From Desulfarculus baarsii DSM 2075 (GTDB lineage: Bacteria > Desulfobacterota > Desulfarculia > Desulfarculales > Desulfarculaceae), in contig NC_014365.1 in NCBI RefSeq assembly GCF_000143965.1, positions 1,453,501 through 1,517,500 of the forward strand: a stretch of 64,000 bases of DNA, given 5' to 3'. Made by a program: the position numbers and the translations under genes. Under the pieces are notes generated by a model, which was not told where the DNA came from, made no database searches, and saw only the letters and a program-made list of their open reading frames with translations. Shown here one piece after another: positions 1 through 64,000 of this stretch (position 1 is its first letter; every line of letters starts with the position of its first letter).

Positions 1-264
1 GCAGACCTTGTTGACGGTGATGCAGCCCACCTCCACCGGCAGCCCCGCCCGCAGGCAGGCCTGGCGGGCCGGATTCTGGCCCAGACCGGCCGGCAGCACG
101 CAGCCCATGATCACCTCGTCGACCTGGTCCTTGGCCAGACCCGCGCGGGCGATGGCCTCATTGAGGACCACCACGCCCAGGTCCAGCGCCGAAAGGGAGG
201 CGAAGGCCCCCCGGAACGCGCCCACCGGCGTGCGGCAGGCGCTGGTGATGACTACTTCGCGCAA
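1..264 (-). CDS. Acetyl-CoA acetyltransferase (thiolase), N-terminal part
   Basis: The 88 visible residues match the start of the thiolase family: [16 protein letters not shown], then [21 protein letters not shown], ending in VNKVC. That last visible residue aligns with the nucleophilic cysteine of the family's VNKVCGSG motif. Thiolases condense or cleave acyl-CoA in beta-oxidation, ketogenesis or PHB synthesis; the pathway cannot be told from this fragment. The start is taken as TTG at 264, preceded by AAAGGA nine bases upstream. The remainder of the gene lies outside the window. Confidence 0.88.
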
Positions 265-323
265 CGGAAAACGTCCTTTCCCCGGGCCCCCCGGCCCGGT
301 CCATGCGAAACCAACGGCCCGGC

Positions 324-956
324 CTATTGCCGGGGCGAAAAGAACGGCGTGGCGATGACCTTGCGCACCTCGGCCAGGGCGATGCGGCCGCCTTCCAGGC
401 CGTCGGCCTCCAGACTCAACCGGCCGTCCTTGAGGGTCAGCAGCCTGGGGTCGACGCTCAGGCGCTGGGCTTGGCCGTCACGCTCGACGACCAAGACCAC
501 CCGCCGGCCTTCGTTGATGGCCGGCTCCAACTCGCGCAACACCTCGGGCGGGCAGCCGAAGCCGTCGGCCACCACCACCTCGTCCACCGCATCCTGGAAC
601 AGCTCGCGGGGGCCGGCCGGCAGTTGCTCCACCAGCCGGCGCAGGCCGGCCAGCGCGCCCATGGCCAGGCCAAAGTCCGAAAGCCCGGTCAACTCGCGCA
701 CGGCCAGGATCAGGGCGAACAGGTCGGCCAGCGACAGGCCGCTGACGTTGAAGGTCAACTCCTTGTCCAGCAGGAAACCCTGCTTGCCCCTGGCGTAATG
801 AAAACCAAAGCCCATGCGGGCCAAGGTGTCGCGGTCTTTGTAAAATTGACGCCTGGAGACGGAAAACCGCCGGCACATTTCGTCGGGGCTGCGGCGCGGG
901 TTGGCCTTGATGTCGCAGATTATGCCCATGAGCCGTGCCAAACGGCGGCTGTTCAT
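324..956 (-). CDS. WYL-type HTH transcriptional regulator (short form)
   Basis: This is a 210-residue protein. Residues 5-60 form a DeoR/HTH_11-type winged helix ([20 protein letters not shown]). Residues about 130-205 look like a degenerate WYL ligand-binding domain ([11 protein letters not shown], then [11 protein letters not shown]). Proteins of the YafY/WYL group usually have about 320 residues and a C-terminal WCX extension, which is absent here. GGAGAGG precedes the ATG. It is divergent from the UPF0280 operon and next to a thiolase gene, so it could control either one; the target is not visible. Confidence 0.72.
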
Positions 957-1130
957 GGCCTCTCCAATATGAATGAATCGCTTTCTAATTAGCTTATCGC
1001 CGTTGGCAAGTCAAGAAATGGCTCGGCTCGCGGCGTGATCTGGTCGGACCAGAGGCCCGGCAAGGGGCCACGGCGGTGGCCTTTGGCCGAAAGTTTAGGA
1101 CTTATAGGCAGTTTGCCGCGGTTGCCAGCG

Positions 1131-1160
1131 TTGACAGGCGTCAAAATTGTGGGTTATAAA
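1131..1160 (+). promoter_or_regulatory. Sigma70-type promoter for the UPF0280-mutS run
   Basis: A perfect -35 box TTGACA (1131-1136) is followed after 17 bases by TTATAA (1154-1159); read as TATAAA at 1155 the spacer is 18. It lies about 100 bases upstream of the chosen UPF0280 start and points into a long co-directional gene run. Confidence 0.6.
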
Positions 1161-1262
1161 AAGCAACCAGTCGGCGCGGGAGAGGCCGGGTCGAGCCGTG
1201 CGCGCGCCGGTCGGCTGGTCGGCCCCGATGGCTCAACCATTGGAAGGATCTGGCGAAAATCC

Positions 1263-1991
1263 GTGACCGCCTACCAAGAACGCAGCTATCGCATCTCCTG
1301 CCGGGCGGGCGGGCTGGCGGCCTTCACGGCGCGGGTCAAGGAGACCGACCTGTGGATCATGGCCGAACGCGACCTCCGCGCCCAGGCCGTGGAGATCATC
1401 ATGGCCCTGCGCCTGGGCCTGGAGGCCTATATCCGGGCCCGGCCCGAGTTTGTCGATGCGCTGACGCCGCTGGCCGACGACGACTTGGCCCCGCCCTTGG
1501 TCCGGCGCATGCTGACGGCCGGCCGGGCGGCCGGCGTGGGGCCCATGGCCGCCGTGGCCGGGGCCATGGCCCAGGCCACGGCCACGGCGCTGCAAGAGCA
1601 CAGCCAGGCCGTGGCCGTGGAAAACGGCGGCGATGTCTACCTTGACGCCGGGCGGGATCTGACCATTGGCCTGTTCGCCGGCGCTTCGCCGCTTTCCGGG
1701 CGGCTGGGCCTGCGCGTGGCCGCCACGGCCCAACCCCTGGCCGTGAGCACCAGCTCGGGCACGGTGGGGCACTCGCTTTCGTTGGGCCGGGCCGACGCGG
1801 CCACGATCATCGCCGCCGACGCCGCCTTGGCCGACGCCGCGGCCACGGCCCTGGGCAACCGCGTCCGCGCGGCCGCCGATCTGCGCCCGGCCCTGGAGTG
1901 GGCCGCCGGCGTCCACGGCGTGCTGGGCGCGCTGGCCATCATCGGCGGCGACATCGCCGCTTGGGGCCAAGTGGAGCTGGTGGAACTGTGA
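1263..1991 (+). CDS. UPF0280 family (ApbE-like) protein
   Basis: The 242-residue product begins (M)TAYQERSYRISC and has the family's Ala/Gly-rich core, with VENGGDVYLDAG (about residues 120-131) and a STSSGTVGHS turn. UPF0280 proteins resemble the FAD:protein FMN transferase (ApbE) fold, but no reaction is established. The frame is open further upstream, but GTG at 1263 starts the conserved part and GGAAGGA lies about 14 bases before it. The frame ends 7 bases before the phosphoesterase ATG, which suggests an operon. Confidence 0.75.
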   Translation: MTAYQERSYRISCRAGGLAAFTARVKETDLWIMAERDLRAQAVEIIMALRLGLEAYIRARPEFVDALTPLADDDLAPPLVRRMLTAGRAAGVGPMAAVAGAMAQATATALQEHSQAVAVENGGDVYLDAGRDLTIGLFAGASPLSGRLGLRVAATAQPLAVSTSSGTVGHSLSLGRADAATIIAADAALADAAATALGNRVRAAADLRPALEWAAGVHGVLGALAIIGGDIAAWGQVELVEL

Positions 1992-1998
1992 GCCTGCC

Positions 1999-2478
1999 AT
2001 GAAACGCATCGGCGTCATCTCCGACACCCACATGCGAGGCTACGACCCGGCCTTCGCCGCGCTCTTGGCCCGCGTTTTCGCGGGGGTGGACATGATCCTC
2101 CACGCCGGCGACATCACCAGCCTGGCCGTTCTGGACGCCCTCGACGCGCCCCAGGTGCTGGCCGTGGCCGGCAACATGGACCAGGGCCCCACTAGCGCCA
2201 ACTTGCCCAGCCGGCGCATAATCACGGTGGAGGGCCTGCGCATCGGCCTGACCCACGGCTGGGGCCCGCGAGAGGGCCTGGCCCGGCGCGTGGCCGAGTC
2301 TTTCGCCGCCGATGACGTGCGCTGCGTGGTCTTCGGCCATTCGCACCAGCCAGCCAACTGCGTCGTCGGCGGAGTGCTGCTGTTCAACCCCGGCTCGGCC
2401 ATGGCCGGCCAGGCCGGGGGCACGGTGGGCGTTTTGGAGGTTGACCGCCAGATCACTGGCAGTATCATCAACTTGTAG
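1999..2478 (+). CDS. YfcE/MJ0936-type metallophosphoesterase
   Basis: This 159-residue single-domain protein carries the calcineurin-like metal motifs in order: SDTH (residues 8-11), HAGD, GNMD, and GHSHQP near residue 115. These residues bind a di-metal centre, usually Mn or Ni, that hydrolyses phosphodiesters or phosphomonoesters in the cytoplasm. The length and the closing FNPGS motif fit the YfcE/MJ0936 subfamily. The natural substrate is unknown. It sits tightly between UPF0280 and the HIT gene. Confidence 0.85.
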   Translation: MKRIGVISDTHMRGYDPAFAALLARVFAGVDMILHAGDITSLAVLDALDAPQVLAVAGNMDQGPTSANLPSRRIITVEGLRIGLTHGWGPREGLARRVAESFAADDVRCVVFGHSHQPANCVVGGVLLFNPGSAMAGQAGGTVGVLEVDRQITGSIINL

Positions 2479-2490
2479 GAGCACGACCGC

Positions 2491-2976
2491 ATGGAAGTTT
2501 TGTGGGCGCCGTGGCGCATGAGCTACATCCTGGGTAACGACAAGGCCGACGGCTGCATCTTCTGCCTGGCCACCGACGGCGTGGGCGCCGACAACCTGGT
2601 TTTGGGCGTGGGCCGCTCGACCCTGGCGATGATGAACAAATACCCATACAACAACGGCCACCTGCTCATCGCGCCCAAGCGTCACGTGGCCGCCATCGAC
2701 GAACTGACCGAGGAAGAATCAGCCGACCTGATGGCCAACCTGGCCCTGGCCAAAAAGGCCCTGCAAACGCTGATGAACCCCGAGGGCTACAACGTGGGCC
2801 TCAATCTGGGCCGGGTGGCCGGCGCCGGCATCGAGGAGCACCTGCATTTTCACATCGTGCCGCGCTGGGGCGGCGACACCAATTTCATGACGGTGCTGGG
2901 CGATGTGCGCTCGGTGCCCGAGCACATCGAGGCCACATGCGAGAAGCTGCGGCCGTTCTTCAAAAATATCAGGTAG
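2491..2976 (+). CDS. HIT family nucleotide hydrolase
   Basis: The 161-residue protein has the histidine-triad motif HLHFHIVPR (about residues 115-123), whose central His attacks the alpha-phosphate of nucleotides. An N-terminal CIFC zinc-knuckle half and the WAPWRMSYI start are typical of bacterial Ap4A-phosphorylase-like HIT proteins. The likely activity is hydrolysis of dinucleoside polyphosphates or AMP conjugates. AGGAG lies 9 bases before the ATG. It is co-directional with lapA, 6 bases downstream. Confidence 0.87.
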   Translation: MEVLWAPWRMSYILGNDKADGCIFCLATDGVGADNLVLGVGRSTLAMMNKYPYNNGHLLIAPKRHVAAIDELTEEESADLMANLALAKKALQTLMNPEGYNVGLNLGRVAGAGIEEHLHFHIVPRWGGDTNFMTVLGDVRSVPEHIEATCEKLRPFFKNIR

Positions 2977-2982
2977 ATTGCC

Positions 2983-3384
2983 ATGATGAACTATGTCAAG
3001 GTGATTTTGGTCTCGGCGGCGGTGGCCCTGGCGGTGATCTTCATGATCCAAAACATCGAGCCGCTGAGCGCGCCGTTGTCGATCCGCCTCAACTTGTTTT
3101 TCTTCAATTTCGAATCGACGCCGTATCCGACGTATCTTGTTATCATGTTGGCGTTTTTCATCGGCTTGCTGGGGGCCAGCCTGGTGGGGATCGTCGAGCG
3201 CATGCGCCTGCGCCGCGAGATAAAGCTCAAGCAGAAGGAGATCGACCGGCAGAGCGCCGAGGTCAACAGCCTGCGCAACCTGCCCCTGACCGACGAAAAG
3301 CTGACCCAGAACGGCCCCGAGCATGGGGCGCCGGCCCCGGCCGAGCCCCAACCGCCGGCCGAGCCGGAACACAAGGTGGAATAG
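2983..3384 (+). CDS. lapA: LapA domain (DUF1049) membrane protein
   Basis: The 133-residue protein has two membrane segments (residues about 6-24 and 48-68) joined by a short loop, then a cytoplasmic coiled coil (RREIKLKQKEIDRQSAEV) and a Pro/Ala/Glu tail. This is the LapA/YciS arrangement. LapA works with LapB in tuning LPS synthesis through LpxC stability in enterobacteria. The gene directly precedes lapB with 3 bases between stop and start, as in E. coli, which strengthens both calls. Confidence 0.82.
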   Translation: MMNYVKVILVSAAVALAVIFMIQNIEPLSAPLSIRLNLFFFNFESTPYPTYLVIMLAFFIGLLGASLVGIVERMRLRREIKLKQKEIDRQSAEVNSLRNLPLTDEKLTQNGPEHGAPAPAEPQPPAEPEHKVE

Positions 3385-3387
3385 CGT

Positions 3388-4605
3388 ATGGACCAGACCT
3401 TGATGGTCGTGGCAGGCCAGGCGATCAGCCTGGGCATGGCCGCCGCCGCCGTGGCGGCGGTGCTCATCGGCTTGGCCTTGGGCTGGCTGCTGGGCCGGGG
3501 CCGTAAGCCCTTGGCCCCGGTGGCCGCCGGCAAGGGGCTCAAGGCCTCGCGGGCGGCCTCGGACGACGCCTTTCTGCGCGGCCTCAGCCACATGATGGCC
3601 GACCACACCGACCAGGCCATCGAGGAGTTCACCAAGGCCGTCAACCTGAACACCGACACGGTGGAGACCTACGTCGTCCTGGGTAATTTGTTCAGGCAAA
3701 AAGGCCAGATAGAACGCGCCGTGCGCATCCGCCAGACGATCATCGCCCGGGCCAACCTGGACCCGGCCGTGCAGCTCCAGGCCCGCTTTGACCTGGGCCT
3801 GGATTATCGTAAGGGCGGCCTGTTCAACCGGGCGGTGGAGGCCTTTCAGGAAGTGCTTTCCCGCGACCCCGGCCACCAGGACGCCCTGCGCCAACTGGTG
3901 GGCCTCTACGAGGAAATGCGCGATTGGGCCTCGGCCTACGAGACCATGCGCCGGCTTTCCAAGCTCACCGGCGAGGACAACCGCCTGGTCCTGGCCCATC
4001 ACAAAACCGAACTGGGCAAGGATCTCCAGGCCGCCGGCAAGCTCGACGCCGCCGAGCAGGCCATGAGCCAAGCCATCAGCGTGCATAAAAAGTGCCTCGA
4101 CGCCTATCTGCACCTGGGTGATCTGGAACTGGCCCGCGGTCGCAATCGCAAGGCCATCAACCTCTGGCGCAAGGCCGTGCAGATGGCCCCGGTTTACGCC
4201 CATCTGGTGATCAGCCGCCTGGACATGGCCGAGGAGACCCTGGGCCGCAAGGTGGTGGCCGACTTCCTCGCCGGCGTTGATCTGGATCAGGCCGAGCCGG
4301 CCACCCTGCTGGCCCTGGCCAAAAGCCGCCAGCGCCACGGCGAGCACAAGCAGGCCCTGCAATTGTTGGAGGCGGCCATCGTCAAGGAGCCCGGCTGCCT
4401 GGAGGCCCATCAACTGCGTGGCGACATCCTGCTGGCCGCCGGCGACAACGACGCCTGCCTGAAGGCCTACGTGGAGCTGTTGGCCCAGGTCCAAGGCTAC
4501 GGGGCCCAATATCAATGCGGCCAATGCGGCTTCGTCTCGCACCAGTTGGCCTGGAAATGTCCGCGCTGCCACGGTTGGGACACCATGACGCCGCGCCACT
4601 CCTGA
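3388..4605 (+). CDS. lapB: LapB/YciM-like TPR protein with rubredoxin-type zinc domain
   Basis: The 405-residue protein starts with one membrane anchor (about residues 10-32). TPR repeats follow (DQAIEEFTKAVNLNTDTVET, then AVEAFQEVLSRDPGH). It ends in a rubredoxin-like metal site, YQCGQCG and CPRCHGW. This anchor-TPR-rubredoxin order is diagnostic of LapB, a scaffold on the inner membrane that couples LPS synthesis to LpxC proteolysis in E. coli. The neighbouring lapA agrees. Whether the LpxC role holds in this organism is inferred. Confidence 0.88.
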   Translation: MDQTLMVVAGQAISLGMAAAAVAAVLIGLALGWLLGRGRKPLAPVAAGKGLKASRAASDDAFLRGLSHMMADHTDQAIEEFTKAVNLNTDTVETYVVLGNLFRQKGQIERAVRIRQTIIARANLDPAVQLQARFDLGLDYRKGGLFNRAVEAFQEVLSRDPGHQDALRQLVGLYEEMRDWASAYETMRRLSKLTGEDNRLVLAHHKTELGKDLQAAGKLDAAEQAMSQAISVHKKCLDAYLHLGDLELARGRNRKAINLWRKAVQMAPVYAHLVISRLDMAEETLGRKVVADFLAGVDLDQAEPATLLALAKSRQRHGEHKQALQLLEAAIVKEPGCLEAHQLRGDILLAAGDNDACLKAYVELLAQVQGYGAQYQCGQCGFVSHQLAWKCPRCHGWDTMTPRHS

Positions 4606-4644
4606 GGGCTCGACCGGTGGCGATTCCGGCGTTTTAAAGAATAA

Positions 4645-7275
4645 ATGGACGCACCAGCAAACATCGGCGAAAACGCGACGAACAACCCTTCGGCGGCCAT
4701 TGTCCGCGACACGCCCATGCTCCGGCAATACCTGGAGATGAAGGAACAAGCGCCCGACTGCGTCTTGTTCTTCCGCATGGGCGATTTTTACGAGGTGTTT
4801 TTCGAAGACGCCGTGCTATGCAGCAAACTGCTGTCGATCCAACTCACCTCCCGCGACAAGAATCACCCCGACCCCATCCCCATGGCCGGCGTGCCCCATC
4901 GGGCGGTGGAGTCCTACATCGCCCAGATGATCGAGCACGGCTACAAGGTGGCCGTCTGCGACCAGATCGAAGACCCGCGCGCGGCCAAGGGCCTGGTCAA
5001 GCGGGCCATCACCCGCATTGAAACGCCGGCCATGTTCACCAGCCCCGACTATCTGCCGGCCAAGGACAACCGCTATCTGGCCGCCCTGTGCCTGGTCGGC
5101 GGCGTGGCCGGCCTGGCCCACCTGGACCTGGCCAGCGGTGAGTTCCGCGCGGCCTCGGTGGAGCCCGGCCCGCCGCTGATCGACGAACTGGCCCGCCTGG
5201 AGCCGGCCGAATTGGTGCTGGCCGAAAGCCAACAGGATCATCCGGCCCTGGCCGGCTTGGCCCAGGCCGGCGTCGAGGCCGCACGATCCAATTTCGCCGG
5301 CCGGCCGCCCACGCCGGCCCAGGCCAGGCAGATCCTGGGCGAGCGCTTTCCCGGCGGCGCGGAGGCGGCCGACAACCCGGCCCTGGCCGCGGCGGCCATG
5401 GCCTGGCAGACGCTGGTGGCCACGCGGCGTTGCCAGCCCGAGCACATCGAGCCCTTGGGGCTCTACGAAGTCGGCGGGCACATGGTGCTCGACGCCACCG
5501 CCCGGCGCAACCTGGAGCTTTATAAATCCATCGCTGGCGGCGGACGCAAGGGTTCGCTGTTGCAGGCCGTCGACCGCACGCTTTCGCCCATGGGCGGCCG
5601 GCTGCTCAAACAGTGGCTGGGCTTTCCGCTGCTGGAGTTGGAGCGCGTGGAGGCGCGGCATCAGGCCGTTGACGAACTGACGCGGGATTTGGCCGCCCGC
5701 GACGGCCTGCGCCAGGCCCTGGAGGCCATGCCAGACGTGCCGCGCCTGGTGGGCCGGGCCAGCCTGGGCCAGGCCGGCCCCAGGGAGTTGGCCGGGCTGC
5801 GCCAGGCCTTGCGGGCCCTGCCCGAAGTGCGCCGGCGGTTGGCCGGCTTCGCCGCGCCGCTGCTGCGCCGGGCGGCCGAGAGCCTGGAGGGCCTGGAACC
5901 CCTGGCCGTCGAGCTCGAGCGCGCCCTGGCCGAAAGCCCGTCCCAGGCCCTCGGCGACGGCGGGGTGATCGCCGAGGGCTTCGACCAGGAACTGGACCAA
6001 CTACGCCAACTGGGCGGCCAGGGCAAGGACTGGATCGCCGCCTTGCAGGCCAGCCTGCGGGCCGAGACGGGCATCGGCTCGCTCAAGATCGGCTTCAACC
6101 GGGTCTTTGGCTACTACATCGAGGTGACCACGGCCCACCAGGCCAAGGTGCCCGAGCACTTCATCCGCAAGCAGACCCTGGCCACGGCCGAGCGCTACTT
6201 CACGCCCGAGCTGAAGGAAAAAGAAGCCGCCGTGCTGGGGGCCGAGGAAAAGGCCCTGGAGCTGGAGCGGCGTTTGTTCGATGAACTGCGCGCCCTGGTG
6301 GCCGCCTGGAGCGGCCGTCTGATGGATTGCGGCCGGGCCCTGGCCATGGTCGACGTGCTCGCGGCCTGGGCCGATTTGGCCGTCAGCCAAGATTATGCCC
6401 GCCCGCTGATGAGCCAAAACGGGGCGCTATGCATCGAGCAGGGCCGCCACCCGGTGGTCGAGCAGATGCTGGCGGCGGGCGAGTTCGTGCCCAACGACGT
6501 GCTGCTTGACGATGGCGCGCAACAGGTCATAATCATCACCGGGCCCAACATGGCCGGCAAATCGACGATCCTGCGCCAGGTGGCCCTGATCTGCCTGCTG
6601 GCCCAGGCCGGCTCGTTCGTGCCGGCGGCCCGGGCCGAACTGCCGCTGGTCGACCGCGTCTTCACCAGGGTGGGGGCCATGGACGACCTGGCCCGGGGGC
6701 GCTCCACCTTCATGGTCGAGATGACCGAGACGGCCCAGATCCTCAAAAACGCCACGCCCCGTTCGTTGGTGGTGCTAGACGAAGTGGGCCGGGGCACCAG
6801 CACCTTCGACGGCCTTTCGCTGGCCTGGGCCGTGGCCGAGGCCCTGCACGATCTGCAAGGCCGGGGGGTCAAGACGCTTTTCGCCACGCACTACCACGAG
6901 TTGACCGAACTGGCCGACAAGCTGCCCCGCGTGCGCAACTACAACGTGGCCGTGCGCGAACACCGGGGCGAGGTGGTTTTTCTGCGCCGCCTGGCCCCCG
7001 GCGGAGTCAGTCGGTCCTATGGCCTGCAGGTGGCCCGCCTGGCCGGCCTGCCCGAGGACGTCCTGCGCCGGGCCAGGGAGGTGCTGGCGCGGCTGGAGGG
7101 CGAGCAGGTGCGGGCGACCGCTCCGCCGGCCAAGGCCCAGGGCGCGGCCCAACTGCCGTTGTTCGTCGCCGCCGAGCATCCGGCGCTCACGCGCTTGCGC
7201 GGGCTGGACCCGGAGCGCATGACGCCCCTCGAGGCCCTGGCCGCCCTTGACGAACTGAGGAGATTGGTTGACTAA
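4645..7275 (+). CDS. mutS: DNA mismatch repair protein MutS
   Basis: The 876-residue protein has all MutS domains. The N-terminal mismatch-binding domain contains the FFRMGDFYEVFFEDA signature with its Phe-x-Glu wedge (residues about 33-50). Connector, lever and clamp regions follow. The ATPase has Walker A GPNMAGKST (about residues 632-641), then DDLARGRSTFMVEM, Walker B LVVLDEVGRGTSTFDG and the TFATHYHEL-type His loop. It recognises mismatches and recruits MutL. Its 3' end overlaps the start of the amidase gene by 8 bases. Confidence 0.97.
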   Translation: MDAPANIGENATNNPSAAIVRDTPMLRQYLEMKEQAPDCVLFFRMGDFYEVFFEDAVLCSKLLSIQLTSRDKNHPDPIPMAGVPHRAVESYIAQMIEHGYKVAVCDQIEDPRAAKGLVKRAITRIETPAMFTSPDYLPAKDNRYLAALCLVGGVAGLAHLDLASGEFRAASVEPGPPLIDELARLEPAELVLAESQQDHPALAGLAQAGVEAARSNFAGRPPTPAQARQILGERFPGGAEAADNPALAAAAMAWQTLVATRRCQPEHIEPLGLYEVGGHMVLDATARRNLELYKSIAGGGRKGSLLQAVDRTLSPMGGRLLKQWLGFPLLELERVEARHQAVDELTRDLAARDGLRQALEAMPDVPRLVGRASLGQAGPRELAGLRQALRALPEVRRRLAGFAAPLLRRAAESLEGLEPLAVELERALAESPSQALGDGGVIAEGFDQELDQLRQLGGQGKDWIAALQASLRAETGIGSLKIGFNRVFGYYIEVTTAHQAKVPEHFIRKQTLATAERYFTPELKEKEAAVLGAEEKALELERRLFDELRALVAAWSGRLMDCGRALAMVDVLAAWADLAVSQDYARPLMSQNGALCIEQGRHPVVEQMLAAGEFVPNDVLLDDGAQQVIIITGPNMAGKSTILRQVALICLLAQAGSFVPAARAELPLVDRVFTRVGAMDDLARGRSTFMVEMTETAQILKNATPRSLVVLDEVGRGTSTFDGLSLAWAVAEALHDLQGRGVKTLFATHYHELTELADKLPRVRNYNVAVREHRGEVVFLRRLAPGGVSRSYGLQVARLAGLPEDVLRRAREVLARLEGEQVRATAPPAKAQGAAQLPLFVAAEHPALTRLRGLDPERMTPLEALAALDELRRLVD

Positions 7276-9022
7276 CCGTCGTCACACATACGGCCTCGGG
7301 GTTTGCCTGACGGCGTTGGCCTTGTTGGCCCTGCTGGGCGCCGCGTCGATCGCCGCGGCCGATGAATCGGCGGCCTACAAGCGGGCCAAGGCCGATTATT
7401 TCTGGCTGATGAAGCACGACGACGCCAAGGGCGTCTATCACAACTGGGTCAGCCTGGCCGAGCGCTTCAGCCGCATCTACACCGCCGACCCCTCCGGCCC
7501 GCTGGCGCCTGGCTGCCTGCTGTGGACCGGCCGCATTTTCGCCGGGGCCTACGAGCAGTTCAAACAGAAAAAAGACCTGGACAAGGCCAGCGACGCCCTC
7601 AGGCGGCTGATCAACCATTTTCCCGACTCCAACCTGGCCGACGACGCCCAATTGATGATCGCCGAACTGCACATCAAGCACGGCGACGTCAAGACGGCCT
7701 ATCTGGAACTGCTGAGGGTGGTGGTCAATTACCCCAACAGCGACATGGCCCCCGAGGCCAAGAAACGCCTGGACGAGTTGGAGCGCACCCTGGCCCCGCG
7801 CTATCTGGCCGGCGAGGAGCCAGCGCCCAAGGGCGTGGCCAGGCCGACCCAGGAGCCGACGCCGCCCGCCGGGCCGGACCTGTCGCTGGCCCAGGTGGTC
7901 GAACTGCGCCATTGGAGCACGCCCAGCTACACCCGCGTGGTGCTCAACCTCGACCGCTCGGCGCCCTACACGGCCAAGGTGCACAAGGCCGGGCGCGCGG
8001 CCGACGGTTCGCGCCAACTGCGCATGGACCTCAGCGGCGTGCGCCTGTCGGGCGGGATCAAGGTCGGCGCGCCCCAGGCGGGCGGGTTGTTGGAGGAGGT
8101 GCGCGCCCGTCAACTGGACGCCGAAACGGTGCGCGTGTCTTTGGATGTCAAGGAACTGGGCTCGTACAAGGTCTTCACCCTGGACAACCCCTTCCGGGTG
8201 GTCATCGATTGTTTCGCCGACAAAGGGCCGTCGTCGGTGGCCAAGTCCAGCGCCAAACCCAGCGTCAAGGGCAAAAAGCGCGTGCCCCGGGGCAAGGCCC
8301 GGCAGGAGCCTTCGGATCTGAGCCTGGTCAAGGCCCTGGGCCTGGGCGTGCGCACGGTGGTCATCGACCCCGGCCACGGCGGCAAGGATCCGGGCTGCGT
8401 GGCCGGCGGCCTGCGCGAAAAAGACATCACCCTGGACTTGGCCAAGCGGGTGGCCAAACGCCTGCGCGATCAACTGGGCTGCCGGGTTCTCCTCACCCGT
8501 GACCGCGACCGCACCCTTTCGCTGGAGGAGCGCACGGCCATCGCCAACACCAACGACGCCGACCTGTTCGTCTCCATCCACGTCAACGCCGCGCCCAGCC
8601 AAAAGCTCAGCGGCCTGGAGACTTATTTCCTCAACCTGGCCTCGGACGAGCAGTCGATGATGGTCGCCGCCCGCGAAAACGCCACCACCACCCGCACCAT
8701 CGGCGATTTGCAGGTAATCCTCAACGACCTGATGCTAAACTCCAAGATCAACGAGTCCAACCGCATGGCCCGCGAGCTGCACGCCGGCCTGGTGCGACGC
8801 ATCCGGGCCAAGCGCGGCGAGGTGCGTGACCTGGGGGTCAAGCAGGCCCCGTTCTATGTGCTCATCGGCGCGCAGATGCCCTCGGTGCTGGTGGAGGTGG
8901 GCTTCATCACCAACCCCACCGAGCGCAAACTGCTGGCCACCTCGGCCTATCGCCAGCATCTGGCCGACGGCGTGGCCGACGGCGTGGTCGCCTATGCCCG
9001 CGGGCTCAAATCCGGCAACTGA
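7268..9022 (+). CDS. N-acetylmuramoyl-L-alanine amidase with TPR and AMIN domains
   Basis: This 584-residue protein is predicted to be periplasmic. It has a signal segment (about residues 8-30), TPR-like helices (35-175), an AMIN domain (about 205-320) that directs amidases to division or polar sites, a basic linker and an Amidase_3 catalytic domain (about 360-582). The zinc and catalytic motifs are IDPGHGGKDPG, LREKDITLDLA, SIHVNAAPS and LVEVGFITNPTE. It cleaves the bond between MurNAc and the stem peptide, as AmiC does. The start is TTG at 7268, with AGGAG upstream inside mutS. Confidence 0.92.
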   Translation: MTNRRHTYGLGVCLTALALLALLGAASIAAADESAAYKRAKADYFWLMKHDDAKGVYHNWVSLAERFSRIYTADPSGPLAPGCLLWTGRIFAGAYEQFKQKKDLDKASDALRRLINHFPDSNLADDAQLMIAELHIKHGDVKTAYLELLRVVVNYPNSDMAPEAKKRLDELERTLAPRYLAGEEPAPKGVARPTQEPTPPAGPDLSLAQVVELRHWSTPSYTRVVLNLDRSAPYTAKVHKAGRAADGSRQLRMDLSGVRLSGGIKVGAPQAGGLLEEVRARQLDAETVRVSLDVKELGSYKVFTLDNPFRVVIDCFADKGPSSVAKSSAKPSVKGKKRVPRGKARQEPSDLSLVKALGLGVRTVVIDPGHGGKDPGCVAGGLREKDITLDLAKRVAKRLRDQLGCRVLLTRDRDRTLSLEERTAIANTNDADLFVSIHVNAAPSQKLSGLETYFLNLASDEQSMMVAARENATTTRTIGDLQVILNDLMLNSKINESNRMARELHAGLVRRIRAKRGEVRDLGVKQAPFYVLIGAQMPSVLVEVGFITNPTERKLLATSAYRQHLADGVADGVVAYARGLKSGN

Positions 9023-9074
9023 TCCGGTTGTATTCGCGGAGTTTTGGCGAAAGGCGCTTTTTTTTGCCGCTGAA

Positions 9075-9103
9075 TTGAGCTATCTATCGACAGTGCGTTC
9101 AAT
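9075..9103 (+). promoter_or_regulatory. Possible promoter of the liv operon
   Basis: TTGAGC (9075-9080) and TTCAAT (9098-9103) are separated by 17 bases, each matching 4 of 6 consensus positions. The pair lies about 50 bases before the livK start, in the only gap that can hold the operon promoter. Confidence 0.3.
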
Positions 9104-9150
9104 GGTGGCCTGGGGCCGTTTTTTGGTTGGCTGGATGGAGGAGTCGAAAC

Positions 9151-10332
9151 ATGTTCAAACGCGGTGTGTTGTTATTGCTGACGTTGGCCGGTTGCCTGGG
9201 CCTTTTGCTGGCCGCCGGCTGCAGCCAGGAGCCCGAGACCATCAAGATCGGCTTCAACGTGGAACTGACCGGCGATATCCCCAAGGTCGGCGAGTCGGCC
9301 AAGTTCACGGCCGAGATGATCCGCGAGGAGATAAACGCCCAGGGCGGCCTGGAGGTCGGCGGCAAGAAGTACCCGCTGGAGTTCATCTATCTCGATAACG
9401 AATCCAAGCCCGAGTCGGCGGTCAACGCCACCCTCAAGCTCGTCGAGCAGGACGGCGTGATGGCCATGATCGGCCCCAATTCGTCCAAGTGCGCCGTGCC
9501 CGCCGGCGGCGTCTGCAACGAGCGCCAGACGCCGATGATCTCGCCGTGGTCCACCAATGTCGACACCACCAAGGGCCGACCGTGGGTCTTCCGCGCGGCG
9601 TTTCTGGATTCCTTCCAGGCCCCGGTGGCCGCCAACTTCGCGGCCAAGCAATTCAACGCCAAGACCACCGCCGTGCTTTTTGACATCTCCAACGATTTTT
9701 CCAAGGCCATGGCCGACACCTTCAAGCAGGTGTGGGAGGCCAAGATGGGCCCCGGCACGGTGCTGGCCTTCGAGTCCCACGGGGCCAAGGAGCAGGACTT
9801 CTCGGCCCAGTTGACCAAGATCATCGCCGCCAAGCCCGACTTCTTTTTCCTGCCCGACCTCTACAACCACGTGGCCCTGGTCGTCAAGCAGGCCCGCCAC
9901 CTGGGCTACGCCGGTCCCTTCATGGGCCCCGACTCCTGGGCCTCGGCCGAGTTGATGGCCCTGTGCGGCAAGGACTGCGTGGGCCAGTTCTTCTCCACCC
10001 ACTACGCCGCCGCCGGCGCCCAGGGCGCCACCAAGGACTTCATCGACCGTTACAAGGCCAAATACGGCTACGTGCCCGACGACGTGGCCGCCCTCAACTG
10101 GGACGCCACGCACATCATGCTTCAGGCCATCCAGAACGTGGGCAAGATCGACCCCGACTTGAGCGCCCAACGCAAGGCCGTGCGCGACGCCCTGGCCAAC
10201 ATCAAGCAGTTCGACGGCATCACCGGCAAGATGCGCTTCGACGCCGAGGGCGACCCCATCAAGTGCGCGGTGGTGGTGCGCATCGCCGAGGACGGCCAGT
10301 TCATCTTCACCGAGTCGGTCTGCCCGGAATAG
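9151..10332 (+). CDS. livK: Branched-chain amino acid ABC transporter, substrate-binding lipoprotein
   Basis: The 393-residue protein starts at ATG 9151, with GGAGGAG upstream. Its signal peptide ends in the lipobox LAAGC, with Cys24 as the lipidated residue. The mature part is a type I periplasmic binding fold of the Leu/Ile/Val-binding class (TIKIGFNVELTGDIPKVGES, then MAMIGPNSSKCAVPAGGVC). It captures amino acids or related acids in the periplasm for LivHMGF, encoded downstream. Such proteins also serve for amides or aromatic acids, so the exact ligand is open. Confidence 0.92.
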   Translation: MFKRGVLLLLTLAGCLGLLLAAGCSQEPETIKIGFNVELTGDIPKVGESAKFTAEMIREEINAQGGLEVGGKKYPLEFIYLDNESKPESAVNATLKLVEQDGVMAMIGPNSSKCAVPAGGVCNERQTPMISPWSTNVDTTKGRPWVFRAAFLDSFQAPVAANFAAKQFNAKTTAVLFDISNDFSKAMADTFKQVWEAKMGPGTVLAFESHGAKEQDFSAQLTKIIAAKPDFFFLPDLYNHVALVVKQARHLGYAGPFMGPDSWASAELMALCGKDCVGQFFSTHYAAAGAQGATKDFIDRYKAKYGYVPDDVAALNWDATHIMLQAIQNVGKIDPDLSAQRKAVRDALANIKQFDGITGKMRFDAEGDPIKCAVVVRIAEDGQFIFTESVCPE

Positions 10333-10412
10333 GCCCCCTCGTATTTGCGCCGACGCCACGTTTTTTTTAAACAGCGGCGTCAAAGGGCGTGGCGTTATGT
10401 GTAAAATGTCAA

Positions 10413-10444
10413 CGGCGGCGCGGGGCGGCGGCTCCGCGCCGCCG
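10413..10444 (+). terminator. Strong hairpin between livK and livH
   Basis: CGGCGGCGCGG (10413-10423) and CCGCGCCGCCG (10434-10444) form an 11-bp GC stem with a 10-base loop. A T-run (10460-10465) follows too far away for a standard terminator. In ABC operons such hairpins often protect the binding-protein mRNA or attenuate the permease genes; that role is inferred. Confidence 0.5.
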
Positions 10445-10476
10445 ATTGAGTGAGGGCAATTTTTTAAGGACCGGAC

Positions 10477-11385
10477 GTGGAATACTTTTTCCAGAACGTG
10501 CTCAACGCCCTGCAATGGGGAAGCTTCTACGCCCTGATCGCCCTGGGCTACACCCTGGTCTACGGGGTGTTGTCGCTGATCAACTTCGCCCACGGCGATA
10601 TCTTCATGGTCGGGGCCTACGTGGCCTATTTCGCGGCCACCATGTTTCTGGGCGAGGTGGGCCTTGGCCCCGGCGTCACCCTGGCCCTGATCGTGCCGCT
10701 GACGATGCTGGCCACCGCCTGCGTGGGCGTGGCCCTGGAGCGCATCGCCTACCGCCCCCTGCGGCGCAAGGGCGCCCACCGGCTCTACGTGGTCATCACC
10801 GCCCTGATGTGCGGCCTGATCCTGGAAAACGGCAATCTGGCCCTGCTGGGGGCCAGCCGCAAATCCTTCCCGGAGCTGGTCCCCACCACCGTATACGCCT
10901 TTGCCGGCCTTTCGGTGACCAACCTCAAGCTGGCCGTCATCGCCACCGCGGTGGCGGCCTTCGCGGTTTTGCACTTCATCGTCACCAAGACCAAGATCGG
11001 TCTGGCCATGCGCGGCATCGCCTGGGATAGCTTCGCCATTCCCCTGATGGGCGTGCCGCCGGATCGCATCATCGTCTTTACCTTCATCCTGGGCTCCGGC
11101 ATGGCCGGCTTGGCCGGGGTGATGTTCGCCATGGCCTACCCGGTGCTCGAGCCCTACATGGGCGCGCTGATCGGCTGGAAGGCCTTCATCGCCGCGGTCA
11201 TCGGCGGCATCGGCGACATTCGCGGCGCGTTTTTGGGCGGCTTTTTGCTGGCCTTCCTCGAGATCGGCGTGGCGGCGGTGTTTCCCTCGACCATGCGCGA
11301 TCTGATCGCCTTCAGCGTGCTGTTGGTCTTCATGTGGCAGCGGCCCACTGGCGTCTTCGGCGTGGCCAGAAACCAGAAAATCTAG
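10477..11385 (+). CDS. livH: Branched-chain amino acid ABC transporter permease LivH
   Basis: The 302-residue membrane protein has about eight hydrophobic segments. It shows the LivH signatures NALQWGSFYALIALGYTLVY near the N-terminus and the EAA-type loop KAFIAAVIGGIGDIRGAFLG (about residues 235-254), where the ATPase docks. It forms the inner-membrane channel with LivM. The start is GTG at 10477, with AAGGA upstream. The stop codon abuts the region where livM begins. Confidence 0.94.
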   Translation: MEYFFQNVLNALQWGSFYALIALGYTLVYGVLSLINFAHGDIFMVGAYVAYFAATMFLGEVGLGPGVTLALIVPLTMLATACVGVALERIAYRPLRRKGAHRLYVVITALMCGLILENGNLALLGASRKSFPELVPTTVYAFAGLSVTNLKLAVIATAVAAFAVLHFIVTKTKIGLAMRGIAWDSFAIPLMGVPPDRIIVFTFILGSGMAGLAGVMFAMAYPVLEPYMGALIGWKAFIAAVIGGIGDIRGAFLGGFLLAFLEIGVAAVFPSTMRDLIAFSVLLVFMWQRPTGVFGVARNQKI

Positions 11386-11411
11386 TGGACCAGACGGACG
11401 AACAACGGCCG

Positions 11412-12425
11412 ATGCAAAAGTACTCCCTCAACATGGCCATGGCCGCCGCGCTGGTTGGCGTCGTCGCCCTGGCCCAGGTCGGGGCCATCGACCTCTACGT
11501 GCAGTCGGTGCTGATGTTCATGGCCATCAACGTGATCATGGCCAGCAGCCTGAACCTGGTCAACGGCTTCATGGGCGAGTTTTCCTGCGGCCACGGCGGG
11601 TTCATGTGCGTGGGGGCCTATGTGGGCTCGGTGCTGTCGATGATGCTGTTCACCGACAGCCATCTCTACGGCGCGGCGCTTTTGCCGCCGCAGTGGGCCG
11701 TGGCCCTGTTCCCGCTGGTGCTGCTGGGCGGGGGCGCGGCGGCGGCCCTGGCCGGGGTGATCGTGGCCGTGCCCTCGTTCAAGACCCGCGGCGACTACCT
11801 GGCCATCATCACCCTGGCCGTCAATTACATCGTCATCTCGGCGGTGCACAACCTAGACATCGTCGGCGGGCCCCGGGGCCTGACCGGCATGCGTCCGACG
11901 ATCATGGCCATGGGCCAGGTCGTCGACCTGCCGTGGATGATGATCTGGGTGCTCGTGGGCGCGACGGGCTGCCTGTTCATCATCCGGCGCTACGTCAACT
12001 CGACCTATGGCAAGGGCGTCATCGCCATCAGCCAGGACGAGATCGCCGCCGAGATCATGAGCGTCAACACCAACCGTCTCAAGCTGATCACCTTCATGGT
12101 CTCCTCGGGCCTGGCCGGCGTGGCCGGGGCCCTCTACGCCCACGTGGTGGGCTATCTGAACCCCGGGGCCTTTGACATCCTCAAGTCCACCGAGGCCATG
12201 GTCATGGTTTATCTGGGCGGGATGGGCTCGCTTTCCGGCTCGGTGATCGCGGCGGTGCTGTTCACGCTGCTGTTGGAGGTGTTGCGGCCGTTGCAGATCT
12301 ACAAGTGGGTCATCGTGCCGTTGATCCTGATCTTGCTGATGCAGTTCCGGCCCGAGGGGCTCATGGGCGACAAGGAGCTTTCGGATATTTTCCCGCGTTT
12401 GCGCAAATATTTCACCTTCAAGTAG
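11412..12425 (+). CDS. livM: Branched-chain amino acid ABC transporter permease LivM
   Basis: This second permease subunit (337 residues from this start) has LivM features: NLVNGFMGEFSCGHGGFMCVGAY-like spacing near residue 45, VPSFKTRGDYLAI, and LGGMGSLSGSVIAA as the ATPase contact. The start is uncertain: ATG 11412 gives MQKYSLNMAMAAAL, while a GTG at 11385 overlapping the livH stop would add nine residues. Neither has a clear ribosome binding site, which suggests translational coupling to livH. Confidence 0.93.
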   Translation: MQKYSLNMAMAAALVGVVALAQVGAIDLYVQSVLMFMAINVIMASSLNLVNGFMGEFSCGHGGFMCVGAYVGSVLSMMLFTDSHLYGAALLPPQWAVALFPLVLLGGGAAAALAGVIVAVPSFKTRGDYLAIITLAVNYIVISAVHNLDIVGGPRGLTGMRPTIMAMGQVVDLPWMMIWVLVGATGCLFIIRRYVNSTYGKGVIAISQDEIAAEIMSVNTNRLKLITFMVSSGLAGVAGALYAHVVGYLNPGAFDILKSTEAMVMVYLGGMGSLSGSVIAAVLFTLLLEVLRPLQIYKWVIVPLILILLMQFRPEGLMGDKELSDIFPRLRKYFTFK

Positions 12426-12445
12426 CCGGCGGAGGCCGCGAGCAC

Positions 12446-13213
12446 ATGCCGCTTTTGTCCATAACAGGCTTGAGCAAAAACTTTGGCGGGCTGACCGCCC
12501 TGTCCGGCCTCGACATGAGCCTGGAAGACGGCGAGATGGTCGGCCTGATCGGGCCCAACGGCGCGGGCAAGACCACCGTCTTCAACTTGGTTTCGGGCTT
12601 CTACCAGCCATCGGCCGGGCGGATCGTCCTTGACGGCCGGCCGACCAGCGGCCTGCGGCCCCACCAGATCGCGGCCCTGGGCGTGGCCCGCACCTTTCAA
12701 AACATCCGCCTGTGGTACGAGATGAGCGTGCTGGACAACATCCGCGTGGCCCAGCACTATCGCATGGGCTATGGCCTGCTGGACGTTTTCCGTCGCACGG
12801 CCCGGTACCGTCGTTCGGAAAGGCGCATCGACGCCATCGCCCACGAGCTTTTGGAGGCCATGGATCTGAGCCAATACGCCCACGAACGGCCCAAAAACCT
12901 GCCCTACGGCCTGCAACGCCTGGTGGAGATCGCCCGGGCCATGTCCATGCGGCCCAGGCTGCTGCTCCTTGACGAACCGGCCGCCGGCCTCAGTTCGGCC
13001 GACGTGGATCACCTCATCGACCTGGTGCGGCGCATCCACGACGAGTTTCACGTGACCATCTGGATGATCGAGCACCAGATGAAAGTGGTCATGAGCCTGT
13101 GCTCGCGGATCAAGGTCATCGACCTGGGCTCGTCCATCGCCGAGGGCTCGCCCGAACGGATTCAGTGCGACCCGGCCGTGATCAAGGCCTATCTGGGAGA
13201 CGAAACGCTTTGA
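12446..13213 (+). CDS. livG: Branched-chain amino acid ABC transporter ATPase LivG
   Basis: The 255-residue ATPase has Walker A GPNGAGKTT (about residues 35-43), the LivG-type GVARTFQNIRLW Q-loop, a divergent signature LPYGLQRLVEIARAM and Walker B LLLLDEPAAGLS. In the signature the usual LSGGQ is replaced by LPYGLQ, which is usual for LivG. The start ATG has GGAGG upstream. The stop overlaps the livF start codon (TTGA). Confidence 0.94.
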   Translation: MPLLSITGLSKNFGGLTALSGLDMSLEDGEMVGLIGPNGAGKTTVFNLVSGFYQPSAGRIVLDGRPTSGLRPHQIAALGVARTFQNIRLWYEMSVLDNIRVAQHYRMGYGLLDVFRRTARYRRSERRIDAIAHELLEAMDLSQYAHERPKNLPYGLQRLVEIARAMSMRPRLLLLDEPAAGLSSADVDHLIDLVRRIHDEFHVTIWMIEHQMKVVMSLCSRIKVIDLGSSIAEGSPERIQCDPAVIKAYLGDETL

Positions 13214-13944
13214 GCAGGCTGCTGGAAGTCACGGGCCTGCGCGCCCGCTACGGCAAGATAGACGCCCTGCACGGGGTGGATTTTCACGTGGAGCGCGGCG
13301 AGATCGTCACCCTCATCGGGGCCAACGGCGCGGGCAAGACCACCACGCTCATGGCCATCAGCCGGGCCAGGCCGCCCGATGGGCCCAGGGTCAAGGCCGG
13401 CGATATCCGCCATCAGGGCCAAAGCATCCTGGGTCTTGCGCCCGAAAAGGTCGTCTCTGAGCTGAACATGGCCCTGACCCCCACCGGCCGGCGCATCTTC
13501 GGCAACCTCACCGTGGGCGAAAACCTCAGCCTGGCCACCTACGCCCGCCGCGACGACAAGGCCGGGATCAAGCGCGACTACCAACGGGTCTACGACCTGT
13601 TCCCGCGCTTGGCCGAACGTCGCCGCCAGCGCAGCGAGTCGCTCTCGGGCGGCGAGCAACAGATGCTGGCCGTGGGTCGGGCGCTGATGTCGCGCTGTTC
13701 GTTTCTGCTGCTCGACGAGCCCAGCATGGGCCTGGCCCCGCTTTTGGTCCAAGACATGTTCCGCGCCCTCCAGGCGCTCAACCGCGAGGGCATGACCATC
13801 CTGCTGGTGGAGCAAAACGCCAAGCTGGCCCTCAAGTTCGCCCATCGTGGCTACGTGCTCTCCACCGGCGAGATCGTCGCCAGCGGCCCTTGCGCTCAGC
13901 TCATGGACGACCCGGAGGTGAAAAAGGCCTATCTGGGCGGCTGA
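13210..13944 (+). CDS. livF: Branched-chain amino acid ABC transporter ATPase LivF
   Basis: The 244-residue ATPase begins at TTG 13210, which overlaps the livG stop. It carries Walker A GANGAGKTTTL, Q-loop ALTPTGRRIFGNLTV, signature ESLSGGEQQMLAVGRAL and Walker B LLLDEPSMGLAPLL. It pairs with LivG to power the LivHM channel. It is the last recognised gene of the operon. An unexplained ribosome binding site and start codon follow the stop after 13 bases. Confidence 0.94.
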   Translation: MSRLLEVTGLRARYGKIDALHGVDFHVERGEIVTLIGANGAGKTTTLMAISRARPPDGPRVKAGDIRHQGQSILGLAPEKVVSELNMALTPTGRRIFGNLTVGENLSLATYARRDDKAGIKRDYQRVYDLFPRLAERRRQRSESLSGGEQQMLAVGRALMSRCSFLLLDEPSMGLAPLLVQDMFRALQALNREGMTILLVEQNAKLALKFAHRGYVLSTGEIVASGPCAQLMDDPEVKKAYLGG

Positions 13945-13957
13945 AAGGAGGCGGCGG

Positions 13958-14134
13958 ATGCAAGCCAAGGCTGGCGCGCCCGGCGTGCTTCAAGAAATGC
14001 GGCGCGTTCCAATAAAAAAATTGTTTTGCGACGTGCGCTGGATCAGCGATCGATCTTCAGATAAATCATGTCGACAAGCTGGGCTCCGTTTTCAAATATC
14101 GGATGGTCGTAGTTGTCGACAAAGAAATTTTTGA
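13958..14134 (+). other. Orphan start with strong ribosome binding site after livF
   Basis: AAGGAGG (13944-13950) stands seven bases before an ATG that opens a 58-codon frame beginning MQAKAGAPGVLQEMRRVPIK. The frame runs antisense into the acetyltransferase gene and ends there. The first 25 codons look gene-like and the rest does not. It may be the remnant of a former downstream operon gene cut off by later insertion, or chance. I recognise no family. Confidence 0.2.
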
Positions 14135-14483
14135 CGCGGTGGGATTGGTTGAATCCGCACTTTTCATAAAAGCGCAAAACGCCGGGGCTGTCGCCTGTCC
14201 CGACAAGCAAAGTTTGGCAAGCGGCAAGGCGGGATAGCAAAAAATCCACCAACGCCTTGCCAAGGCCTTGCCGCTGGCAATCAGGCCTGACCGCGATATT
14301 CTTCAGCTCGTAGACGCCAGCGGATTCCTTTGTGACCACGCACTGGGCCTTGACGCCGTCGTCATCGAGCACGAACATCTCGCCACGCTCAAGGTATTTG
14401 TCGATCATGTCTTCCTGCTCGTCCCCCAACAGCAGCAGGTCGAGATATCTTTTCTTGCCTGTGGTGACCTTGATGATTTCCAT
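14043..14483 (-). CDS. GNAT family N-acetyltransferase
   Basis: The 146-residue protein has the GNAT acetyl-CoA loop IAVRPDCQRQGLGKALVDFL (about residues 63-82) and the C-terminal VLRFYEKCGF motif. These are sufficient for the fold; the acceptor (amine, antibiotic, polyamine or protein) cannot be told. Its codons are visibly richer in A and T than the flanking genes, which hints at acquisition by transfer. It is antisense to the liv operon, and its upstream side holds the tRNA-Gly terminator hairpin. Confidence 0.83.
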   Translation of the reverse strand: MEIIKVTTGKKRYLDLLLLGDEQEDMIDKYLERGEMFVLDDDGVKAQCVVTKESAGVYELKNIAVRPDCQRQGLGKALVDFLLSRLAACQTLLVGTGDSPGVLRFYEKCGFNQSHRVKNFFVDNYDHPIFENGAQLVDMIYLKIDR

Positions 14484-14549
14484 GGACGCGGCGCTTTCTG
14501 GCTTCGGCGGTGATCATGGATTTTCGGAGGGCGCGCATGAAGCGAAACG

Positions 14550-14587
14550 GGCAAAAGCAAGCCGCGGATTGGCCGCTTGCTTTTGCC
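14550..14587 (-). terminator. Hairpin terminator downstream of tRNA-Gly
   Basis: A perfect 13-bp inverted repeat (GGCAAAAGCAAGC at 14550-14562 with GCTTGCTTTTGCC at 14575-14587) has a 12-base loop. It sits 17 bases past the 3' end of the tRNA gene on the minus strand. The following T-run is weak. Confidence 0.55.
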
Positions 14588-14603
14588 GATGCGCTAAGGT
14601 GAA

Positions 14604-14681
14604 TGGAGCGGGAGACGGGATTCGAACCCGCGACCCTCAGCTTGGAAGGCTGACGCTCTAGCCGAACTGAGCTACTCCCGC
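14604..14681 (-). tRNA. tRNA-Gly (anticodon TCC)
   Basis: Read on the minus strand, a 7-bp acceptor stem (GCGGGAG with CTCCCGC), D arm, anticodon stem TCAGC/GCTGA with loop CTTCCAA (anticodon TCC), T arm GCGGG-TTCGAAT-CCCGT and discriminator T are all present. The 3' CCA is encoded. The length is 75 bases plus CCA. Confidence 0.97.
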
Positions 14682-14741
14682 AGATAACGCCGGCGATTAT
14701 ATCACGGCTTTTTCGCGCCGGCAAACGGCGGCCCGCGTTGA

Positions 14742-16121
<1,380 letters not shown>

Positions 16122-16152
16122 GCGGCGCGGGCGACACTTCAAAGCGCATCGC

Positions 16153-16190
16153 GGGGAGCGGGCCGGTTCGGGTCCGCTCCCCGTGTTTTT
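16153..16190 (+). terminator. Rho-independent terminator of purA
   Basis: A 12-bp GC-rich stem (16153-16164 with 16171-16182, one G-T pair) has a 6-base loop and is followed by GTGTTTTT. It lies 31 bases past the purA stop, between convergent genes. Confidence 0.8.
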
Positions 16191-16231
16191 GCCGTGGGGC
16201 CGGGCGCGTTCAGTCTGGGCCCTGGCCGGGG

Positions 16232-18316
16232 TTAGAAGTCGGCGAAATCGGCCTCGTCATCCAGGGGGATGACCTTGGCCGGGTCTTTCTTGGCGATGAC
16301 CCCCGGGCCGGTGGTCGGCTTGGCGGCGGCGCGCTGTTGGCCGGCCTTGTAGGGCAGGGCCTTCATCGTCGCGCCGGGCTTGGCCGGGGCTGACGCGGCC
16401 AGCCGCGCAGCGGGGCGGCGGGCGACGCTGGCGCCGCCGGAGTCGCCGTCGAGGAGCTGCAGCATCTCGGAGACGAAGCCGCGCATCTGTTCGGACTGGG
16501 CGTTCAACTCCTCGGCCGCGGCCGCGCTTTCCTCGGCGTTGGCCGCGCTCTGCTGGACGACCTTGTCGATCTCGACCATGGCCGCGTTGACTTGGTCGAT
16601 GCCCTGGGCCTGCTCGCGGGATGAGCCGGCGATCTCGGCGATGATCTGGGCCACGCCGGTGAAGTCTTGGTTGGTGGCCCCGACCAACTCCGCGCCGTCC
16701 TTGATGCGGCGGACAATGTCGTCGATGAGGCCGGTGGTGTTTTTGGCCGCCTCGGCGGCGCGCATGGCCAGGTTGCGCACCTCCTCGGCCACCACGGCAA
16801 ATCCCGCCCCGGCCTCGCCGGCCCGGGCGGCCTCCACGGCGGCGTTGAGGGCCAGCAGGTTGGTCTGGAAGGCGACCTCGTCGATGGTCTTGACGATTTT
16901 GGCCGTTTCCTCGCTGGCGCGGTTCATCTCACTCATGGAGTCGATCAGCGACGACATGGAGACGTTGGCCTTTTGGGCCAGGCCGTCGGCCTGCGAGGCG
17001 CTGTCGGCGTTCTTGCGGGTCATGGAGGCCATTTCCTCCATGGAGGCCGAGGTCTCCTCCACGCTGGCCGACTGCTCGGCCGCGCCCGAGGCCAGGGACT
17101 GGCTGGCCGTGGAGACCTGGCCCGAGGCGCTGGTGACCTGATCGGCGCCCTCGCTGAGGCCGGCGACGATGCGTCGGAAGACCGTGGCGGTCTCGTCCAG
17201 TTCGGCGGTGCTGAAGCTCTTGAGGCCCTTGAAAATCTTGGTCAGCGAGTTTGTCACCGAACGCGCCACCATCACGCCAAGGATCAGGCTGAGGATGACG
17301 CCCAGCAGGCTCACCGTGATCATCAACGTGCTCTGTCGCTGGTAATCCTGGTCGGCGGCCTCCTTGTCGGCCTGCATTTCCGCCTCGTTGCCTTCGACGA
17401 TCTCGGTCAGGACCGACCGGGATTGGTCCGCCAGCTTGTAGCCTTCGCCGGCCGAGAGGGCAAAGGCCCGGTTGTTGCCGTTTTCGCGGGCGGTGGCGAT
17501 GACCTGGGCGTTGGTGGCCATGAACTTGCCCCAGGCGTCCTTGAAGGCGTTCAGACTGGCCTGGGCGCTGGGGTCGGCGTCGCGCGCCAGGATGCCGACG
17601 TCCTCACCCGCCTGCTTGGCGCGCTCGTCGATCTGGCGGGCGCAGGTGTCCATGGCCTCCACGGTGGTGGCCAGGATGAGGTTTTTCTCGGTTCGGTGGA
17701 TGTCGAGCATGCGCCGCATGAGCCTGCCGGTGGTCACGGCCATCTCGACCGCCGCGCCAAGCTGGGCCACCTCGGTCAGATCCTGGCTCTGGCTGAGCAG
17801 GTTCATTTTTTGGGCGTAATGGGCCAAAATGGCCTCGGCGGCCTTTTCGGCGGCGGCGAAGGCCTGTTGGCCCTGGTCGGCGGAGAGGTCGCGCGCCCTG
17901 TAATTGGAGTTGAGGCGGGCCAGTTCGCGCACCTGCTTGTTGGTGGCCATGTATTGCTCGAAGGCCTTGTCGAACTGCTCCAGCTTGGCCCTGCCCCGCT
18001 CGCCGGAGAGCTTGAGCAGTGTTTCCCGACGTGTTTGGAGCGTTTTTACGTTTTCGGCGGTGGATCGATCATAGGCGTCCATGGCCTCGTCGGTCTCGGC
18101 GAGGATGGCGTTTTTCTCGTCGCGCTGGATGGCCAGCAGGTTCTGGCCCATGCGCGCGGCCAACTTGACCCGCTCGGCCGAGACGTTTACCAGCCTTTCC
18201 AGACGCTGGTCGATGTCGCTCATGCCGTTCATGCCGATGATGGCGATGACGATCGCCGTGGCCGCGGCCAGGGCCAGCAGCGCGCCCAGCTTGGTTTTTA
18301 AGCCGATTCGCTTCAT
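16232..18316 (-). CDS. Methyl-accepting chemotaxis protein
   Basis: This 694-residue chemoreceptor has a membrane segment (about 10-30), a helical periplasmic sensor (about 31-330) with two similar halves built around [20 protein letters not shown] and [20 protein letters not shown], a second membrane segment (about 332-352), and a signalling coiled coil. The hairpin tip, [20 protein letters not shown], is the CheA/CheW contact. The linker after the second membrane segment is short and only weakly HAMP-like. The sensed ligand is unknown. No che genes lie nearby. Confidence 0.93.
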
Positions 18317-18732
18317 GATCGTTCGTCCTCGTTGGGTGTTGTCGATATCGGGCTCTCTTTTTTGCCTCTGGGGCGCGCGTGGGGCGGCAAAACCGCGCCC
18401 GGCCCGGCCGGCCGCGCTGGGGCGAGCTCGGCCGGCTGGCGTTGGCGGCCCGTGACGGGCTTGCCGGCCAGGCGCGCCGGGGTCGCGCGCCCGACGACAT
18501 CGCCATTGGATGGTCTGGTCCGCATGTTGGCCTGATTAGGGCGTGGAGGCGGAAGGCGTGACAAATCAGGCGCTCATCCCCCCCTCCACGCCACCCCTGT
18601 GTCGGAGCTTCGTTGGTTGGTGCGTGATCAGTCCTGGGTCATGGCTTCCTCCGCTTCGAGATGCGACGGCCGGCAGGTGGCGCGCCTGGCGTTTTCGGTG
18701 GAGCGGGCATGATGGCGCGCGCCGCCGCCGGG
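18317..18732 (-). other. 416-base gap between chemoreceptor and kinase genes
   Basis: No convincing gene is present. The stretch holds the chemoreceptor ribosome binding site (GAGGAC, minus strand), a GC-rich part around 18380-18480, and two interleaved inverted repeats at 18530-18592, listed separately. The chemoreceptor promoter should lie here but no clear -35/-10 pair stands out. Confidence 0.5.
18530..18592. repeat. Two interleaved inverted repeats
   Basis: GCCTGATT (18530-18537) pairs with AATCAGGC (18564-18571). GGCGTGGAGG (18540-18549) pairs with CCTCCACGCC (18583-18592). The two stems cross each other, as in an H-type pseudoknot, or may be alternative structures or protein sites upstream of the chemoreceptor gene. 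Confidence 0.5.
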
Positions 18733-19881
18733 CTAGGGCGGTGATTGCTCGTGCCGTGGGGCGCTGGGCAGCACCACGCGCACGGTGGTCCCGTGGCCCG
18801 GCGCGCTGCCAAGCTCCACGCCGCCGCCCAGGCTCTCGGCGATGCCGCGCACCAGGAAAAGGCCCAGGCCCGCGCCGCCGCCGGAGCCGCCGCGTGTGGT
18901 GAAATAGGGTTCGAAGGCTCGTTGGCGGGTCTGTTCGTCCATGCCGGGGCCGTCGTCGGCCACGGTGAGGACCAAGCTGGGCGGGCAGGGGTGATCGCCG
19001 CTGGCCGAACTGGCCTCGGCGCTCAGGCCGACGCTGATCTGGCCGCCGCTTTCGCCCAGGGCCTGGGCGGCGTTGCCCACCAGGTTCATGACGATCTGGT
19101 GCAGATCCACGGCCTCGGCGCGCAGCGGCCCGGCGGCGCGGTCCAATTGGGCGCGCAGGCGCACCGAAGCCGGCAGGCTAGTCGCCAAAAGGGCCATTGC
19201 CTCGCCGATGACCGGGGCCGGCCAAATGAGGTTGTCGCCGCCCTCGCGCCGTCGGGCGAAAAGCACGATGCGTTCGGTGAGTTCGCGCCCCCTGTGGCCG
19301 GCTTTTATCAGAGACTCGATGCGCGCGCGGGTATTGGCCGCCAGGGTTGGATCGGTCAACGCCAACTCGGCGTAGGCCAACAGGCCGGTGAGGATGTTGC
19401 GAAAATCGTGGGCCACGCCGCCGGCCAGCGTGCCCAATAACTCCAGGCGGCGTTTGTGCTCCAAATCGGTGCGGGGCCCCGCCGCGTGGCTGGCCGGGGG
19501 GTCGTCGGCGCGGCCGTGCTCGGTGAGGTCGTGCAAGATGCCGCACATGCCGTAGACCCGGCCCTGGGCGTCGCGCAGGGCGAACTTTTCGCCCGCGAAA
19601 AAACGCGGGCCGCTGGGCGTGGGAAGCCATTCCCCGACGAACACGGCCCGGCCACTGCGGATGACGCCCAGGTCTTCGTCGTGACGCCGCCTGGCCGTGA
19701 TGGGATCGAACAGATCCTCGTCGCCGCGGCCGATGATTTCTTCGACCACGCGGCCCACGGCCCATCCGTGCGTGCGGTTGGACAGGGTGAAACGCCCCTG
19801 GTGATTTTTGGCGAAGACGATGGCCGGGGAGTTGTCGACAATATCGAGCAGCAAGCGATGATCTTGATTCGGCGCGCTCAT
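18733..19881 (-). CDS. PAS-domain sensor histidine kinase
   Basis: The 382-residue soluble kinase has an N-terminal PAS domain (about 8-120; VDNSPAIVFAKNHQGRFTL, ending GMCGILHDLTEH), a HisKA-like dimerisation helix with GGVAHDFRNILTG (His158 as phosphorylation site) and a HATPase_c domain (N-box MNLVGNAAQAL from about residue 265, ADDGPGMD, then GGAGLGLFLVRGIAESLGG). No membrane segment is seen, so it should sense a cytoplasmic cue. No response regulator gene is adjacent, so the partner is unknown. Confidence 0.9.
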   Translation of the reverse strand: MSAPNQDHRLLLDIVDNSPAIVFAKNHQGRFTLSNRTHGWAVGRVVEEIIGRGDEDLFDPITARRRHDEDLGVIRSGRAVFVGEWLPTPSGPRFFAGEKFALRDAQGRVYGMCGILHDLTEHGRADDPPASHAAGPRTDLEHKRRLELLGTLAGGVAHDFRNILTGLLAYAELALTDPTLAANTRARIESLIKAGHRGRELTERIVLFARRREGGDNLIWPAPVIGEAMALLATSLPASVRLRAQLDRAAGPLRAEAVDLHQIVMNLVGNAAQALGESGGQISVGLSAEASSASGDHPCPPSLVLTVADDGPGMDEQTRQRAFEPYFTTRGGSGGGAGLGLFLVRGIAESLGGGVELGSAPGHGTTVRVVLPSAPRHEQSPP

Positions 19882-20722
19882 GTGTCGTTTGGCCTTTGAT
19901 TGTGTAAGATAAATTCGTTTGTTCTTTTTGTAATCTTCTTTGTTTGATCAGTGATTGCGTATAGTTATGTTTAGCTCTGGTTTTTTCGAACCCTGGAGGG
20001 TGATCTCCGTTTCCAGGAATGCGTCGCTGGTGCTACACTCAAAATTTATTTTTGTGCTGGTTAGCGTGGAAAAAGTCGCGGGCCATGGTGGTCGCGCGAC
20101 CCCGTGGCGCTGGCCATGGCCTGAGGGCGGCCAACCCAAGGCGCGGCCCGCGCGGCTGATCGCGCCGGTCATGACCTGGCGTATGTTTTGCTTTGCGAGC
20201 CTCTCCGGCGGTATATTTTTTACCCAGGCGTCGACCGAGGCTTTTGCCGACTTCCCTGAGCGGTCGGCGTTGCCCGCTGGGCGACCGGGCTTACGCCGCA
20301 TGGCAGGCGCGGCAAGGTTGACGGCCGGGCCGCCGGCGGCCACAATTTATACACATTCACCCACGGCGCGCGGGGTTCGCATTGCCGACGGCCAGATAAA
20401 TAAAGTTGCACAACTGGCCGAAACATTGATAACTATCGGTAGCGATCGCATTACGCAACACGCCAGTCCGACATGCGCGTGGCAATGTCGCTCATCGACT
20501 TACGAGCGGACAACCCCTTCTTGACCGCCCGCGCCCCGGACGAGCGTGGCCCGCGCCCACGTAGGCGAAGCCGGCCACGGTCGGTGATGGCCGAGGCATG
20601 CCCTTTGCCTCGGGCAAGGCGCATGGCTGTGCCTTCTGCCCGCCGATGAATGTTGTGCTGCTCGTACTATAAAAAGGCTGGCAAACAGCGTCAAGCCAAA
20701 ATTATTAATAGAATGGTAAAAG
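19882..20722. other. Long stretch without a supported gene
   Basis: About 840 bases separate the kinase and the XRE regulator. Overlapping open frames exist on both strands (for example 19948-20343 minus), but their translations show no domain and no family-like composition. The first 180 bases and 20330-20460 are clearly richer in A and T than the rest of the window. An inverted repeat CCGAGGC/GCCTCGG lies at 20591-20613. It may hold promoters, a small RNA or the remains of a lost gene. Confidence 0.5.
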
Positions 20723-21439
20723 GTGCCCCCCAAAAAAACCTTTATTCCCGCCGGCTTGGGCGAAAGGTTTAAGAGCTTCAGAGCCGATCTGGGGCTTAAT
20801 CAGTCCAACATGGCCAGTTTGTTGGGTATTTCGCAGAGTATGCTTTCGCTTGTCGAGCGGGGTGAAGCGCCCATGCCTTTTGAGGCTGTTTGCGCGCTGT
20901 TGGGCAGGTTTCCAGCGCTGGATTTGCGCGACCTTCTGCTTGGCGATGTTACCAATCTTATGGTTGATTCGCGGGATTCCTCGGCGCGCGCCTCGGCGGC
21001 CACGGCCGGCCTGATCGGCGACGACTATCTGGCCGTGCCGCTGGTCGGCGACAGGCTGGCGGTCGGCGATGACTGTTTTTCATGGGCAAAGGCGCGGCGT
21101 TTGCTTTTGATCCATCGCCGCGACCTGGGCGCTCGCCAGCGTTTCGTGGCCATCCGCGTGGCCGACGAGGCCATGCGCCCGACCATTCCCGCCGGCGCCA
21201 TCGTCATCGTCGACCTCGACGAACGCGACCCCCGCCGCCGCCAGCGCCATGTCTGGGCCATCCGCGCCGACGCCGATGGCCTGTTGGCCGTGCGGCGCTT
21301 GCAGGCCCTCAAGAACCGCCCCGGTTTCATGATCGTCAGCGACGACTTCGATAACCACCCGCCGCAAATCGCCTGGACCAGCGACGCGCGCGAGTTGATC
21401 CTCGGCAGGGTGATCCGCTTGTGGCGCAGCCTGGATTAG
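20723..21439 (+). CDS. XRE-type repressor with inactive S24-like domain
   Basis: The 238-residue protein joins an XRE helix-turn-helix (about 10-66; LNQSNMASLLGISQSMLSLV) to a C-terminal LexA/CI-like fold (about 100-235). In self-cleaving relatives the GDSM serine and a later lysine form the dyad. Here the matching positions read DEAMRP (Ala150) and LLAVRRL (Arg191), so cleavage should not occur. It may be a stable repressor or sense by binding. The start is GTG 20723. No SOS or phage genes are adjacent. Confidence 0.82.
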   Translation: MPPKKTFIPAGLGERFKSFRADLGLNQSNMASLLGISQSMLSLVERGEAPMPFEAVCALLGRFPALDLRDLLLGDVTNLMVDSRDSSARASAATAGLIGDDYLAVPLVGDRLAVGDDCFSWAKARRLLLIHRRDLGARQRFVAIRVADEAMRPTIPAGAIVIVDLDERDPRRRQRHVWAIRADADGLLAVRRLQALKNRPGFMIVSDDFDNHPPQIAWTSDARELILGRVIRLWRSLD

Positions 21440-21707
21440 CGTCGATTTCCGTTCATTCCGACCATTTCGACGCCTTTTTCGCTTGACTGGCGTGCTTGGC
21501 CCAAGGCATTAGTATTTTTCATTCGCGCCGTGGATCATGGCGAAGGCGGCGATTCGACAGGCGAAAGACGGATTGCCTCCGCGCTAACCGATCAAATGGG
21601 CCCAGCCCGCATCCCGTCACCAAAAAACATGGACGAGGGATAAACGTCGTGACTTGGTTTGGCTAATCAAACGAGAGTTGGCAATCAATCTTTGCGGAGA
21701 GAAAAAC

Positions 21708-22379
21708 ATGTTCAAAGTCATCAAGGCGGTTGCATCGATATTGGCGCTGTGGATCATGACGGTCGCGCCGGCCCTGGCCGATTCGCCCGTGGCCGTGACG
21801 GCCAAGGTGGGCACGCTGGGCTTGCAGGCCGACGTGACGGCCAATTTCAACGAGTTCATCAAGGGCCGCCTGTCGCTGGGCGCGTTGCCCTTCAACCACG
21901 ACATCAGCGTCGATAGCGTCAATTACGATTTCGACATCAAGCTCTACACCGCCGGCCTGCTTTTGGACGTGCATCCCTTTGCCAACAGCTTCCGCCTCAG
22001 CGGCGGCGTGATCATCAACAGCCACGATTTTTCGGGCAGCGCCAGCCCCAGCGCCGACAAGACATACAACATCGGCGGCACGACCTACACCGGCGCGCAA
22101 CTGGGCCGCATGGACGCCGACGCCTCGTTCAACAAACTGGCCCCCTACGCCGGCCTGGGCTTCAGCAACGCCTTCACCGACGACGGCCACTTCGGCTTCG
22201 CCTTCGACCTGGGCGTGATGTGGTGGGGCTCGCCCGACATCTCCCTTTCGGCCACCCACCAGAACCTGGTGCCGGGCCTGTCCGATTCTCTGCGCAAGGA
22301 AGAGGGCAAGATCGAAGACGACCTCAACAACTTCAAGTTCTATCCCGTGGCCTCGGTGGGCCTGAGCTATAGTTTCTAG
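21708..22379 (+). CDS. Secreted beta-barrel outer membrane protein
   Basis: The 223-residue protein has a signal peptide (MFKVIKAVASILALWIMTVA, cleavage after ALA). The mature chain alternates polar and hydrophobic residues and ends SVGLSYSF; a C-terminal Phe is the usual signal for outer-membrane barrel assembly. Motifs such as GLLLDVHPFANSFRLSGGVI resemble small OmpA/OmpW-like barrels. Function is unknown. ATG 21708 is chosen because GGAGAG precedes it and it opens the signal peptide. Confidence 0.72.
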   Translation: MFKVIKAVASILALWIMTVAPALADSPVAVTAKVGTLGLQADVTANFNEFIKGRLSLGALPFNHDISVDSVNYDFDIKLYTAGLLLDVHPFANSFRLSGGVIINSHDFSGSASPSADKTYNIGGTTYTGAQLGRMDADASFNKLAPYAGLGFSNAFTDDGHFGFAFDLGVMWWGSPDISLSATHQNLVPGLSDSLRKEEGKIEDDLNNFKFYPVASVGLSYSF

Positions 22380-22385
22380 GCCCCC

Positions 22386-22428
22386 AAAAAGCCTGCCCGC
22401 GCGCCGGCCCGGTCGGGCGCGGGCAGGC
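22386..22428 (-). terminator. Terminator of the methyltransferase/ECF/TonB operon
   Basis: GCCTGCCCGCGC (22391-22402) pairs with GCGCGGGCAGGC (22417-22428). Read on the minus strand the stem is followed by five T residues. It lies 17 bases past the last gene of the operon and can also stop the convergent barrel gene. Confidence 0.75.
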
Positions 22429-22444
22429 AGGCTTCGCCGTCATG

Positions 22445-23464
22445 TCAGCTGCGGGCGATGTCCAGCTCCATCTGGCCCATGGGCGTGTGGATGGTGCGCG
22501 AATGCACCCAACCGAACCCGCCGCGCAGCATGGCCCGGGCTATTTCTCCCTGATCGAAATACATGTCGAAACCGCTGCGCAAGGCGTTGCCCAGGGCGCC
22601 CAACAGCATTGCCGGCCCGGTGCGCTCGTCGGTCAACCCGTCCTGGAAACTGACGAAATAGCCGCCCGGCTTGAGAGCCGCCCGGATCTTGGCCATCAGC
22701 GCGTCCAGGTCGTGGCGGGCGAAATTGAGCGTGGCGCTGGCCCAGACAAGGTCGTAGGGCCCGCCGATGTCGTCGCTCAGGTAATCGCCGGCCGCCACGC
22801 TGACCCGGTGGCCCATGCCGTAGGCGGCGATGAACTCCTTGGCCGCCACCAGCACCGGCGCGCGGTCAAAGACCACCGCCTTCATGGCCGGATGCCGGCT
22901 GGCGAAATAGATGGCGAACAGGCCATGGCCGCCGCCCAGGTCGAGCATGCGCTGGAAGTTGGCGAAGCCCTCCAGCCCGGCCACCAGTTCGGCCATTTGT
23001 TGGCCCACCTGGCCCAAGACCCAGCCGGCCCCGTCCCGCGCGCCCTGGGCCCACAGCTCGGGCGCGGCGAAATCGTCGGCCTGGCCGGCCGGCGACGGTC
23101 CCTGGCGCACCTGCGTGGCCAAGTCGTCCAGGGCGTCGATGCTCATGGTCTGGATCATGCCAAAAAGCGGCCCCAGGAAAAGCTCCGAGGCGCTGGTCAG
23201 ATATTCCTGGGTGGCCGGCAGGTTGCGATAGCGGCCCTGGCGTTTTTCCAGCAGGCCCAGGCAAGTCAGGCCGTCGAGGAACAGGCGCGTGTTTTCGGGG
23301 TGGGCCCCGATGGCCGTGGCCGCCTCGGCGGCGCTACGATAATCGCCCAGGGCGTCGAACACCCGCAGCTCCAGCCCGGCGCGCAGCAGCTTGGCCCCCA
23401 CCGCGCCGTTCAGCAGATCGTGCAGGCCTTTCCACGAGTTTGTCGCTTGGGGCGGCGTTTTCAT
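22445..23464 (-). CDS. SAM-dependent O-methyltransferase-like protein (copy 2)
   Basis: The 339-residue protein has an N-terminal helical dimerisation part (about 10-110; LRAGLELRVFDALGDYRSAA) and a Rossmann SAM domain with MLDLGGGHGLFAIYFA (about residue 172), an acidic VVFDRAP strand and GDYLSDDIGG. The layout matches the O-methyltransferase_2 group. It is a diverged paralogue of the gene just upstream. It is the last gene of the TonB/ECF operon, so its substrate may be the imported ligand or a product of it; that is inference. Confidence 0.85.
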   Translation of the reverse strand: MKTPPQATNSWKGLHDLLNGAVGAKLLRAGLELRVFDALGDYRSAAEAATAIGAHPENTRLFLDGLTCLGLLEKRQGRYRNLPATQEYLTSASELFLGPLFGMIQTMSIDALDDLATQVRQGPSPAGQADDFAAPELWAQGARDGAGWVLGQVGQQMAELVAGLEGFANFQRMLDLGGGHGLFAIYFASRHPAMKAVVFDRAPVLVAAKEFIAAYGMGHRVSVAAGDYLSDDIGGPYDLVWASATLNFARHDLDALMAKIRAALKPGGYFVSFQDGLTDERTGPAMLLGALGNALRSGFDMYFDQGEIARAMLRGGFGWVHSRTIHTPMGQMELDIARS

Positions 23465-23492
23465 GCAACTCTCCGGTTTTGGATGATATTTT

Positions 23493-24524
23493 TCAGGCCT
23501 CGGCCGGCCGGCGGCCCACGTTGACCTCCATGGGCGCGCCGGCCACCATGGCCATGCGCGAGCTTATCTCCGCAAAGCCGTGGCGCGCCATGGCCCGGGC
23601 CAAAAAGCCTCGCTCGGGCAGCGCGGCCTGACCGGCCAGGGCCTCGGGCAGCATGGCCAGGACCATCTTGGCCGGTTGGGTCGCCTCCTCGGTCAGCACG
23701 GCGTGGACGCCCACCAGCAGGCCGCCGGGGGCGAGGGCCTGGCGACATTTGGCCAAGACCTGGTCCAACTCGGCGTCGCCGTAATAGAGGCTGTCGGTGA
23801 CCATGATCAGATCATACTCTCCGCCGATATCGTCGCTCAGATAATCACCGCCCATGGTCGACACGCGCGCGCTCATGCCGTATTCATCGATGTAGCCACG
23901 GGCGATGGCCACGATCTCGGGCCGGTCGAAGACCACTGCCGCGAGCCCTTCGTTGGCCTGGGCCACGGCCATGGCGTTGACGCCCGGACCGCCGCCCAGG
24001 TCGAGCATGCGCCGACAGGCGTCGAAGCCGGGCGCGTCGGCGACGATGGCGGCCATTTGCCGGGCCACGCCAGCCAGGCTGGTGGCGGCGTGGGCGCGGG
24101 TGAAGCGCTCGCAGTAGGCGGCGGCGTTCCAGTGCTCATCGGGCGGGGCCTGGCCGGGGCCGCTGCGGATCTTGTCGGTGAGGCCGCCCAGGCAGTCTTG
24201 CCACGATTCGTCGGCCAGTTGCAGCCAGTGGCCCAGATAAACCGCCTTGCCGCGCACCAGGAACTCGCTGGTCGGCGGCTGGTTTTGGTATTGGCCTTGG
24301 CTTTTGCGCAGCAGGCCCAGGGCGCAGAGGGCGTCGAGCATGAGCTGAGCGTTGCGCGGGTGGGCCGGCAGCAGCCGGGCCACGGCCTGGGCCGAGGCGG
24401 CCTGCTCCAGGTGGTCGAAGACGGCCAGATCGATGGCGCTCATCAGCAGGCGGCTGGCGACCGCGCCATAGAACATGTCGCCGAAAACGCTGAAATCCGA
24501 TTGAGGATCGGGCATCTTGACCAT
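23493..24524 (-). CDS. SAM-dependent O-methyltransferase-like protein (copy 1)
   Basis: The 343-residue protein has the same two-domain plan as its neighbour: a winged-helix-like N-terminal part (LMSAIDLAVFDHLEQAASAQ), then MLDLGGGPGVNAMAVAQ, VVFDRPEIV and GDYLSDDIGGEYDLIMVTDS. The shared GDYLSDDIGG indicates an old tandem duplication. The start at 24524 has AAGGAG ten bases upstream and leaves 5 bases to the ATPase stop. The methyl acceptor is unknown; an aromatic hydroxyl or a tetrapyrrole would fit the family. Confidence 0.85.
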   Translation of the reverse strand: MVKMPDPQSDFSVFGDMFYGAVASRLLMSAIDLAVFDHLEQAASAQAVARLLPAHPRNAQLMLDALCALGLLRKSQGQYQNQPPTSEFLVRGKAVYLGHWLQLADESWQDCLGGLTDKIRSGPGQAPPDEHWNAAAYCERFTRAHAATSLAGVARQMAAIVADAPGFDACRRMLDLGGGPGVNAMAVAQANEGLAAVVFDRPEIVAIARGYIDEYGMSARVSTMGGDYLSDDIGGEYDLIMVTDSLYYGDAELDQVLAKCRQALAPGGLLVGVHAVLTEEATQPAKMVLAMLPEALAGQAALPERGFLARAMARHGFAEISSRMAMVAGAPMEVNVGRRPAEA

Positions 24525-24529
24525 GGTGG

Positions 24530-25975
24530 TCAATCTCCTTGGCGTGGGGTGGATGATGGTTGGCTTGGTTTTTGGGCCAGGATGCGCCCGTCTTCCAGGC
24601 ACAGCGCCCGCGCGTGGCAGGCGTCGATGAACTGATGATCGATGGTCACGGCCAGGACGATGGTCCCCGCCTGGGCCGCCTGGCACAGCAGGGCGGCCAT
24701 GCCCCGCAGGTTGTGGCCGTCCAGGCCGCTGGTGGGCTCGTCGAGGACCAGCACGTCGGGCTGGGCGGCCAGGGCCGCGGCCACGGCCAGGCGTTGCTTC
24801 TGCCCGCCCGAGAGCGCCTGGGGCCGGCATTGGGCCACTCGCTCCAGGCCGCTGGCGCGCAGCAGTTCGGCCACGCGCGTCTTTTGCCCCGCGCCGCCGG
24901 CCATGGTCAGCTCGGCCTGGACGCTCTCGGCGAAAAGCTGGTGATCGGCCTCTTGCAGCACCATGCGGCAGCGCCGCAGCCGTTGCCTGGGCCGGCATGG
25001 CCGCCCGTCGAGGCGGACCGCGCCGCCGCGTTCCTTTAGCAACCCGGCGATGGTCAGGGCCAGGGTTGTCTTGCCGCAGCCGTTGGCGCCACTGACGGCG
25101 ACGATCCGGCCGCCGTGGGCCTCCAGGTCCACACCGCGCAGGATGTCGCCTGGCCGGCCGGGATGGCGATAGCGCAAGGCGCATAGCGCCAGGTCGTGGC
25201 CCCCGCTGGCTGGCGGGTCGTCGCTGGGCGTGGCGTCGCCGGGCCAGCGCAGGCCCAGGCGGCGGGCCTCTTGCGCGCTTTGGCCGAAAAAGGCCTTGGC
25301 GTCGATTTCGGCGCTGATCCGGCCGTCATCGAGCAGGACCACGCGGTCGGCCAGGCCGCGCAGGTAATCGCAGCGATGTTCGGCGATGACAATGGTCTTG
25401 CCCTCGGCCTTCAACTCGGCCAACAGGCCGACAAGCTCGGCCAAGGCGGCCTGGTCCAGGTTGGCCGAGGGCTCGTCAAGGGTCAAGGCGTCCACGCCCA
25501 TGGCCAACACCGCCGCCAGGATCACCTTTTGCCGCTGGCCGGCCGAAAGGCCGAACACCGAGCGGCGGCCCAGGCCCTCCAGGCCCAGACGGCTCATGGC
25601 CAGATCCACTTTTCGGCGCAGAAGCGGCCGAGGCGTCCCCAGGTTTTCGCAGCCAAAGGCGATCTCGTCCTCGACCCTGGTGGTGAAAAACTGCGAGCGC
25701 GGATTCTGGAACACCGCGCCCACCCGCCGGGCGATCTGGTGCATGGCCATTGCGGCCAGGTCCACGCCGTCCAGCAAGACCCGGCCGGCGCGCCGGCCCT
25801 TTTCATAGTGGGGGATCAGCCCGTTGAAGGCCTTGAGCAGGGTGGATTTGCCGCAGCCGCTGGGCCCGGCCAGGATCACGCACTGGCCGTGGTCCAACGA
25901 CAGGCTGGCGTCCTTGAGCGCCCAGCCCGCGCCGCCGGCGTAGCGAAACGACAATTTGTCGGCCAGCAGTTTCAC
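24530..25975 (-). CDS. Energy-coupling-factor transporter, fused double ATPase
   Basis: The 481-residue protein fuses two ABC ATPases. The first has GPSGCGKSTLL, FQNPRSQFFTTRVEDEIAFG, FGLSAGQRQKVILA and TLDEPSANLD. The second has GANGCGKTTLALTIAG, LQEADHQLFAESV, LSGGQKQRLAVAAAL and LVLDEPTSGLD. The QNP and SQF-type Q-loops are typical of EcfA proteins. The fusion replaces the usual EcfA/EcfA' pair. It starts at GTG 25975, overlapping the EcfT stop by 4 bases with GGGAGG upstream. It powers the T and S subunits encoded upstream. Confidence 0.92.
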   Translation of the reverse strand: MKLLADKLSFRYAGGAGWALKDASLSLDHGQCVILAGPSGCGKSTLLKAFNGLIPHYEKGRRAGRVLLDGVDLAAMAMHQIARRVGAVFQNPRSQFFTTRVEDEIAFGCENLGTPRPLLRRKVDLAMSRLGLEGLGRRSVFGLSAGQRQKVILAAVLAMGVDALTLDEPSANLDQAALAELVGLLAELKAEGKTIVIAEHRCDYLRGLADRVVLLDDGRISAEIDAKAFFGQSAQEARRLGLRWPGDATPSDDPPASGGHDLALCALRYRHPGRPGDILRGVDLEAHGGRIVAVSGANGCGKTTLALTIAGLLKERGGAVRLDGRPCRPRQRLRRCRMVLQEADHQLFAESVQAELTMAGGAGQKTRVAELLRASGLERVAQCRPQALSGGQKQRLAVAAALAAQPDVLVLDEPTSGLDGHNLRGMAALLCQAAQAGTIVLAVTIDHQFIDACHARALCLEDGRILAQKPSQPSSTPRQGD

Positions 25976-26703
25976 GCCACGCCTCCCGACCCGCCGCGCA
26001 GCGCCCCGTCGAGGGCGATCAGGGCGGCCAGGGCCAGCGTCCAACCGGCCAGCGTCAGGCCGTCGGCCGGGCGAAAGTCCAGGCCATGCAGCGATGTTTT
26101 GCGCCCGGGGGCCTCCACGCCCCTGGTCACGGCGGCCCGGGCCAGTTCCTCGCCCACGGCCAGCGAGCGCAGCAACAGCGGAACCAGCACATAGCCCAGC
26201 AACCGATCGGGCCGCAGCCACAGCCGGCCGCCGGCGTTGAGCCCCCGCGTGCGCATGGCGTGGCGCACCTGGCCAAATTCGGCCGCCGCCGTGGGCAGGA
26301 AGCGCAGGCAAGCGCCCAGGGTGATCACCACCCCGGCCGGCGCGCCCAGCCGCTCCAGCGAACGCAGCAGGCGGCCGACGTTGAGGCAAGCGCCCAGAAA
26401 CACGGCCATGGCCACCAACGGCCCGAATTTAAGCAGGAAATAATAGGAAGCCTGGGCCAGCGGCGCGGCCCCGGGCCACTGGCGGCAGAGGATCACGGCC
26501 GCCAAGGCCAATCCGGCCATCAGCGCCGCCAGCCAGGCCACGAAACGCCAGGCCCCGACGCAAAGGCACGCCGCCAGGCACATCAGCAGCACTGCCGCCT
26601 GGATGCGCCAGTCCACGCAGTAGATGGCCGTGGCCCCGGCGCTCAGGGCCAGCCAGAGTTTGACCAACTCGTGCAGATCAAAGGCGAATTCACGCATCAG
26701 CAT
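25972..26703 (-). CDS. Energy-coupling-factor transporter transmembrane protein EcfT
   Basis: The 243-residue membrane protein has about five hydrophobic segments. It carries the two short Ala-Arg-Gly-type coupling motifs of EcfT (VRHAMRTRGLNAG and ARAAVTRGVEAP) that contact the ATPases. The start is ATG 26703 or ATG 26697; the latter overlaps the S-component stop as TGATG. Overlaps on both sides show one translation unit with the S and A subunits. Confidence 0.88.
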   Translation of the reverse strand: MLMREFAFDLHELVKLWLALSAGATAIYCVDWRIQAAVLLMCLAACLCVGAWRFVAWLAALMAGLALAAVILCRQWPGAAPLAQASYYFLLKFGPLVAMAVFLGACLNVGRLLRSLERLGAPAGVVITLGACLRFLPTAAAEFGQVRHAMRTRGLNAGGRLWLRPDRLLGYVLVPLLLRSLAVGEELARAAVTRGVEAPGRKTSLHGLDFRPADGLTLAGWTLALAALIALDGALRGGSGGVA

Positions 26704-27362
26704 GGGCTTTCCCGGTCGAATACAAAGCGCTTGGCGATCAGCCGCAGGGCCAGATGAGCGCCCAGCAGCCCGGTGACAAAGGCCGAGGCCAACTGCGAGA
26801 TCATCACCGGCGCGGTCAATTTTTCGATCATCTGGACCATGGCTGGATACATCTCGATCTGGCGCTGGACCACATCGGCGTGGCGCGCCAGCCAGAACGG
26901 CCAGAAATTGGCCGCGCAAAGCATGGTGGAATAGAACGCGAAGCCGACCGTCAGCCAGCCCAGCCGCCCCCGCGGCACGGCCCGGCGGACGATCAGATCG
27001 ACTATAAAGCCGGCCGGCGCGGCCACCGGCAGAATCGGCCACCAGCCCATCATCAGCCCCACCAGGCCCCAGACCATGCCGTTGATGGTGAATGGCCAGC
27101 GCCGGGGCGCGCTGAGGGCCATGAGCAGGTAGACGCTGGCGATGAGCATGTTTTCGAAGCATTGATGATAGATCCCCAGCACGATGGCCCCCGGTCCGGC
27201 CAACAGGTAGAGCGAGAAGATCAGATGGCTGAGCCCCACGACCAGGCCGTTCAACACGCCCAGCAACACCCACTCGCGGGTGGCGGCGCGGCCCCCGCAG
27301 TCGATGACGTGGGCGCTGGCCGGGACGAATGGCTCGGTGTGGGCGTCGGTGTGGGCGTTCAT
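26697..27362 (-). CDS. MptD-type (Trep_Strep) ECF transporter S component
   Basis: The 221-residue membrane protein has six or so hydrophobic segments (LLGVLNGLVVGLSHLIFSLY, then VYLLMALSAPRRWPFTINGM) and resembles the Trep_Strep/MptD family of putative ECF substrate-binding subunits. S components bind the small molecule and topple in the membrane on contact with EcfT. The substrate of this subgroup is not established. It lies between the TonB receptor and EcfT, so both probably handle the same ligand. Confidence 0.78.
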   Translation of the reverse strand: MNAHTDAHTEPFVPASAHVIDCGGRAATREWVLLGVLNGLVVGLSHLIFSLYLLAGPGAIVLGIYHQCFENMLIASVYLLMALSAPRRWPFTINGMVWGLVGLMMGWWPILPVAAPAGFIVDLIVRRAVPRGRLGWLTVGFAFYSTMLCAANFWPFWLARHADVVQRQIEMYPAMVQMIEKLTAPVMISQLASAFVTGLLGAHLALRLIAKRFVFDRESPC

Positions 27363-27392
27363 TTTGCCTTTGGCCTCGCGGTTGGCATGGCG

Positions 27393-29489
27393 TTAATAGC
27401 GCAGCGTCAAGGTGACGCCGAACATGGCCGGTTCGCCGTCCTGGACCATCTTGTAGCCGTCCCAGTTGTAGGCGATGGCGTGATACTCGGCGTCGAGGAC
27501 GTTGCGGCCCCAGACATAGACGTCGTAACGCTTGGTCTCGTAGCCCAGGCGCAGGTCCAGCAGGGCGTAGGGGTCGTCGAGGATGCTGTTGGCGGCGTCG
27601 GCGTAGACCTCGCCCACGGCGGCCAGGTCGGCCCGGGCGAACAGGCCCGTGGCGTGGCGGTATTGCACCGCCAGATGGCCGTTGTACTCGGGCGAGTTGG
27701 GGATGGTCTTGCCGTCGTAGGAAACGCGCACCAGCTCGGTGTAGTCGCTGTTCCACTCGGTGGCCGTCCAGTCGTCGACCTCGGCCTTGGTCAGGCCAAA
27801 GCCCAGGGTGATCTCCAGGCCCTGGAGCGGCTGGGCGGCCATTTCCAGCTCCACGCCCATGGAATGGGCCTGGGCGGCGTTGTCGACCTTGGTGATCGGC
27901 GAGGAGACACCGACCATGTTGTAGACCTGCTTGTCGGCCATCTGGATGTAAAACAGGGCCAGGTTGGCCGTCAGCTTGCGATCCAGCCACGACGTTTTCA
28001 GGCCCAGCTCGTAGTTCCAGGTGTATTCCGGGTCGTACGAGAAGGATTCTTTGTCCACGGCCAGGGCGTAGTTGTAGCCGCCGGCCAGGTAGCCCCGCGA
28101 CACGGTGACGTAGCCGAAGGCGTCGGCGGTGATGTCGTAGCCCAGCGAAAGCTTGGGCAGCAGCTCCGAGCCGTCCATCTGGTCGGAGACGTCGACGCCG
28201 GTGTCGCGCTTGTGGCCTTTGGAGTCGCGGCCGTCCCAGCGCAGGCCGCCGGTGAGGCGCAGCCGGTCCCAAAGGGTGTAGGTGGCCTCGCCAAAGAGGG
28301 CGTAGCCGTTGGTGTCGATGGAGGTCAGCGCGCTTTGGGCGATGGTGGGGTTTTGCTGGTCGATGTCGGTGTCTTCGATCATGCCGTAGGCCCCGGCCAG
28401 CCAACTGAGGGGCGAGCCGCCCGCGTTGACGGAGGAAAAGCGCAGCTCCTGGCTGAACATGGTGTCTTTGTACGCGGCCAGGGTGCGGCCCCAGTCGTTT
28501 TGGGGGTCGGCGGTGCAGTCGTAGTCTTGCAGGGTGTCGTTGCGATAGCCGCGGCGGCCGGTCACCGAGAGGATCTTGACGGCCTGGCCTTGGTGGCTGA
28601 TGCGCAGGGCCTGGCCATCGCCCTGCTCGTTGTTGTAGTTGTCGGTGTCGAGCCAGGAATGATAGGCCGGAGTGCGGTAGGGCCCCTGGTCGAAGCGATA
28701 GACGCCGATGTTGTCGTCGTTTTTCAGGATATCGCCGATGAAGGAAATGTCCCATTGGCTGGTGGGCGTCCAACGCAAGGTGGCCCGGGCGGTTTTGCGG
28801 TCGATGGCCCCGGCGCGCTGGTCGTTGTTGAACAGGTTGGTGGTGTAGCCGTCGTTCTGGTCGATCTGGCCGCTGAGGCCCAGGTACCAGCGGTCCTCGA
28901 CGATGGGCCCGGAGACGCCGCCCCCCAGTTTGTAGCCGGGGTTGTGGTCGCCGGCGCTGGGGTAGGCGCCAAAGTCGGCGCTGAGGCTGGCCCTCGCCTC
29001 GTTGCCCGGCTGGCGGGTGATGACGTTGATCACGCCGGCCAGGCTGTTGCCGCCGTAGAGGCTGCCCTGGGGCCCGCGCAAGACCTCCACGCGCTCGATG
29101 TCGACCAGGTCGATATTGTGGGCGTAATGCAGCGGCAGCATCAAATCGTCGACGTAGAGGGCCGTGGGGCCATATATCGAGGTCTCGAAGGAGGTGACGC
29201 CGCGCATGGTGATGATGTTTTCGGATGTGGATTTTTTCAGATAGACGTTGGGGGCCAGGCGGGTCAGGTCGCGCATGTCGCGCAGGCCGGCGTCGTCGAT
29301 CAGCGCGCCGGAAAACACCGAAGCGCTGATGGGGATCTTCTGGACGTCCTCCTCGACCTTGCGGGCGGTGACGGTGACGTTGTCGAGCTGCGAGGCGCTG
29401 GCCTGGCTGGCGGTCTCGGCCTGGCAGACGCCCACGCCCAGCGCGGCCCACACGGCCAGCGGCAATAATGATTTTGCTAGTGCGCGCAT
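27393..29489 (-). CDS. TonB-dependent outer membrane receptor
   Basis: The 698-residue receptor has a signal peptide (MRALAKSLLPLAVWAALGVG), a TonB-box-like DNVTVTARK, a plug domain (about 50-170; IITMRGVTSFE, VEVLRGPQGSLYGGNSLAGV) and a 22-strand barrel ending LTLRY. It resembles iron-siderophore and similar receptors (GGLRWDGRDS, SLGYDITADAFGYVTVSRGY). It imports a scarce large ligand with TonB energy. It is the first gene of a six-gene operon and lies 145 bases downstream of an AraC-type regulator that likely controls it. Confidence 0.93.
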   Translation of the reverse strand: MRALAKSLLPLAVWAALGVGVCQAETASQASASQLDNVTVTARKVEEDVQKIPISASVFSGALIDDAGLRDMRDLTRLAPNVYLKKSTSENIITMRGVTSFETSIYGPTALYVDDLMLPLHYAHNIDLVDIERVEVLRGPQGSLYGGNSLAGVINVITRQPGNEARASLSADFGAYPSAGDHNPGYKLGGGVSGPIVEDRWYLGLSGQIDQNDGYTTNLFNNDQRAGAIDRKTARATLRWTPTSQWDISFIGDILKNDDNIGVYRFDQGPYRTPAYHSWLDTDNYNNEQGDGQALRISHQGQAVKILSVTGRRGYRNDTLQDYDCTADPQNDWGRTLAAYKDTMFSQELRFSSVNAGGSPLSWLAGAYGMIEDTDIDQQNPTIAQSALTSIDTNGYALFGEATYTLWDRLRLTGGLRWDGRDSKGHKRDTGVDVSDQMDGSELLPKLSLGYDITADAFGYVTVSRGYLAGGYNYALAVDKESFSYDPEYTWNYELGLKTSWLDRKLTANLALFYIQMADKQVYNMVGVSSPITKVDNAAQAHSMGVELEMAAQPLQGLEITLGFGLTKAEVDDWTATEWNSDYTELVRVSYDGKTIPNSPEYNGHLAVQYRHATGLFARADLAAVGEVYADAANSILDDPYALLDLRLGYETKRYDVYVWGRNVLDAEYHAIAYNWDGYKMVQDGEPAMFGVTLTLRY

Positions 29490-29590
29490 GTGGTTTAATC
29501 CATATGGCAAGCTGTTTTCGATTTGGGCGCGCGGCCAAGTCTGGCCGCATGGCCCGGCTTGGTCTGGGAGGATAACAGCCGCCGGCCCGG

Positions 29591-29639
29591 TCAGGCGTAC
29601 CCCGGCGGGCCTTTCAGGTACCCGAAACGGCCTTTCAGG
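29591..29639 (-). promoter_or_regulatory. Direct-repeat operator candidate upstream of the TonB receptor
   Basis: GGCCTTTCAGG occurs at 29608-29618 and again at 29629-29639, exactly 21 bases (two helical turns) apart. A related unit TCAGGCGTACCC at 29591-29602 is echoed by TCAGGTACCC at 29615-29624. AraC-family dimers typically bind direct repeats spaced by whole turns. The array lies about 120 bases before the receptor start. Confidence 0.55.
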
Positions 29640-30639
29640 GGCGTTGGCCGGGCGGCCCGTCAGCCAGGCGCAGGCGATACTCCGAGGGCGGCAGGCCGAA
29701 GTGGCGGGCAAAGGCTCGTGAAAAGTGCGTGCGTTCGGCATAGCCCAACTCGGCGGCGATGTGGGCCATGGTCAGGCCGTCGTCGGCCAACAGCTCGCGG
29801 GCTCGCTCCATGCGGCAGTGGTTGAGGTAGCCATAGACCGTGACGTCGCACAGGGCGGCAAAGCAGCGCTTGAGCTTGCTGGGGCTGGCCCCGACCATGC
29901 GCGCCAGGCGGTCCATGGTCGGCGGCTGGTGCATGCGCGCCCGCAGGATGCCTTTTGCCCGCTCGACCAACGCGGCGTCGGCGGCGCTGGGGCGGAGTTG
30001 CTCCTGACTGTCGGCCAGGCCCAACAGCCCCAACAGAAAGGCGACAAGCTCCATTACCTTGGCCTGGATGAGCAGGCCGTCGGCGGCGTTACGGCAGGGC
30101 GCGCGCAGCAATTGGCGCAAAGCGCCTTCGATGGCCCCGGGGAAGGGGCCCGAGCGATGGATCGGCTCCTGGTCGCGGGTCGGCGGCTGGGCCAGGCAGA
30201 CGGCCCCGGCCTGGGCCAGGGGTTGGTCGAAGTAGCTTTGCAGCAGGGCGGGGCTGAGCATGAGGTTGATCATCCGCACCGGCTGGCCGGCCTCGTAGCG
30301 GGCCTGGCCGTCGGTGTGGCTGGTGAACAGCAGCTCGCACTGGCCGGCCTCGGTGCAGAAGCTTTTTTTGACGCCGCTGATCGTCCACTGCACGCGGCCG
30401 GAGATGCAAAAAGAAAAACCCAGCGGCAAGGGCATGTTGCTGTTGGCGATGCGCACGTCGCTGGTCAATTGATAGTCTTCGAGCAGCAGCAACATGCCCC
30501 GGCGCGGGCAGAGGGCGCGCAGCCTGCCCGCGCCCAGTTCGCGCGGCACGGGCAGGACGCGGTCGAAGCATGGGCTGGCCTGGCCGCGCAACTGCCCGTA
30601 AAAATCGATCATGGCCTGTTGTTGGTCGATGAGCTTCAT
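29635..30639 (-). CDS. AraC-family regulator (PchR/YbtA-like)
   Basis: The 334-residue protein has an N-terminal ligand-sensing region (about 1-220) and a C-terminal AraC DNA-binding domain with two helix-turn-helices (about 235-328; TMDRLARMVGASPSKLKRCF and TMAHIAAELGYAERTHFSRA). Size and layout match regulators that sense an imported ferri-siderophore, such as PchR. Its position directly before the receptor operon suggests it activates uptake when ligand is present. It is transcribed in the same direction as the operon. Confidence 0.88.
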   Translation of the reverse strand: MKLIDQQQAMIDFYGQLRGQASPCFDRVLPVPRELGAGRLRALCPRRGMLLLLEDYQLTSDVRIANSNMPLPLGFSFCISGRVQWTISGVKKSFCTEAGQCELLFTSHTDGQARYEAGQPVRMINLMLSPALLQSYFDQPLAQAGAVCLAQPPTRDQEPIHRSGPFPGAIEGALRQLLRAPCRNAADGLLIQAKVMELVAFLLGLLGLADSQEQLRPSAADAALVERAKGILRARMHQPPTMDRLARMVGASPSKLKRCFAALCDVTVYGYLNHCRMERARELLADDGLTMAHIAAELGYAERTHFSRAFARHFGLPPSEYRLRLADGPPGQRP

Positions 30640-30681
30640 TGCCTTGGCGGCCGCTTACGGCGATGGTTTATCGTCGGTGCT

Positions 30682-30695
30682 TTAGGTTAATCTAA
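30682..30695. promoter_or_regulatory. Imperfect palindrome in the araC-type gene promoter region
   Basis: TTAGGTTAATCTAA matches its reverse complement at 12 of 14 positions. It sits about 45 bases upstream of the regulator start, in an AT-rich stretch, and could bind a repressor. No known box is matched exactly. Confidence 0.3.
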
Positions 30696-30881
30696 CTTAG
30701 TGTGCTTGATCTTATTTACGCGAAGCGGGCGTTGTGTCAAGCAAATTGTGCCCGGCGTCCGGGGTCGGTTGACAACCTGGCGCGCGGTGATTATAACTTG
30801 CCACAATCAGGTGGTTTTTCGTGGCCCGGCCGTGGCGGCTGGCCGTTTTCGCCACCAACGTCACACCATCGAGGATCGACC

Positions 30882-31232
30882 ATGCCTTTCGCGCCGATAG
30901 CGTTATTGGTGCTCTCCAACGTGTTCATGACTTACGCCTGGTATGGCCACCTCAAGGACATGCGGGCCATGCCGATCATCGCCGTGATCGCCCTGAGCTG
31001 GGGCGTGGCGTTTTTCGAGTATTGCCTGCAAGTTCCGGCCAACCGCCTGGGCAGCGCCTATTTCACCCTGCCCCAGCTCAAGGTGCTGCAAGAGATCCTG
31101 GCCATGGTCGTGTTCGCCTTTTTTTGTGTTTTCTACATGAAGCAGGAGCTGACCCTGGATTATCTCTGGGCCAGCCTGTGCCTGGCCGGGGCGGCCTTTT
31201 TCATGTTCCGCGACCTGCCAGTGGCCCGGTGA
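30882..31232 (+). CDS. DUF486 family small membrane protein
   Basis: The 116-residue protein has four membrane segments and the family's characteristic strings YAWYGHLKD, GVAFFEYCLQVPANR and YFTLPQLKVLQEI. DUF486 proteins resemble half-size DMT-type transporters, but no substrate is known. The ATG at 30882 follows GAGG. The gene is divergent from the AraC-type regulator and 42 bases ahead of a methyltransferase gene. Confidence 0.82.
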   Translation: MPFAPIALLVLSNVFMTYAWYGHLKDMRAMPIIAVIALSWGVAFFEYCLQVPANRLGSAYFTLPQLKVLQEILAMVVFAFFCVFYMKQELTLDYLWASLCLAGAAFFMFRDLPVAR

Positions 31233-31274
31233 GGCGCCAAGACGCGGGTTCGGTCGGCAAGGGGGAGCGGCGCG

Positions 31275-32027
31275 ATGAAGTCCAACGAGATAGCCGTTGG
31301 CCGGCTCTATGACGACTTGGCCCATCTCGTGCCCCTGGTCAGCCCGCCGGCCGAATACGCCGAGGAGGCGGCCTGTTGGCGCGGGGTTTTGACCGAAAAG
31401 TTGGGCGCGGGTGGTCGGCCCAGCCTGCTGGAGCTGGGCGTGGGCGGCGGCCACAACCTGTCGCACCTGACCCGCGCTTACGAGGCGGTGGGCGTCGACC
31501 TCTCGCCGGCCATGCTCGAGCTGTGCCGGCGGCGCAACCCCGGCGTGGAACTGCGCCGGGGCGACATGCGCTCGGTCCGCCTGGGCCGCCGCTTCGACGC
31601 CGTGCTGATCCACGACGCCATCAGCTATCTGCTCAGCGCGCAAGATATCGCCGCCACCTTCGCCACCGCCGCGGCCCATCTGCGGCCGGGCGGCGTGCTC
31701 ATCGCCTGCCCGGACAACTACGCCGAGTCGTTCGTCGCGCCGCAGACCTGCCAGATCGACCACGCCGCCGACGGCGTGGCGCTGACCTACTTCGAATACC
31801 TCCACGACCCCGATCCCACCGACAACGCCATCGAGGCGATCATGACCTTTTTCATCCGCGATCAAGGCGGCCTGCGCGTCGAGCTGGACCGTCACGTCAT
31901 GGGCCTGTTCCCCCGCGCGGTCTGGACCGAGGCCATGGCCCAGGCTGGCTTTGACGTCGAGGTGCGCCCCTTCGCGCTCAGCTCGCTGGACCGGCCCTAC
32001 GAATTGCTGGTCGGCGTTTTGCGCTAA
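31275..32027 (+). CDS. Class I SAM-dependent methyltransferase
   Basis: The 250-residue protein has a Rossmann SAM site: LLELGVGGGHNLSHL (about residues 52-66), the acidic VGVDLSPAMLEL strand end, GDMRSVRLGRRFDAVLIHDA and a C-terminal sheet. The acceptor is not evident. GGGGAG precedes the ATG. It is unrelated in layout to the two methyltransferases of the ECF operon because it lacks their N-terminal dimerisation domain. Confidence 0.82.
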   Translation: MKSNEIAVGRLYDDLAHLVPLVSPPAEYAEEAACWRGVLTEKLGAGGRPSLLELGVGGGHNLSHLTRAYEAVGVDLSPAMLELCRRRNPGVELRRGDMRSVRLGRRFDAVLIHDAISYLLSAQDIAATFATAAAHLRPGGVLIACPDNYAESFVAPQTCQIDHAADGVALTYFEYLHDPDPTDNAIEAIMTFFIRDQGGLRVELDRHVMGLFPRAVWTEAMAQAGFDVEVRPFALSSLDRPYELLVGVLR

Positions 32028-32151
32028 GCCGTTCGCGCCGAGGAAAAACGCCCGTGGTTCAACAAAGGTCATCGGCCGGGCGTGATTGTCTTATAATGAT
32101 AAGCAAGTGTGCCATCGTTGCCTTGGTGGATCGACAACGAGCTGGATCGGG

Positions 32152-35100
32152 ATGGGCGAAGACAAGCAAGACCTGACGGCCGTCGCGACGCGGCCTGGCG
32201 ATCCGGGCGGGCAAGGCCGCCAACCGCGAGCCGGCCTGGACGGTGGTCGGCCCCGGGCGGCGGTTACGACCACGGCCCAACGCCTGCTGGCCATCTTTGA
32301 AAAGGCCCGCGACGCCATTTTGATCTGCGACGACGATGGCCGCTATCTGGCCGCCAACCACGCCGCCGGCCTGCTCACCGGCCACACCCCCGAGGAGCTG
32401 ACCCGCCTTTGCCTGTGGGATCTGACGCCGCCGGCCATGGCCGAACAAGGCCGGGCCGTTTGGCGCGAGTTTTTGGCGCGAGGCGAGTTGGACGGCGAGT
32501 ACGCCCGGCTGCGCCGCGACGGCGGCGAGGTCCAGGTGGAGTTCCGCGCGGTGGCCAACATCTGGCCCGGCGCGCACATGAGCATGCTGCGCGACGTGGG
32601 CCGGCGCAAGGAACAAGAGCGCCTGCGCCAGCGCGACGAAGACCGCCTGGAGAGCCTGCTGCGCATTTCGCAATACCGGGCCGCCGGCGATCAGGAGTTG
32701 CTGGACTACGCCCTGGAAGAGGCCATCGGCCTGACCGACAGCAAATTCGGCTATATTTACCATTATTCCGAGGAACACCAGGAGTTCGTGCTCAACACCT
32801 GGTCCAGGGGCGTCATGGCCCAGTGCGCCGTGGCCCAGCCCCAGACGGTCTACGACCTGCACAAGACCGGCGTCTGGGGCGAGGCCGTGCGTCAGCGCCG
32901 GCCCATGGTCATCAACGACTTTGGCGCGCCCCATCCGCTCAAGCGGGGCTATCCGCCCGGCCACGTGGCGCTGCGCAAATTCTGCACCGTGCCGGTGATC
33001 GTCGACGAGCGCATCGTGGCCGTGGCCGGGGTGGCCAACAAGGCCGCCGACTACGACGACGCCGACGTACGCCAGTTGACCCTTTTGATGGATTCGGTGT
33101 GGAAAATGCTTGAACGTCGCCGCGCCGAGCAAAGGCTCGAGGAAAGCGAGCGGCGTTTTCGCACCCTGGTCGACAGCGCGCCGGAGGCGATTTTCATCCA
33201 GACCGATGGCCGTTTCGCCTACGTCAATCAGGCGGCCGTGCGCCTTTACGGCGCTGGTGCGGCCGACGATCTGCTGGGCGCGGCGGTGATCGAGCGCTTT
33301 CACCCCGACGACCGCCAGAAGGTGCGGGAGCGCATCCGCGACCTGAACCAAGCCAAGCTTTCCGTCCCGTTGATCGAAGAACGGATCCTGCGCTTGGACG
33401 GCGCGGTGGTGGACGTGGAGGTTTCGGCGGTGCCGTTTTGCTACCAGGGCCGGGATGGGGCCCTGGTCTTCGCCCGCGACGTCTCCGAGCGTAAGCGGGC
33501 CGAAAGGGCCATGCGCGAGAGCGAGGAAATGATGCGCAGCATCTTCCGCGCCGCGCCCATCGGCATCGGCGTGGTTTCCAGGCGGGTGCTGCTGGACGTC
33601 AACGAACGCTTTTGCGAAATGACCGGCTACGCCAAGGAGGAGATCATCGGCCAGAACGCCGTGATGCTTTATCCCACCCGCGAGGAGTTCGACTACGTCG
33701 GCGCGGAGAAATACCGCCAGATCGCCGAGCGGGGCACCGGCACGGTGGAGACGCGCTTCAAGCGCAAGGACGGCCGGGCCATCCACGTGCTGATGAGCTC
33801 CACGCCCCTCAATCCCAGCGATCTGGCCGCCGGCGTCACCTTCACCGCCCTGGACATCACCGAGCGCAAGCGGGACGAACAAGCCCTGCGCCAATCACGC
33901 GACCTGCTGCAAAGCACCATCGATTCGCTCTCCAGCCACATGGCCATCCTCGACGAGCACGGGGCCATCATCGCCGTCAACGCCGCCTGGCGCAAATTCG
34001 GCCAGAGCAACGGCTTTGGCGCCCAAAACCACGGCGTGGGCGAAAACTATCTGGAAATCTGCCGCGAGGCCAGGGGCAACTGGTCCAGCGAGGCCCCGCT
34101 GGTGGCCCAAGCCATCGGCGACATCCTGGCCGGCCGTCGCGAGTTCTACTATCTGGAATACCCCTGCCACGGCCCCGGCGAGGAGCGCTGGTTCGCCCTG
34201 CGCATGACCAGCTTCGCCAGCGGCGGATTGCTGCGCGTGGTCATGTCCCACGAAAACATCACCCAGCGCCGCCACGCCGAAAACGCCCTGCGCCAGAGCG
34301 AGGAGAAATTCCGCCTGGTCTACAGCGCCAGCCCCGACGCCATCAACATCAACCGCGTCGATGACGGGCTCTACCTCGACATCAACGAGGGCTTCACCCG
34401 CCTGACCGGCTATACCCGCGACGACGTCCTCGGTCGCTCGTCGCTGGAGCTAAACATCTGGCACGACCCGGCCGACCGTCAGCGCCTGGTGGCCGGCCTG
34501 CGCGAAAAAGGCTATTACGACAATCTGGAGGCCAAGTTCCGCCGCAAGGATCAAAGCGTGGGCGCGGCGCTGATGTCGGCCCGCCTGATCGAGATCGGCG
34601 GCCAGAGCTGCATTATCTCCATCACCCGCGACATTTCCGATATGAAAAGGGTGGCCGACGAAAAGGCCAGGCTGGAGGCACAACTGCGCCAGGCCCAGAA
34701 AATGGAGGCCATCGGCACCCTGGCTGGCGGCATCGCCCACGATTTCAACAACATCCTGGGCGCAATCATCGGCTACACCGAGTTGGCCCAGGAGCTGACC
34801 CGCGAGGGGGCTTCCAACGCCGATGAATTGGCCCAGGTGCTGCGTTCGGCCGATCGGGCGCGCAAGCTGGTCCAGCAGATACTGACCTTCAGCCGCAAGG
34901 TGGAGTCGGACCGCCGGCCGCTCAGCCTCAACAAGATCGTGCGCCAATCGGTGGGCATGCTCGAACACACCCTGCCCAAGATGATTCGCATCGAGACCGA
35001 CCTGGCCGCCGACCTGCGGCCGGTCTGCGCCGACGGCAACCAGATCGAGCAGATTATCCTCAATATCGCCGGCAACGCCGCCGACGCCATGCCCGATGGC

Positions 35101-35826
35101 GGCCGGCTGCTCATCGAAACCCAAAACGCCATTCTGGGCGAGGAATATTGCCGCCTGCATCTGGACGCGCGGCCCGGCCAATACGCCATGTTGCAGATTT
35201 CCGACACCGGCCGGGGCATGGATCAGCGCACCCGCGAGCAGATCTTCGACCCATTTTTCACCACCAAGGAGGTGGGCAAGGGCACCGGCCTGGGCCTGGC
35301 CATCGTCTACGGCATCGTCAAGGACCACGGCGGCCATGTTTCCTGCTACAGCGAGCCGGACCTGGGCAGCACCTTCAAAATCTTCCTGCCCGCCCAACAG
35401 GGCCCCGATGACCAGCCGCCCGCCGGCCAAGAGCTTTCCGTGGCCCTGCTGCGCGGCAATGAAACCATCCTGCTGGTCGACGACGAACCAGATCTGCGCC
35501 GCCTGGGCGTGCACGTGCTGGCCAGCGCCGGCTACAACGTGCTGGCCGCCGGCTCGGGCGAGGAGGCCCTGGAGCTTTTCAAGGCCTCCGCCGGCCGCAT
35601 CGACCTGCTGGTGATGGACCTGGGCATGCCAGGCATGGGCGGCCACAGGGCCCTGAAGGAGATCCTGGCCATCGACCCCAGGGCCAAGGTGATCATCGCC
35701 AGCGGTTACGCCGCCAACGGCCAAGTCAAGGCGTCGCTGCAATCGGGCGCGGCCGGCTACGTGGCCAAGCCCTTCCGCCGCGTCGATCTGCTGTTGACGG
35801 CGCGCAACGTCCTCGACGCCAAATAG
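32152..35826 (+). CDS. Multi-PAS/GAF hybrid sensor histidine kinase
   Basis: The 1224-residue soluble protein reads PAS (about 43-150), GAF (about 163-320), four more PAS domains (about 330-840), HisKA with [12 protein letters not shown] (His863), HATPase_c (N-box [23 protein letters not shown]) and a receiver domain with LVMDLGMP (Asp1156) and a conserved AKPF lysine. The GAF resembles those with [21 protein letters not shown] 32152 is preferred; a TTG at 32086 would add 22 residues. TATAAT at 32092-32097 could be its -10. No output gene is adjacent. Confidence 0.92.
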
Positions 35827-35847
35827 CGCCCGATCGCCAAGCCCGCC

Positions 35848-36168
35848 TCAGTAGCCGATGACTTTGTCGGCCAGCTTGATCTGCTCGTAAAGAAACTTCA
35901 TCGTCGACAGGCTGACCAGCGCGCTCGCATCCACCCCGTGGATGCCCATGCACTTGCCTCAGGCGGCCAGCACGCCCTCACTGAGGGTGAACAGCTTGGC
36001 CTGCTCGGCGATGGGAAACTGGGCGCTGTCGCCGTCCAGCAGGTCCACGGCCGGGCCGTTGAGGAAGATGGTCACCTCTTCGCCTTCGTTGAGCATGAAG
36101 TTGCCCAAGCGCACGGCGTTCCACTTGACCTCGGGGTCGGGGTTGGAAAGGACGATCAGTATTTGCAT
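35848..36168 (-). CDS. DsrE-family selenoprotein (TGA-encoded Sec at residue 70)
   Basis: The frame starts MQILIVLSNPDPEVKWNAVR, typical of DsrE/YchN-fold sulfur-transfer proteins. After 69 codons it meets TGA (35959-35961) and continues in the same frame for 36 gene-like codons (GKCMGIHGVDASALV, ending LADKVIGY) to a second TGA. Reading the first TGA as selenocysteine gives 106 residues, normal for the family, and the redox motif U70-G-K-C73 at the place where relatives carry C-x-x-C. A hairpin right after the TGA fits a bacterial SECIS. Sec machinery genes are not in this window. Confidence 0.82.
35927..35961 (-). promoter_or_regulatory. Bacterial SECIS-like hairpin with the recoded TGA
   Basis: On the minus strand the TGA (35961-35959) is followed after 13 bases by GCATCCAC, loop GGG and GTGGATGC (35945-35927), a perfect 8-bp stem. 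The loop begins 21 bases after the TGA and starts with G. Known bacterial SECIS elements need a short stem, a G at the start of a 3-14 base loop, and about 16-37 bases from UGA to loop. Confidence 0.75.
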
Positions 36169-36202
36169 TATCGATCCAAGATTGGGTTTTTCATTTGGAT
36201 CG

Positions 36203-36232
36203 CTTATAGCATGGCCGACGGATCGACGCCAA
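36203..36232 (-). promoter_or_regulatory. Promoter of the DsrE-family gene
   Basis: On the minus strand TTGGCG (36232-36227) and TATAAG (36208-36203) are 18 bases apart. They stand about 35 bases upstream of the start codon. Confidence 0.45.
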
Positions 36233-36282
36233 CCCTCCAGTGGGCGGTCGGGGCGGAAAATGCGACGGGACGAGGCGGCGTG

Positions 36283-36323
36283 AAAAGCCCCCCGGACGCG
36301 GATCGACGCCGCGACCGGGGGGC
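36283..36323 (-). terminator. Rho-independent terminator after panE
   Basis: GCCCCCCGG (36287-36295) pairs with CCGGGGGGC (36315-36323), with further inner pairing CGG/CCG. On the minus strand the stem is followed by TTTT. It lies 8 bases past the panE stop. Confidence 0.7.
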
Positions 36324-36330
36324 GGGTGGT

Positions 36331-37254
36331 TCAGGCGGGTTGCTGGTTTTCCTCGATGGCCTTGACCAAAAGCGTCAACGTCTGGTTGATCGGCGTGGCC
36401 AGGCCCTTTTCCTGGCCCATGCGGCAGACCGCGCCGTTGATGAACTCGACCTCGGTGGGTCGCTTGTTTTGCACGTCGGCGCGCATGGAGCTGACGTTCT
36501 TGGCCGTGCGCCGGGCCACGTCACGCACGGCCTGGGGCATGTCCTGATGCAAGAAGCGCACGCCATAAGCCAGGCCCACGCCCAGGGCCTCGTCCACGGC
36601 CAGATCCATCAGCCGCCGGGCCGATGGCAGATCCAGCAAGCGGCCGTTGGGCGCGTCGAGGATGGCCGTCAGGGCGTTGATGCCCACGTTGATGATCAGC
36701 TTGGTCCAGATCAGGTTTTGCACGCCCTCGACCTGGCTGACGGCGAAGCCGGCCCGGGCCAGCAAATCGGCCGCCTGGCCGCAATAGGCGTCGGGCGGGC
36801 CCTCGGCCGGTCCGATGTGCGTCTGGCCCCGGCCGGCGTGACGCACGCGGCCCGGGCCCAGCACCGTGGCCCCCTCGCTGGTGATGCCGCCCAACACGCG
36901 CTCCGGCCCCAAGGCCTGGGTCAGGGCCTCCACGTTGCCCGCGCCGTTCTGGAAGGTCAGGGCCCTGGCCCGCGCGTCAAGGTGTTTGGCCAAGGTTGCG
37001 GCCACCTGGGCCGTGCCGTGGGCCTTGACGCAGACCAGGGCCAGATCGGCCTTGGCCAGGGCGGCCGGGTCGGCGGTTATGTCGATGGCCAGGGTCGACT
37101 GGCCGGTTTCGTCCTCGATGGTCACGCCCTGGGCGGCTACCCGCGCCGCCCGTTCGGGCCGGTGGTCGATCAGCGTCACCGCCGCTCCGGCCTGGCTCAG
37201 GCGGCAGGCGAACAACAGGCCCATGGCTCCGGGCCCCACCACTGCCACATGCAT
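36331..37254 (-). CDS. panE: 2-dehydropantoate 2-reductase
   Basis: The 307-residue NADPH enzyme reduces ketopantoate to pantoate for coenzyme A synthesis. It has the N-terminal VVGPGAMGLLFACRLSQAG dinucleotide fold, the AALAKADLALVCVKAHGT strand, the catalytic-lysine region NLIWTKLIINVGINALTAIL (Lys at about residue 180) and a C-terminal helical domain (RADVQNKRPTEVEFINGAV). It lies 10 bases downstream of panB on the same strand, so the two consecutive pathway steps are co-transcribed. Confidence 0.94.
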   Translation of the reverse strand: MHVAVVGPGAMGLLFACRLSQAGAAVTLIDHRPERAARVAAQGVTIEDETGQSTLAIDITADPAALAKADLALVCVKAHGTAQVAATLAKHLDARARALTFQNGAGNVEALTQALGPERVLGGITSEGATVLGPGRVRHAGRGQTHIGPAEGPPDAYCGQAADLLARAGFAVSQVEGVQNLIWTKLIINVGINALTAILDAPNGRLLDLPSARRLMDLAVDEALGVGLAYGVRFLHQDMPQAVRDVARRTAKNVSSMRADVQNKRPTEVEFINGAVCRMGQEKGLATPINQTLTLLVKAIEENQQPA

Positions 37255-37264
37255 GGCCGCCTCC

Positions 37265-38104
37265 CTAAAATTTCAGTTGGGCGACCACGGCCGGGTCCAT
37301 GGGGAAGCCATGCTCCTCGGCGGGGAAGGATTGTCCGGCCACTTCCTGGCAATATTGGCTGACCGCCTGGCTCAGTTGGCCAAAGAGATCGAGGTATTGC
37401 TTGGCCATCTTGGGCACGCGGCGGCCAGAGAGGCCCATGATGTCGTGGTAGACCAGCACCTGACCGTCGCAGTCGGCCCCGCCGCCGATGCCGATGGTGA
37501 TCATCGAACTGGCCTTGGTGATGGCCGCGGCCAACGGCGAGGGGATGCACTCGAAAACGATCATGTCGGCCCCGGCCCCTTGCAGGGCCTTGGCGTCGTC
37601 GATGAGCTTTTGCGCGCCGGCCACGTCCTTGCCCTGGACCTTGTAGCCGCCCAGCTTGGAGACGCTCTGGGGCGTGAGCCCGATGTGGGCGCAGACGGGA
37701 ATGCCCGCCCGCGTGATGGCTTCCACCGTGGGGGCCATCTCGGCGCCGCCTTCGAGCTTGACCATCTCGGCGCCGCCTTCCTTCATGAAACGGCCGGCGT
37801 TGAGCACCGCCTGCTCGGGCGAGATCTGATAGCTCAGGAAGGGCATGTCGGCGATCAGCAGCGCCCGCTTGAGTCCCCGCCGCACGGCCTTGACGTGATG
37901 GATCATCTCGTCCATGGTCACGGGCACGGTGGACTCGTAGCCCAGGCAGACCATGCCCAGGCTGTCGCCCACCAACACGCTGTCCACGCCGGCCTGGTCG
38001 AGGACCAGGGCGGTCGGGTAGTCGTAACCGGTGAGCATGGTGACTTTGCGGCCTTCGGCCTTTTTCTGGTAGAGGTCGGAAATCGTAACCTTTTTCTGGC
38101 TCAT
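37265..38104 (-). CDS. panB: 3-methyl-2-oxobutanoate hydroxymethyltransferase
   Basis: The 279-residue TIM-barrel enzyme transfers a hydroxymethyl group from methylene-THF to ketoisovalerate, forming ketopantoate. Family motifs include TGYDYPTALVLDQAGVDSVL, the metal-binding VGDSLGMV, KLEGGAEM, AHIGLTPQSV and GIGGGADCDGQVLVYHDIMG. AGGAGAGG precedes the ATG at 38104. It uses the same folate C1 pool as the folD/cyclodeaminase pair encoded divergently upstream. Confidence 0.96.
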   Translation of the reverse strand: MSQKKVTISDLYQKKAEGRKVTMLTGYDYPTALVLDQAGVDSVLVGDSLGMVCLGYESTVPVTMDEMIHHVKAVRRGLKRALLIADMPFLSYQISPEQAVLNAGRFMKEGGAEMVKLEGGAEMAPTVEAITRAGIPVCAHIGLTPQSVSKLGGYKVQGKDVAGAQKLIDDAKALQGAGADMIVFECIPSPLAAAITKASSMITIGIGGGADCDGQVLVYHDIMGLSGRRVPKMAKQYLDLFGQLSQAVSQYCQEVAGQSFPAEEHGFPMDPAVVAQLKF

Positions 38105-38461
38105 GGATCCTCTCCTGCCCGGTTTTGAAAAAACTTCGGCGGCGTTCCAAGCACGAACGACCGCCGGTGGGCTGCCCGGAGTGGTCGTCGGCCGTCTCGG
38201 TCTGTCGATCCAAGCGGCTGCGCGTGGACGCCGCAAACAATGTTCAACCATATTGCCCCAGCCCAAATCTGTCAAGGCCGCCGCCGCCGGTCGGGCAAAT
38301 ACTTCCGCTCTTTGCCGGTCATTGCAGAAAAACGTTGACACCTCCCCCGGGCTATGGTGTTTTGTGCCGGGGCCTTGGGCCCCTTCATCCAACCAATCAT
38401 TTGCGCCGTCCCTCACAAGGGGCGCGGGTTTTCATTTTCAGCTACGGGAAAGGAGACGGCC
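38105..38461. promoter_or_regulatory. Divergent promoter and leader region, panB/folD
   Basis: No gene is seen in these 357 bases. TTGACA at 38335-38340 points toward folD, but only a poor -10 follows. Downstream, GGGGCC-TTG-GGCCCC (38369-38383) and a GCGCC/GGCGC stem near 38400-38425 could form two hairpins in the folD leader. No terminator or known riboswitch signature was recognised. AAAGGAG before the folD ATG is the ribosome binding site. Confidence 0.4.
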
Positions 38462-39325
38462 ATGGCGGCTGAGCTTATCAAGGGTTTGCCTATCGCCAAG
38501 GAAATTCGCGTGGAGATCGCCAAGGACGTGGAAGCCTTGAAGGCCAAGGGCGTCGAGCCCACGTTGGCGGTCTTGCTGGTGGGTGACGACGAGGCCAGCG
38601 TGGTCTACGCCCAGTCCAAGGTCAAGGTTGGCGACGGCCTTGGCGTCAAGGTCGACCTGAAAGTCATGGCCGCCGACGCCAGCCAGGAGGCCGTGCTCGG
38701 GCAGATCAAGGCCTGGAACGCCGATCCCAAGGTCCACGGCATTTTGGTCGAGCTGCCTCTGCCCAAGCACCTGGGCAAGGAGGCCATCATGGAGGCCATC
38801 GACCCCAAAAAAGACGTCGATGGCGTGCATCCGGTCAACCGTGGCTACCTGCTGGGCGGCCAGGAGCATCTGGCCCTGGTGCCGGCCACGCCGCTTTCCT
38901 GCGTGGCCCTGATGGAGCGCGCCGGCATCGACCTGACCGGCAAGCGCGTGACCCTGGTCGGCCGTGGCGACACCGTGGGCCGGCCCCTGGCCAGCCTTTT
39001 GATCAAGCGCAACGCCACCATCACCGTCTGCCACACCCGCACCAAGGACTTGGCCGCCGAGTGCCAGCGCGGTGAGATCGTCGTGGCCGCCGCCGGCTTC
39101 GCCGGCCTGGTCAAGAAAGACATGATCAGCCCCGGCGCCACCGTCATCGACGCCGGCATCAACGCCACGCCCGACGGCAAGGGCATCTGCGGCGACGCCG
39201 CCCCCGACGTCGAGGAAGTGGCCGCCAAGATGACCCCCGTGCCCGGCGGCGTGGGCTCGCTGACCACCACCATCATCATGCAGAACACCATCAAGGCCAT
39301 CGGCTTGCAGGGCCTGGGCAAATAG
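38462..39325 (+). CDS. folD: FolD: methylene-THF dehydrogenase / methenyl-THF cyclohydrolase
   Basis: The 287-residue enzyme interconverts methylene-, methenyl- and formyl-THF. Seen are the catalytic Tyr49/Lys53 pair in VVYAQSKVKVGDGLG, KKDVDGVHPVN (Asp120), a nucleotide loop VTLVGRGDTVGRPLASLL and PVPGGVGSLTT. One oddity: the usual VQLPLP reads VELPLP, so the conserved active-site Gln is Glu97. A separate cyclohydrolase-type gene follows after 33 bases, so this enzyme may work mainly as the dehydrogenase. Confidence 0.93.
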   Translation: MAAELIKGLPIAKEIRVEIAKDVEALKAKGVEPTLAVLLVGDDEASVVYAQSKVKVGDGLGVKVDLKVMAADASQEAVLGQIKAWNADPKVHGILVELPLPKHLGKEAIMEAIDPKKDVDGVHPVNRGYLLGGQEHLALVPATPLSCVALMERAGIDLTGKRVTLVGRGDTVGRPLASLLIKRNATITVCHTRTKDLAAECQRGEIVVAAAGFAGLVKKDMISPGATVIDAGINATPDGKGICGDAAPDVEEVAAKMTPVPGGVGSLTTTIIMQNTIKAIGLQGLGK

Positions 39326-39358
39326 CGCCGCGGCGCGCGCCTTTCGCGGAGGAAAGAC

Positions 39359-39994
39359 ATGGTCAAAAACGTCTACGAAATGGTCTTCAACGACTTCATC
39401 GCCGACGCCGCCAGCTCCAGCCACATGCCCGGCGGCGGCAACGTCTCGGCGGCGGTGGGCACCCTGGCCTGCTCGATGGTCTGCATGGTGGGCAACCTCA
39501 CCGTGGGCAAAAAGGCCTACGCCGAATTCGACGCCCAGGCCCAGGAAGTGGTGAGCGCCTGCGAGGCCATCATCGCCAAGCTCAAAGACCTCACCCTCAA
39601 GGACATGGAGGCCTTTGACCAATACATGGGCGTGTTCAAAATGCCCAAGGAAACCGACGCCGAGAAAAAAGCCCGCGCCGAGGCCTTGCAGGCCGCGGCC
39701 AAAAAGGCCACCGACGTGCCCATGGAGATCTGCCGCACCTGCCTGGAGATCGTCAAACAGGCCGACAAGCTCTCGCACTTCGGCAACAAGATGGCCATCA
39801 GCGACGTGGGCGTGGGGGCCATGACCGCCGTGGCCGCCCTCAAGAGCTGCATGCTCAGTGTCGATATCAACCTGCCCAGTATCAAGGACCAGGACTACGT
39901 GGCCCAGGCCAAGGCCGAGCGCGCCCGGCTGTTTGTCGAGGCCGAGGAGCTTTGCACCCTGGCCATGGCTCGGGTCAAGGAAAAGATGGGCTAA
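39359..39994 (+). CDS. Cyclodeaminase/cyclohydrolase family protein (FchA-like)
   Basis: The 211-residue helical protein matches the formiminotransferase-cyclodeaminase C-terminal family: DAASSSHMPGGGNVSAAVG near residue 15, then LACSMVCMVGNLTVGKKAY. Stand-alone members include FchA, which hydrolyses methenyl-THF to formyl-THF in C1 and acetyl-CoA pathways, and cyclodeaminases. Its place after folD favours the cyclohydrolase role. GGAGGAAAG precedes the ATG. Confidence 0.86.
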   Translation: MVKNVYEMVFNDFIADAASSSHMPGGGNVSAAVGTLACSMVCMVGNLTVGKKAYAEFDAQAQEVVSACEAIIAKLKDLTLKDMEAFDQYMGVFKMPKETDAEKKARAEALQAAAKKATDVPMEICRTCLEIVKQADKLSHFGNKMAISDVGVGAMTAVAALKSCMLSVDINLPSIKDQDYVAQAKAERARLFVEAEELCTLAMARVKEKMG

Positions 39995-40070
39995 GCGCCC
40001 GCTTGGCTTATGATCGGCGGGAGCGTCGGCCCGATGCGGCCGGGCTCCCGCCTTGTTTTGGAGCAGGGCG

Positions 40071-40709
40071 TTGCTGGAGGTTTGCGAGATATTTCAGAGC
40101 ATCCAGGGCGAGGGCGTCGACGCCGGCCTGCCCTGCGCCTTCGTGCGTCTGGCCGGCTGCCCGCTACGCTGCGCCTGGTGCGACACGGCTTATGCCTGGC
40201 AAGGCGGGGCGGCCATGAGCCTGCCAGAGGTCTTGGCCCGGGCGCTGGCCTTTGAACTGGAGCTGGTGGAGCTGACCGGCGGCGAGCCCCTGGCCCAGGC
40301 CGAGACCCCGGCCCTGCTTGGCGCGCTGTGCGACGCCGGCCGCCGGGTGCTGGTGGAGACCAGCGGCGCGCTGGATATCGCCGTGGTCGACGAGCGCGTT
40401 CATCTGATCATGGACGTCAAGTGCCCCGGCTCGGGCATGAGCGAACGCATGCGCTGGCGAAACCTGGATATCCTGCCGCCAGGGGCCCAGGTCAAGTTCG
40501 TCTTGGCCGACCGGGCCGATTATGAATTCGCCCGCCGGGTGATCGACGCCCACGGGCTGGGCCATCGGGCGCGGCCGTTGTTGTCGGTGGTCCACGGCCG
40601 TCTGGCCCCGGCCAAGGTCGTGGAGTGGATGCTGGCCGATCGTCTGCCGGCCCGCTTCCAACTCCAACTGCACAAATTTATCTGGCCGCCCGAGGCGCGG
40701 GGCGTCTAG
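40071..40709 (+). CDS. queE: 7-carboxy-7-deazaguanine synthase (radical SAM)
   Basis: The 212-residue enzyme makes the 7-deazaguanine core of queuosine. Its N-terminus reads EVCEIFQSIQGEGVDAGLPC, followed by the radical-SAM cluster C-x3-C-x2-C in GCPLRCAWCDT; ELTGGEPLAQ is the SAM-binding GGE motif and LIMDVKCPGSGM follows. TTG 40071 is chosen because GGAG lies ten bases upstream and it aligns with family starts; a TTG at 40053 is also possible. Other queuosine genes are not in view. Confidence 0.92.
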   Translation: MLEVCEIFQSIQGEGVDAGLPCAFVRLAGCPLRCAWCDTAYAWQGGAAMSLPEVLARALAFELELVELTGGEPLAQAETPALLGALCDAGRRVLVETSGALDIAVVDERVHLIMDVKCPGSGMSERMRWRNLDILPPGAQVKFVLADRADYEFARRVIDAHGLGHRARPLLSVVHGRLAPAKVVEWMLADRLPARFQLQLHKFIWPPEARGV

Positions 40710-40723
40710 CGGGCGGCCGGGCG

Positions 40724-41197
40724 CTATTCGCCGGGCGGCGGGGCGGTGGCGCTGAGCCTGGCCATCTGGTTGATCAGCTCGGCCAATCGCCGGGCGTCAT
40801 CGGCGCGGTCGAAGTAGCCCAGTTGGATCCAGAAGCCCGGCAAAAAGCCCGAGACCCGCACCCACCAGCCGTTATCCTCCATGGGTATGGCCGATGAGAC
40901 GTCTTTCCAGGCAATGCGCGCGTTTTTGAAGCCGTCGGTGGCTTTTTTGGCCTTGGAGCGGCCGAGGATGGCCCCTTTTTGTTGCAGGCCGTAGTCGTCG
41001 ACGCCCACGTTGGCGCTGTTGCTGGCCTGGTCGAGGATGGTGCGGATCTGGGTGATGATTTGCCGTTGTTGGGGCGTCAGCGCCGCCGCCGGCGCGGCCG
41101 CCAGTCCCGCCAGCGTCACGATCAGGGCCGCCGCCAGGGCCACGGCCCGCCAGGGTCGCCTAGTCCTTTGGCGTTTCGTCTTGTGTTTGTTCGTCAT
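40724..41197 (-). CDS. Secreted protein of unknown function
   Basis: The 157-residue protein has a very basic n-region (KHKTKRQRTRR), a hydrophobic core and an AAPAAA cleavage-like site, so it should be exported. The mature part (LTPQQRQIITQIRTILDQAS, then GWWVRVSGFLPGFWIQLGYF) matches no family I know. Its start lies 38 bases inside the preceding 110-residue gene, and it is the last gene of the octaheme cytochrome operon, so it may assist that cytochrome in the periplasm. Confidence 0.6.
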   Translation of the reverse strand: MTNKHKTKRQRTRRPWRAVALAAALIVTLAGLAAAPAAALTPQQRQIITQIRTILDQASNSANVGVDDYGLQQKGAILGRSKAKKATDGFKNARIAWKDVSSAIPMEDNGWWVRVSGFLPGFWIQLGYFDRADDARRLAELINQMARLSATAPPPGE

Positions 41198-41492
41198 CGA
41201 AAATCTTCCGCAGCTCGGTTTGAGTTTGTTCCAGTTGCAGGGCCACGGCCAGGTCCACCAGCAGTTCGCCGACCTCGTCGACGCCCTCGACCTGGGCCAC
41301 GATGCCCGCGCCCAGGGTCACCAGGGCCTGACCCAGTAAGGCCAGAGCCTCCTCGCCGCCGGCGGCCTCCAACTCGCCGGCCATCTGGGCCACGGCCCGG
41401 CTGACGGCCTCGCGCAGGTCGCGACCGTCGTCCTTGACCTTACGCCCCACAAAATCAACATGGATCACACGGTGTTGCCCGTCAATAATCAT
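41160..41492 (-). CDS. Small acidic protein of unknown function
   Basis: The 110-residue protein (MIIDGQHRVIHVDFVGRKVK) is mostly helical and acidic, without signal peptide or metal motifs. Its ATG overlaps the stop of the octaheme cytochrome (ATGA), so it is translated with it. The internal EEALALLGQALVTLGAGIVA stretch is hydrophobic but short. I cannot assign a function. Confidence 0.6.
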   Translation of the reverse strand: MIIDGQHRVIHVDFVGRKVKDDGRDLREAVSRAVAQMAGELEAAGGEEALALLGQALVTLGAGIVAQVEGVDEVGELLVDLAVALQLEQTQTELRKIFDDEQTQDETPKD

Positions 41493-42970
41493 TTTTCGCC
41501 CTTGCGTTGAATCAGCCAATCTTGCATCTGGCGGATGTTTTTGGCCATGGGCCAGCGGCCGCTTTCGAATACGCCCAGGTCCGGGCCCATCATCGCCGCG
41601 GCGAACCGCGCGCCGTTGGCGTGCATGAGCCACTGCTCGACCCACAGGCGCTCGATGTATTCGTCAAAGGGGCTGCCGCCCTGGGCCGGCCCCTGGGCCA
41701 GGCCGTCCTGCCAGGCCCGGCGGACGAGCTTGCTTGCGGCCAGGACCATGGCGTCGGCGCTCTGACTGACGGCGTCGATGCGCGCCAACTGGCCGTCGAC
41801 CCACTGCTGGCCGTGGCAGGCCAGACAGACGCGGCGCATGGTCTGTCGGCGCTTGTCCTGCTCGGCCTGGTCGATCAAAAACGCCGTGGCCGGCCGGCCG
41901 TCCAGGGTGGTGGCCAGGGGCTGGCCGTCGGCGTTGCGGATCAGGCTGGTCTGGGGGCTCTTGGGATGGGGATGGGACTGGATCAGCCCCAGCAGGCGCA
42001 ACCAGATGCGCTCGTTCATGGCGTGGGAGCGCTGGGCGATGACGTTGCCCTCGCCGTCGGCCAACAAGCTGACATGGCAGACCGCGCAGGTGGGCGCGCT
42101 GAAATCCTTGCCCGGCTCCCACGGCGTTTTGTTCATGTCCCAGTCTTTGTGCTGGGCGAAAAACAGCGCGCCGTGGCGGCTGACTTCATAGACCTTGAAG
42201 GCCGGCACGTCGGGGCCCTTGTGACACTCGGCGCAGGAATAAGCCGAACGGGCCACGGCCATCGAAAAACGATGCCGGCTGTGGCAGGCCGCGCATGAAC
42301 CCTTGACGCCATCGGGGTTGAGGCGGCCCACGCCATGGTTGGGCCAGCCGTCGAGCTTGGCGAAGGTCATCTCGCCAAAGTCGGTCTGGCGGGTGATCTG
42401 GCCCACGACGCGCACCGCCGAGCCGTGGCAATAGATGCACGATTCGGCCTCGTCGTTGGGCTCGGCCGGCGTGACCGCGATGGCCGCGCCGTCGACTTGC
42501 TGGACGCCGTTGACTTGGGCGGCCAGGTCCATGTAAAGGGGATTGTCGACCAGATTGCCCCTGGCGTGGGCCATCAGGTTTTGCTGGAACTGTCGGCTCT
42601 CCACCGGGTGGCAGCGGGCGCAGTCGGCCGGCGAGACCACGGCGTGGACCTGAAAGCCCTGGTGTTCGAAGCTGTCGGGGTGGCTGTCGGCGTTGGCCGT
42701 GTGGCATTCGGCGCAGCCGACGCTAGTGGCCAAGGCCTCGGGCGGCGGGGCGCTGGCGCTGAGTTTGGCCGCCAGGCCGCCGAGCTTCATGGCCTGGGCC
42801 GGGGTGGTCTGGGCGTGGCGGCTGGCCTGCCAGGCGGCGACAATGCCCGGTGTGGCCTGGGCGTGGCAATCCAGACAGGCCTGGCTGTCGTCGCTGAGCG
42901 GCGCGGCCAGGGCCGCCGCGCCCGGCAAGAGGGCCAACAACAAAAAAATCGCGGCGATTTTGCGGGTCAT
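41489..42970 (-). CDS. Octaheme c-type cytochrome
   Basis: The 493-residue protein has a signal peptide (MTRKIAAIFLLLALLPGAAA) and eight CXXCH heme-attachment motifs at about residues 32, 86, 117, 178, 226, 246, 295 and 382. It should act in the periplasm. The heme number and C-terminal extension resemble the hydroxylamine-oxidoreductase-like octaheme family, which in anaerobes often reduces nitrogen or sulfur oxyanions; the reaction here is inferred only. No quinol dehydrogenase gene is adjacent. Two small genes follow with overlaps. Confidence 0.88.
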   Translation of the reverse strand: MTRKIAAIFLLLALLPGAAALAAPLSDDSQACLDCHAQATPGIVAAWQASRHAQTTPAQAMKLGGLAAKLSASAPPPEALATSVGCAECHTANADSHPDSFEHQGFQVHAVVSPADCARCHPVESRQFQQNLMAHARGNLVDNPLYMDLAAQVNGVQQVDGAAIAVTPAEPNDEAESCIYCHGSAVRVVGQITRQTDFGEMTFAKLDGWPNHGVGRLNPDGVKGSCAACHSRHRFSMAVARSAYSCAECHKGPDVPAFKVYEVSRHGALFFAQHKDWDMNKTPWEPGKDFSAPTCAVCHVSLLADGEGNVIAQRSHAMNERIWLRLLGLIQSHPHPKSPQTSLIRNADGQPLATTLDGRPATAFLIDQAEQDKRRQTMRRVCLACHGQQWVDGQLARIDAVSQSADAMVLAASKLVRRAWQDGLAQGPAQGGSPFDEYIERLWVEQWLMHANGARFAAAMMGPDLGVFESGRWPMAKNIRQMQDWLIQRKGEK

Positions 42971-43035
42971 GGTCGCGCAATCCAAAAATATCGCCGCCCG
43001 CCGGCGCGGACGGGTTTGGGGCCGCTGGCCGGAGC

Positions 43036-43551
43036 CTAGATCGTCAGGTCCGGCGGCATGACGAACGTCCGCGCGGCCATGTCTTTGTCGAGCATGAACA
43101 GGCCACCATGGGTCTGCGCCACCAGCTTGAGCTTGCCGATGACCTCGGCGGCGCTGGCCTCTTCCTCGACCTGCTCGGCGATGAACCATTGCAGCATGTT
43201 GACGCTGGCGTGGTCACGGGCCTCCAGGGCCAGGTCCATCAGGCCGTTGATCAGGGCGGTGACTTTGGCCTCGTGGGCGGCCACTTCCTCGAAGCAGGCC
43301 AGGGGCGAGGCCCATTGCCCCGGCGGGGCCTGGATGGCCTCCAAGGCTGTCTGGCCGCCGCGCCCGCCCAGGTAGGCGTAAAAGCGCATGGCGTGGGTCA
43401 TCTCTTCCTGGGCCTGCACACGCATCCAGTGGGCGAAGCCGGGCAACTGGAGTCCGTCGAGCCAGGCGGACATGGCCAGATAAAGATAAGAAGAATAAAG
43501 CTCGGCGTTGATCTGTTTGTTGATGGCCGCTTCCATGGCTTTGCCGATCAT
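43036..43551 (-). CDS. Non-heme ferritin
   Basis: The 171-residue four-helix protein carries ferroxidase ligands: NAELYSSYLYL (Glu about 17), QEEMTHAMRFYAYL (Glu and His about 50-53) and AEQVEEEASAAEV. It fits bacterial FtnA, which oxidises Fe(II) and stores it in a 24-mer. The ATG at 43551 has AAAGGAG upstream. It stands alone next to the cytochrome operon and may buffer iron for heme-rich proteins or protect from oxygen. Confidence 0.94.
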   Translation of the reverse strand: MIGKAMEAAINKQINAELYSSYLYLAMSAWLDGLQLPGFAHWMRVQAQEEMTHAMRFYAYLGGRGGQTALEAIQAPPGQWASPLACFEEVAAHEAKVTALINGLMDLALEARDHASVNMLQWFIAEQVEEEASAAEVIGKLKLVAQTHGGLFMLDKDMAARTFVMPPDLTI

Positions 43552-43676
43552 GGTCTTGCTCCTTTGGCGGGCGGCCGGGGCAGGGGCCGGGCGCGCGTTT
43601 TTGACCTGGCGCGGGGCTGGCGGGAAACCATGGGCCAAATTATAGCACAGCCGCTGCGGCGGCGTGGCAAGGGCGC

Positions 43677-43695
43677 CCGCGATCGTCGATCGCGG
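43677..43695. promoter_or_regulatory. Perfect 9-bp inverted repeat, candidate operator
   Basis: CCGCGATCG and CGATCGCGG flank a single T. It lies about 125 bases upstream of ferritin and 23 bases before the -35 box of the protease promoter, so it could bind a regulator of either gene. Confidence 0.45.
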
Positions 43696-43717
43696 CGGCT
43701 CTCGCGGCCGGTTGAAA

Positions 43718-43746
43718 TTGACAAGCCCGCTTGCTGGCCCTAATAT
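43718..43746 (+). promoter_or_regulatory. Promoter of the M6-type protease gene
   Basis: A perfect TTGACA (43718-43723) is followed after exactly 17 bases by TAATAT (43741-43746), in an AT-rich stretch. The transcript would carry a leader of about 120 bases. Confidence 0.6.
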
Positions 43747-43808
43747 TATATTAAGATAGCTACGAAATATACTCGTCAAGGCGAGCCCTCGCCCCAGGGT
43801 CAGCCCGA

Positions 43809-43862
43809 AAGTGCATTACGTATTAGGGTGATGCCCGCTCGTCGGGCAAAAATCAGCCACTT
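43809..43862 (+). ncRNA. Structured leader before the protease start
   Basis: Three nested stems can form: AAGTG/CACTT (43809-43813 with 43858-43862), TGAT/ATCA (43829-43832 with 43852-43855) and GCCCG/CGGGC (43833-43847, loop CTCGT). The outer stem ends 10 bases before the ATG, so it could control translation. It matches no riboswitch class I can recall. Confidence 0.35.
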
Positions 43863-43871
43863 AAGCTTTGG

Positions 43872-46800
43872 ATGCAACAAATGGGCAGGCAAACACCTGG
43901 GAGGGGCAGTGGCGTGGCGTCCGTGCTCGCCGGCGTGACGCTGATGCTGTTGGCGACGCTGTTTTTGGCCAGCCAACCGGCCATGGCCGATGACGCGGGC
44001 AAAAAAAAGGCCAGCGAAGGCGTCTACAAATCGATGGGGCCGCAGAAAGCCACCAGCGCCTATGGCGAAAGCGTGGTTTCGCGGTGGTGGGGCGGAGCGG
44101 GCACGGCGCAAAACAAGCAGCTCGACGACTCGTACATGGCCTACTCCCTGCCGTTCAACTTTCCGTTTTTCGGCCAGAGTTTCAGGACAATCTACATCAG
44201 CACCAACGGCTGGATCACCTTCGACGCCGCCTCCAGCTCTTTTAGCAACAGCGACACCACGCTGATCTCCACCAAGTGCATCGCGCCGCTGTGGGACGAC
44301 ATCGACCTGCGTAACGGCTCGGGCGTCACCGGCAGCGACATCTACATCCTGCGCAACGCCAGCAACGTGCTCATCCGCTGGAAGGGCAAGCGCTATCCAT
44401 ATTACAACACCAGCACTTCCGTGGTGAATGTCGAGTGCGTGCTCTACAGCAACGGCCAGATCCGCTTCAACTACGGCGTGGGCAACAACCCCGTCGACGC
44501 CACGGTGGGCATCTCCAAGGGCGACGGCAGCAACTATATCTTGGGCTATCACAACGGCCGAGCCAACTGCAACCAGGTGGCCTCGCTGCTCTACACGCCA
44601 GCCAGCACCAACGTGACCGTCAACGGCTACGTGCGCACGTCCGGCGGCGCGGGCATCAACGGCGCGTGGCTGACCTACACCAACCAGACCGGTTCGGGCT
44701 CCAACGCCAGCGGCTACTACGCCCGGTCGCTGCCGCGCGGCTGGAGCGGCTACGTCACGCCCATCAAGTCGGGCTACGCCTTCGTGCCCAACAGGCGGCA
44801 ATACACCAACCTGAGCGCCAACGCCTCCGGCAACTTCACCGGCTACACCAGCGCCCAACTGCTGACCATGGGCGGCCGGGTCACCGTGGGCGGCAGCGCC
44901 TTGTCCGGCGTGACCGTCACCTTGACCGGCTCCAGCGGCTACGCCAACTACACGCTGACCACCAACGCCAACGGCTATTGGTGGGCCAAGGTGCCGCCCC
45001 GCTGGACCGGCACGGTCACGCCGTCGCGTTCGGGCTATACTTTCACGCCGACCAGCCGCTCGGCGCCCGGCTATACGGTCAACTGGACAACTTGCAACTT
45101 CACGGCCGTCGTGGCTCAGAACAAGCTGATCTGGGGCTCGATCAAAACCAAGGCCGGCGTGGCCATGTCGGGAGTGACGGTGACGCTCACCGGCGCTTCC
45201 GGCAAGCCCAGCTACACCGTCACCACCAACGCCAGCGGCGTCTATTCCCGATACGTGCCCTACGGCTGGTCGGGCACACTGCGCGCCAGCCGCAGCGGCT
45301 ACAGTTTATATCCGGCCACGCGCACCATCAGCAACATCACGGCCAACCTCGGCAACCAGAACTTCATGGGCTACACCACCGCCGACACCATCACCATCGG
45401 CGGCCGGGTGCTCTACAACAGCGCCGGCCTAAGCGGCGTCACCGTCAGCCTGACCGGCTCCGGCGGCAGCGTCAACCGCACCGCCACCACCAACGCCAGC
45501 GGCTATTGGACCACCACCACGCCCCTGGGCTGGGCCGGTTCGGTTGTCGCCTCGCGTAGCGGCTATACGTTCTCACCCACCAGCCAGACGCTTGGCGCCC
45601 GCTACTACAACCACACCTGCGCCAACTTCGTGGGCAGCGTGGTGACCACGCGCACCGAGCCGTTGCTGGTGATCATGGTCGATTTCACCAACTTCGCCCA
45701 CACCGGCACCGAGGCCGAATGGGCCAACCGCATCTTCGGCACGTCGGGCCTGACGTTGCGCACTTTCTACATGGAGGCCTCGCGCAACACTTTCTACTTC
45801 CGGCCAGCCAACGAAAGCAGCGGCACGGCCAACAACGGCATCGTGCGCGTGCGCCTCAACAGGGTCCACCCCAACCCCGAGGCCAACCAGTCCACGGCCG
45901 ACCAGAGGTATCAAGAGCTGATGCGCGACGCCATCCTGGCGGCCAACCCCTATGTCAATTTCGCCGCCTACGACACCAATGGCGATGGCTGGTTGACCAA
46001 CCGCGAGCTGCACCTGGCCTTCTACATCGCCGGTTACGAGGCGTCATACGACAGCAGCACGCCATCGGTCTGGGCCCATCGCTGGAGCCTGCATAGCTAC
46101 TACCTGAACGCGACCCTGCCCAGGCCCGACAACGTCTACGTTGGTTGCCACAACGATACGGCCTCGCGCAACGGCGGCTACACCATGCAGGGCCAGCGGC
46201 ACGGCAGCCGTCAGGCCGCCTTTGGCACCCTGGCCCACGAGTTGGGCCACGACCTGGGCCTGCCCGACCTCTACGACGTCAGCAGCAACGTCGCCGAGGG
46301 CGTGGGCGCCCACTGCCTGATGAGCAGCGGCAGTTGGGGCGCGGGCAGCGGCGAAAACCCCGGCGTCAGGCCCGTTCACCCCAGCGCCTGGTGCAAGATC
46401 GAGTTGGGCTTCGTCACGCCCGTCACCGTGGCCCAGGCGGCAACCTGGTCCGGCAACCTGCTGTCCACCAACTACACCACCTACGCGCCGCTCAAGATAA
46501 CCACCTCCAACGCCCAGCAGTATTTCTTGGTCGAGTTCCGCAAGCCCGTGGGCTTCGACGCCGGCTTGCAGCGCCTGTTCGGCTCGGGCACGACCGGCGG
46601 TTTGGCCATCTGGCACATCGACACCTCGCGCCGCACCAGCAACAACCAAGACAACGCCAACTGGCGGCGCAAATTGGTGGATCTGGAAGTCCCCGGCTAC
46701 AGCTCGGTCAGCGGCGACCCGCTGGACCTGGGTTACACCCGGGGCAGCCTGAGCCACTACTGGCGCACGGGCACGTCGTACTATAGGTTCCACGGCTCCT

Positions 46801-46901
46801 CGACGCCCAACACCACGTTGTACGAAGGCACGGCCACGGGCATCTCGGTGACCGCCACCGCCAATGGCACGGGCAACTACATCGGCGTGACCAAACCATA
46901 G
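43872..46901 (+). CDS. Secreted M6-type metalloprotease with repeats
   Basis: The 1009-residue protein has a signal peptide (ending ASQPAMA), an N-terminal nidogen-like domain (about 65-245; FNFPFFGQSFRTIYISTNGW), four repeats of about 85 residues (about 248-595) with SGVTVTLTGSSG and SRSGYTFTPTSR cores that resemble carboxypeptidase-regulatory-like Ig folds, and an M6 protease domain with HELGHDLGLPD (about residue 790). An EF-hand-like DTNGDGWLTNRE lies just before. It should degrade extracellular protein; the nearby type II system is a likely exporter. The family's usual pro-domain is missing. Confidence 0.87.
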   Translation: MQQMGRQTPGRGSGVASVLAGVTLMLLATLFLASQPAMADDAGKKKASEGVYKSMGPQKATSAYGESVVSRWWGGAGTAQNKQLDDSYMAYSLPFNFPFFGQSFRTIYISTNGWITFDAASSSFSNSDTTLISTKCIAPLWDDIDLRNGSGVTGSDIYILRNASNVLIRWKGKRYPYYNTSTSVVNVECVLYSNGQIRFNYGVGNNPVDATVGISKGDGSNYILGYHNGRANCNQVASLLYTPASTNVTVNGYVRTSGGAGINGAWLTYTNQTGSGSNASGYYARSLPRGWSGYVTPIKSGYAFVPNRRQYTNLSANASGNFTGYTSAQLLTMGGRVTVGGSALSGVTVTLTGSSGYANYTLTTNANGYWWAKVPPRWTGTVTPSRSGYTFTPTSRSAPGYTVNWTTCNFTAVVAQNKLIWGSIKTKAGVAMSGVTVTLTGASGKPSYTVTTNASGVYSRYVPYGWSGTLRASRSGYSLYPATRTISNITANLGNQNFMGYTTADTITIGGRVLYNSAGLSGVTVSLTGSGGSVNRTATTNASGYWTTTTPLGWAGSVVASRSGYTFSPTSQTLGARYYNHTCANFVGSVVTTRTEPLLVIMVDFTNFAHTGTEAEWANRIFGTSGLTLRTFYMEASRNTFYFRPANESSGTANNGIVRVRLNRVHPNPEANQSTADQRYQELMRDAILAANPYVNFAAYDTNGDGWLTNRELHLAFYIAGYEASYDSSTPSVWAHRWSLHSYYLNATLPRPDNVYVGCHNDTASRNGGYTMQGQRHGSRQAAFGTLAHELGHDLGLPDLYDVSSNVAEGVGAHCLMSSGSWGAGSGENPGVRPVHPSAWCKIELGFVTPVTVAQAATWSGNLLSTNYTTYAPLKITTSNAQQYFLVEFRKPVGFDAGLQRLFGSGTTGGLAIWHIDTSRRTSNNQDNANWRRKLVDLEVPGYSSVSGDPLDLGYTRGSLSHYWRTGTSYYRFHGSSTPNTTLYEGTATGISVTATANGTGNYIGVTKP

Positions 46902-46921
46902 GCGCATCTAGTCGCGACAAA

Positions 46922-46968
46922 CCGCCGCCGCCCGCCCGGTCGTTCATGATCGGGCGGGCCAGCGGCGG
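46922..46968 (+). terminator. Large hairpin after the protease gene
   Basis: Two stacked stems (46922-46928 with 46962-46968; 46930-46938 with 46951-46959) form a GC-rich hairpin 21 bases past the stop codon. It has no T-run, so it may be a partial terminator or protect the 3' end. Confidence 0.5.
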
Positions 46969-47001
46969 CCCCGAGCGAGACACATCGCTGGAGATATTGC
47001 C

Positions 47002-47670
47002 ATGCAACCCATCAAGCAAACGCTTTTGGCCGTGGCCCTGACTTTGGCGCTGGCCGCGCCGGGCCTGTGCGCGCCGGCGTTGGATCTGCCCCACGCCTAC
47101 ACCCAGCCCGATCAGGGCCTTTTCATCGGCATGCGCCACGGCGACGAGTTTTTCCATTGGGACACCATGATCGAAGTCTATCCCGTGGCCCAGGGCGACG
47201 ACGGCCGGCCCAGTTTCACCACCCAGGAAGACCAGGTGCTGAAAAAACTCAACAAGCCCCTGGACCCGGAGAACGTGCCCGCCAACGCCGCCGACCTGAC
47301 CCAGACGCCGGGGCTCTTGGCCAGGTTTTTGGACGAGACCAGCCTGGAGCGCCTGGGCGTGGTGGAGTCGGGCGGCGCTCGGTGGCTGATCGTGATGGTC
47401 GACGGCAAGGCCCTGGCCTACGCGCCCGATTACCCCAAGAACCCGGTGATCATCCGTGACGCCGAAGGCTATTGGTGCTACGCCCGCCTGGAGGGCGACA
47501 AGCTCGTGCCCACCGACACGCGGGCGGGCAAGGGCGTGGCCGCGCCGGCCGGGGCCGTTGACCTGGGCCAACTGCGCCAAGAGGCCGGGCGCATCGCCGG
47601 GACCAGGGCCGCGGCCCGCTATCCCGGCCAGAAGCGTTCCGCCGACTGCCCGACCTGCCCCCACGATTAG
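47002..47670 (+). CDS. Secreted protein resembling an M6 protease pro-domain
   Basis: The 222-residue protein has a signal peptide (MQPIKQTLLAVALTLALAAP, ending LCA). Its mature part has the signature usually seen ahead of M6 protease domains: a TQPD start, then GDEFFHWDTM, and later RDAEGYWCYA, here split by an insert of about 80 residues. The C-terminus ends CPTCPHD. The adjacent protease lacks this pro-domain, so this may be a stand-alone intramolecular-chaperone-like or inhibitor protein for it. The family match is from memory; the function is inferred. Confidence 0.6.
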   Translation: MQPIKQTLLAVALTLALAAPGLCAPALDLPHAYTQPDQGLFIGMRHGDEFFHWDTMIEVYPVAQGDDGRPSFTTQEDQVLKKLNKPLDPENVPANAADLTQTPGLLARFLDETSLERLGVVESGGARWLIVMVDGKALAYAPDYPKNPVIIRDAEGYWCYARLEGDKLVPTDTRAGKGVAAPAGAVDLGQLRQEAGRIAGTRAAARYPGQKRSADCPTCPHD

Positions 47671-47678
47671 GGCTGATC

Positions 47679-48140
47679 ATGGCGCGCAAGGCAAGCCAGG
47701 CCCCAGGCCGGCGGCTCCTCGCCTTGGCCGTGGTCCTTTTGGCGCTGTTGGCGGTGGGCGCGGGGGCGGCCTGGGCCGAGTTGACCTATCGGGGCGGCAA
47801 GCTCGGCGCTCGGCTCGAAGGCCAGGCTCTGGGCATGGTGCTGACCGAGGCCCAACGGTTGACCGGCGTGCGTTTTACCTATGGCCGGGCCGCGGCGGCC
47901 AGGAGCGTTTCGGCCACCTTCAGCGGCCTGCCGCTGGAGCAGGGCCTACGCCGCCTTTTGGCCGGCTTCAACACGCTGATCATCCTGTCGCCCACGGGCC
48001 GACCGCTGGCCGTGCATATCCTGGGCGATGGCGCGGCCGCGCCGCCGGCGGCCGACGCCTCCACGCCGCCACCGCCATCCGACACGCTGGCCCTGCCCGA
48101 CGCGCCCGTGGCCGACGCGGTCGCCGATGGGGAGCGTTAG
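47679..48140 (+). CDS. Stand-alone STN-domain periplasmic protein
   Basis: The 153-residue protein has a signal anchor (about 12-34) and a secretin/TonB short N-terminal (STN) domain (about 48-105; LGMVLTEAQRLTGVRFTYGR, GLPLEQGLRRLLAGFNTLII), then a Pro/Asp tail. STN domains normally sit at the front of secretins and TonB receptors, where they make contacts in the periplasm. A free copy before gspE may be an accessory of the secretin. It lies 8 bases after the pro-domain-like gene. Confidence 0.72.
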   Translation: MARKASQAPGRRLLALAVVLLALLAVGAGAAWAELTYRGGKLGARLEGQALGMVLTEAQRLTGVRFTYGRAAAARSVSATFSGLPLEQGLRRLLAGFNTLIILSPTGRPLAVHILGDGAAAPPAADASTPPPPSDTLALPDAPVADAVADGER

Positions 48141-48169
48141 AGCCGTGTGCCGGCCAGGCGCCGATGAGT

Positions 48170-48199
48170 TATAATGCGGCCGTGAGGCGCTTAAGCGCC
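48170..48199 (+). promoter_or_regulatory. -10 box plus perfect palindrome before gspE
   Basis: TATAAT (48170-48175) is a perfect -10 without a good -35. Ten bases later the 14-bp palindrome GGCGCTTAAGCGCC (48186-48199) would lie at about +5 to +18 of a transcript. That placement suits a repressor site or a 5' hairpin for the gsp operon. Confidence 0.45.
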
Positions 48200-48224
48200 G
48201 CGCCGATTTCAGCCTGGTGGGTCC

Positions 48225-49808
48225 ATGCCCGGTTTTTTGGCAAAATACGGCTTTGGGGCCACGGCCACCGAGCAAGAGCCGATGCTTGGCGTTGGCGATG
48301 GCGCGACGGGCTTGTTGGCCCCGGCCCAGCCGCATGAATTGGCCGAGGCCGTGGCCATCGAGGGCCTGTCGTACGATTTTCTCAAGCGCTACAAGATATT
48401 GCCCATGATCGTGGCCAACGGGGCCTTGCGCGTGGCCGTCTGTGACGAGGGCCTCAGCGGGCCGTTGCAGGCGCTGGAGCTTTTTTGCGGCCGTCCGACG
48501 CTGCCGCTCTGGGCCCCGGAGGAGGCCATCTTGCGACGGCTGGAGGTGCTCTACGGCCTGGGCTCGGGCGGCATGGGCGGCCTGGGCCAGGGCGCGGACC
48601 AGGCCGGCGTCTGGGCCCTGGATGACGAAGCGCTCCGGGATCTCAGCTCCGAGGCCCCGGCCATCCGCCTGCTCAACTATCTGGTCGATCGGGCCGTGGC
48701 CGTGGGGGCCAGCGACATCCACGTCGAGCCCTACCGCGACCGGGTGGGCGTGCGCTTCCGCATCGACGGCATCTTGCACGAGAAAGAGTCGTTTCCCAAG
48801 GGTTTCGAGGCCAGCTTCGTTTCGCGGGTCAAGATCATGGCCCGCATGAACATCACCGAGCGACGGCGGCCCCAGGACGGCCAGATCACCTTGCAGGTTT
48901 CGGGCCGCGACCTGGATCTGCGCGTCTCCACTCTGCCGTCGGTCTTTGGCGAGAGCATCGTCATCCGCCTGCTCTACCGCGACACCCTGGGCCTGGAACT
49001 GGCCGGCCTGGGCGTGGGCCAAGACGATCTGCGTCGCTTTGTCGAGATGATCGAGCGGCCCCACGGCCTGCTTTTGGTCACCGGCCCCACCGGCGCGGGC
49101 AAGACGACCACGCTCTACGCCGCGCTAAGGCGCATCAACAGCAGCGAAAAAAAGATCATCACCCTCGAAGACCCGGTGGAGTATCAACTGCCCGGCGTGG
49201 CCCAGACCCAGGTCAACGCCCAGGTCGGCTACACCTTCGCCTCGGGTCTGCGCTCCATCGTGCGCCAAGACCCGGACGTGATCCTGGTCGGCGAGATCCG
49301 CGACCGCGAGACGGCCTACATCGCCATCCACGCCGCCCTGACCGGCCACCTGGTGCTGAGCACCCTGCACACCAACGACGCGGCCTCGGCCATTACCCGC
49401 CTGCAAGACATGGGCATCGACAGCTTTTTGATCAGCTCGGCCCTGACCGGCGTGCTGGCCCAGCGCCTGGTGCGGGTCTTGTGCCCGCGCTGCCGCCAGC
49501 CGCTGGAGGTCTCGGGCGAGGTGCCGCGTCGACGCGGCCTGGACGAGCCGGCCGCCAAGGTCCATCTCTGGCGGCCCGGCGGCTGCCCGGACTGCGGCGA
49601 GCTTGGTTACAAAGGCCGCATGGGCATCTTCGAACTGCTGCGGGTCAGCGAGCCCATCCGCGCGCTGATCGGCGAGCAGGCGCATTCGGAGCTGATCATG
49701 GCGCGGGCCGTGGCCGAGGGCATGACCCGCCTGATCGGCGACGGCTACCAAAAAGCCCGCCAGGGCCTGACCAGCCTGGATGAGGTGCTGCGGGTGACCA
49801 TCTCATGA
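48225..49808 (+). CDS. gspE: Type II secretion ATPase GspE
   Basis: The 527-residue hexameric ATPase powers pseudopilus assembly. Seen are an N-terminal MshEN-like domain (about 30-110), VGASDIHVEPYRDRVGVRFR, Walker A GPTGAGKTTTLY (about residue 287), the Asp box LEDPVEYQL, Walker B DPDVILVGEIRD and a zinc domain with CPRCR and CPDCGELGYKGR. The domains and the following gspF-L genes separate it from PilB. Its 3' end overlaps gspF by 4 bases. Confidence 0.95.
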   Translation: MPGFLAKYGFGATATEQEPMLGVGDGATGLLAPAQPHELAEAVAIEGLSYDFLKRYKILPMIVANGALRVAVCDEGLSGPLQALELFCGRPTLPLWAPEEAILRRLEVLYGLGSGGMGGLGQGADQAGVWALDDEALRDLSSEAPAIRLLNYLVDRAVAVGASDIHVEPYRDRVGVRFRIDGILHEKESFPKGFEASFVSRVKIMARMNITERRRPQDGQITLQVSGRDLDLRVSTLPSVFGESIVIRLLYRDTLGLELAGLGVGQDDLRRFVEMIERPHGLLLVTGPTGAGKTTTLYAALRRINSSEKKIITLEDPVEYQLPGVAQTQVNAQVGYTFASGLRSIVRQDPDVILVGEIRDRETAYIAIHAALTGHLVLSTLHTNDAASAITRLQDMGIDSFLISSALTGVLAQRLVRVLCPRCRQPLEVSGEVPRRRGLDEPAAKVHLWRPGGCPDCGELGYKGRMGIFELLRVSEPIRALIGEQAHSELIMARAVAEGMTRLIGDGYQKARQGLTSLDEVLRVTIS

Positions 49809-50884
49809 AGGCGGCCCAGGCAAAGCCCCCGCGCGGCCGGCGGGCCAAGCCCCTGCGCGCCGAGGAGCTGTGCAACTTTACCGAGGGCCTGGCCGTGTTG
49901 GTGGGGGCTGGTTTGCCGCTGGATCACGTGCTGGAGACGGTCTCGTTCATGCATGATTCCGGCCGGGTGCGCGCGCTCACCGCCGAGATGCTGCTGGCCG
50001 TGCGCGGCGGCGCGTCGCTGACCAGGGCCATGGCCGAACAAAATGGCGTATTTTCGCCGGCCTACCTTGGCCTTGTCCAGGCTGGCGAGCTGAGCGGCGC
50101 GCTGGCCAAGGTGCTCGACGAACTGGCCAAGGGCCTGCGCCGCAACCTGGAGATCAAGCGCCATCTGCTGACGGTGCTTTTGTATCCGGCGGTGTTGCTG
50201 GCGGTGAGTTTTCTGGCCATTTTGTTCATCATGATCTATGTGTTGCCCACCTTCGTCGGTGTGTTCAACGACATGTCCACGCCGTTGCCGCCCACGGCGG
50301 CCTTTTTGTTGGGCCTGGGCAGCTTCATGAAAGAAAACAGCCTGTTGCTGGGCCTGGCCTTTGCCGCCGCACTGGGCGTCGTTTTCTGGGCCATGGGCAA
50401 CCAGGCCGCGCGTCAGGTTATCGACCGGGCGCTGTTGCGCTTTGGCCCGCAGCGTAACGTGCTGGCCAACTGGCTTACATCGCAGTATTTTCGCACGCTG
50501 GGCCTGCTGGTGGAAGGCGGCGTGCCCCTGCCCGAGGCCTGCCGCCAGGCCACGGCGGCGGTGGGCAACAGACATTTTCGGCGCGGCCTGGCTGGCGTGG
50601 AGGCGTTGCTCAAGGAAGGCCGCAGCCTGGGCGGGGCCTTGGCCGCCGGCAAGGTCATCCCCGCCGCGCCGCTGCGCATGGTCGTGCTGGGCGAAGAGGC
50701 CGCCAACCTGCCGACCATGCTGGGTTATGCGGCGCGACATCTTGAGAACAAAGTCAAAACCGACATCGACCGGGTGGTGCGGTTGGTCGAGCCGGCCATC
50801 ATCCTGATCATGGGCGTGGTGGTCGGCTTCATCGTCGTAACCATGATCAACACCATCCTCAGCCTGACGCAGGGAGGCATCTGA
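49805..50884 (+). CDS. gspF: Type II secretion inner membrane platform protein GspF
   Basis: The 359-residue polytopic protein has two GspF repeats (about 20-140 and 220-345) around membrane segments at about 120-148, 172-198 and 325-350. Motifs include LLAVRGGASLTRAMAEQNG and VRLVEPAIILIMGVVVGFIV. It is about 40 residues shorter than usual because the N-terminal cytoplasmic extension is reduced. It couples GspE to the pseudopilus. Confidence 0.94.
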   Translation: MKAAQAKPPRGRRAKPLRAEELCNFTEGLAVLVGAGLPLDHVLETVSFMHDSGRVRALTAEMLLAVRGGASLTRAMAEQNGVFSPAYLGLVQAGELSGALAKVLDELAKGLRRNLEIKRHLLTVLLYPAVLLAVSFLAILFIMIYVLPTFVGVFNDMSTPLPPTAAFLLGLGSFMKENSLLLGLAFAAALGVVFWAMGNQAARQVIDRALLRFGPQRNVLANWLTSQYFRTLGLLVEGGVPLPEACRQATAAVGNRHFRRGLAGVEALLKEGRSLGGALAAGKVIPAAPLRMVVLGEEAANLPTMLGYAARHLENKVKTDIDRVVRLVEPAIILIMGVVVGFIVVTMINTILSLTQGGI

Positions 50885-50888
50885 AACC

Positions 50889-51326
50889 GTGAACCACAAG
50901 CGCAGCAACCGCCTTCGCCGGGCCGAGCAAGGCTTCACCCTGCTGGAGGTCTTGATCGTCGTGATCATTCTGGGCCTGCTGGCGGCCCTGGTCACGCCCA
51001 AGCTTTTCGGCACCCTGGGCAAGGCCAAATCCCAGGTGGCCAAGACCCAGATCGAACTGGTGGCCGGCGCGCTGGACCGTTATCGCCTGGACGTGGGCAA
51101 TTATCCCGCCACCGCCGACGGCTTGGCCGCCCTGATCGAGCAGCCGGCCGGGGCCGTCGGTTGGGCCGGGCCCTATCTGAAAAAGGGCGTGCCCAAGGAT
51201 CCGTGGGACAACGACTATCAATACGCCTCGCCGGGCCAACACGGCGACTACGACCTCTATTCGCTGGGCCGCGACAAGGCCGAAGGCGGCGAGGATGAAG
51301 ACGCCGACGTCGTCAGCTGGCAGTGA
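50889..51326 (+). CDS. gspG: Major pseudopilin GspG
   Basis: The 145-residue protein has a class III leader cut before FTLLEVLIVVIILGLLAALV (after Gly15), the Glu5 of mature pseudopilins, and the GspG signatures LDVGNYPATADGLAALI, KGVPKDPWDNDYQY and GDYDLYSLGRD. It forms the body of the pseudopilus. The start is GTG 50889. GspO, encoded nearby on the other strand, should process it. Confidence 0.96.
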   Translation: MNHKRSNRLRRAEQGFTLLEVLIVVIILGLLAALVTPKLFGTLGKAKSQVAKTQIELVAGALDRYRLDVGNYPATADGLAALIEQPAGAVGWAGPYLKKGVPKDPWDNDYQYASPGQHGDYDLYSLGRDKAEGGEDEDADVVSWQ

Positions 51327-51747
51327 GGGCTTCACCCTGCTGGAGCTGTTGTTGGCCCTGGTCATCCTGGGGCTGACCATGGCGGTCGCCTTGCCGGAGC
51401 TGGGCGGCTGGCGCGACGATTGGGCGCTGAGGGAGGCGGCCTTTCGCGCGCGGCTGCATCTGGGCCAGGCCCGGCTGCGAGCCATCGAGGAAGGTCGGGT
51501 GGTGCTGGTCAGCCAGGCGGAGCGAGGGGCCGCCCTGTGGATCGACGGCGCGGCCGTCGAGCTTGGCGGCGCGGCGCGACGGGTGAGCGTCGCCCCGGCC
51601 CAGGCCACGCCCGGCCGACGGCCGGCGCTGCGGTTTTACCCCGATGGCGGGGCCGACGCCGGCGTGATCTGGCTGGATTCGGGCCGGCGGCGCCTGGGCC
51701 TGGCCCTGGAGCCGGCCAGCGGCCGCGTGCTGCTGGCCGGCCGTTGA
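51295..51747 (+). CDS. gspH: Minor pseudopilin GspH
   Basis: The 150-residue protein starts inside gspG (32-base overlap) and has the leader GSEGFTLLELLLALVILGLT followed by the GspH-type pattern EAAFRARLHLGQARLRAIEE. The C-terminal half is a small beta domain (RPALRFYPDGGADAGVIWLD). It belongs at the pseudopilus tip or shaft. Confidence 0.85.
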   Translation: MKTPTSSAGSEGFTLLELLLALVILGLTMAVALPELGGWRDDWALREAAFRARLHLGQARLRAIEEGRVVLVSQAERGAALWIDGAAVELGGAARRVSVAPAQATPGRRPALRFYPDGGADAGVIWLDSGRRRLGLALEPASGRVLLAGR

Positions 51748-51758
51748 GGCGGAGGGCC

Positions 51759-52166
51759 ATGGGCGTGGGGCAAAAAGGTTTTACGCTGATCGAGTTCCTG
51801 GTGGCGGTGGTGGTGGTCGGCCTGGCCTTGGGGGTCACGATCCAGGCCGTGCTGGAGCAGGGCCGGGCCACGGAGCGCCTGGCCCAGGGCGGCGAAGTGG
51901 CCCTTTGCGCCCAACGCAACATGGCCCGCTTGATGGGCCAGCCCTTCCTGGCCGCTGGCGTCTATCACGGCGAGGACGTCGGCGGAGTGGCCTGGCGGGC
52001 CACCGTGCGCCGCCTTTCGCCCGACCCCCCGCGAGACCCCGTCGCCCGGCGCGGCGGCCAGCGCCGCGCGCGGCCCACGGCGGTTTTGCTGGAGATATCC
52101 TTGTGCGCCGGCAAAAAGGGCGCGGGTCGGCTGTGCCTGGCCAGCCAGCGTCTGGCCGTCCGCTGA
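51759..52166 (+). CDS. gspI: Minor pseudopilin GspI
   Basis: The 135-residue protein has leader QKGFTLIEFLVAVVVVGLAL and short GspI-like features (ALCAQRNMARLMGQPF; VAWRATVRRL). It starts at ATG 51759 with GGAGGG upstream. It is placed between gspH and gspJ as in canonical operons; with GspJ and GspK it forms the tip complex. Confidence 0.82.
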   Translation: MGVGQKGFTLIEFLVAVVVVGLALGVTIQAVLEQGRATERLAQGGEVALCAQRNMARLMGQPFLAAGVYHGEDVGGVAWRATVRRLSPDPPRDPVARRGGQRRARPTAVLLEISLCAGKKGAGRLCLASQRLAVR

Positions 52167-52796
52167 ATGCCGCGCCACGATCGCCATACCGCCGGGTTCA
52201 CCCTGCTGGAATTCTTGATCTGCCTGGTGCTGGCCTCGCTTTTGATCGGCCTTCTGGTCCAGGCCCAGGGCTTTGTCTTTCGCGCCTGGCGCGGCGGCGA
52301 CGCGCAAGTCCTGGCCCAGCGGCGGTTGAATCATTGCCTGGATGTCATGCTGGGCCAACTTGGTTCGGCCGCGCCTTTTCGCGCGCCGGGCCTGGACGGG
52401 CGCGGGCTGGCCTTTCATGGCGATGGCCGCCAGGTGCTTTTCGCCACCAGCCAGGCCGTGGGCGGCGGCGGGCTGGCCGGGCTGTGGTATGTGCAATATC
52501 GCCTGGCCGGGGATGGTGACGCCATGCGCCTGGAGAGCCGGCAGTGGCCGGCCGGGCGTGGCGTCTGGCGCGAGCTGTCGGCGGAGTGGGCCGTGGCCAC
52601 GGTGTTGCTCGACGGCCTGAGCGAGGCGCGTTTTTCCTTTCAAGGGCGCTTGCCCGGCGGTGGCGTGCGTTGGCGTGGCCAGTGGTCGGGGCGGCAGGGC
52701 GAGCTGCCTCTGGCCGTGCGGCTGGAGTTTGTCAAGGATGGCTGGCGGCGCGACTGGCAGGCCCCGTTGATGTGCGGCGGGCGACGGCATGACTAG
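52167..52796 (+). CDS. gspJ: Minor pseudopilin GspJ
   Basis: The 209-residue protein starts directly at the base after the gspI stop. The leader is HTAGFTLLEFLICLVLASLL, and the C-terminal domain contains GLWYVQYRLAGDGDAMRLES and a closing LPLAVRLEFVKD, which suits GspJ. It overlaps gspK by 8 bases. Confidence 0.85.
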   Translation: MPRHDRHTAGFTLLEFLICLVLASLLIGLLVQAQGFVFRAWRGGDAQVLAQRRLNHCLDVMLGQLGSAAPFRAPGLDGRGLAFHGDGRQVLFATSQAVGGGGLAGLWYVQYRLAGDGDAMRLESRQWPAGRGVWRELSAEWAVATVLLDGLSEARFSFQGRLPGGGVRWRGQWSGRQGELPLAVRLEFVKDGWRRDWQAPLMCGGRRHD

Positions 52797-53802
52797 GCCG
52801 GCGCGGCGGCGCGGAGGCGGCCGGGAGGGCTTCGCCCTGGTGCTGGCGCTGTGGTTTCTGGTGGTGTTTCTGCTGGCGGTGCTGGCCATGGGCCATTTCT
52901 TGCGCCTGGAAACGCGCGCCGACGCCTTCCGGCAAGGGCGGCTGGGGGCCTATTACGCGGCGCGGGCGGGCTTCGGCCAGGCCGCGGCGCTTTTGTGCGG
53001 GCTCTGGTCCGACGGCAGGCCGGGGGCGTTCGTGCACCGTGGTTGGCAAAGCTGGAGCCAGGGCCGCTATCAGGGGCGGTTCCTGGTGCAGAGCGAGGGC
53101 GGCAAGTTCAACCTCAACAACGCCGGCCAGGGCGCGGTGGCCAGGGCCTTGCAACGCCTGGGCCTGGAGCGCGGCCGGGCCCAGGCGTTGCGTGACGCCA
53201 TCTTCGACTGGGTCGATGGCGACAACACGCCGCGCCTGGCCGGGGCCGAGGCCAGGTTTTACGGCCAGGTCATGGGCGCGCCCGGCCCGCGCAACGGCCC
53301 CTTTGACTGCCTGGGCGAGTTGGCCGGCGTGGCCGGGGTGGAGCCGGAGATGCTCCTCGGCCTGGGCCCGCGGGCCAGGGAGTTGGGCCTGACTCCGGGG
53401 CGCGGCTTGTGGTCGGTGTTCACGGTTTATGGCGATCACCGAGCAGTCAACCTCAACAGCGCCCCGCCGGAGGTGCTCCATTGCCTGCCGTGCATGCCGG
53501 CCAGGGCCGTCGAACGTCTGCTCAAGGCCCGCGCCCGCGAGCCGCTCCACGACGTCGATCAGGCCCGCCGCGCCTTGGGCGAGGAAGTCTACAACCTGGT
53601 GCGACCGTGGGTGAACCTGGACCCCAGCCCCTACTACACCGTCATCAGCCAGGGCTGGCGGAAGGGCTCGGCCACGCGGCGTTCGCTTTTGGCGGTGGTG
53701 CGGCTGGACGAGATGGCTCGTGTCGATATATGTTATTGGATAGACGATCTTTATTACGCCTTGCCAGACGATGGCGACGGGTCGGGAGGCCTTAAAAGAT
53801 GA
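52789..53802 (+). CDS. gspK: Minor pseudopilin GspK
   Basis: The 337-residue protein has a basic leader and GREGFALVLALWFLVVFLLA. It lacks Glu5, the expected feature of GspK at the pseudopilus tip. Conserved parts are GGKFNLNNAGQGAVARAL, IFDWVDGDNTPRLAGAEARF and VNLNSAPPEVLHCLPCM. It caps the growing pseudopilus with GspI and GspJ. The stop overlaps gspL (ATGA). Confidence 0.92.
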   Translation: MTRPARRRGGGREGFALVLALWFLVVFLLAVLAMGHFLRLETRADAFRQGRLGAYYAARAGFGQAAALLCGLWSDGRPGAFVHRGWQSWSQGRYQGRFLVQSEGGKFNLNNAGQGAVARALQRLGLERGRAQALRDAIFDWVDGDNTPRLAGAEARFYGQVMGAPGPRNGPFDCLGELAGVAGVEPEMLLGLGPRARELGLTPGRGLWSVFTVYGDHRAVNLNSAPPEVLHCLPCMPARAVERLLKARAREPLHDVDQARRALGEEVYNLVRPWVNLDPSPYYTVISQGWRKGSATRRSLLAVVRLDEMARVDICYWIDDLYYALPDDGDGSGGLKR

Positions 53803-55208
53803 TCGGTTGGCCTGCCATGGGGCGGGGCGGGGGCCTGGTCGTGGCCCTCAACCTGGAGAGGCGACGCGGTGCGGCGGCGTTGCTGCGCGTGGTCGGCTCG
53901 CGGCCGCCGCTGGTGGTGGCCCAGCGGGCCTTGCCGCTGGGGGCCGAAGCGTTGCCCCACGAGGACCAACGCCAGCGCCTGGCTCGGGAAATCAGTTCAT
54001 TGACGGCCAAGGCCGGCCCTGGGCGGCTGGCGGCCTGGATCAGCCTGCCCAGCCAGGCGGCGTCGTTTCACCCCACGCCCGCGCCGGAAGGCTTGGGCCG
54101 ACGGTTGAACTGGCGGCCGGAAGATCATCTGGCGGGCTTGACGCCCTTTGCCCCGGCCGATCTGCGCGCGGCCGAGTTGCGCGCGACCGCCGGCGGCCCC
54201 TGGATTTTGACGGCGTTGCGGCGCGATCTGGTGGACGACGCCCAACTCCTGGCCGCCCAATGCGGCCTGCGTCTGACGGGCCTGGCCCCCCGCGCGGCCT
54301 ATCTGGCCCTGGCCCTGGCCCCCCTGGCCGGCCGGAACGACGACAGCCGCCTGGTTTACGCCGGTGACGACTGCCTGGATTGGCTGGTTTTTCAGCGCGG
54401 CCAGGCCGTGGCCATGGGCCGCGTGATGGCCGATGGCCCTTTGGCGGCGGAGTTGGCCGGGGTTTTGGCCAGCCAGATGTTGGCCCACGGCGGGCGCTCG
54501 GGCGCGGTGGCGATCATCTGCTGCGGCCCGCGGGCGGTCGAGGCCCAAGCCCTGCTGGAGGGCCTGGACTGGCCCCGCCTGGCCCCGGAGCGTCGGATCA
54601 CCCTCGACGCCGCGAGCGAACCGGGCCACATCGCGCCCAATTCGCTGGGATGGCCGCTGTTTCCGCTGGTGGGTTTTGCCGCCGTGGTCGGCGCGGGCGG
54701 CCGGCCGCCGATGAACCTGGCCCCCCAGGCCGAAGGGCCAGGCTGGCTGGAACGCCCCGGCCTCTCGCTGCGCCTGGGCGCGGCGGTGCTGGTGCTGGCG
54801 GCCATGTTGGCCGGCGGCCAGGTCTGGCGGCAGTGGCGGCTGGCGGAGCTGGCGCGGGAGCGCGTGGCCGAACTGCGAACCGAACTTAAGAGCCTTTCCG
54901 CCGCCGGCGACCCGGGCGTGGCCAAGGGCCTGGCGACGGCCAACGAGGCTCTGGCCCGGCGGGGCGAAGGCTTGCGCCTGCTACAGCGTTTGGGGCAGAT
55001 TCTGCCGGCAGAGGCCAGCCTGCTGCGGCTGGAGTACGACGGCCGGCGGGCCAGTTTCGTCGTGCGCTCGATCGCGCCCAACGTGGTGGCCCAGGCCCTG
55101 GACAATCAGCCCGATATGGCCCTGGCCGAACTGACCGACGCGCCGGCGGCCGACGGCGGCCAGGTGGTGGAGCAATCGGTGGTCATGGACCTGTCGGCGT
55201 TTCGTTAG
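53799..55208 (+). CDS. gspL: Type II secretion protein GspL
   Basis: The 469-residue protein has a cytoplasmic actin-like part (about 10-300), one membrane segment (about 326-345; LRLGAAVLVLAAMLAGGQVW) and a periplasmic coiled coil plus ferredoxin-like PilN-type domain (about 345-465). It anchors GspE to the membrane and pairs with GspM. Sequence conservation is low, as usual for GspL, so the call leans on layout and position. It converges on gspC with overlapping stops. Confidence 0.82.
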   Translation: MIGWPAMGRGGGLVVALNLERRRGAAALLRVVGSRPPLVVAQRALPLGAEALPHEDQRQRLAREISSLTAKAGPGRLAAWISLPSQAASFHPTPAPEGLGRRLNWRPEDHLAGLTPFAPADLRAAELRATAGGPWILTALRRDLVDDAQLLAAQCGLRLTGLAPRAAYLALALAPLAGRNDDSRLVYAGDDCLDWLVFQRGQAVAMGRVMADGPLAAELAGVLASQMLAHGGRSGAVAIICCGPRAVEAQALLEGLDWPRLAPERRITLDAASEPGHIAPNSLGWPLFPLVGFAAVVGAGGRPPMNLAPQAEGPGWLERPGLSLRLGAAVLVLAAMLAGGQVWRQWRLAELARERVAELRTELKSLSAAGDPGVAKGLATANEALARRGEGLRLLQRLGQILPAEASLLRLEYDGRRASFVVRSIAPNVVAQALDNQPDMALAELTDAPAADGGQVVEQSVVMDLSAFR

Positions 55209-55645
55209 GGCGCCACCGGGATCAGCGCGCGCGAGCCGTCAGCCGCCCGCAGGCGCAAGAACTGATCGTCGAAGCCCTCCACCACCTTCCCATCGACCTT
55301 TTCGCCCACGTGCACCCGCCGGACCGCCCCATCTTCGCCATCGCGCACCAGGACGAACGACGCCCTCGGCCCCAGCACCACGCCAAGCACGCTCAGCCGG
55401 CCGCCCGTTTCGGCGGCGACCGCGCCGGCTGACGGCCCGTGTTCGAAGATGTCGCGCTCCGGCGGCTCCAGCGTTTCGACGTCAGCGGCTTGGCCCGGGT
55501 CGGCGGCCAAGGGCGGCGCGGCGGGCGCGATCGGCGTCGGCGGCCGTGGCGGGGCCAGCAGGCTCCAGGCCACGGCCACGGCCAGGGCGATGGCGGCGAG
55601 CAACAACGAAGCATTCAGCAGACGACGGCTCATGGGCGCGCTCAC
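55205..55645 (-). CDS. gspC: GspC-like type II secretion protein (HR domain only)
   Basis: The 146-residue protein has one N-terminal membrane segment (about 9-27), a Pro/Ala linker and a C-terminal beta domain (about 80-145; LSVLGVVLGPRASFVLVRDG, then VHVGEKVDGKVVEGF) like the GspC homology region that touches the secretin N0 domain. A PDZ or coiled-coil tail is missing, so it is a short form. Its stop overlaps the gspL stop, and its start overlaps the gspM stop. Confidence 0.75.
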   Translation of the reverse strand: MSAPMSRRLLNASLLLAAIALAVAVAWSLLAPPRPPTPIAPAAPPLAADPGQAADVETLEPPERDIFEHGPSAGAVAAETGGRLSVLGVVLGPRASFVLVRDGEDGAVRRVHVGEKVDGKVVEGFDDQFLRLRAADGSRALIPVAP

Positions 55646-56241
55646 GGCAAAAACGGGCGGCAGAGCGCCAAATCCAGGCCGAGGGCGCCGCCTTGGCCCT
55701 GGCCGATGGCGTAGGACTCGACGAGCAGCGGTGGCTGGGCCTGGGCCGCCAAGGCCAGCAGCGTGGCCAGCGAGTTCATGTCGCCGCTGGCCGCCAGCCG
55801 GGCGCTGATTTTCAGCAGGCCGCTTTCTTGGCGCGGATCGCCCAGCGTCACCGTGATCTGGCGCAGGCCGGCTTGCCGGGCCAGATCGTCAATTTGCGCG
55901 GCCATTTGTTGGCCCACGGCGGGTAGTTGGCCTTCGGACGGGCGCTGGAGCTGTCGGGCCAGGCGCGCCGTTTCGGCCTCGCGCCGAGCCTTGATCGCTC
56001 GCTCGCGCTCCAGCAGGGCCTGAAGGGTGGCGGCGTTTTGCGTCAGCGTCAGCGCCTCTTGCCGCCACTGCGCCGTTTGCTCCAGCAGTGGCTCGACCAG
56101 CAACACATGACCGCCCACCACCAGCGCCAACACCGCCGTCCAAAAGACCAGCGGGCTTTTGGCGTGCAGGCTCGCCAGCAGCGCCCCGGCCGCGCGCCAA
56201 CGGCCGCTGGGCGCGGGGGCGTCGTTTGGGGCGTTGGTCAT
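55642..56241 (-). CDS. gspM: GspM/PilO-like type II secretion protein
   Basis: The 199-residue protein has a short cytoplasmic tail, one membrane segment (about 32-50), a coiled coil (about 55-100; RERAIKARREAETARLARQL) and a ferredoxin-like domain (about 105-195), the plan shared by GspM and PilO. It should pair with GspL in the periplasm. It lies directly after gspO, stop and start adjoining, and overlaps gspC by 4 bases. Confidence 0.72.
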   Translation of the reverse strand: MTNAPNDAPAPSGRWRAAGALLASLHAKSPLVFWTAVLALVVGGHVLLVEPLLEQTAQWRQEALTLTQNAATLQALLERERAIKARREAETARLARQLQRPSEGQLPAVGQQMAAQIDDLARQAGLRQITVTLGDPRQESGLLKISARLAASGDMNSLATLLALAAQAQPPLLVESYAIGQGQGGALGLDLALCRPFLP

Positions 56242-56916
56242 TCAGGCCGCTCCCAACAGCAGGTTCAACCATGGCCGGTGGTGCGGGTCGACCAGCAGCG
56301 CCACGCCGCCCCACAGGGCCAGGTATGGCCCGAAGGCCAGCCGCCGGCCACTGGGCCAGCCGCGCCAGGCGGCCACGACGCCGGCCCAGAGCAGGGCCGT
56401 GGCCGCGGCCAGAAACAGCGTGGCCAAGGCGTTGGCCAGGCCCAGGCAGGCCCCCAGCGCGCCCAGCAGCTTGACGTCGCCCCAGCCCAGGCCGGGCCTG
56501 TGGGCCAGCCGCGCGAAGGCCAGCGCCAGCCCGGCCAGCAGACCGGCCGCCACGCATCCGTCGATCAGCGCCGTCAGCCAATCGGCCGAGGGCAACAGCG
56601 GCGCGGCCAAAACGCCAAGCGCCAACAGGGCCAGATTGACGGCGTCGGGGATGATTCCGGCCATGGCGTCGGCCAACGCGCCCACGGCCAGCCCGCACAA
56701 GACAACGGCCTGGAGCGCCGCCGTCGGTCCGACCCCACGCACGGCCAGCGGCGCGCCCAGGCACAACGCGCCCAGCAGGCACGGCCAGATCAGCCAGGGC
56801 CCGGCTGGGCGCGGCCGCAGCCCGGTCAAGCGCCGCGCCAGGGCGTGCAGGGCCGGGCCCAGCGCCGCGCCGGCCACGGCCGCGCCGCTCACGCCGGCCA
56901 CGTCAATCCAGGCCAT
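56242..56916 (-). CDS. gspO: Prepilin peptidase GspO, catalytic domain only
   Basis: The 224-residue A24 aspartic protease has the two catalytic aspartates in DAMAGIIPDAVNL (first) and GWGDVKLLGALGACLG (second). Full-length GspO/PilD also carries an N-terminal methyltransferase domain with two CxxC pairs; here that region is replaced by short hydrophobic segments and no CxxC is seen. It should cut GspG-K leaders but may not N-methylate them. It overlaps gspD by 14 bases. Confidence 0.82.
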   Translation of the reverse strand: MAWIDVAGVSGAAVAGAALGPALHALARRLTGLRPRPAGPWLIWPCLLGALCLGAPLAVRGVGPTAALQAVVLCGLAVGALADAMAGIIPDAVNLALLALGVLAAPLLPSADWLTALIDGCVAAGLLAGLALAFARLAHRPGLGWGDVKLLGALGACLGLANALATLFLAAATALLWAGVVAAWRGWPSGRRLAFGPYLALWGGVALLVDPHHRPWLNLLLGAA

Positions 56917-59143
56917 CGCCGGGTTGCTGGCGCGACGGAGGCGGGGCGGCCATCTGGCGGCTGAAGCGCTCTTGCTCGCGCAGGCTCTGGACGATGTGCC
57001 TGGCGTCGTTCATGTCGTGGATGACGTGGGGCGTGATGGTCAGGATCAGCTCGGTGCGCGAATCGACGTCTTTTTCAGTCTTGAACAGATAGCCCAGGAT
57101 GGGCACGTCGCTGAGGAAAGGCACGCCCGAGTCGATTTTGTGCTTGGTTTCCTGGATCAAACCGGCCAGGACGATGCTCTGGCCATCGGTGGTGACCACG
57201 TTGGTGGTGGCGGTGCGCTGGGAAAAGGCCGGTGAACCGGTGTCGCCGAAGGAGTCGGTGAGCACGTCCGAGACCTCCTGGCGGATGTTGAGGCGCACCA
57301 CGCCCGAGTCGTTGATGCGCGGCGTCACGGTGAGGATGATGCCCACGTCACGGTATTCGATGGAGCGGTCGACGACCTTGTTGCCGGTGCTGGTGGAGAT
57401 GTCCTCGGAGGTGGTCAGATCGGTGATGATGGGGATCTCGCGGCCGACCAGGATGCGCGCGCTTTGGTTTTCGGCGGCCAGCAAAAGCGGCGAGGAGATG
57501 ACCTGGAGCTTGTCCTTCTGGGCCAGGGCCTTGAGGGTGAAAAGCAACTCGTTGGTCTTGGCGATGGTGTAGACCAGGCCGCTGGTGGGCAGCAGGTCGG
57601 CGTCGGGCTTGAGATTGATGTCGGAAAACGTCGCGCCGTTTTCGGTGAGGTAGCGCCACTCCACGCCCAACTTCAACTGGTCGTCCAGGGTCACTTCGGC
57701 GATGACCACCTCGATGAGCACCTGCTTGGGAAAGACGTCGAGCTTATGCAGGGTTTTGAGCAGGTACTTCAGGTCGCGCCGTGGGGCGCGCAGGACGATG
57801 GAGTTGGTGTGGCGGTCGACGACGATGCGGATGGATTTTTCCAGGCGGCGGCTGAAGGTGCGCTCCTGGGGCCGTTCCGCCTCCAGTTCGCGCGGGTCTT
57901 CGCGTTGGTCACGGTTGAGCCGATCGCCGGTGTAACGGCGCTCGGCCCTGTCGCCGGAGCGTCGGCGATCCTCGGTCAGCGACGCCGGCTGGCTCTGGAA
58001 TTGCTGTTCCTGCTCCTGGGGCCGGCTTTTGGCTTCCTCGCCTTCCTGGCCGTCGAAGAGGCCGCTGAGCACCTCGGCGATGACGGTGGCGTCGCCGTTT
58101 TGGCAATAGTAAACGTAAATGCCCGTTTCGGCGTCCGATATCTGGCGATCAAGCTCTTCGAGCCATTGGTCGACGCGCTTGAACATGTGCTGATAAGTGC
58201 TGACCACGGCGATGGACGAAAGTTGGGGCAAGGCGATGATCTGGGCCCACATGCCGGAGGCGGGCTTGGAGGATATGCCCATGGCCCCGAAGATCGATTG
58301 CAACTCGGCGCTGAGGCGGCCGACGTCGACGTTACGAATGGGGTAGAGCCTGATGCCCACGCGGTTGACTGCCGGCACGTCAAGCATGCGCGAAAGTTCG
58401 GCGACCTTGGCCTGGTTGGGCGCGGTGTCGGCCACCACCAGCAGATTGGCCGGCATGACCGCCGTGATGCGCCCGCCCTCGGAGACGAAAGGCTCCAGGG
58501 CCTTGGCCGCGTCGCTGGCCGCGATGTGCCGCAGGTAATAGACATTGATGGCGTAGCCGTCGGGTCCGGCCTGGGCCAGGCGGTCGGCCAGCATGATCTG
58601 GGTCGGCCCCTTGCGGGCGCTGGCCAGGGAGCTCACGCGAAAGGAATCGCCCTCGCGCAGCAAGGCGTAGCCGTTGGTCTCGAGCATGGCCTCCAAAAGG
58701 GGCAACAGGCCGCTTTGCGGGATGCGCCGGCCGCTGGATATGGTCACCGTGCCGCGAATTTGGGCCGGGGTGATTATGGTCGCGCCGGTCAGGTCGGCGA
58801 AAACGCGGATGACCTCGTCCAGGGGCGCTTGGTTGAAATTGATGATGTGGCTCTGGCCGTCTTCCGCGGCGGCCTCGTCCTGGCCCCTTGGGGCCGGGCC
58901 GGCCACGCCGCTCAAGGGCGAACTGATCTCCGGGCCGATCTGGCTGGGCCGCTGGGCCCGGCGCTCCTCCAGCAGCAGCTCGTCGCGGTTGGCGGCGCTG
59001 GTTTTGGGGCGTTCGCTGGGTGGAATGCGCCAAAGGCTGTCGTTTTGCCTTGCCGGAGCCGCGCCGTCGCCAGCGCAGCCGGCCGCCGCCAACAGCGCCA
59101 GGCCAAGAACCATCGCCAAAACAATGTGCGACCGCTTGGTCAT
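56903..59143 (-). CDS. gspD: Type II secretion outer membrane secretin GspD
   Basis: The 746-residue lipoprotein has the lipobox LAAAGC, an N0 domain (about 85-160; NFNQAPLDEVIRVFADLTGA), N1-N3 repeats, a charged spacer (about 355-425, rich in Arg, Gln and Glu) and the secretin gate domain (QVLIEVVIAEVTLDDQLKLG, VPFLSDVPILGYLFKTEKDV). Fifteen copies form the outer-membrane channel. The lipid anchor means a separate pilotin may not be needed. ATG 59143 is chosen because it opens the signal peptide. Confidence 0.94.
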   Translation of the reverse strand: MTKRSHIVLAMVLGLALLAAAGCAGDGAAPARQNDSLWRIPPSERPKTSAANRDELLLEERRAQRPSQIGPEISSPLSGVAGPAPRGQDEAAAEDGQSHIINFNQAPLDEVIRVFADLTGATIITPAQIRGTVTISSGRRIPQSGLLPLLEAMLETNGYALLREGDSFRVSSLASARKGPTQIMLADRLAQAGPDGYAINVYYLRHIAASDAAKALEPFVSEGGRITAVMPANLLVVADTAPNQAKVAELSRMLDVPAVNRVGIRLYPIRNVDVGRLSAELQSIFGAMGISSKPASGMWAQIIALPQLSSIAVVSTYQHMFKRVDQWLEELDRQISDAETGIYVYYCQNGDATVIAEVLSGLFDGQEGEEAKSRPQEQEQQFQSQPASLTEDRRRSGDRAERRYTGDRLNRDQREDPRELEAERPQERTFSRRLEKSIRIVVDRHTNSIVLRAPRRDLKYLLKTLHKLDVFPKQVLIEVVIAEVTLDDQLKLGVEWRYLTENGATFSDINLKPDADLLPTSGLVYTIAKTNELLFTLKALAQKDKLQVISSPLLLAAENQSARILVGREIPIITDLTTSEDISTSTGNKVVDRSIEYRDVGIILTVTPRINDSGVVRLNIRQEVSDVLTDSFGDTGSPAFSQRTATTNVVTTDGQSIVLAGLIQETKHKIDSGVPFLSDVPILGYLFKTEKDVDSRTELILTITPHVIHDMNDARHIVQSLREQERFSRQMAAPPPSRQQPGDGLD

Positions 59144-59188
59144 CGCGCCCCAATCCCGGAACACCACGGCCGCGCCGTGGGCGAAGAG

Positions 59189-59617
59189 CTATCGAGAGTA
59201 GACGTTGATCCAGGTGTAGCCATAAGCGCCGCCATAGCTTACGGTTATTTTGTCGTTGCCGGCTTTTTCCGGGGCGGTGTAAATGGCCGTGGCGCTGCCG
59301 TTGCTGGTGGTGAAGGCGTTGGTTTTCGTCCCGCTGGTGTTGGTGAAGCTTCCGCCGAGCATGGAGCTGAAAATGAGCTGTACGGCGGCGGTCACGGGGC
59401 CGTCCTTGTCGGCGACGGTGGCGGTGATGGTGGTCTGGCCCTGGGTCGGCACCATGCTCTGGCTGACGCTGACCACCACCGTGTAGCCCGTCCCGCCACC
59501 GCTGCCGCCGCTCTCGGAACCGCCGCTACAGGCGGCAAGGCACGACATCAACAAAAGAACGCACGCCAAAAAGGCGCAACGGACCACGGATGGCTTCTGC
59601 GTTTGGGCCAAGGACAC
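59189..59617 (-). CDS. Small lipoprotein with an Ig-like (Big_1) domain
   Basis: The 142-residue protein starts at GTG 59617 with GAGG ten bases upstream. Its lipobox is LAAC with a Gly/Ser-rich spacer (CSGGSESGGSGGGTG). The rest is one bacterial Ig-like domain: VPTQGQTTITATVADKDGPV and GSATAIYTAPEKAGNDKITV. Such domains give stalk or adhesion functions on the surface. It lies 45 bases upstream of gspD on the same strand, so it may be a partner or substrate of secretion. Confidence 0.7.
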   Translation of the reverse strand: MSLAQTQKPSVVRCAFLACVLLLMSCLAACSGGSESGGSGGGTGYTVVVSVSQSMVPTQGQTTITATVADKDGPVTAAVQLIFSSMLGGSFTNTSGTKTNAFTTSNGSATAIYTAPEKAGNDKITVSYGGAYGYTWINVYSR

Positions 59618-59821
59618 GGATGCACCTCGAGAGTTGGCTTGGGGTCCGACGATGCGGGGCGGCAAAGGATTTTCGTAATCAAATTTATCGTCATATTAGG
59701 TTGCCGATCACCCGGAGTCAAGCGGTTAACGGCGTCTGAGGAAGCCTCGACCGCTTGCGCCGGCGGCGCGGCCGGGGTAAAACAGCCTCGAAGCCGACGC
59801 GATTGACGCGCCGCCGCACCG

Positions 59822-60637
59822 ATGGAGTCACGCCCCCACATCATGATCCGCGCCAACCTGATTCTGCTGCGCCACGGCCAGAGCCAAACCAACCAGTCCC
59901 AGACCTTCACCGGTTGGCTGGACGCGCCGCTTTCCGACCTGGGCCGGGCCCAGGCCGCGCGGGCCGGCTGTTTGCTGGCCCAGGCCGGACCGCCCGTGCA
60001 GGCGGCTTTTTGCTCGCGCCTGAGCCGGGCGGCGCAAACGCTGGAGTTGGCCTTGGCGGCCATGGGCCGGCCCGACCTGCCGCGCCAGGCCCTCTGGCGG
60101 CTCAACGAGCGCCACGTGGGCCAGTTGCAGGGCGTGGCCAAGGACGAGGCGCGGGCCCGGTTTGGCCCGGAGCTGATCCACGCCTGGCGTCACGGCCTGG
60201 ATCTGGCCCCGCCGCCCCTGAGCCCCGAAGACCCCCGTCACCCCCGCCACGACCCGCTCCACGCCGACGTGGACCCGGCCCTTTTGCCGGCCAGCGAATC
60301 GTTGGGGCAGTTGGTTTGGCGGGTGGAGCCGGTCTGGCGAGGCGAGTTGGCCCCACGCCTGGCCGCCGGACAGAACCTGCTGGTGGCCGGCCACGGCCTT
60401 TCGCTGTGGGCGGTCTGCCGCCTGGTTTTGGCCGACCAGGGCCTGGATTTGCCCAGTTTTTCCATGCCCAACGCCAACCCCCTGATCTTGGCCTTTGACC
60501 GTCGCGGCCGGTTGTTCTCCATGAGCTATCTGGACCAGGCCGCCGCCGGCGATCTACCGCCGCTTTCGTCATTGAATCCGCTGAATTGCCGCCACGATGG
60601 CCAGCGGGCCGCCGCCCTGGTCCAGCGCCGGGGGTGA
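59822..60637 (+). CDS. gpmA: 2,3-bisphosphoglycerate-dependent phosphoglycerate mutase
   Basis: The 271-residue histidine phosphatase-fold enzyme interconverts 3- and 2-phosphoglycerate. It has LILLRHGQSQTNQSQTFTGW (phospho-His in RHG), SRLSRAAQTLELAL, the general-acid region RLNERHVGQLQGVAKDEA and VAGHGLSLWAVCRLVL. The NERHYG consensus reads NERHVG. ATG 59822 gives the longest form; ATG 59843 would begin closer to the usual family start. Neither has a good ribosome binding site. Confidence 0.88.
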   Translation: MESRPHIMIRANLILLRHGQSQTNQSQTFTGWLDAPLSDLGRAQAARAGCLLAQAGPPVQAAFCSRLSRAAQTLELALAAMGRPDLPRQALWRLNERHVGQLQGVAKDEARARFGPELIHAWRHGLDLAPPPLSPEDPRHPRHDPLHADVDPALLPASESLGQLVWRVEPVWRGELAPRLAAGQNLLVAGHGLSLWAVCRLVLADQGLDLPSFSMPNANPLILAFDRRGRLFSMSYLDQAAAGDLPPLSSLNPLNCRHDGQRAAALVQRRG

Positions 60638-60897
60638 TGATCCAAAATCACTGGTGGATTGCGCCAAAGGCGTGCTAAGGTCGTCATTGCCGCCACGCTC
60701 AGGTTCGGCGTGGCGGCCGAGTTGGGGGGCAAGCCGCCAGCGGGCGCACCGCCTTTTTCCGCCTAGATCGCACCAGCCCATGGCCGCCGGCCAGACTTGT
60801 TCCGGCCAACCAGCGCGTATCAAGACGCTTTGACATCATAACGTTACGACGCCGTAGCGTCACATAATCGTTCCTGGCCTGTCGGGGGTGAGCGGAC

Positions 60898-62748
60898 ATG
60901 TGCGAGCAAAAATTCAGGTTGGTCCTTTTGGAGACCTCGGGCAACCAGGCCTATATCTTCGCTGCCAACAAGCTGCGCGAGATCATGGGCGCTTCGCAGA
61001 TCGTGCACGAGGTGGGCACCAAGTTGGTTTGCGAGAGCCTGGATGCCGTCTGCCCGGGCCGGCACAATTTATATTGGCGCGAGCAAGAGCAGTGCGTGGA
61101 GTTCAAGGACGGGCGTCTGTTCGAGGGCGATTGCCAGGCCGAGGTCATGGTGGCGGCCAGCGGCAAGGCCCTGATCCTGGTGGCCGACAACGGCGGCGTT
61201 AAGGACGACTGCCTGGCTAATAAATTGATTCGCGCTTGGTCGCTGCGGGTCTGCCGCTATCTGCCCGGCGTGGACGCCACGGGCGTCTATTCCGCCGCGC
61301 GTTGCTGGAGCGAAGGCGGGGCCGTGGCCGCAGCCAATTTGCAGGCCCACCAGCGTTTCGAGCAGGCACGTTTGCGGCGGCGCGGCCCCTTGGCTCGTTT
61401 TCAGCGCCTGCCGGTGACGGCGGCCTGCGTCAGCAGCGGCGGCCCGGCCAGCGGCTTTTTTAGCGAGACCCCCGGCAAGTCGACCGCCGGCCAAGGCGAG
61501 CCCGCGGCGCAATCAGACAAAAAGGAGCCGCTTTTCGCGGGCTCAAGGACCACCCTGACCAAGCGGCAAAGACAGCGATACAACAAAACGCGGGAAAGGT
61601 TCAACCAGCTCTACGGGCCGGACTGCCGGTTGTTTGGCAACCTGCTGAACCACGACACATTCGACAAAATGGGGGCCGACTGGCTGGCGGTGATCCACGC
61701 CGACGGCAACGGCCTGGGCCAGGTGTTTTTGAACTTCGGAACGCATGTCGGCAAAATCAAGCCAGCCTTGAAAGGCGGCGCGCTCAACCGCGCCTATGTC
61801 GACGCCTATCGCGAGTTTTCGCGCGGCCTGGATGAGTGCGCCCAAAAGGCGTTCAAGCAGGCCCTGCTTGTCTGCAAGGCCCTTGATCTGGTCAAGCGGG
61901 CTGGCGACGATACGTGGCGTTTTCCCATCTTCCCGGTGGTGCTGGGCGGCGACGACCTGACGGTGGTGATGACCGGCGAGCTGGCCTTGCCCTTTTGCGC
62001 GGCGTTTCTGAAGGCGTTTGAAGGGCAAGTGGCAGGGTGGCAGCAAGAATTGCCAGAGGACGATTCGGCCGTCGAGCCCGACGCCATCGTTCAATATATC
62101 TGCCAAAAGGCCCTGGGCGCGCCCCGGCTGGGCATCTGCGCCGGCGTGGCCATCATCAAGCCCCACTTTCCCTTTCACGTGGCCCACGACCTGGCCGAGG
62201 AGCTGCTGCGTTCGGCCAAGCAGGTCAAGGCCAAGGCGCTGGGAAAGCCTTGCTCGGCGCTGGATTTTCACATCCTCCACGATTCGTCGTTCACCAGCCT
62301 GGACGATCTGCGCCAACGCTTGCGGCCCGCGCCAGGCATGCTCCTCCACGCCAAGCCCTACGCCCTGGGCGCGGGCGTGGTGGCGGGCGATGGGGCCGAC
62401 GACGCCGTTGCCCAGTGGCTGGCATGCCACGATTGGGAGCGCTTTTGCTGCGCCGCCCAAGCCCTGCAAACCAAGCTTCCCGACGCCAGTGGCGTGTATA
62501 AACCGATTCTGCCGCCCAGCCAGGCTCACGCCGTGGTCGAAAACATCTGGGCCGTGGATAAGCATGCCGAGAGCGCCTTCCAATATGGGACCATGAAGCG
62601 CTATGGCGATTTTGCCGATGCCTGGCGCGCGGCCACCGGCGACGACTGCCTCTTTTTTTGCGAGTGCGAGGAAAACAAAACCACGCGCTTGACCTATTTC
62701 CTCGACGCCCTGGAGGCCAAGGGTTTCATGGGGGGCAATGATGAATAA
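60898..62748 (+). CDS. cas10: Type III CRISPR effector subunit Cas10 (no HD motif)
   Basis: The 616-residue protein starts FRLVLLETSGNQAYIFAANK and contains two palm-like parts: VIHADGNGLGQVF (about 265-277) and the cyclase motif VVLGGDDLTVVM with G350-G351-D352-D353. Such a motif makes cyclic oligoadenylate when target RNA is bound. The N-terminal HD nuclease motif of many Cas10 proteins is absent and the protein is shorter than most Cmr2. GGGGGTGAG precedes the ATG. It overlaps the next RAMP gene, which points to a type III-D-like or III-B-like module. Confidence 0.85.
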   Translation: MCEQKFRLVLLETSGNQAYIFAANKLREIMGASQIVHEVGTKLVCESLDAVCPGRHNLYWREQEQCVEFKDGRLFEGDCQAEVMVAASGKALILVADNGGVKDDCLANKLIRAWSLRVCRYLPGVDATGVYSAARCWSEGGAVAAANLQAHQRFEQARLRRRGPLARFQRLPVTAACVSSGGPASGFFSETPGKSTAGQGEPAAQSDKKEPLFAGSRTTLTKRQRQRYNKTRERFNQLYGPDCRLFGNLLNHDTFDKMGADWLAVIHADGNGLGQVFLNFGTHVGKIKPALKGGALNRAYVDAYREFSRGLDECAQKAFKQALLVCKALDLVKRAGDDTWRFPIFPVVLGGDDLTVVMTGELALPFCAAFLKAFEGQVAGWQQELPEDDSAVEPDAIVQYICQKALGAPRLGICAGVAIIKPHFPFHVAHDLAEELLRSAKQVKAKALGKPCSALDFHILHDSSFTSLDDLRQRLRPAPGMLLHAKPYALGAGVVAGDGADDAVAQWLACHDWERFCCAAQALQTKLPDASGVYKPILPPSQAHAVVENIWAVDKHAESAFQYGTMKRYGDFADAWRAATGDDCLFFCECEENKTTRLTYFLDALEAKGFMGGNDE

Positions 62749-64000
62749 CGATTGCAAGCTGATCATCCGCATGGACTCCGACTGGCGCGTGGGCCTGGGC
62801 GCGGGCGGCGAGGGCGGCGCGGACCGCCAGGTGCTGCGCGACCATGACGGCCTGCCCTATCTGCCGGCCAAGACCGTCACCGGCCTGTGGCGCGACGGCT
62901 GCGAAATGGTGGCCCAGGCCCTGGACGACATCGCCAACCGCGCGTGCGGCGACGACGACGACAAGCAGACTGGCTGGCGCGGGGCGGTGGCCGATATCTT
63001 TGGCGCGCAGCCGCCCGACTGGGGCGACGTGGCGCAAGAATTGGACGCCCAAGCGGCCAGCCCGGCCCGCCTGAGCGTGCGGCCGGCCCGGTTTTCGCCG
63101 GAGCTGTGCGCGGCCGTGGCCCACAAGCCGGCCCTGCGCGCGGCCTTTTGCTTTTTGCAGCCTGGCGTCAAGATCGACAGCGACAGCGGCCGGGCCCAGG
63201 ATAATCACCTATATTTCAGCGAGACAGCCCGGGCCGGGGCCGAGCTGACGGCCAAGCTGGAGCTGGGCGAGGGTCTGGGCGAGAAGCATCTGGCCTTGCT
63301 CTGGGCCGGGGCCAAGGCCGTGCGGCGCATCGGCGGCGACCGCCGGCGGGGCAAGGGCCGGTGCCGGCTGGAGTTGCGCGGCGCTGTCTGGGATGACCCG
63401 AGCAAGCGGTGGCGAGACCTGCTCGACCCAGAAAATCCGCCCGAGCGCTTGATTCAGCACACACCAAAGCATCCAGACGATCGGCCGGCCGACGACGACG
63501 AACGCTGCCCCGAAGCCACGGCCCAGGCTGGCGGCTGGCAGGCCCTGGATTACCGACTGGAGGCCAACACGCCGCTGGTGGCCGTGCAAACCGTGGCCGG
63601 CAACGTGGTCAAGAGCCTGGATTACGTGCCCGGAACCATGCTGCTGGGCCATCTAGGCCAGGCCCTGCGCGCGGCCACGGGTCAAGACCCGGACAAAGGC
63701 GACATGGCCGTGCGCCGCTGGATCGCCGACGGCCGCGTGGCGCTGACCAACGCCTACCCGGAGGTGGACGGCCAGCCCTCCCTGCCCGCGCCCATGGCCT
63801 TTGAGCGGCCCACGGAAGACGCCGCTGATTGTGCAATAACCGTGCGCAACAGCCTGCTTGCCTCGTCAGGCGACGCGGGCGCGCGGGGCGAAGATGGCGG
63901 GACGCCAGGCGACGTGGTCAAGCAATACAAGGCCTTGCGCGGCGGCTATGTGGCCCAAGACGACGCGGGCGAGACGTTTTATCATCAGCCCAGCCTGGGT
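62738..64000 (+). CDS. Double-RAMP CRISPR effector protein (Csx10-like), partial
   Basis: The frame is open from ATG 62738 (or 62741) to the window edge, 421 codons. The N-terminal RAMP domain has PYLPAKTVTGLWRDGCEMVA and the Gly-rich loop IGGDRRRGKGRCRLEL (about 192-207). A second RAMP-like part begins near residue 265 with YRLEANTPLVAVQ and LDYVPGTMLLGHLGQAL. Two RAMP folds in one chain next to an HD-less Cas10 resemble Csx10 of type III-D systems. It would bind crRNA in the effector. Its start overlaps the cas10 stop. Confidence 0.75.
   Translation, partial: MMNNDCKLIIRMDSDWRVGLGAGGEGGADRQVLRDHDGLPYLPAKTVTGLWRDGCEMVAQALDDIANRACGDDDDKQTGWRGAVADIFGAQPPDWGDVAQELDAQAASPARLSVRPARFSPELCAAVAHKPALRAAFCFLQPGVKIDSDSGRAQDNHLYFSETARAGAELTAKLELGEGLGEKHLALLWAGAKAVRRIGGDRRRGKGRCRLELRGAVWDDPSKRWRDLLDPENPPERLIQHTPKHPDDRPADDDERCPEATAQAGGWQALDYRLEANTPLVAVQTVAGNVVKSLDYVPGTMLLGHLGQALRAATGQDPDKGDMAVRRWIADGRVALTNAYPEVDGQPSLPAPMAFERPTEDAADCAITVRNSLLASSGDAGARGEDGGTPGDVVKQYKALRGGYVAQDDAGETFYHQPSLG

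Follow-up and report, generated by a model that had tools for sequence, protein, structure and literature searches.

Does the reading frame of a short dsrE-like gene in Desulfarculus baarsii DSM 2075 end at a TGA in codon 70, or is this TGA read as selenocysteine (Sec), and what might such a residue do? The gene is located at 35848..36168 on the minus strand of the window, the 64,000-nucleotide stretch of DNA that was analyzed. The original prediction of a DsrE-family selenoprotein gave these coordinates exactly and left the strand unstated. The best overall explanation, to which a probability of about 0.85 can be assigned from the sequence data, is that the gene encodes a selenoprotein of the YchN/DsrE fold, in which a SECIS hairpin directs the insertion of Sec70 and this residue probably acts as a single-site nucleophile.

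The class itself has been described before, as the original prediction had stated. Reports of DsrE-like selenoproteins date from 2005 for the Sargasso Sea (PMC1088965) and from 2006 for Desulfovibrio vulgaris (PMC1794560), and reviews list them as PF02635 proteins with a UxxC motif (WP_014524487.1) and a function that is unknown. The D. baarsii protein resembles them in its Pfam DsrE domain, in the Sec at the active site, in having U-x-x-C and in its deltaproteobacterial host. The present set differs in that it extends to the Desulfarculales and to many families of the phylum, the D. vulgaris protein being compared by its description, in that the second cysteine is variable, and in that covariation within the coding SECIS was measured.

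The reading frame across TGA70

The frame starts with an ATG at 36168-36166 and runs through MQILIVLSNPDPEVKWNAVRLGNFMLNEGEEVTIFLNGPAVDLLDGDSAQFPIAEQAKLFTLSEGVLAA, the in-frame TGA of codon 70 (35961-35959), GKCMGIHGVDASALVSLSTMKFLYEQIKLADKVIGY and the terminal TGA (35850-35848). The product has 106 residues including Sec70, which is surrounded by the sequence ...LSEGVLAA-U-GKC-MGIHGVD...VIGY. The TGC codon of Cys73, a putative second redox residue that is variable across the subfamily, is at 35950..35952. When the TGA is read through, the protein matches the Pfam DsrE family PF02635 over residues 1-104 (1.7e-6, 28.6 bits), above the curated cut-off of 22.7 bits, whereas the 69-residue stub that precedes the TGA scores only 0.22 and 12.2 bits. 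Thus the codons beyond the TGA do complete a DsrE fold, as had been proposed. The truncated open reading frame of 69 residues that an ordinary gene finder was expected to produce is indeed listed. No NCBIfam model matches the DsrE selenoprotein, and an ordinary pipeline would therefore deposit the truncated protein.

Orthologues were sought in the class to which D. baarsii belongs, in 395 genomes of the phylum and in a 348-genome Desulfovibrio-type class. The Sec column is occupied by TGA in 99 distinct sequences of this subfamily (subfamily 1), by TGC (Cys) in two and by CGA in one, the latter (L024) being a truncated remnant. About 100 distinct orthologues keep the frame past the TGA instead of ending at residue 69. 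The terminal stop is likewise TGA in 27 of the 64 full-length, gap-free orthologues that were used to calculate pN/pS. In these, the codons preceding the TGA have a ratio of 0.31 and those following the SECIS one of 0.45, compared to 0.97 for the 75 nucleotides past the final stop. The contrast between these regions shows that the coding frame ends at the second stop and not at TGA70, and that the codons following TGA70 are under purifying selection.

Some members of the family deviate from this pattern. In the CGA-containing remnant (L024/L106, G049 C11:148999-149157), an Arg codon replaces that of Sec and the N-terminal half of the gene is lost, the hairpin being kept; the gene appears to have decayed recently, although this genome retains SelA and SelB. 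Another sequence (L023/L152, G057 C1) has an extra TAG at the position of Trp16 besides the Sec TGA, and is either a pseudogene or the result of a sequencing error. In two genomes the selenoprotein gene is present twice, as identical copies (G697 C2:2185850 and 3529188; G710 C1:880566 and 3862497). The copies share their flanking genes, which points to segmental duplication.

The SECIS hairpin and the decoding of UGA70

A bacterial SECIS hairpin is predicted at 35927..35945 on the minus strand on the basis of its fold, covariation and codon choice. It begins 13 nucleotides past the UGA and consists of an 8-bp stem closed by a GGG loop (35935-35937): GCAUCCAC-GGG-GUGGAUGC, with a folding energy of -24 kcal/mol and a z-score of -2.4. 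The loop is of the GGN type. All four features expected from the published bacterial SECIS rules (PMC13188914) are found here, namely a loop of three nucleotides with G in the first position, a stem of 8 bp, a spacing of 21 nucleotides between the UGA and the loop, and an energy well below -7.5 kcal/mol. An Rfam search at this site gave no SECIS match.

The base pairs of the hairpin, numbered from the base that follows the U of UGA, were compared among 89 distinct sequences. Pair 18/32 joins the first base of codon 76 to the last base of codon 80. The pairing is standard in 82 of the 89 sequences, compared to 41 expected if the two positions were independent, and no other downstream column approaches this covariation. 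When changes were placed on a tree calculated with the SECIS segment left out, two-sided changes arose independently about 14 times at pair 18/32, four times at pair 20/30 and once at pair 19/31, about 19 compensatory changes in total. The double change at pair 20/30 replaces Glu80 by Lys together with a C to T change in codon 76. The outer pairs 16/34 and 15/35 show little conservation and were left out of the core SECIS.

As a result of this pairing, residues 76 and 80 occur in couples: Ile (AUC) with Asp (GAU), Leu (CUC) with Glu (GAG), Leu (CUU) with Lys (AAG) and Met (AUG) with His (CAU). Codon choice is restricted as well. The codon for Val79 is GTG in 87 of 87 sequences, compared to 235 of 521 (45%) elsewhere, and Asp80 next to Ile76 is encoded by GAT in all 40 cases, whereas 73% of the other Asp codons are GAC. 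In the SECIS segment pS drops to 0.31, half of its value elsewhere. Both Cys orthologues have a weaker hairpin, with five of eight pairs remaining in L157 and six of eight in L056. These comparisons demonstrate selection at the RNA level on the predicted hairpin, and its conservation is evidently so strong that nearby amino acids are dictated by it. The pairing forces paired residue changes (Ile/Val/Leu76 with Asp/Glu/Lys80), and the coupling of codons 76 and 80 represents an unusually clean example of an RNA structure shaping a protein sequence.

The D. baarsii genome, a single 3.66-Mb contig, contains a tRNA-Sec (72.8 bits) and genes for SelA, SelB and SelD. The three genes whose absence would have spoken against the original prediction (selA, selB and selC) are therefore present, as is selD. 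The SelD gene, which is outside the window (G000 C1:3511511-3512437), carries an in-frame TGA, and SelD is therefore itself a selenoprotein. The organism's own SelA, SelB, SelC and SelD would decode UGA70, directed by the intragenic SECIS just past the UGA. The co-occurrence of the gene with SelB is uninformative, because SelB was found in 353 of the 395 phylum genomes (89%). One genome counts against decoding as Sec: in G604 (95% complete, three contigs) a dsrE gene that has the TGA and a good SECIS hairpin is intact (L145, C2:796176-796493), but SelA, SelB and tRNA-Sec were not found in it, owing either to a gap in the assembly or to a recent loss.

Two other readings of codon 70 have to be weighed. 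If TGA70 were a true stop, the gene would produce a 69-residue protein followed by a remnant frame. TGA is a stop in the standard code and, as described above, ends many of the orthologues; however, homology and purifying selection persist past TGA70 and disappear past the final stop, the same arrangement is common to about 100 orthologues, and the stub is unrecognizable as a DsrE domain. The comparative data already refute this reading, which retains practically no probability. It is just as improbable that the TGA is read as another residue, such as Trp, or is a site of leaky termination, because the same column is Cys in E. coli YchN and in a group of homologues with CGTC, the hairpin, which obeys the bacterial SECIS rules, is lost or weakened in both Cys orthologues, and the genome has the complete Sec machinery. 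Given the conserved TGA, the selection on both sides of it, the covariation in the SECIS and the full machinery, decoding of UGA70 as selenocysteine is as firm as sequence allows and can be considered nearly certain.

Fold relatives and the variable second cysteine

Neither a phmmer search of the PDB with the single protein nor one with a profile of close relatives (A1) gave a true match. A broader profile (A3), which combines both subfamilies of DsrE selenoproteins with Cys homologues, aligns over its full length with E. coli YchN (1JX7) at an E-value of 2.8e-7. In this alignment Sec70 falls on the first Cys of the YchN motif CKTC. YchN thus resembles the D. baarsii protein in its fold, but is a Cys form without Sec. 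The expected correspondence between Sec70 and an active-site Cys is also seen with the CGTC homologues, and assignment to the DsrE family is borne out. In a weak hhalign match (probability 45%, E-value 2.3e-4), Sec70 is positioned on Cys78 of TusD, the sequence of which was checked against 2D1P. The equivalent Cys78 of Allochromatium vinosum DsrE carries a persulfide and hands it to DsrC (PMC3397948). Although Sec70 matches the catalytic Cys78 of TusD/DsrE in the TusBCD and DsrEFH complexes, the sequence similarity is weak and the window locus lacks adjoining tusB/C/E or dsrF/H genes. An AlphaFold2 model calculated from nine sequences had a pLDDT of 49 and was discarded.

YedF, which consists of SirA and DsrE domains and tracks SelD (PMC5322559), has a CGxC motif in its DsrE domain, and YedF gives a weak, partial match from subfamily 2. 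The DsrE selenoprotein differs from YedF in lacking a SirA domain and scores far below the YedF cut-off.

The window protein has U70-G-K-C73, as do most sequences of subfamily 1. The U-x-x-C motif of the original prediction therefore holds for the window copy, but not as a rule for the family: several branches have Ser, Leu, Arg or Ala in place of the second Cys, giving the motifs UGKS, UGKL, UQKS, UGKR and UKKA. Seven orthologues (L071, L191-L193, L050, L060 and L061) retain the Sec and have no Cys anywhere; Lys72 is also kept in these Cys-free proteins, except for one divergent sequence. Since such variants exist, the second Cys is not obligatory, and a Cys three residues further on appears to be an unsound defining feature for DsrE-like selenoproteins. 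The only invariant positions in an alignment of 24 rows are E13, R20, F35, G65 and Sec/Cys70. The original prediction had also placed the TGA where relatives have the first Cys of a C-x-x-C. This was not confirmed, because close relatives nearly all have TGA and Cys is found mainly in distant homologues, such as the CGTC group and YchN. The dispensable second Cys and the SECIS that shapes residues are not mentioned in the publications consulted.

Other DsrE-like selenoproteins were encountered in the searches. A second subfamily, with the motif GDFYV-U-GVC (L025-L030, L104 and L161:7111-7419), has a different SECIS hairpin with a loop of six nucleotides. One locus (L206, G186 C1:217900-219500) contains, within 1.6 kb, two different DsrE-like frames with an in-frame TGA (ULTC and UGAC), possibly two further divergent selenoproteins. 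In two genomes (L096 of G429 and L103 of G359) a Cys form (CGTC) is in tandem with a Cys-free Sec form (UKKA), an arrangement that suggests a hetero-oligomer.

Genomic neighborhoods and possible function

The neighbors of the gene in the window are panB, panE, a sensor kinase gene and folD. The gene follows panB and panE, the latter encoding ketopantoate reductase (PF02558/PF08546; 36331..37254, minus strand). Downstream, a convergent gene at 32086..35826 on the plus strand encodes a PAS/GAF hybrid sensor kinase with a receiver domain. A strong G+C hairpin followed by TTTT is located after panE (36287..36323, minus strand; -33.6 kcal/mol, z-score -3.3) and is probably an intrinsic terminator, so that the selenoprotein gene is likely to be its own transcription unit. 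A promoter-like match was disregarded because it overlaps the start codon. Module queries detected no sulfur or selenium genes in 32 kb around the locus, ArsR is also absent from it, TsoA and TsoY were not found within about 16 kb, and there are no DsrEFH/TusBCD partner subunits beside the gene. The absence of a sulfur-relay gene next to the window copy, noted in the original prediction, is thus correct; its description of the partner as unknown stands for this locus, but the neighbors of relatives provide candidates.

Close orthologues from different genera share no neighborhood, as far as can be judged from mechanical ORF calling, which is crude in GC-rich DNA. Divergent relatives, both Sec and Cys forms, adjoin TsoA and/or TsoY together with ArsR, TsoA and TsoY being selenoproteins of the 'three selenoprotein operon' (review PMC13188914). 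The most complete order is that of L161: a NifS-type desulfurase gene, which overlaps the start of dsrE, the Sec form of dsrE, thioredoxin reductase (TIGR01292), ArsR, TsoA and TsoY. The order in L122 and L227 is thioredoxin reductase, ArsR and the Sec form of dsrE. ArsR and TsoA adjoin the gene in L225, L226, L228, L096 and L120 (a Cys form), TsoA is found in L212 and a TsoY-family gene in L214. ArsR accompanies TsoA at the Cys-form loci L159 and L160, the second of which also has TsoY, and a NifS-type desulfurase adjoins the Cys form in L102. The publications consulted do not describe an association of divergent members with Tso genes, desulfurase and thioredoxin reductase.

Because the window copy has no neighbor linked to sulfur or selenium, a function can only be transferred to it from branches that are about 43-58% identical. 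Sec70 presumably replaces the catalytic Cys78 of TusD/DsrE and works as a single-site nucleophile. A persulfide donor, for example a cysteine desulfurase, would load it with sulfane sulfur, or selenium, to give Sec-S(e)H; the bound atom would then be passed on, or released as sulfide when the thioredoxin system reduces the adduct. In proteins that have Cys73, this residue may help to resolve the Sec-S bond, but the family can do without it. A role as a carrier or reductase of sulfane sulfur or selenium has roughly an even chance of being correct.

The reviews' 'UxxC' label implies instead a thioredoxin-like thiol/selenol oxidoreductase that forms a Sec70-Cys73 selenenylsulfide. The U-G-K-C of the window copy and of most of subfamily 1 would fit such an enzyme, as would the thioredoxin reductase next to some relatives, but the replacement of the second Cys in several branches, and the Cys-free orthologues that retain Sec and, with one exception, Lys72, make it improbable. 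Chemistry at a single residue is favored over a selenenylsulfide because the second Cys is dispensable while Sec/Cys70 is invariant, and the alignment of Sec with Cys78 of TusD/DsrE makes a single-site carrier of sulfane sulfur more probable than a dithiol oxidoreductase. The protein might also serve selenium metabolism, either by carrying selenium between a desulfurase or Sec lyase and SelD or by sensing it. The DsrE domain of YedF and the desulfurase genes in L161 and L102 are compatible with this role, and SelB is located within 1 kb of the Sec form of dsrE in G333 and G113; however, the SelB neighbors are limited to one genus, no SelD neighbor was noted, and a selenium carrier that depends on Sec for its own synthesis would be circular, though SelD shows that such circularity is tolerated. 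This role is doubtful. The single-site carrier can be placed in a wider scheme, which is put forward tentatively: it may form an unrecognized selenium-dependent relay for sulfur (or selenium) with the NifS-type desulfurase, thioredoxin reductase, an ArsR-type regulator and the Tso selenoproteins. Such a relay would operate in sulfate reducers and their relatives, the Desulfarculales and Desulfovibrio copies having become detached from it.

A gene that standard annotation truncates has been corrected, and the class of DsrE-like selenoproteins now has a firm base of about 100 distinct sequences. The loss of the second Cys, together with the desulfurase, thioredoxin reductase and Tso neighbors, gives rise to hypotheses on a selenium-dependent transfer of sulfur in sulfate reducers that can be tested.
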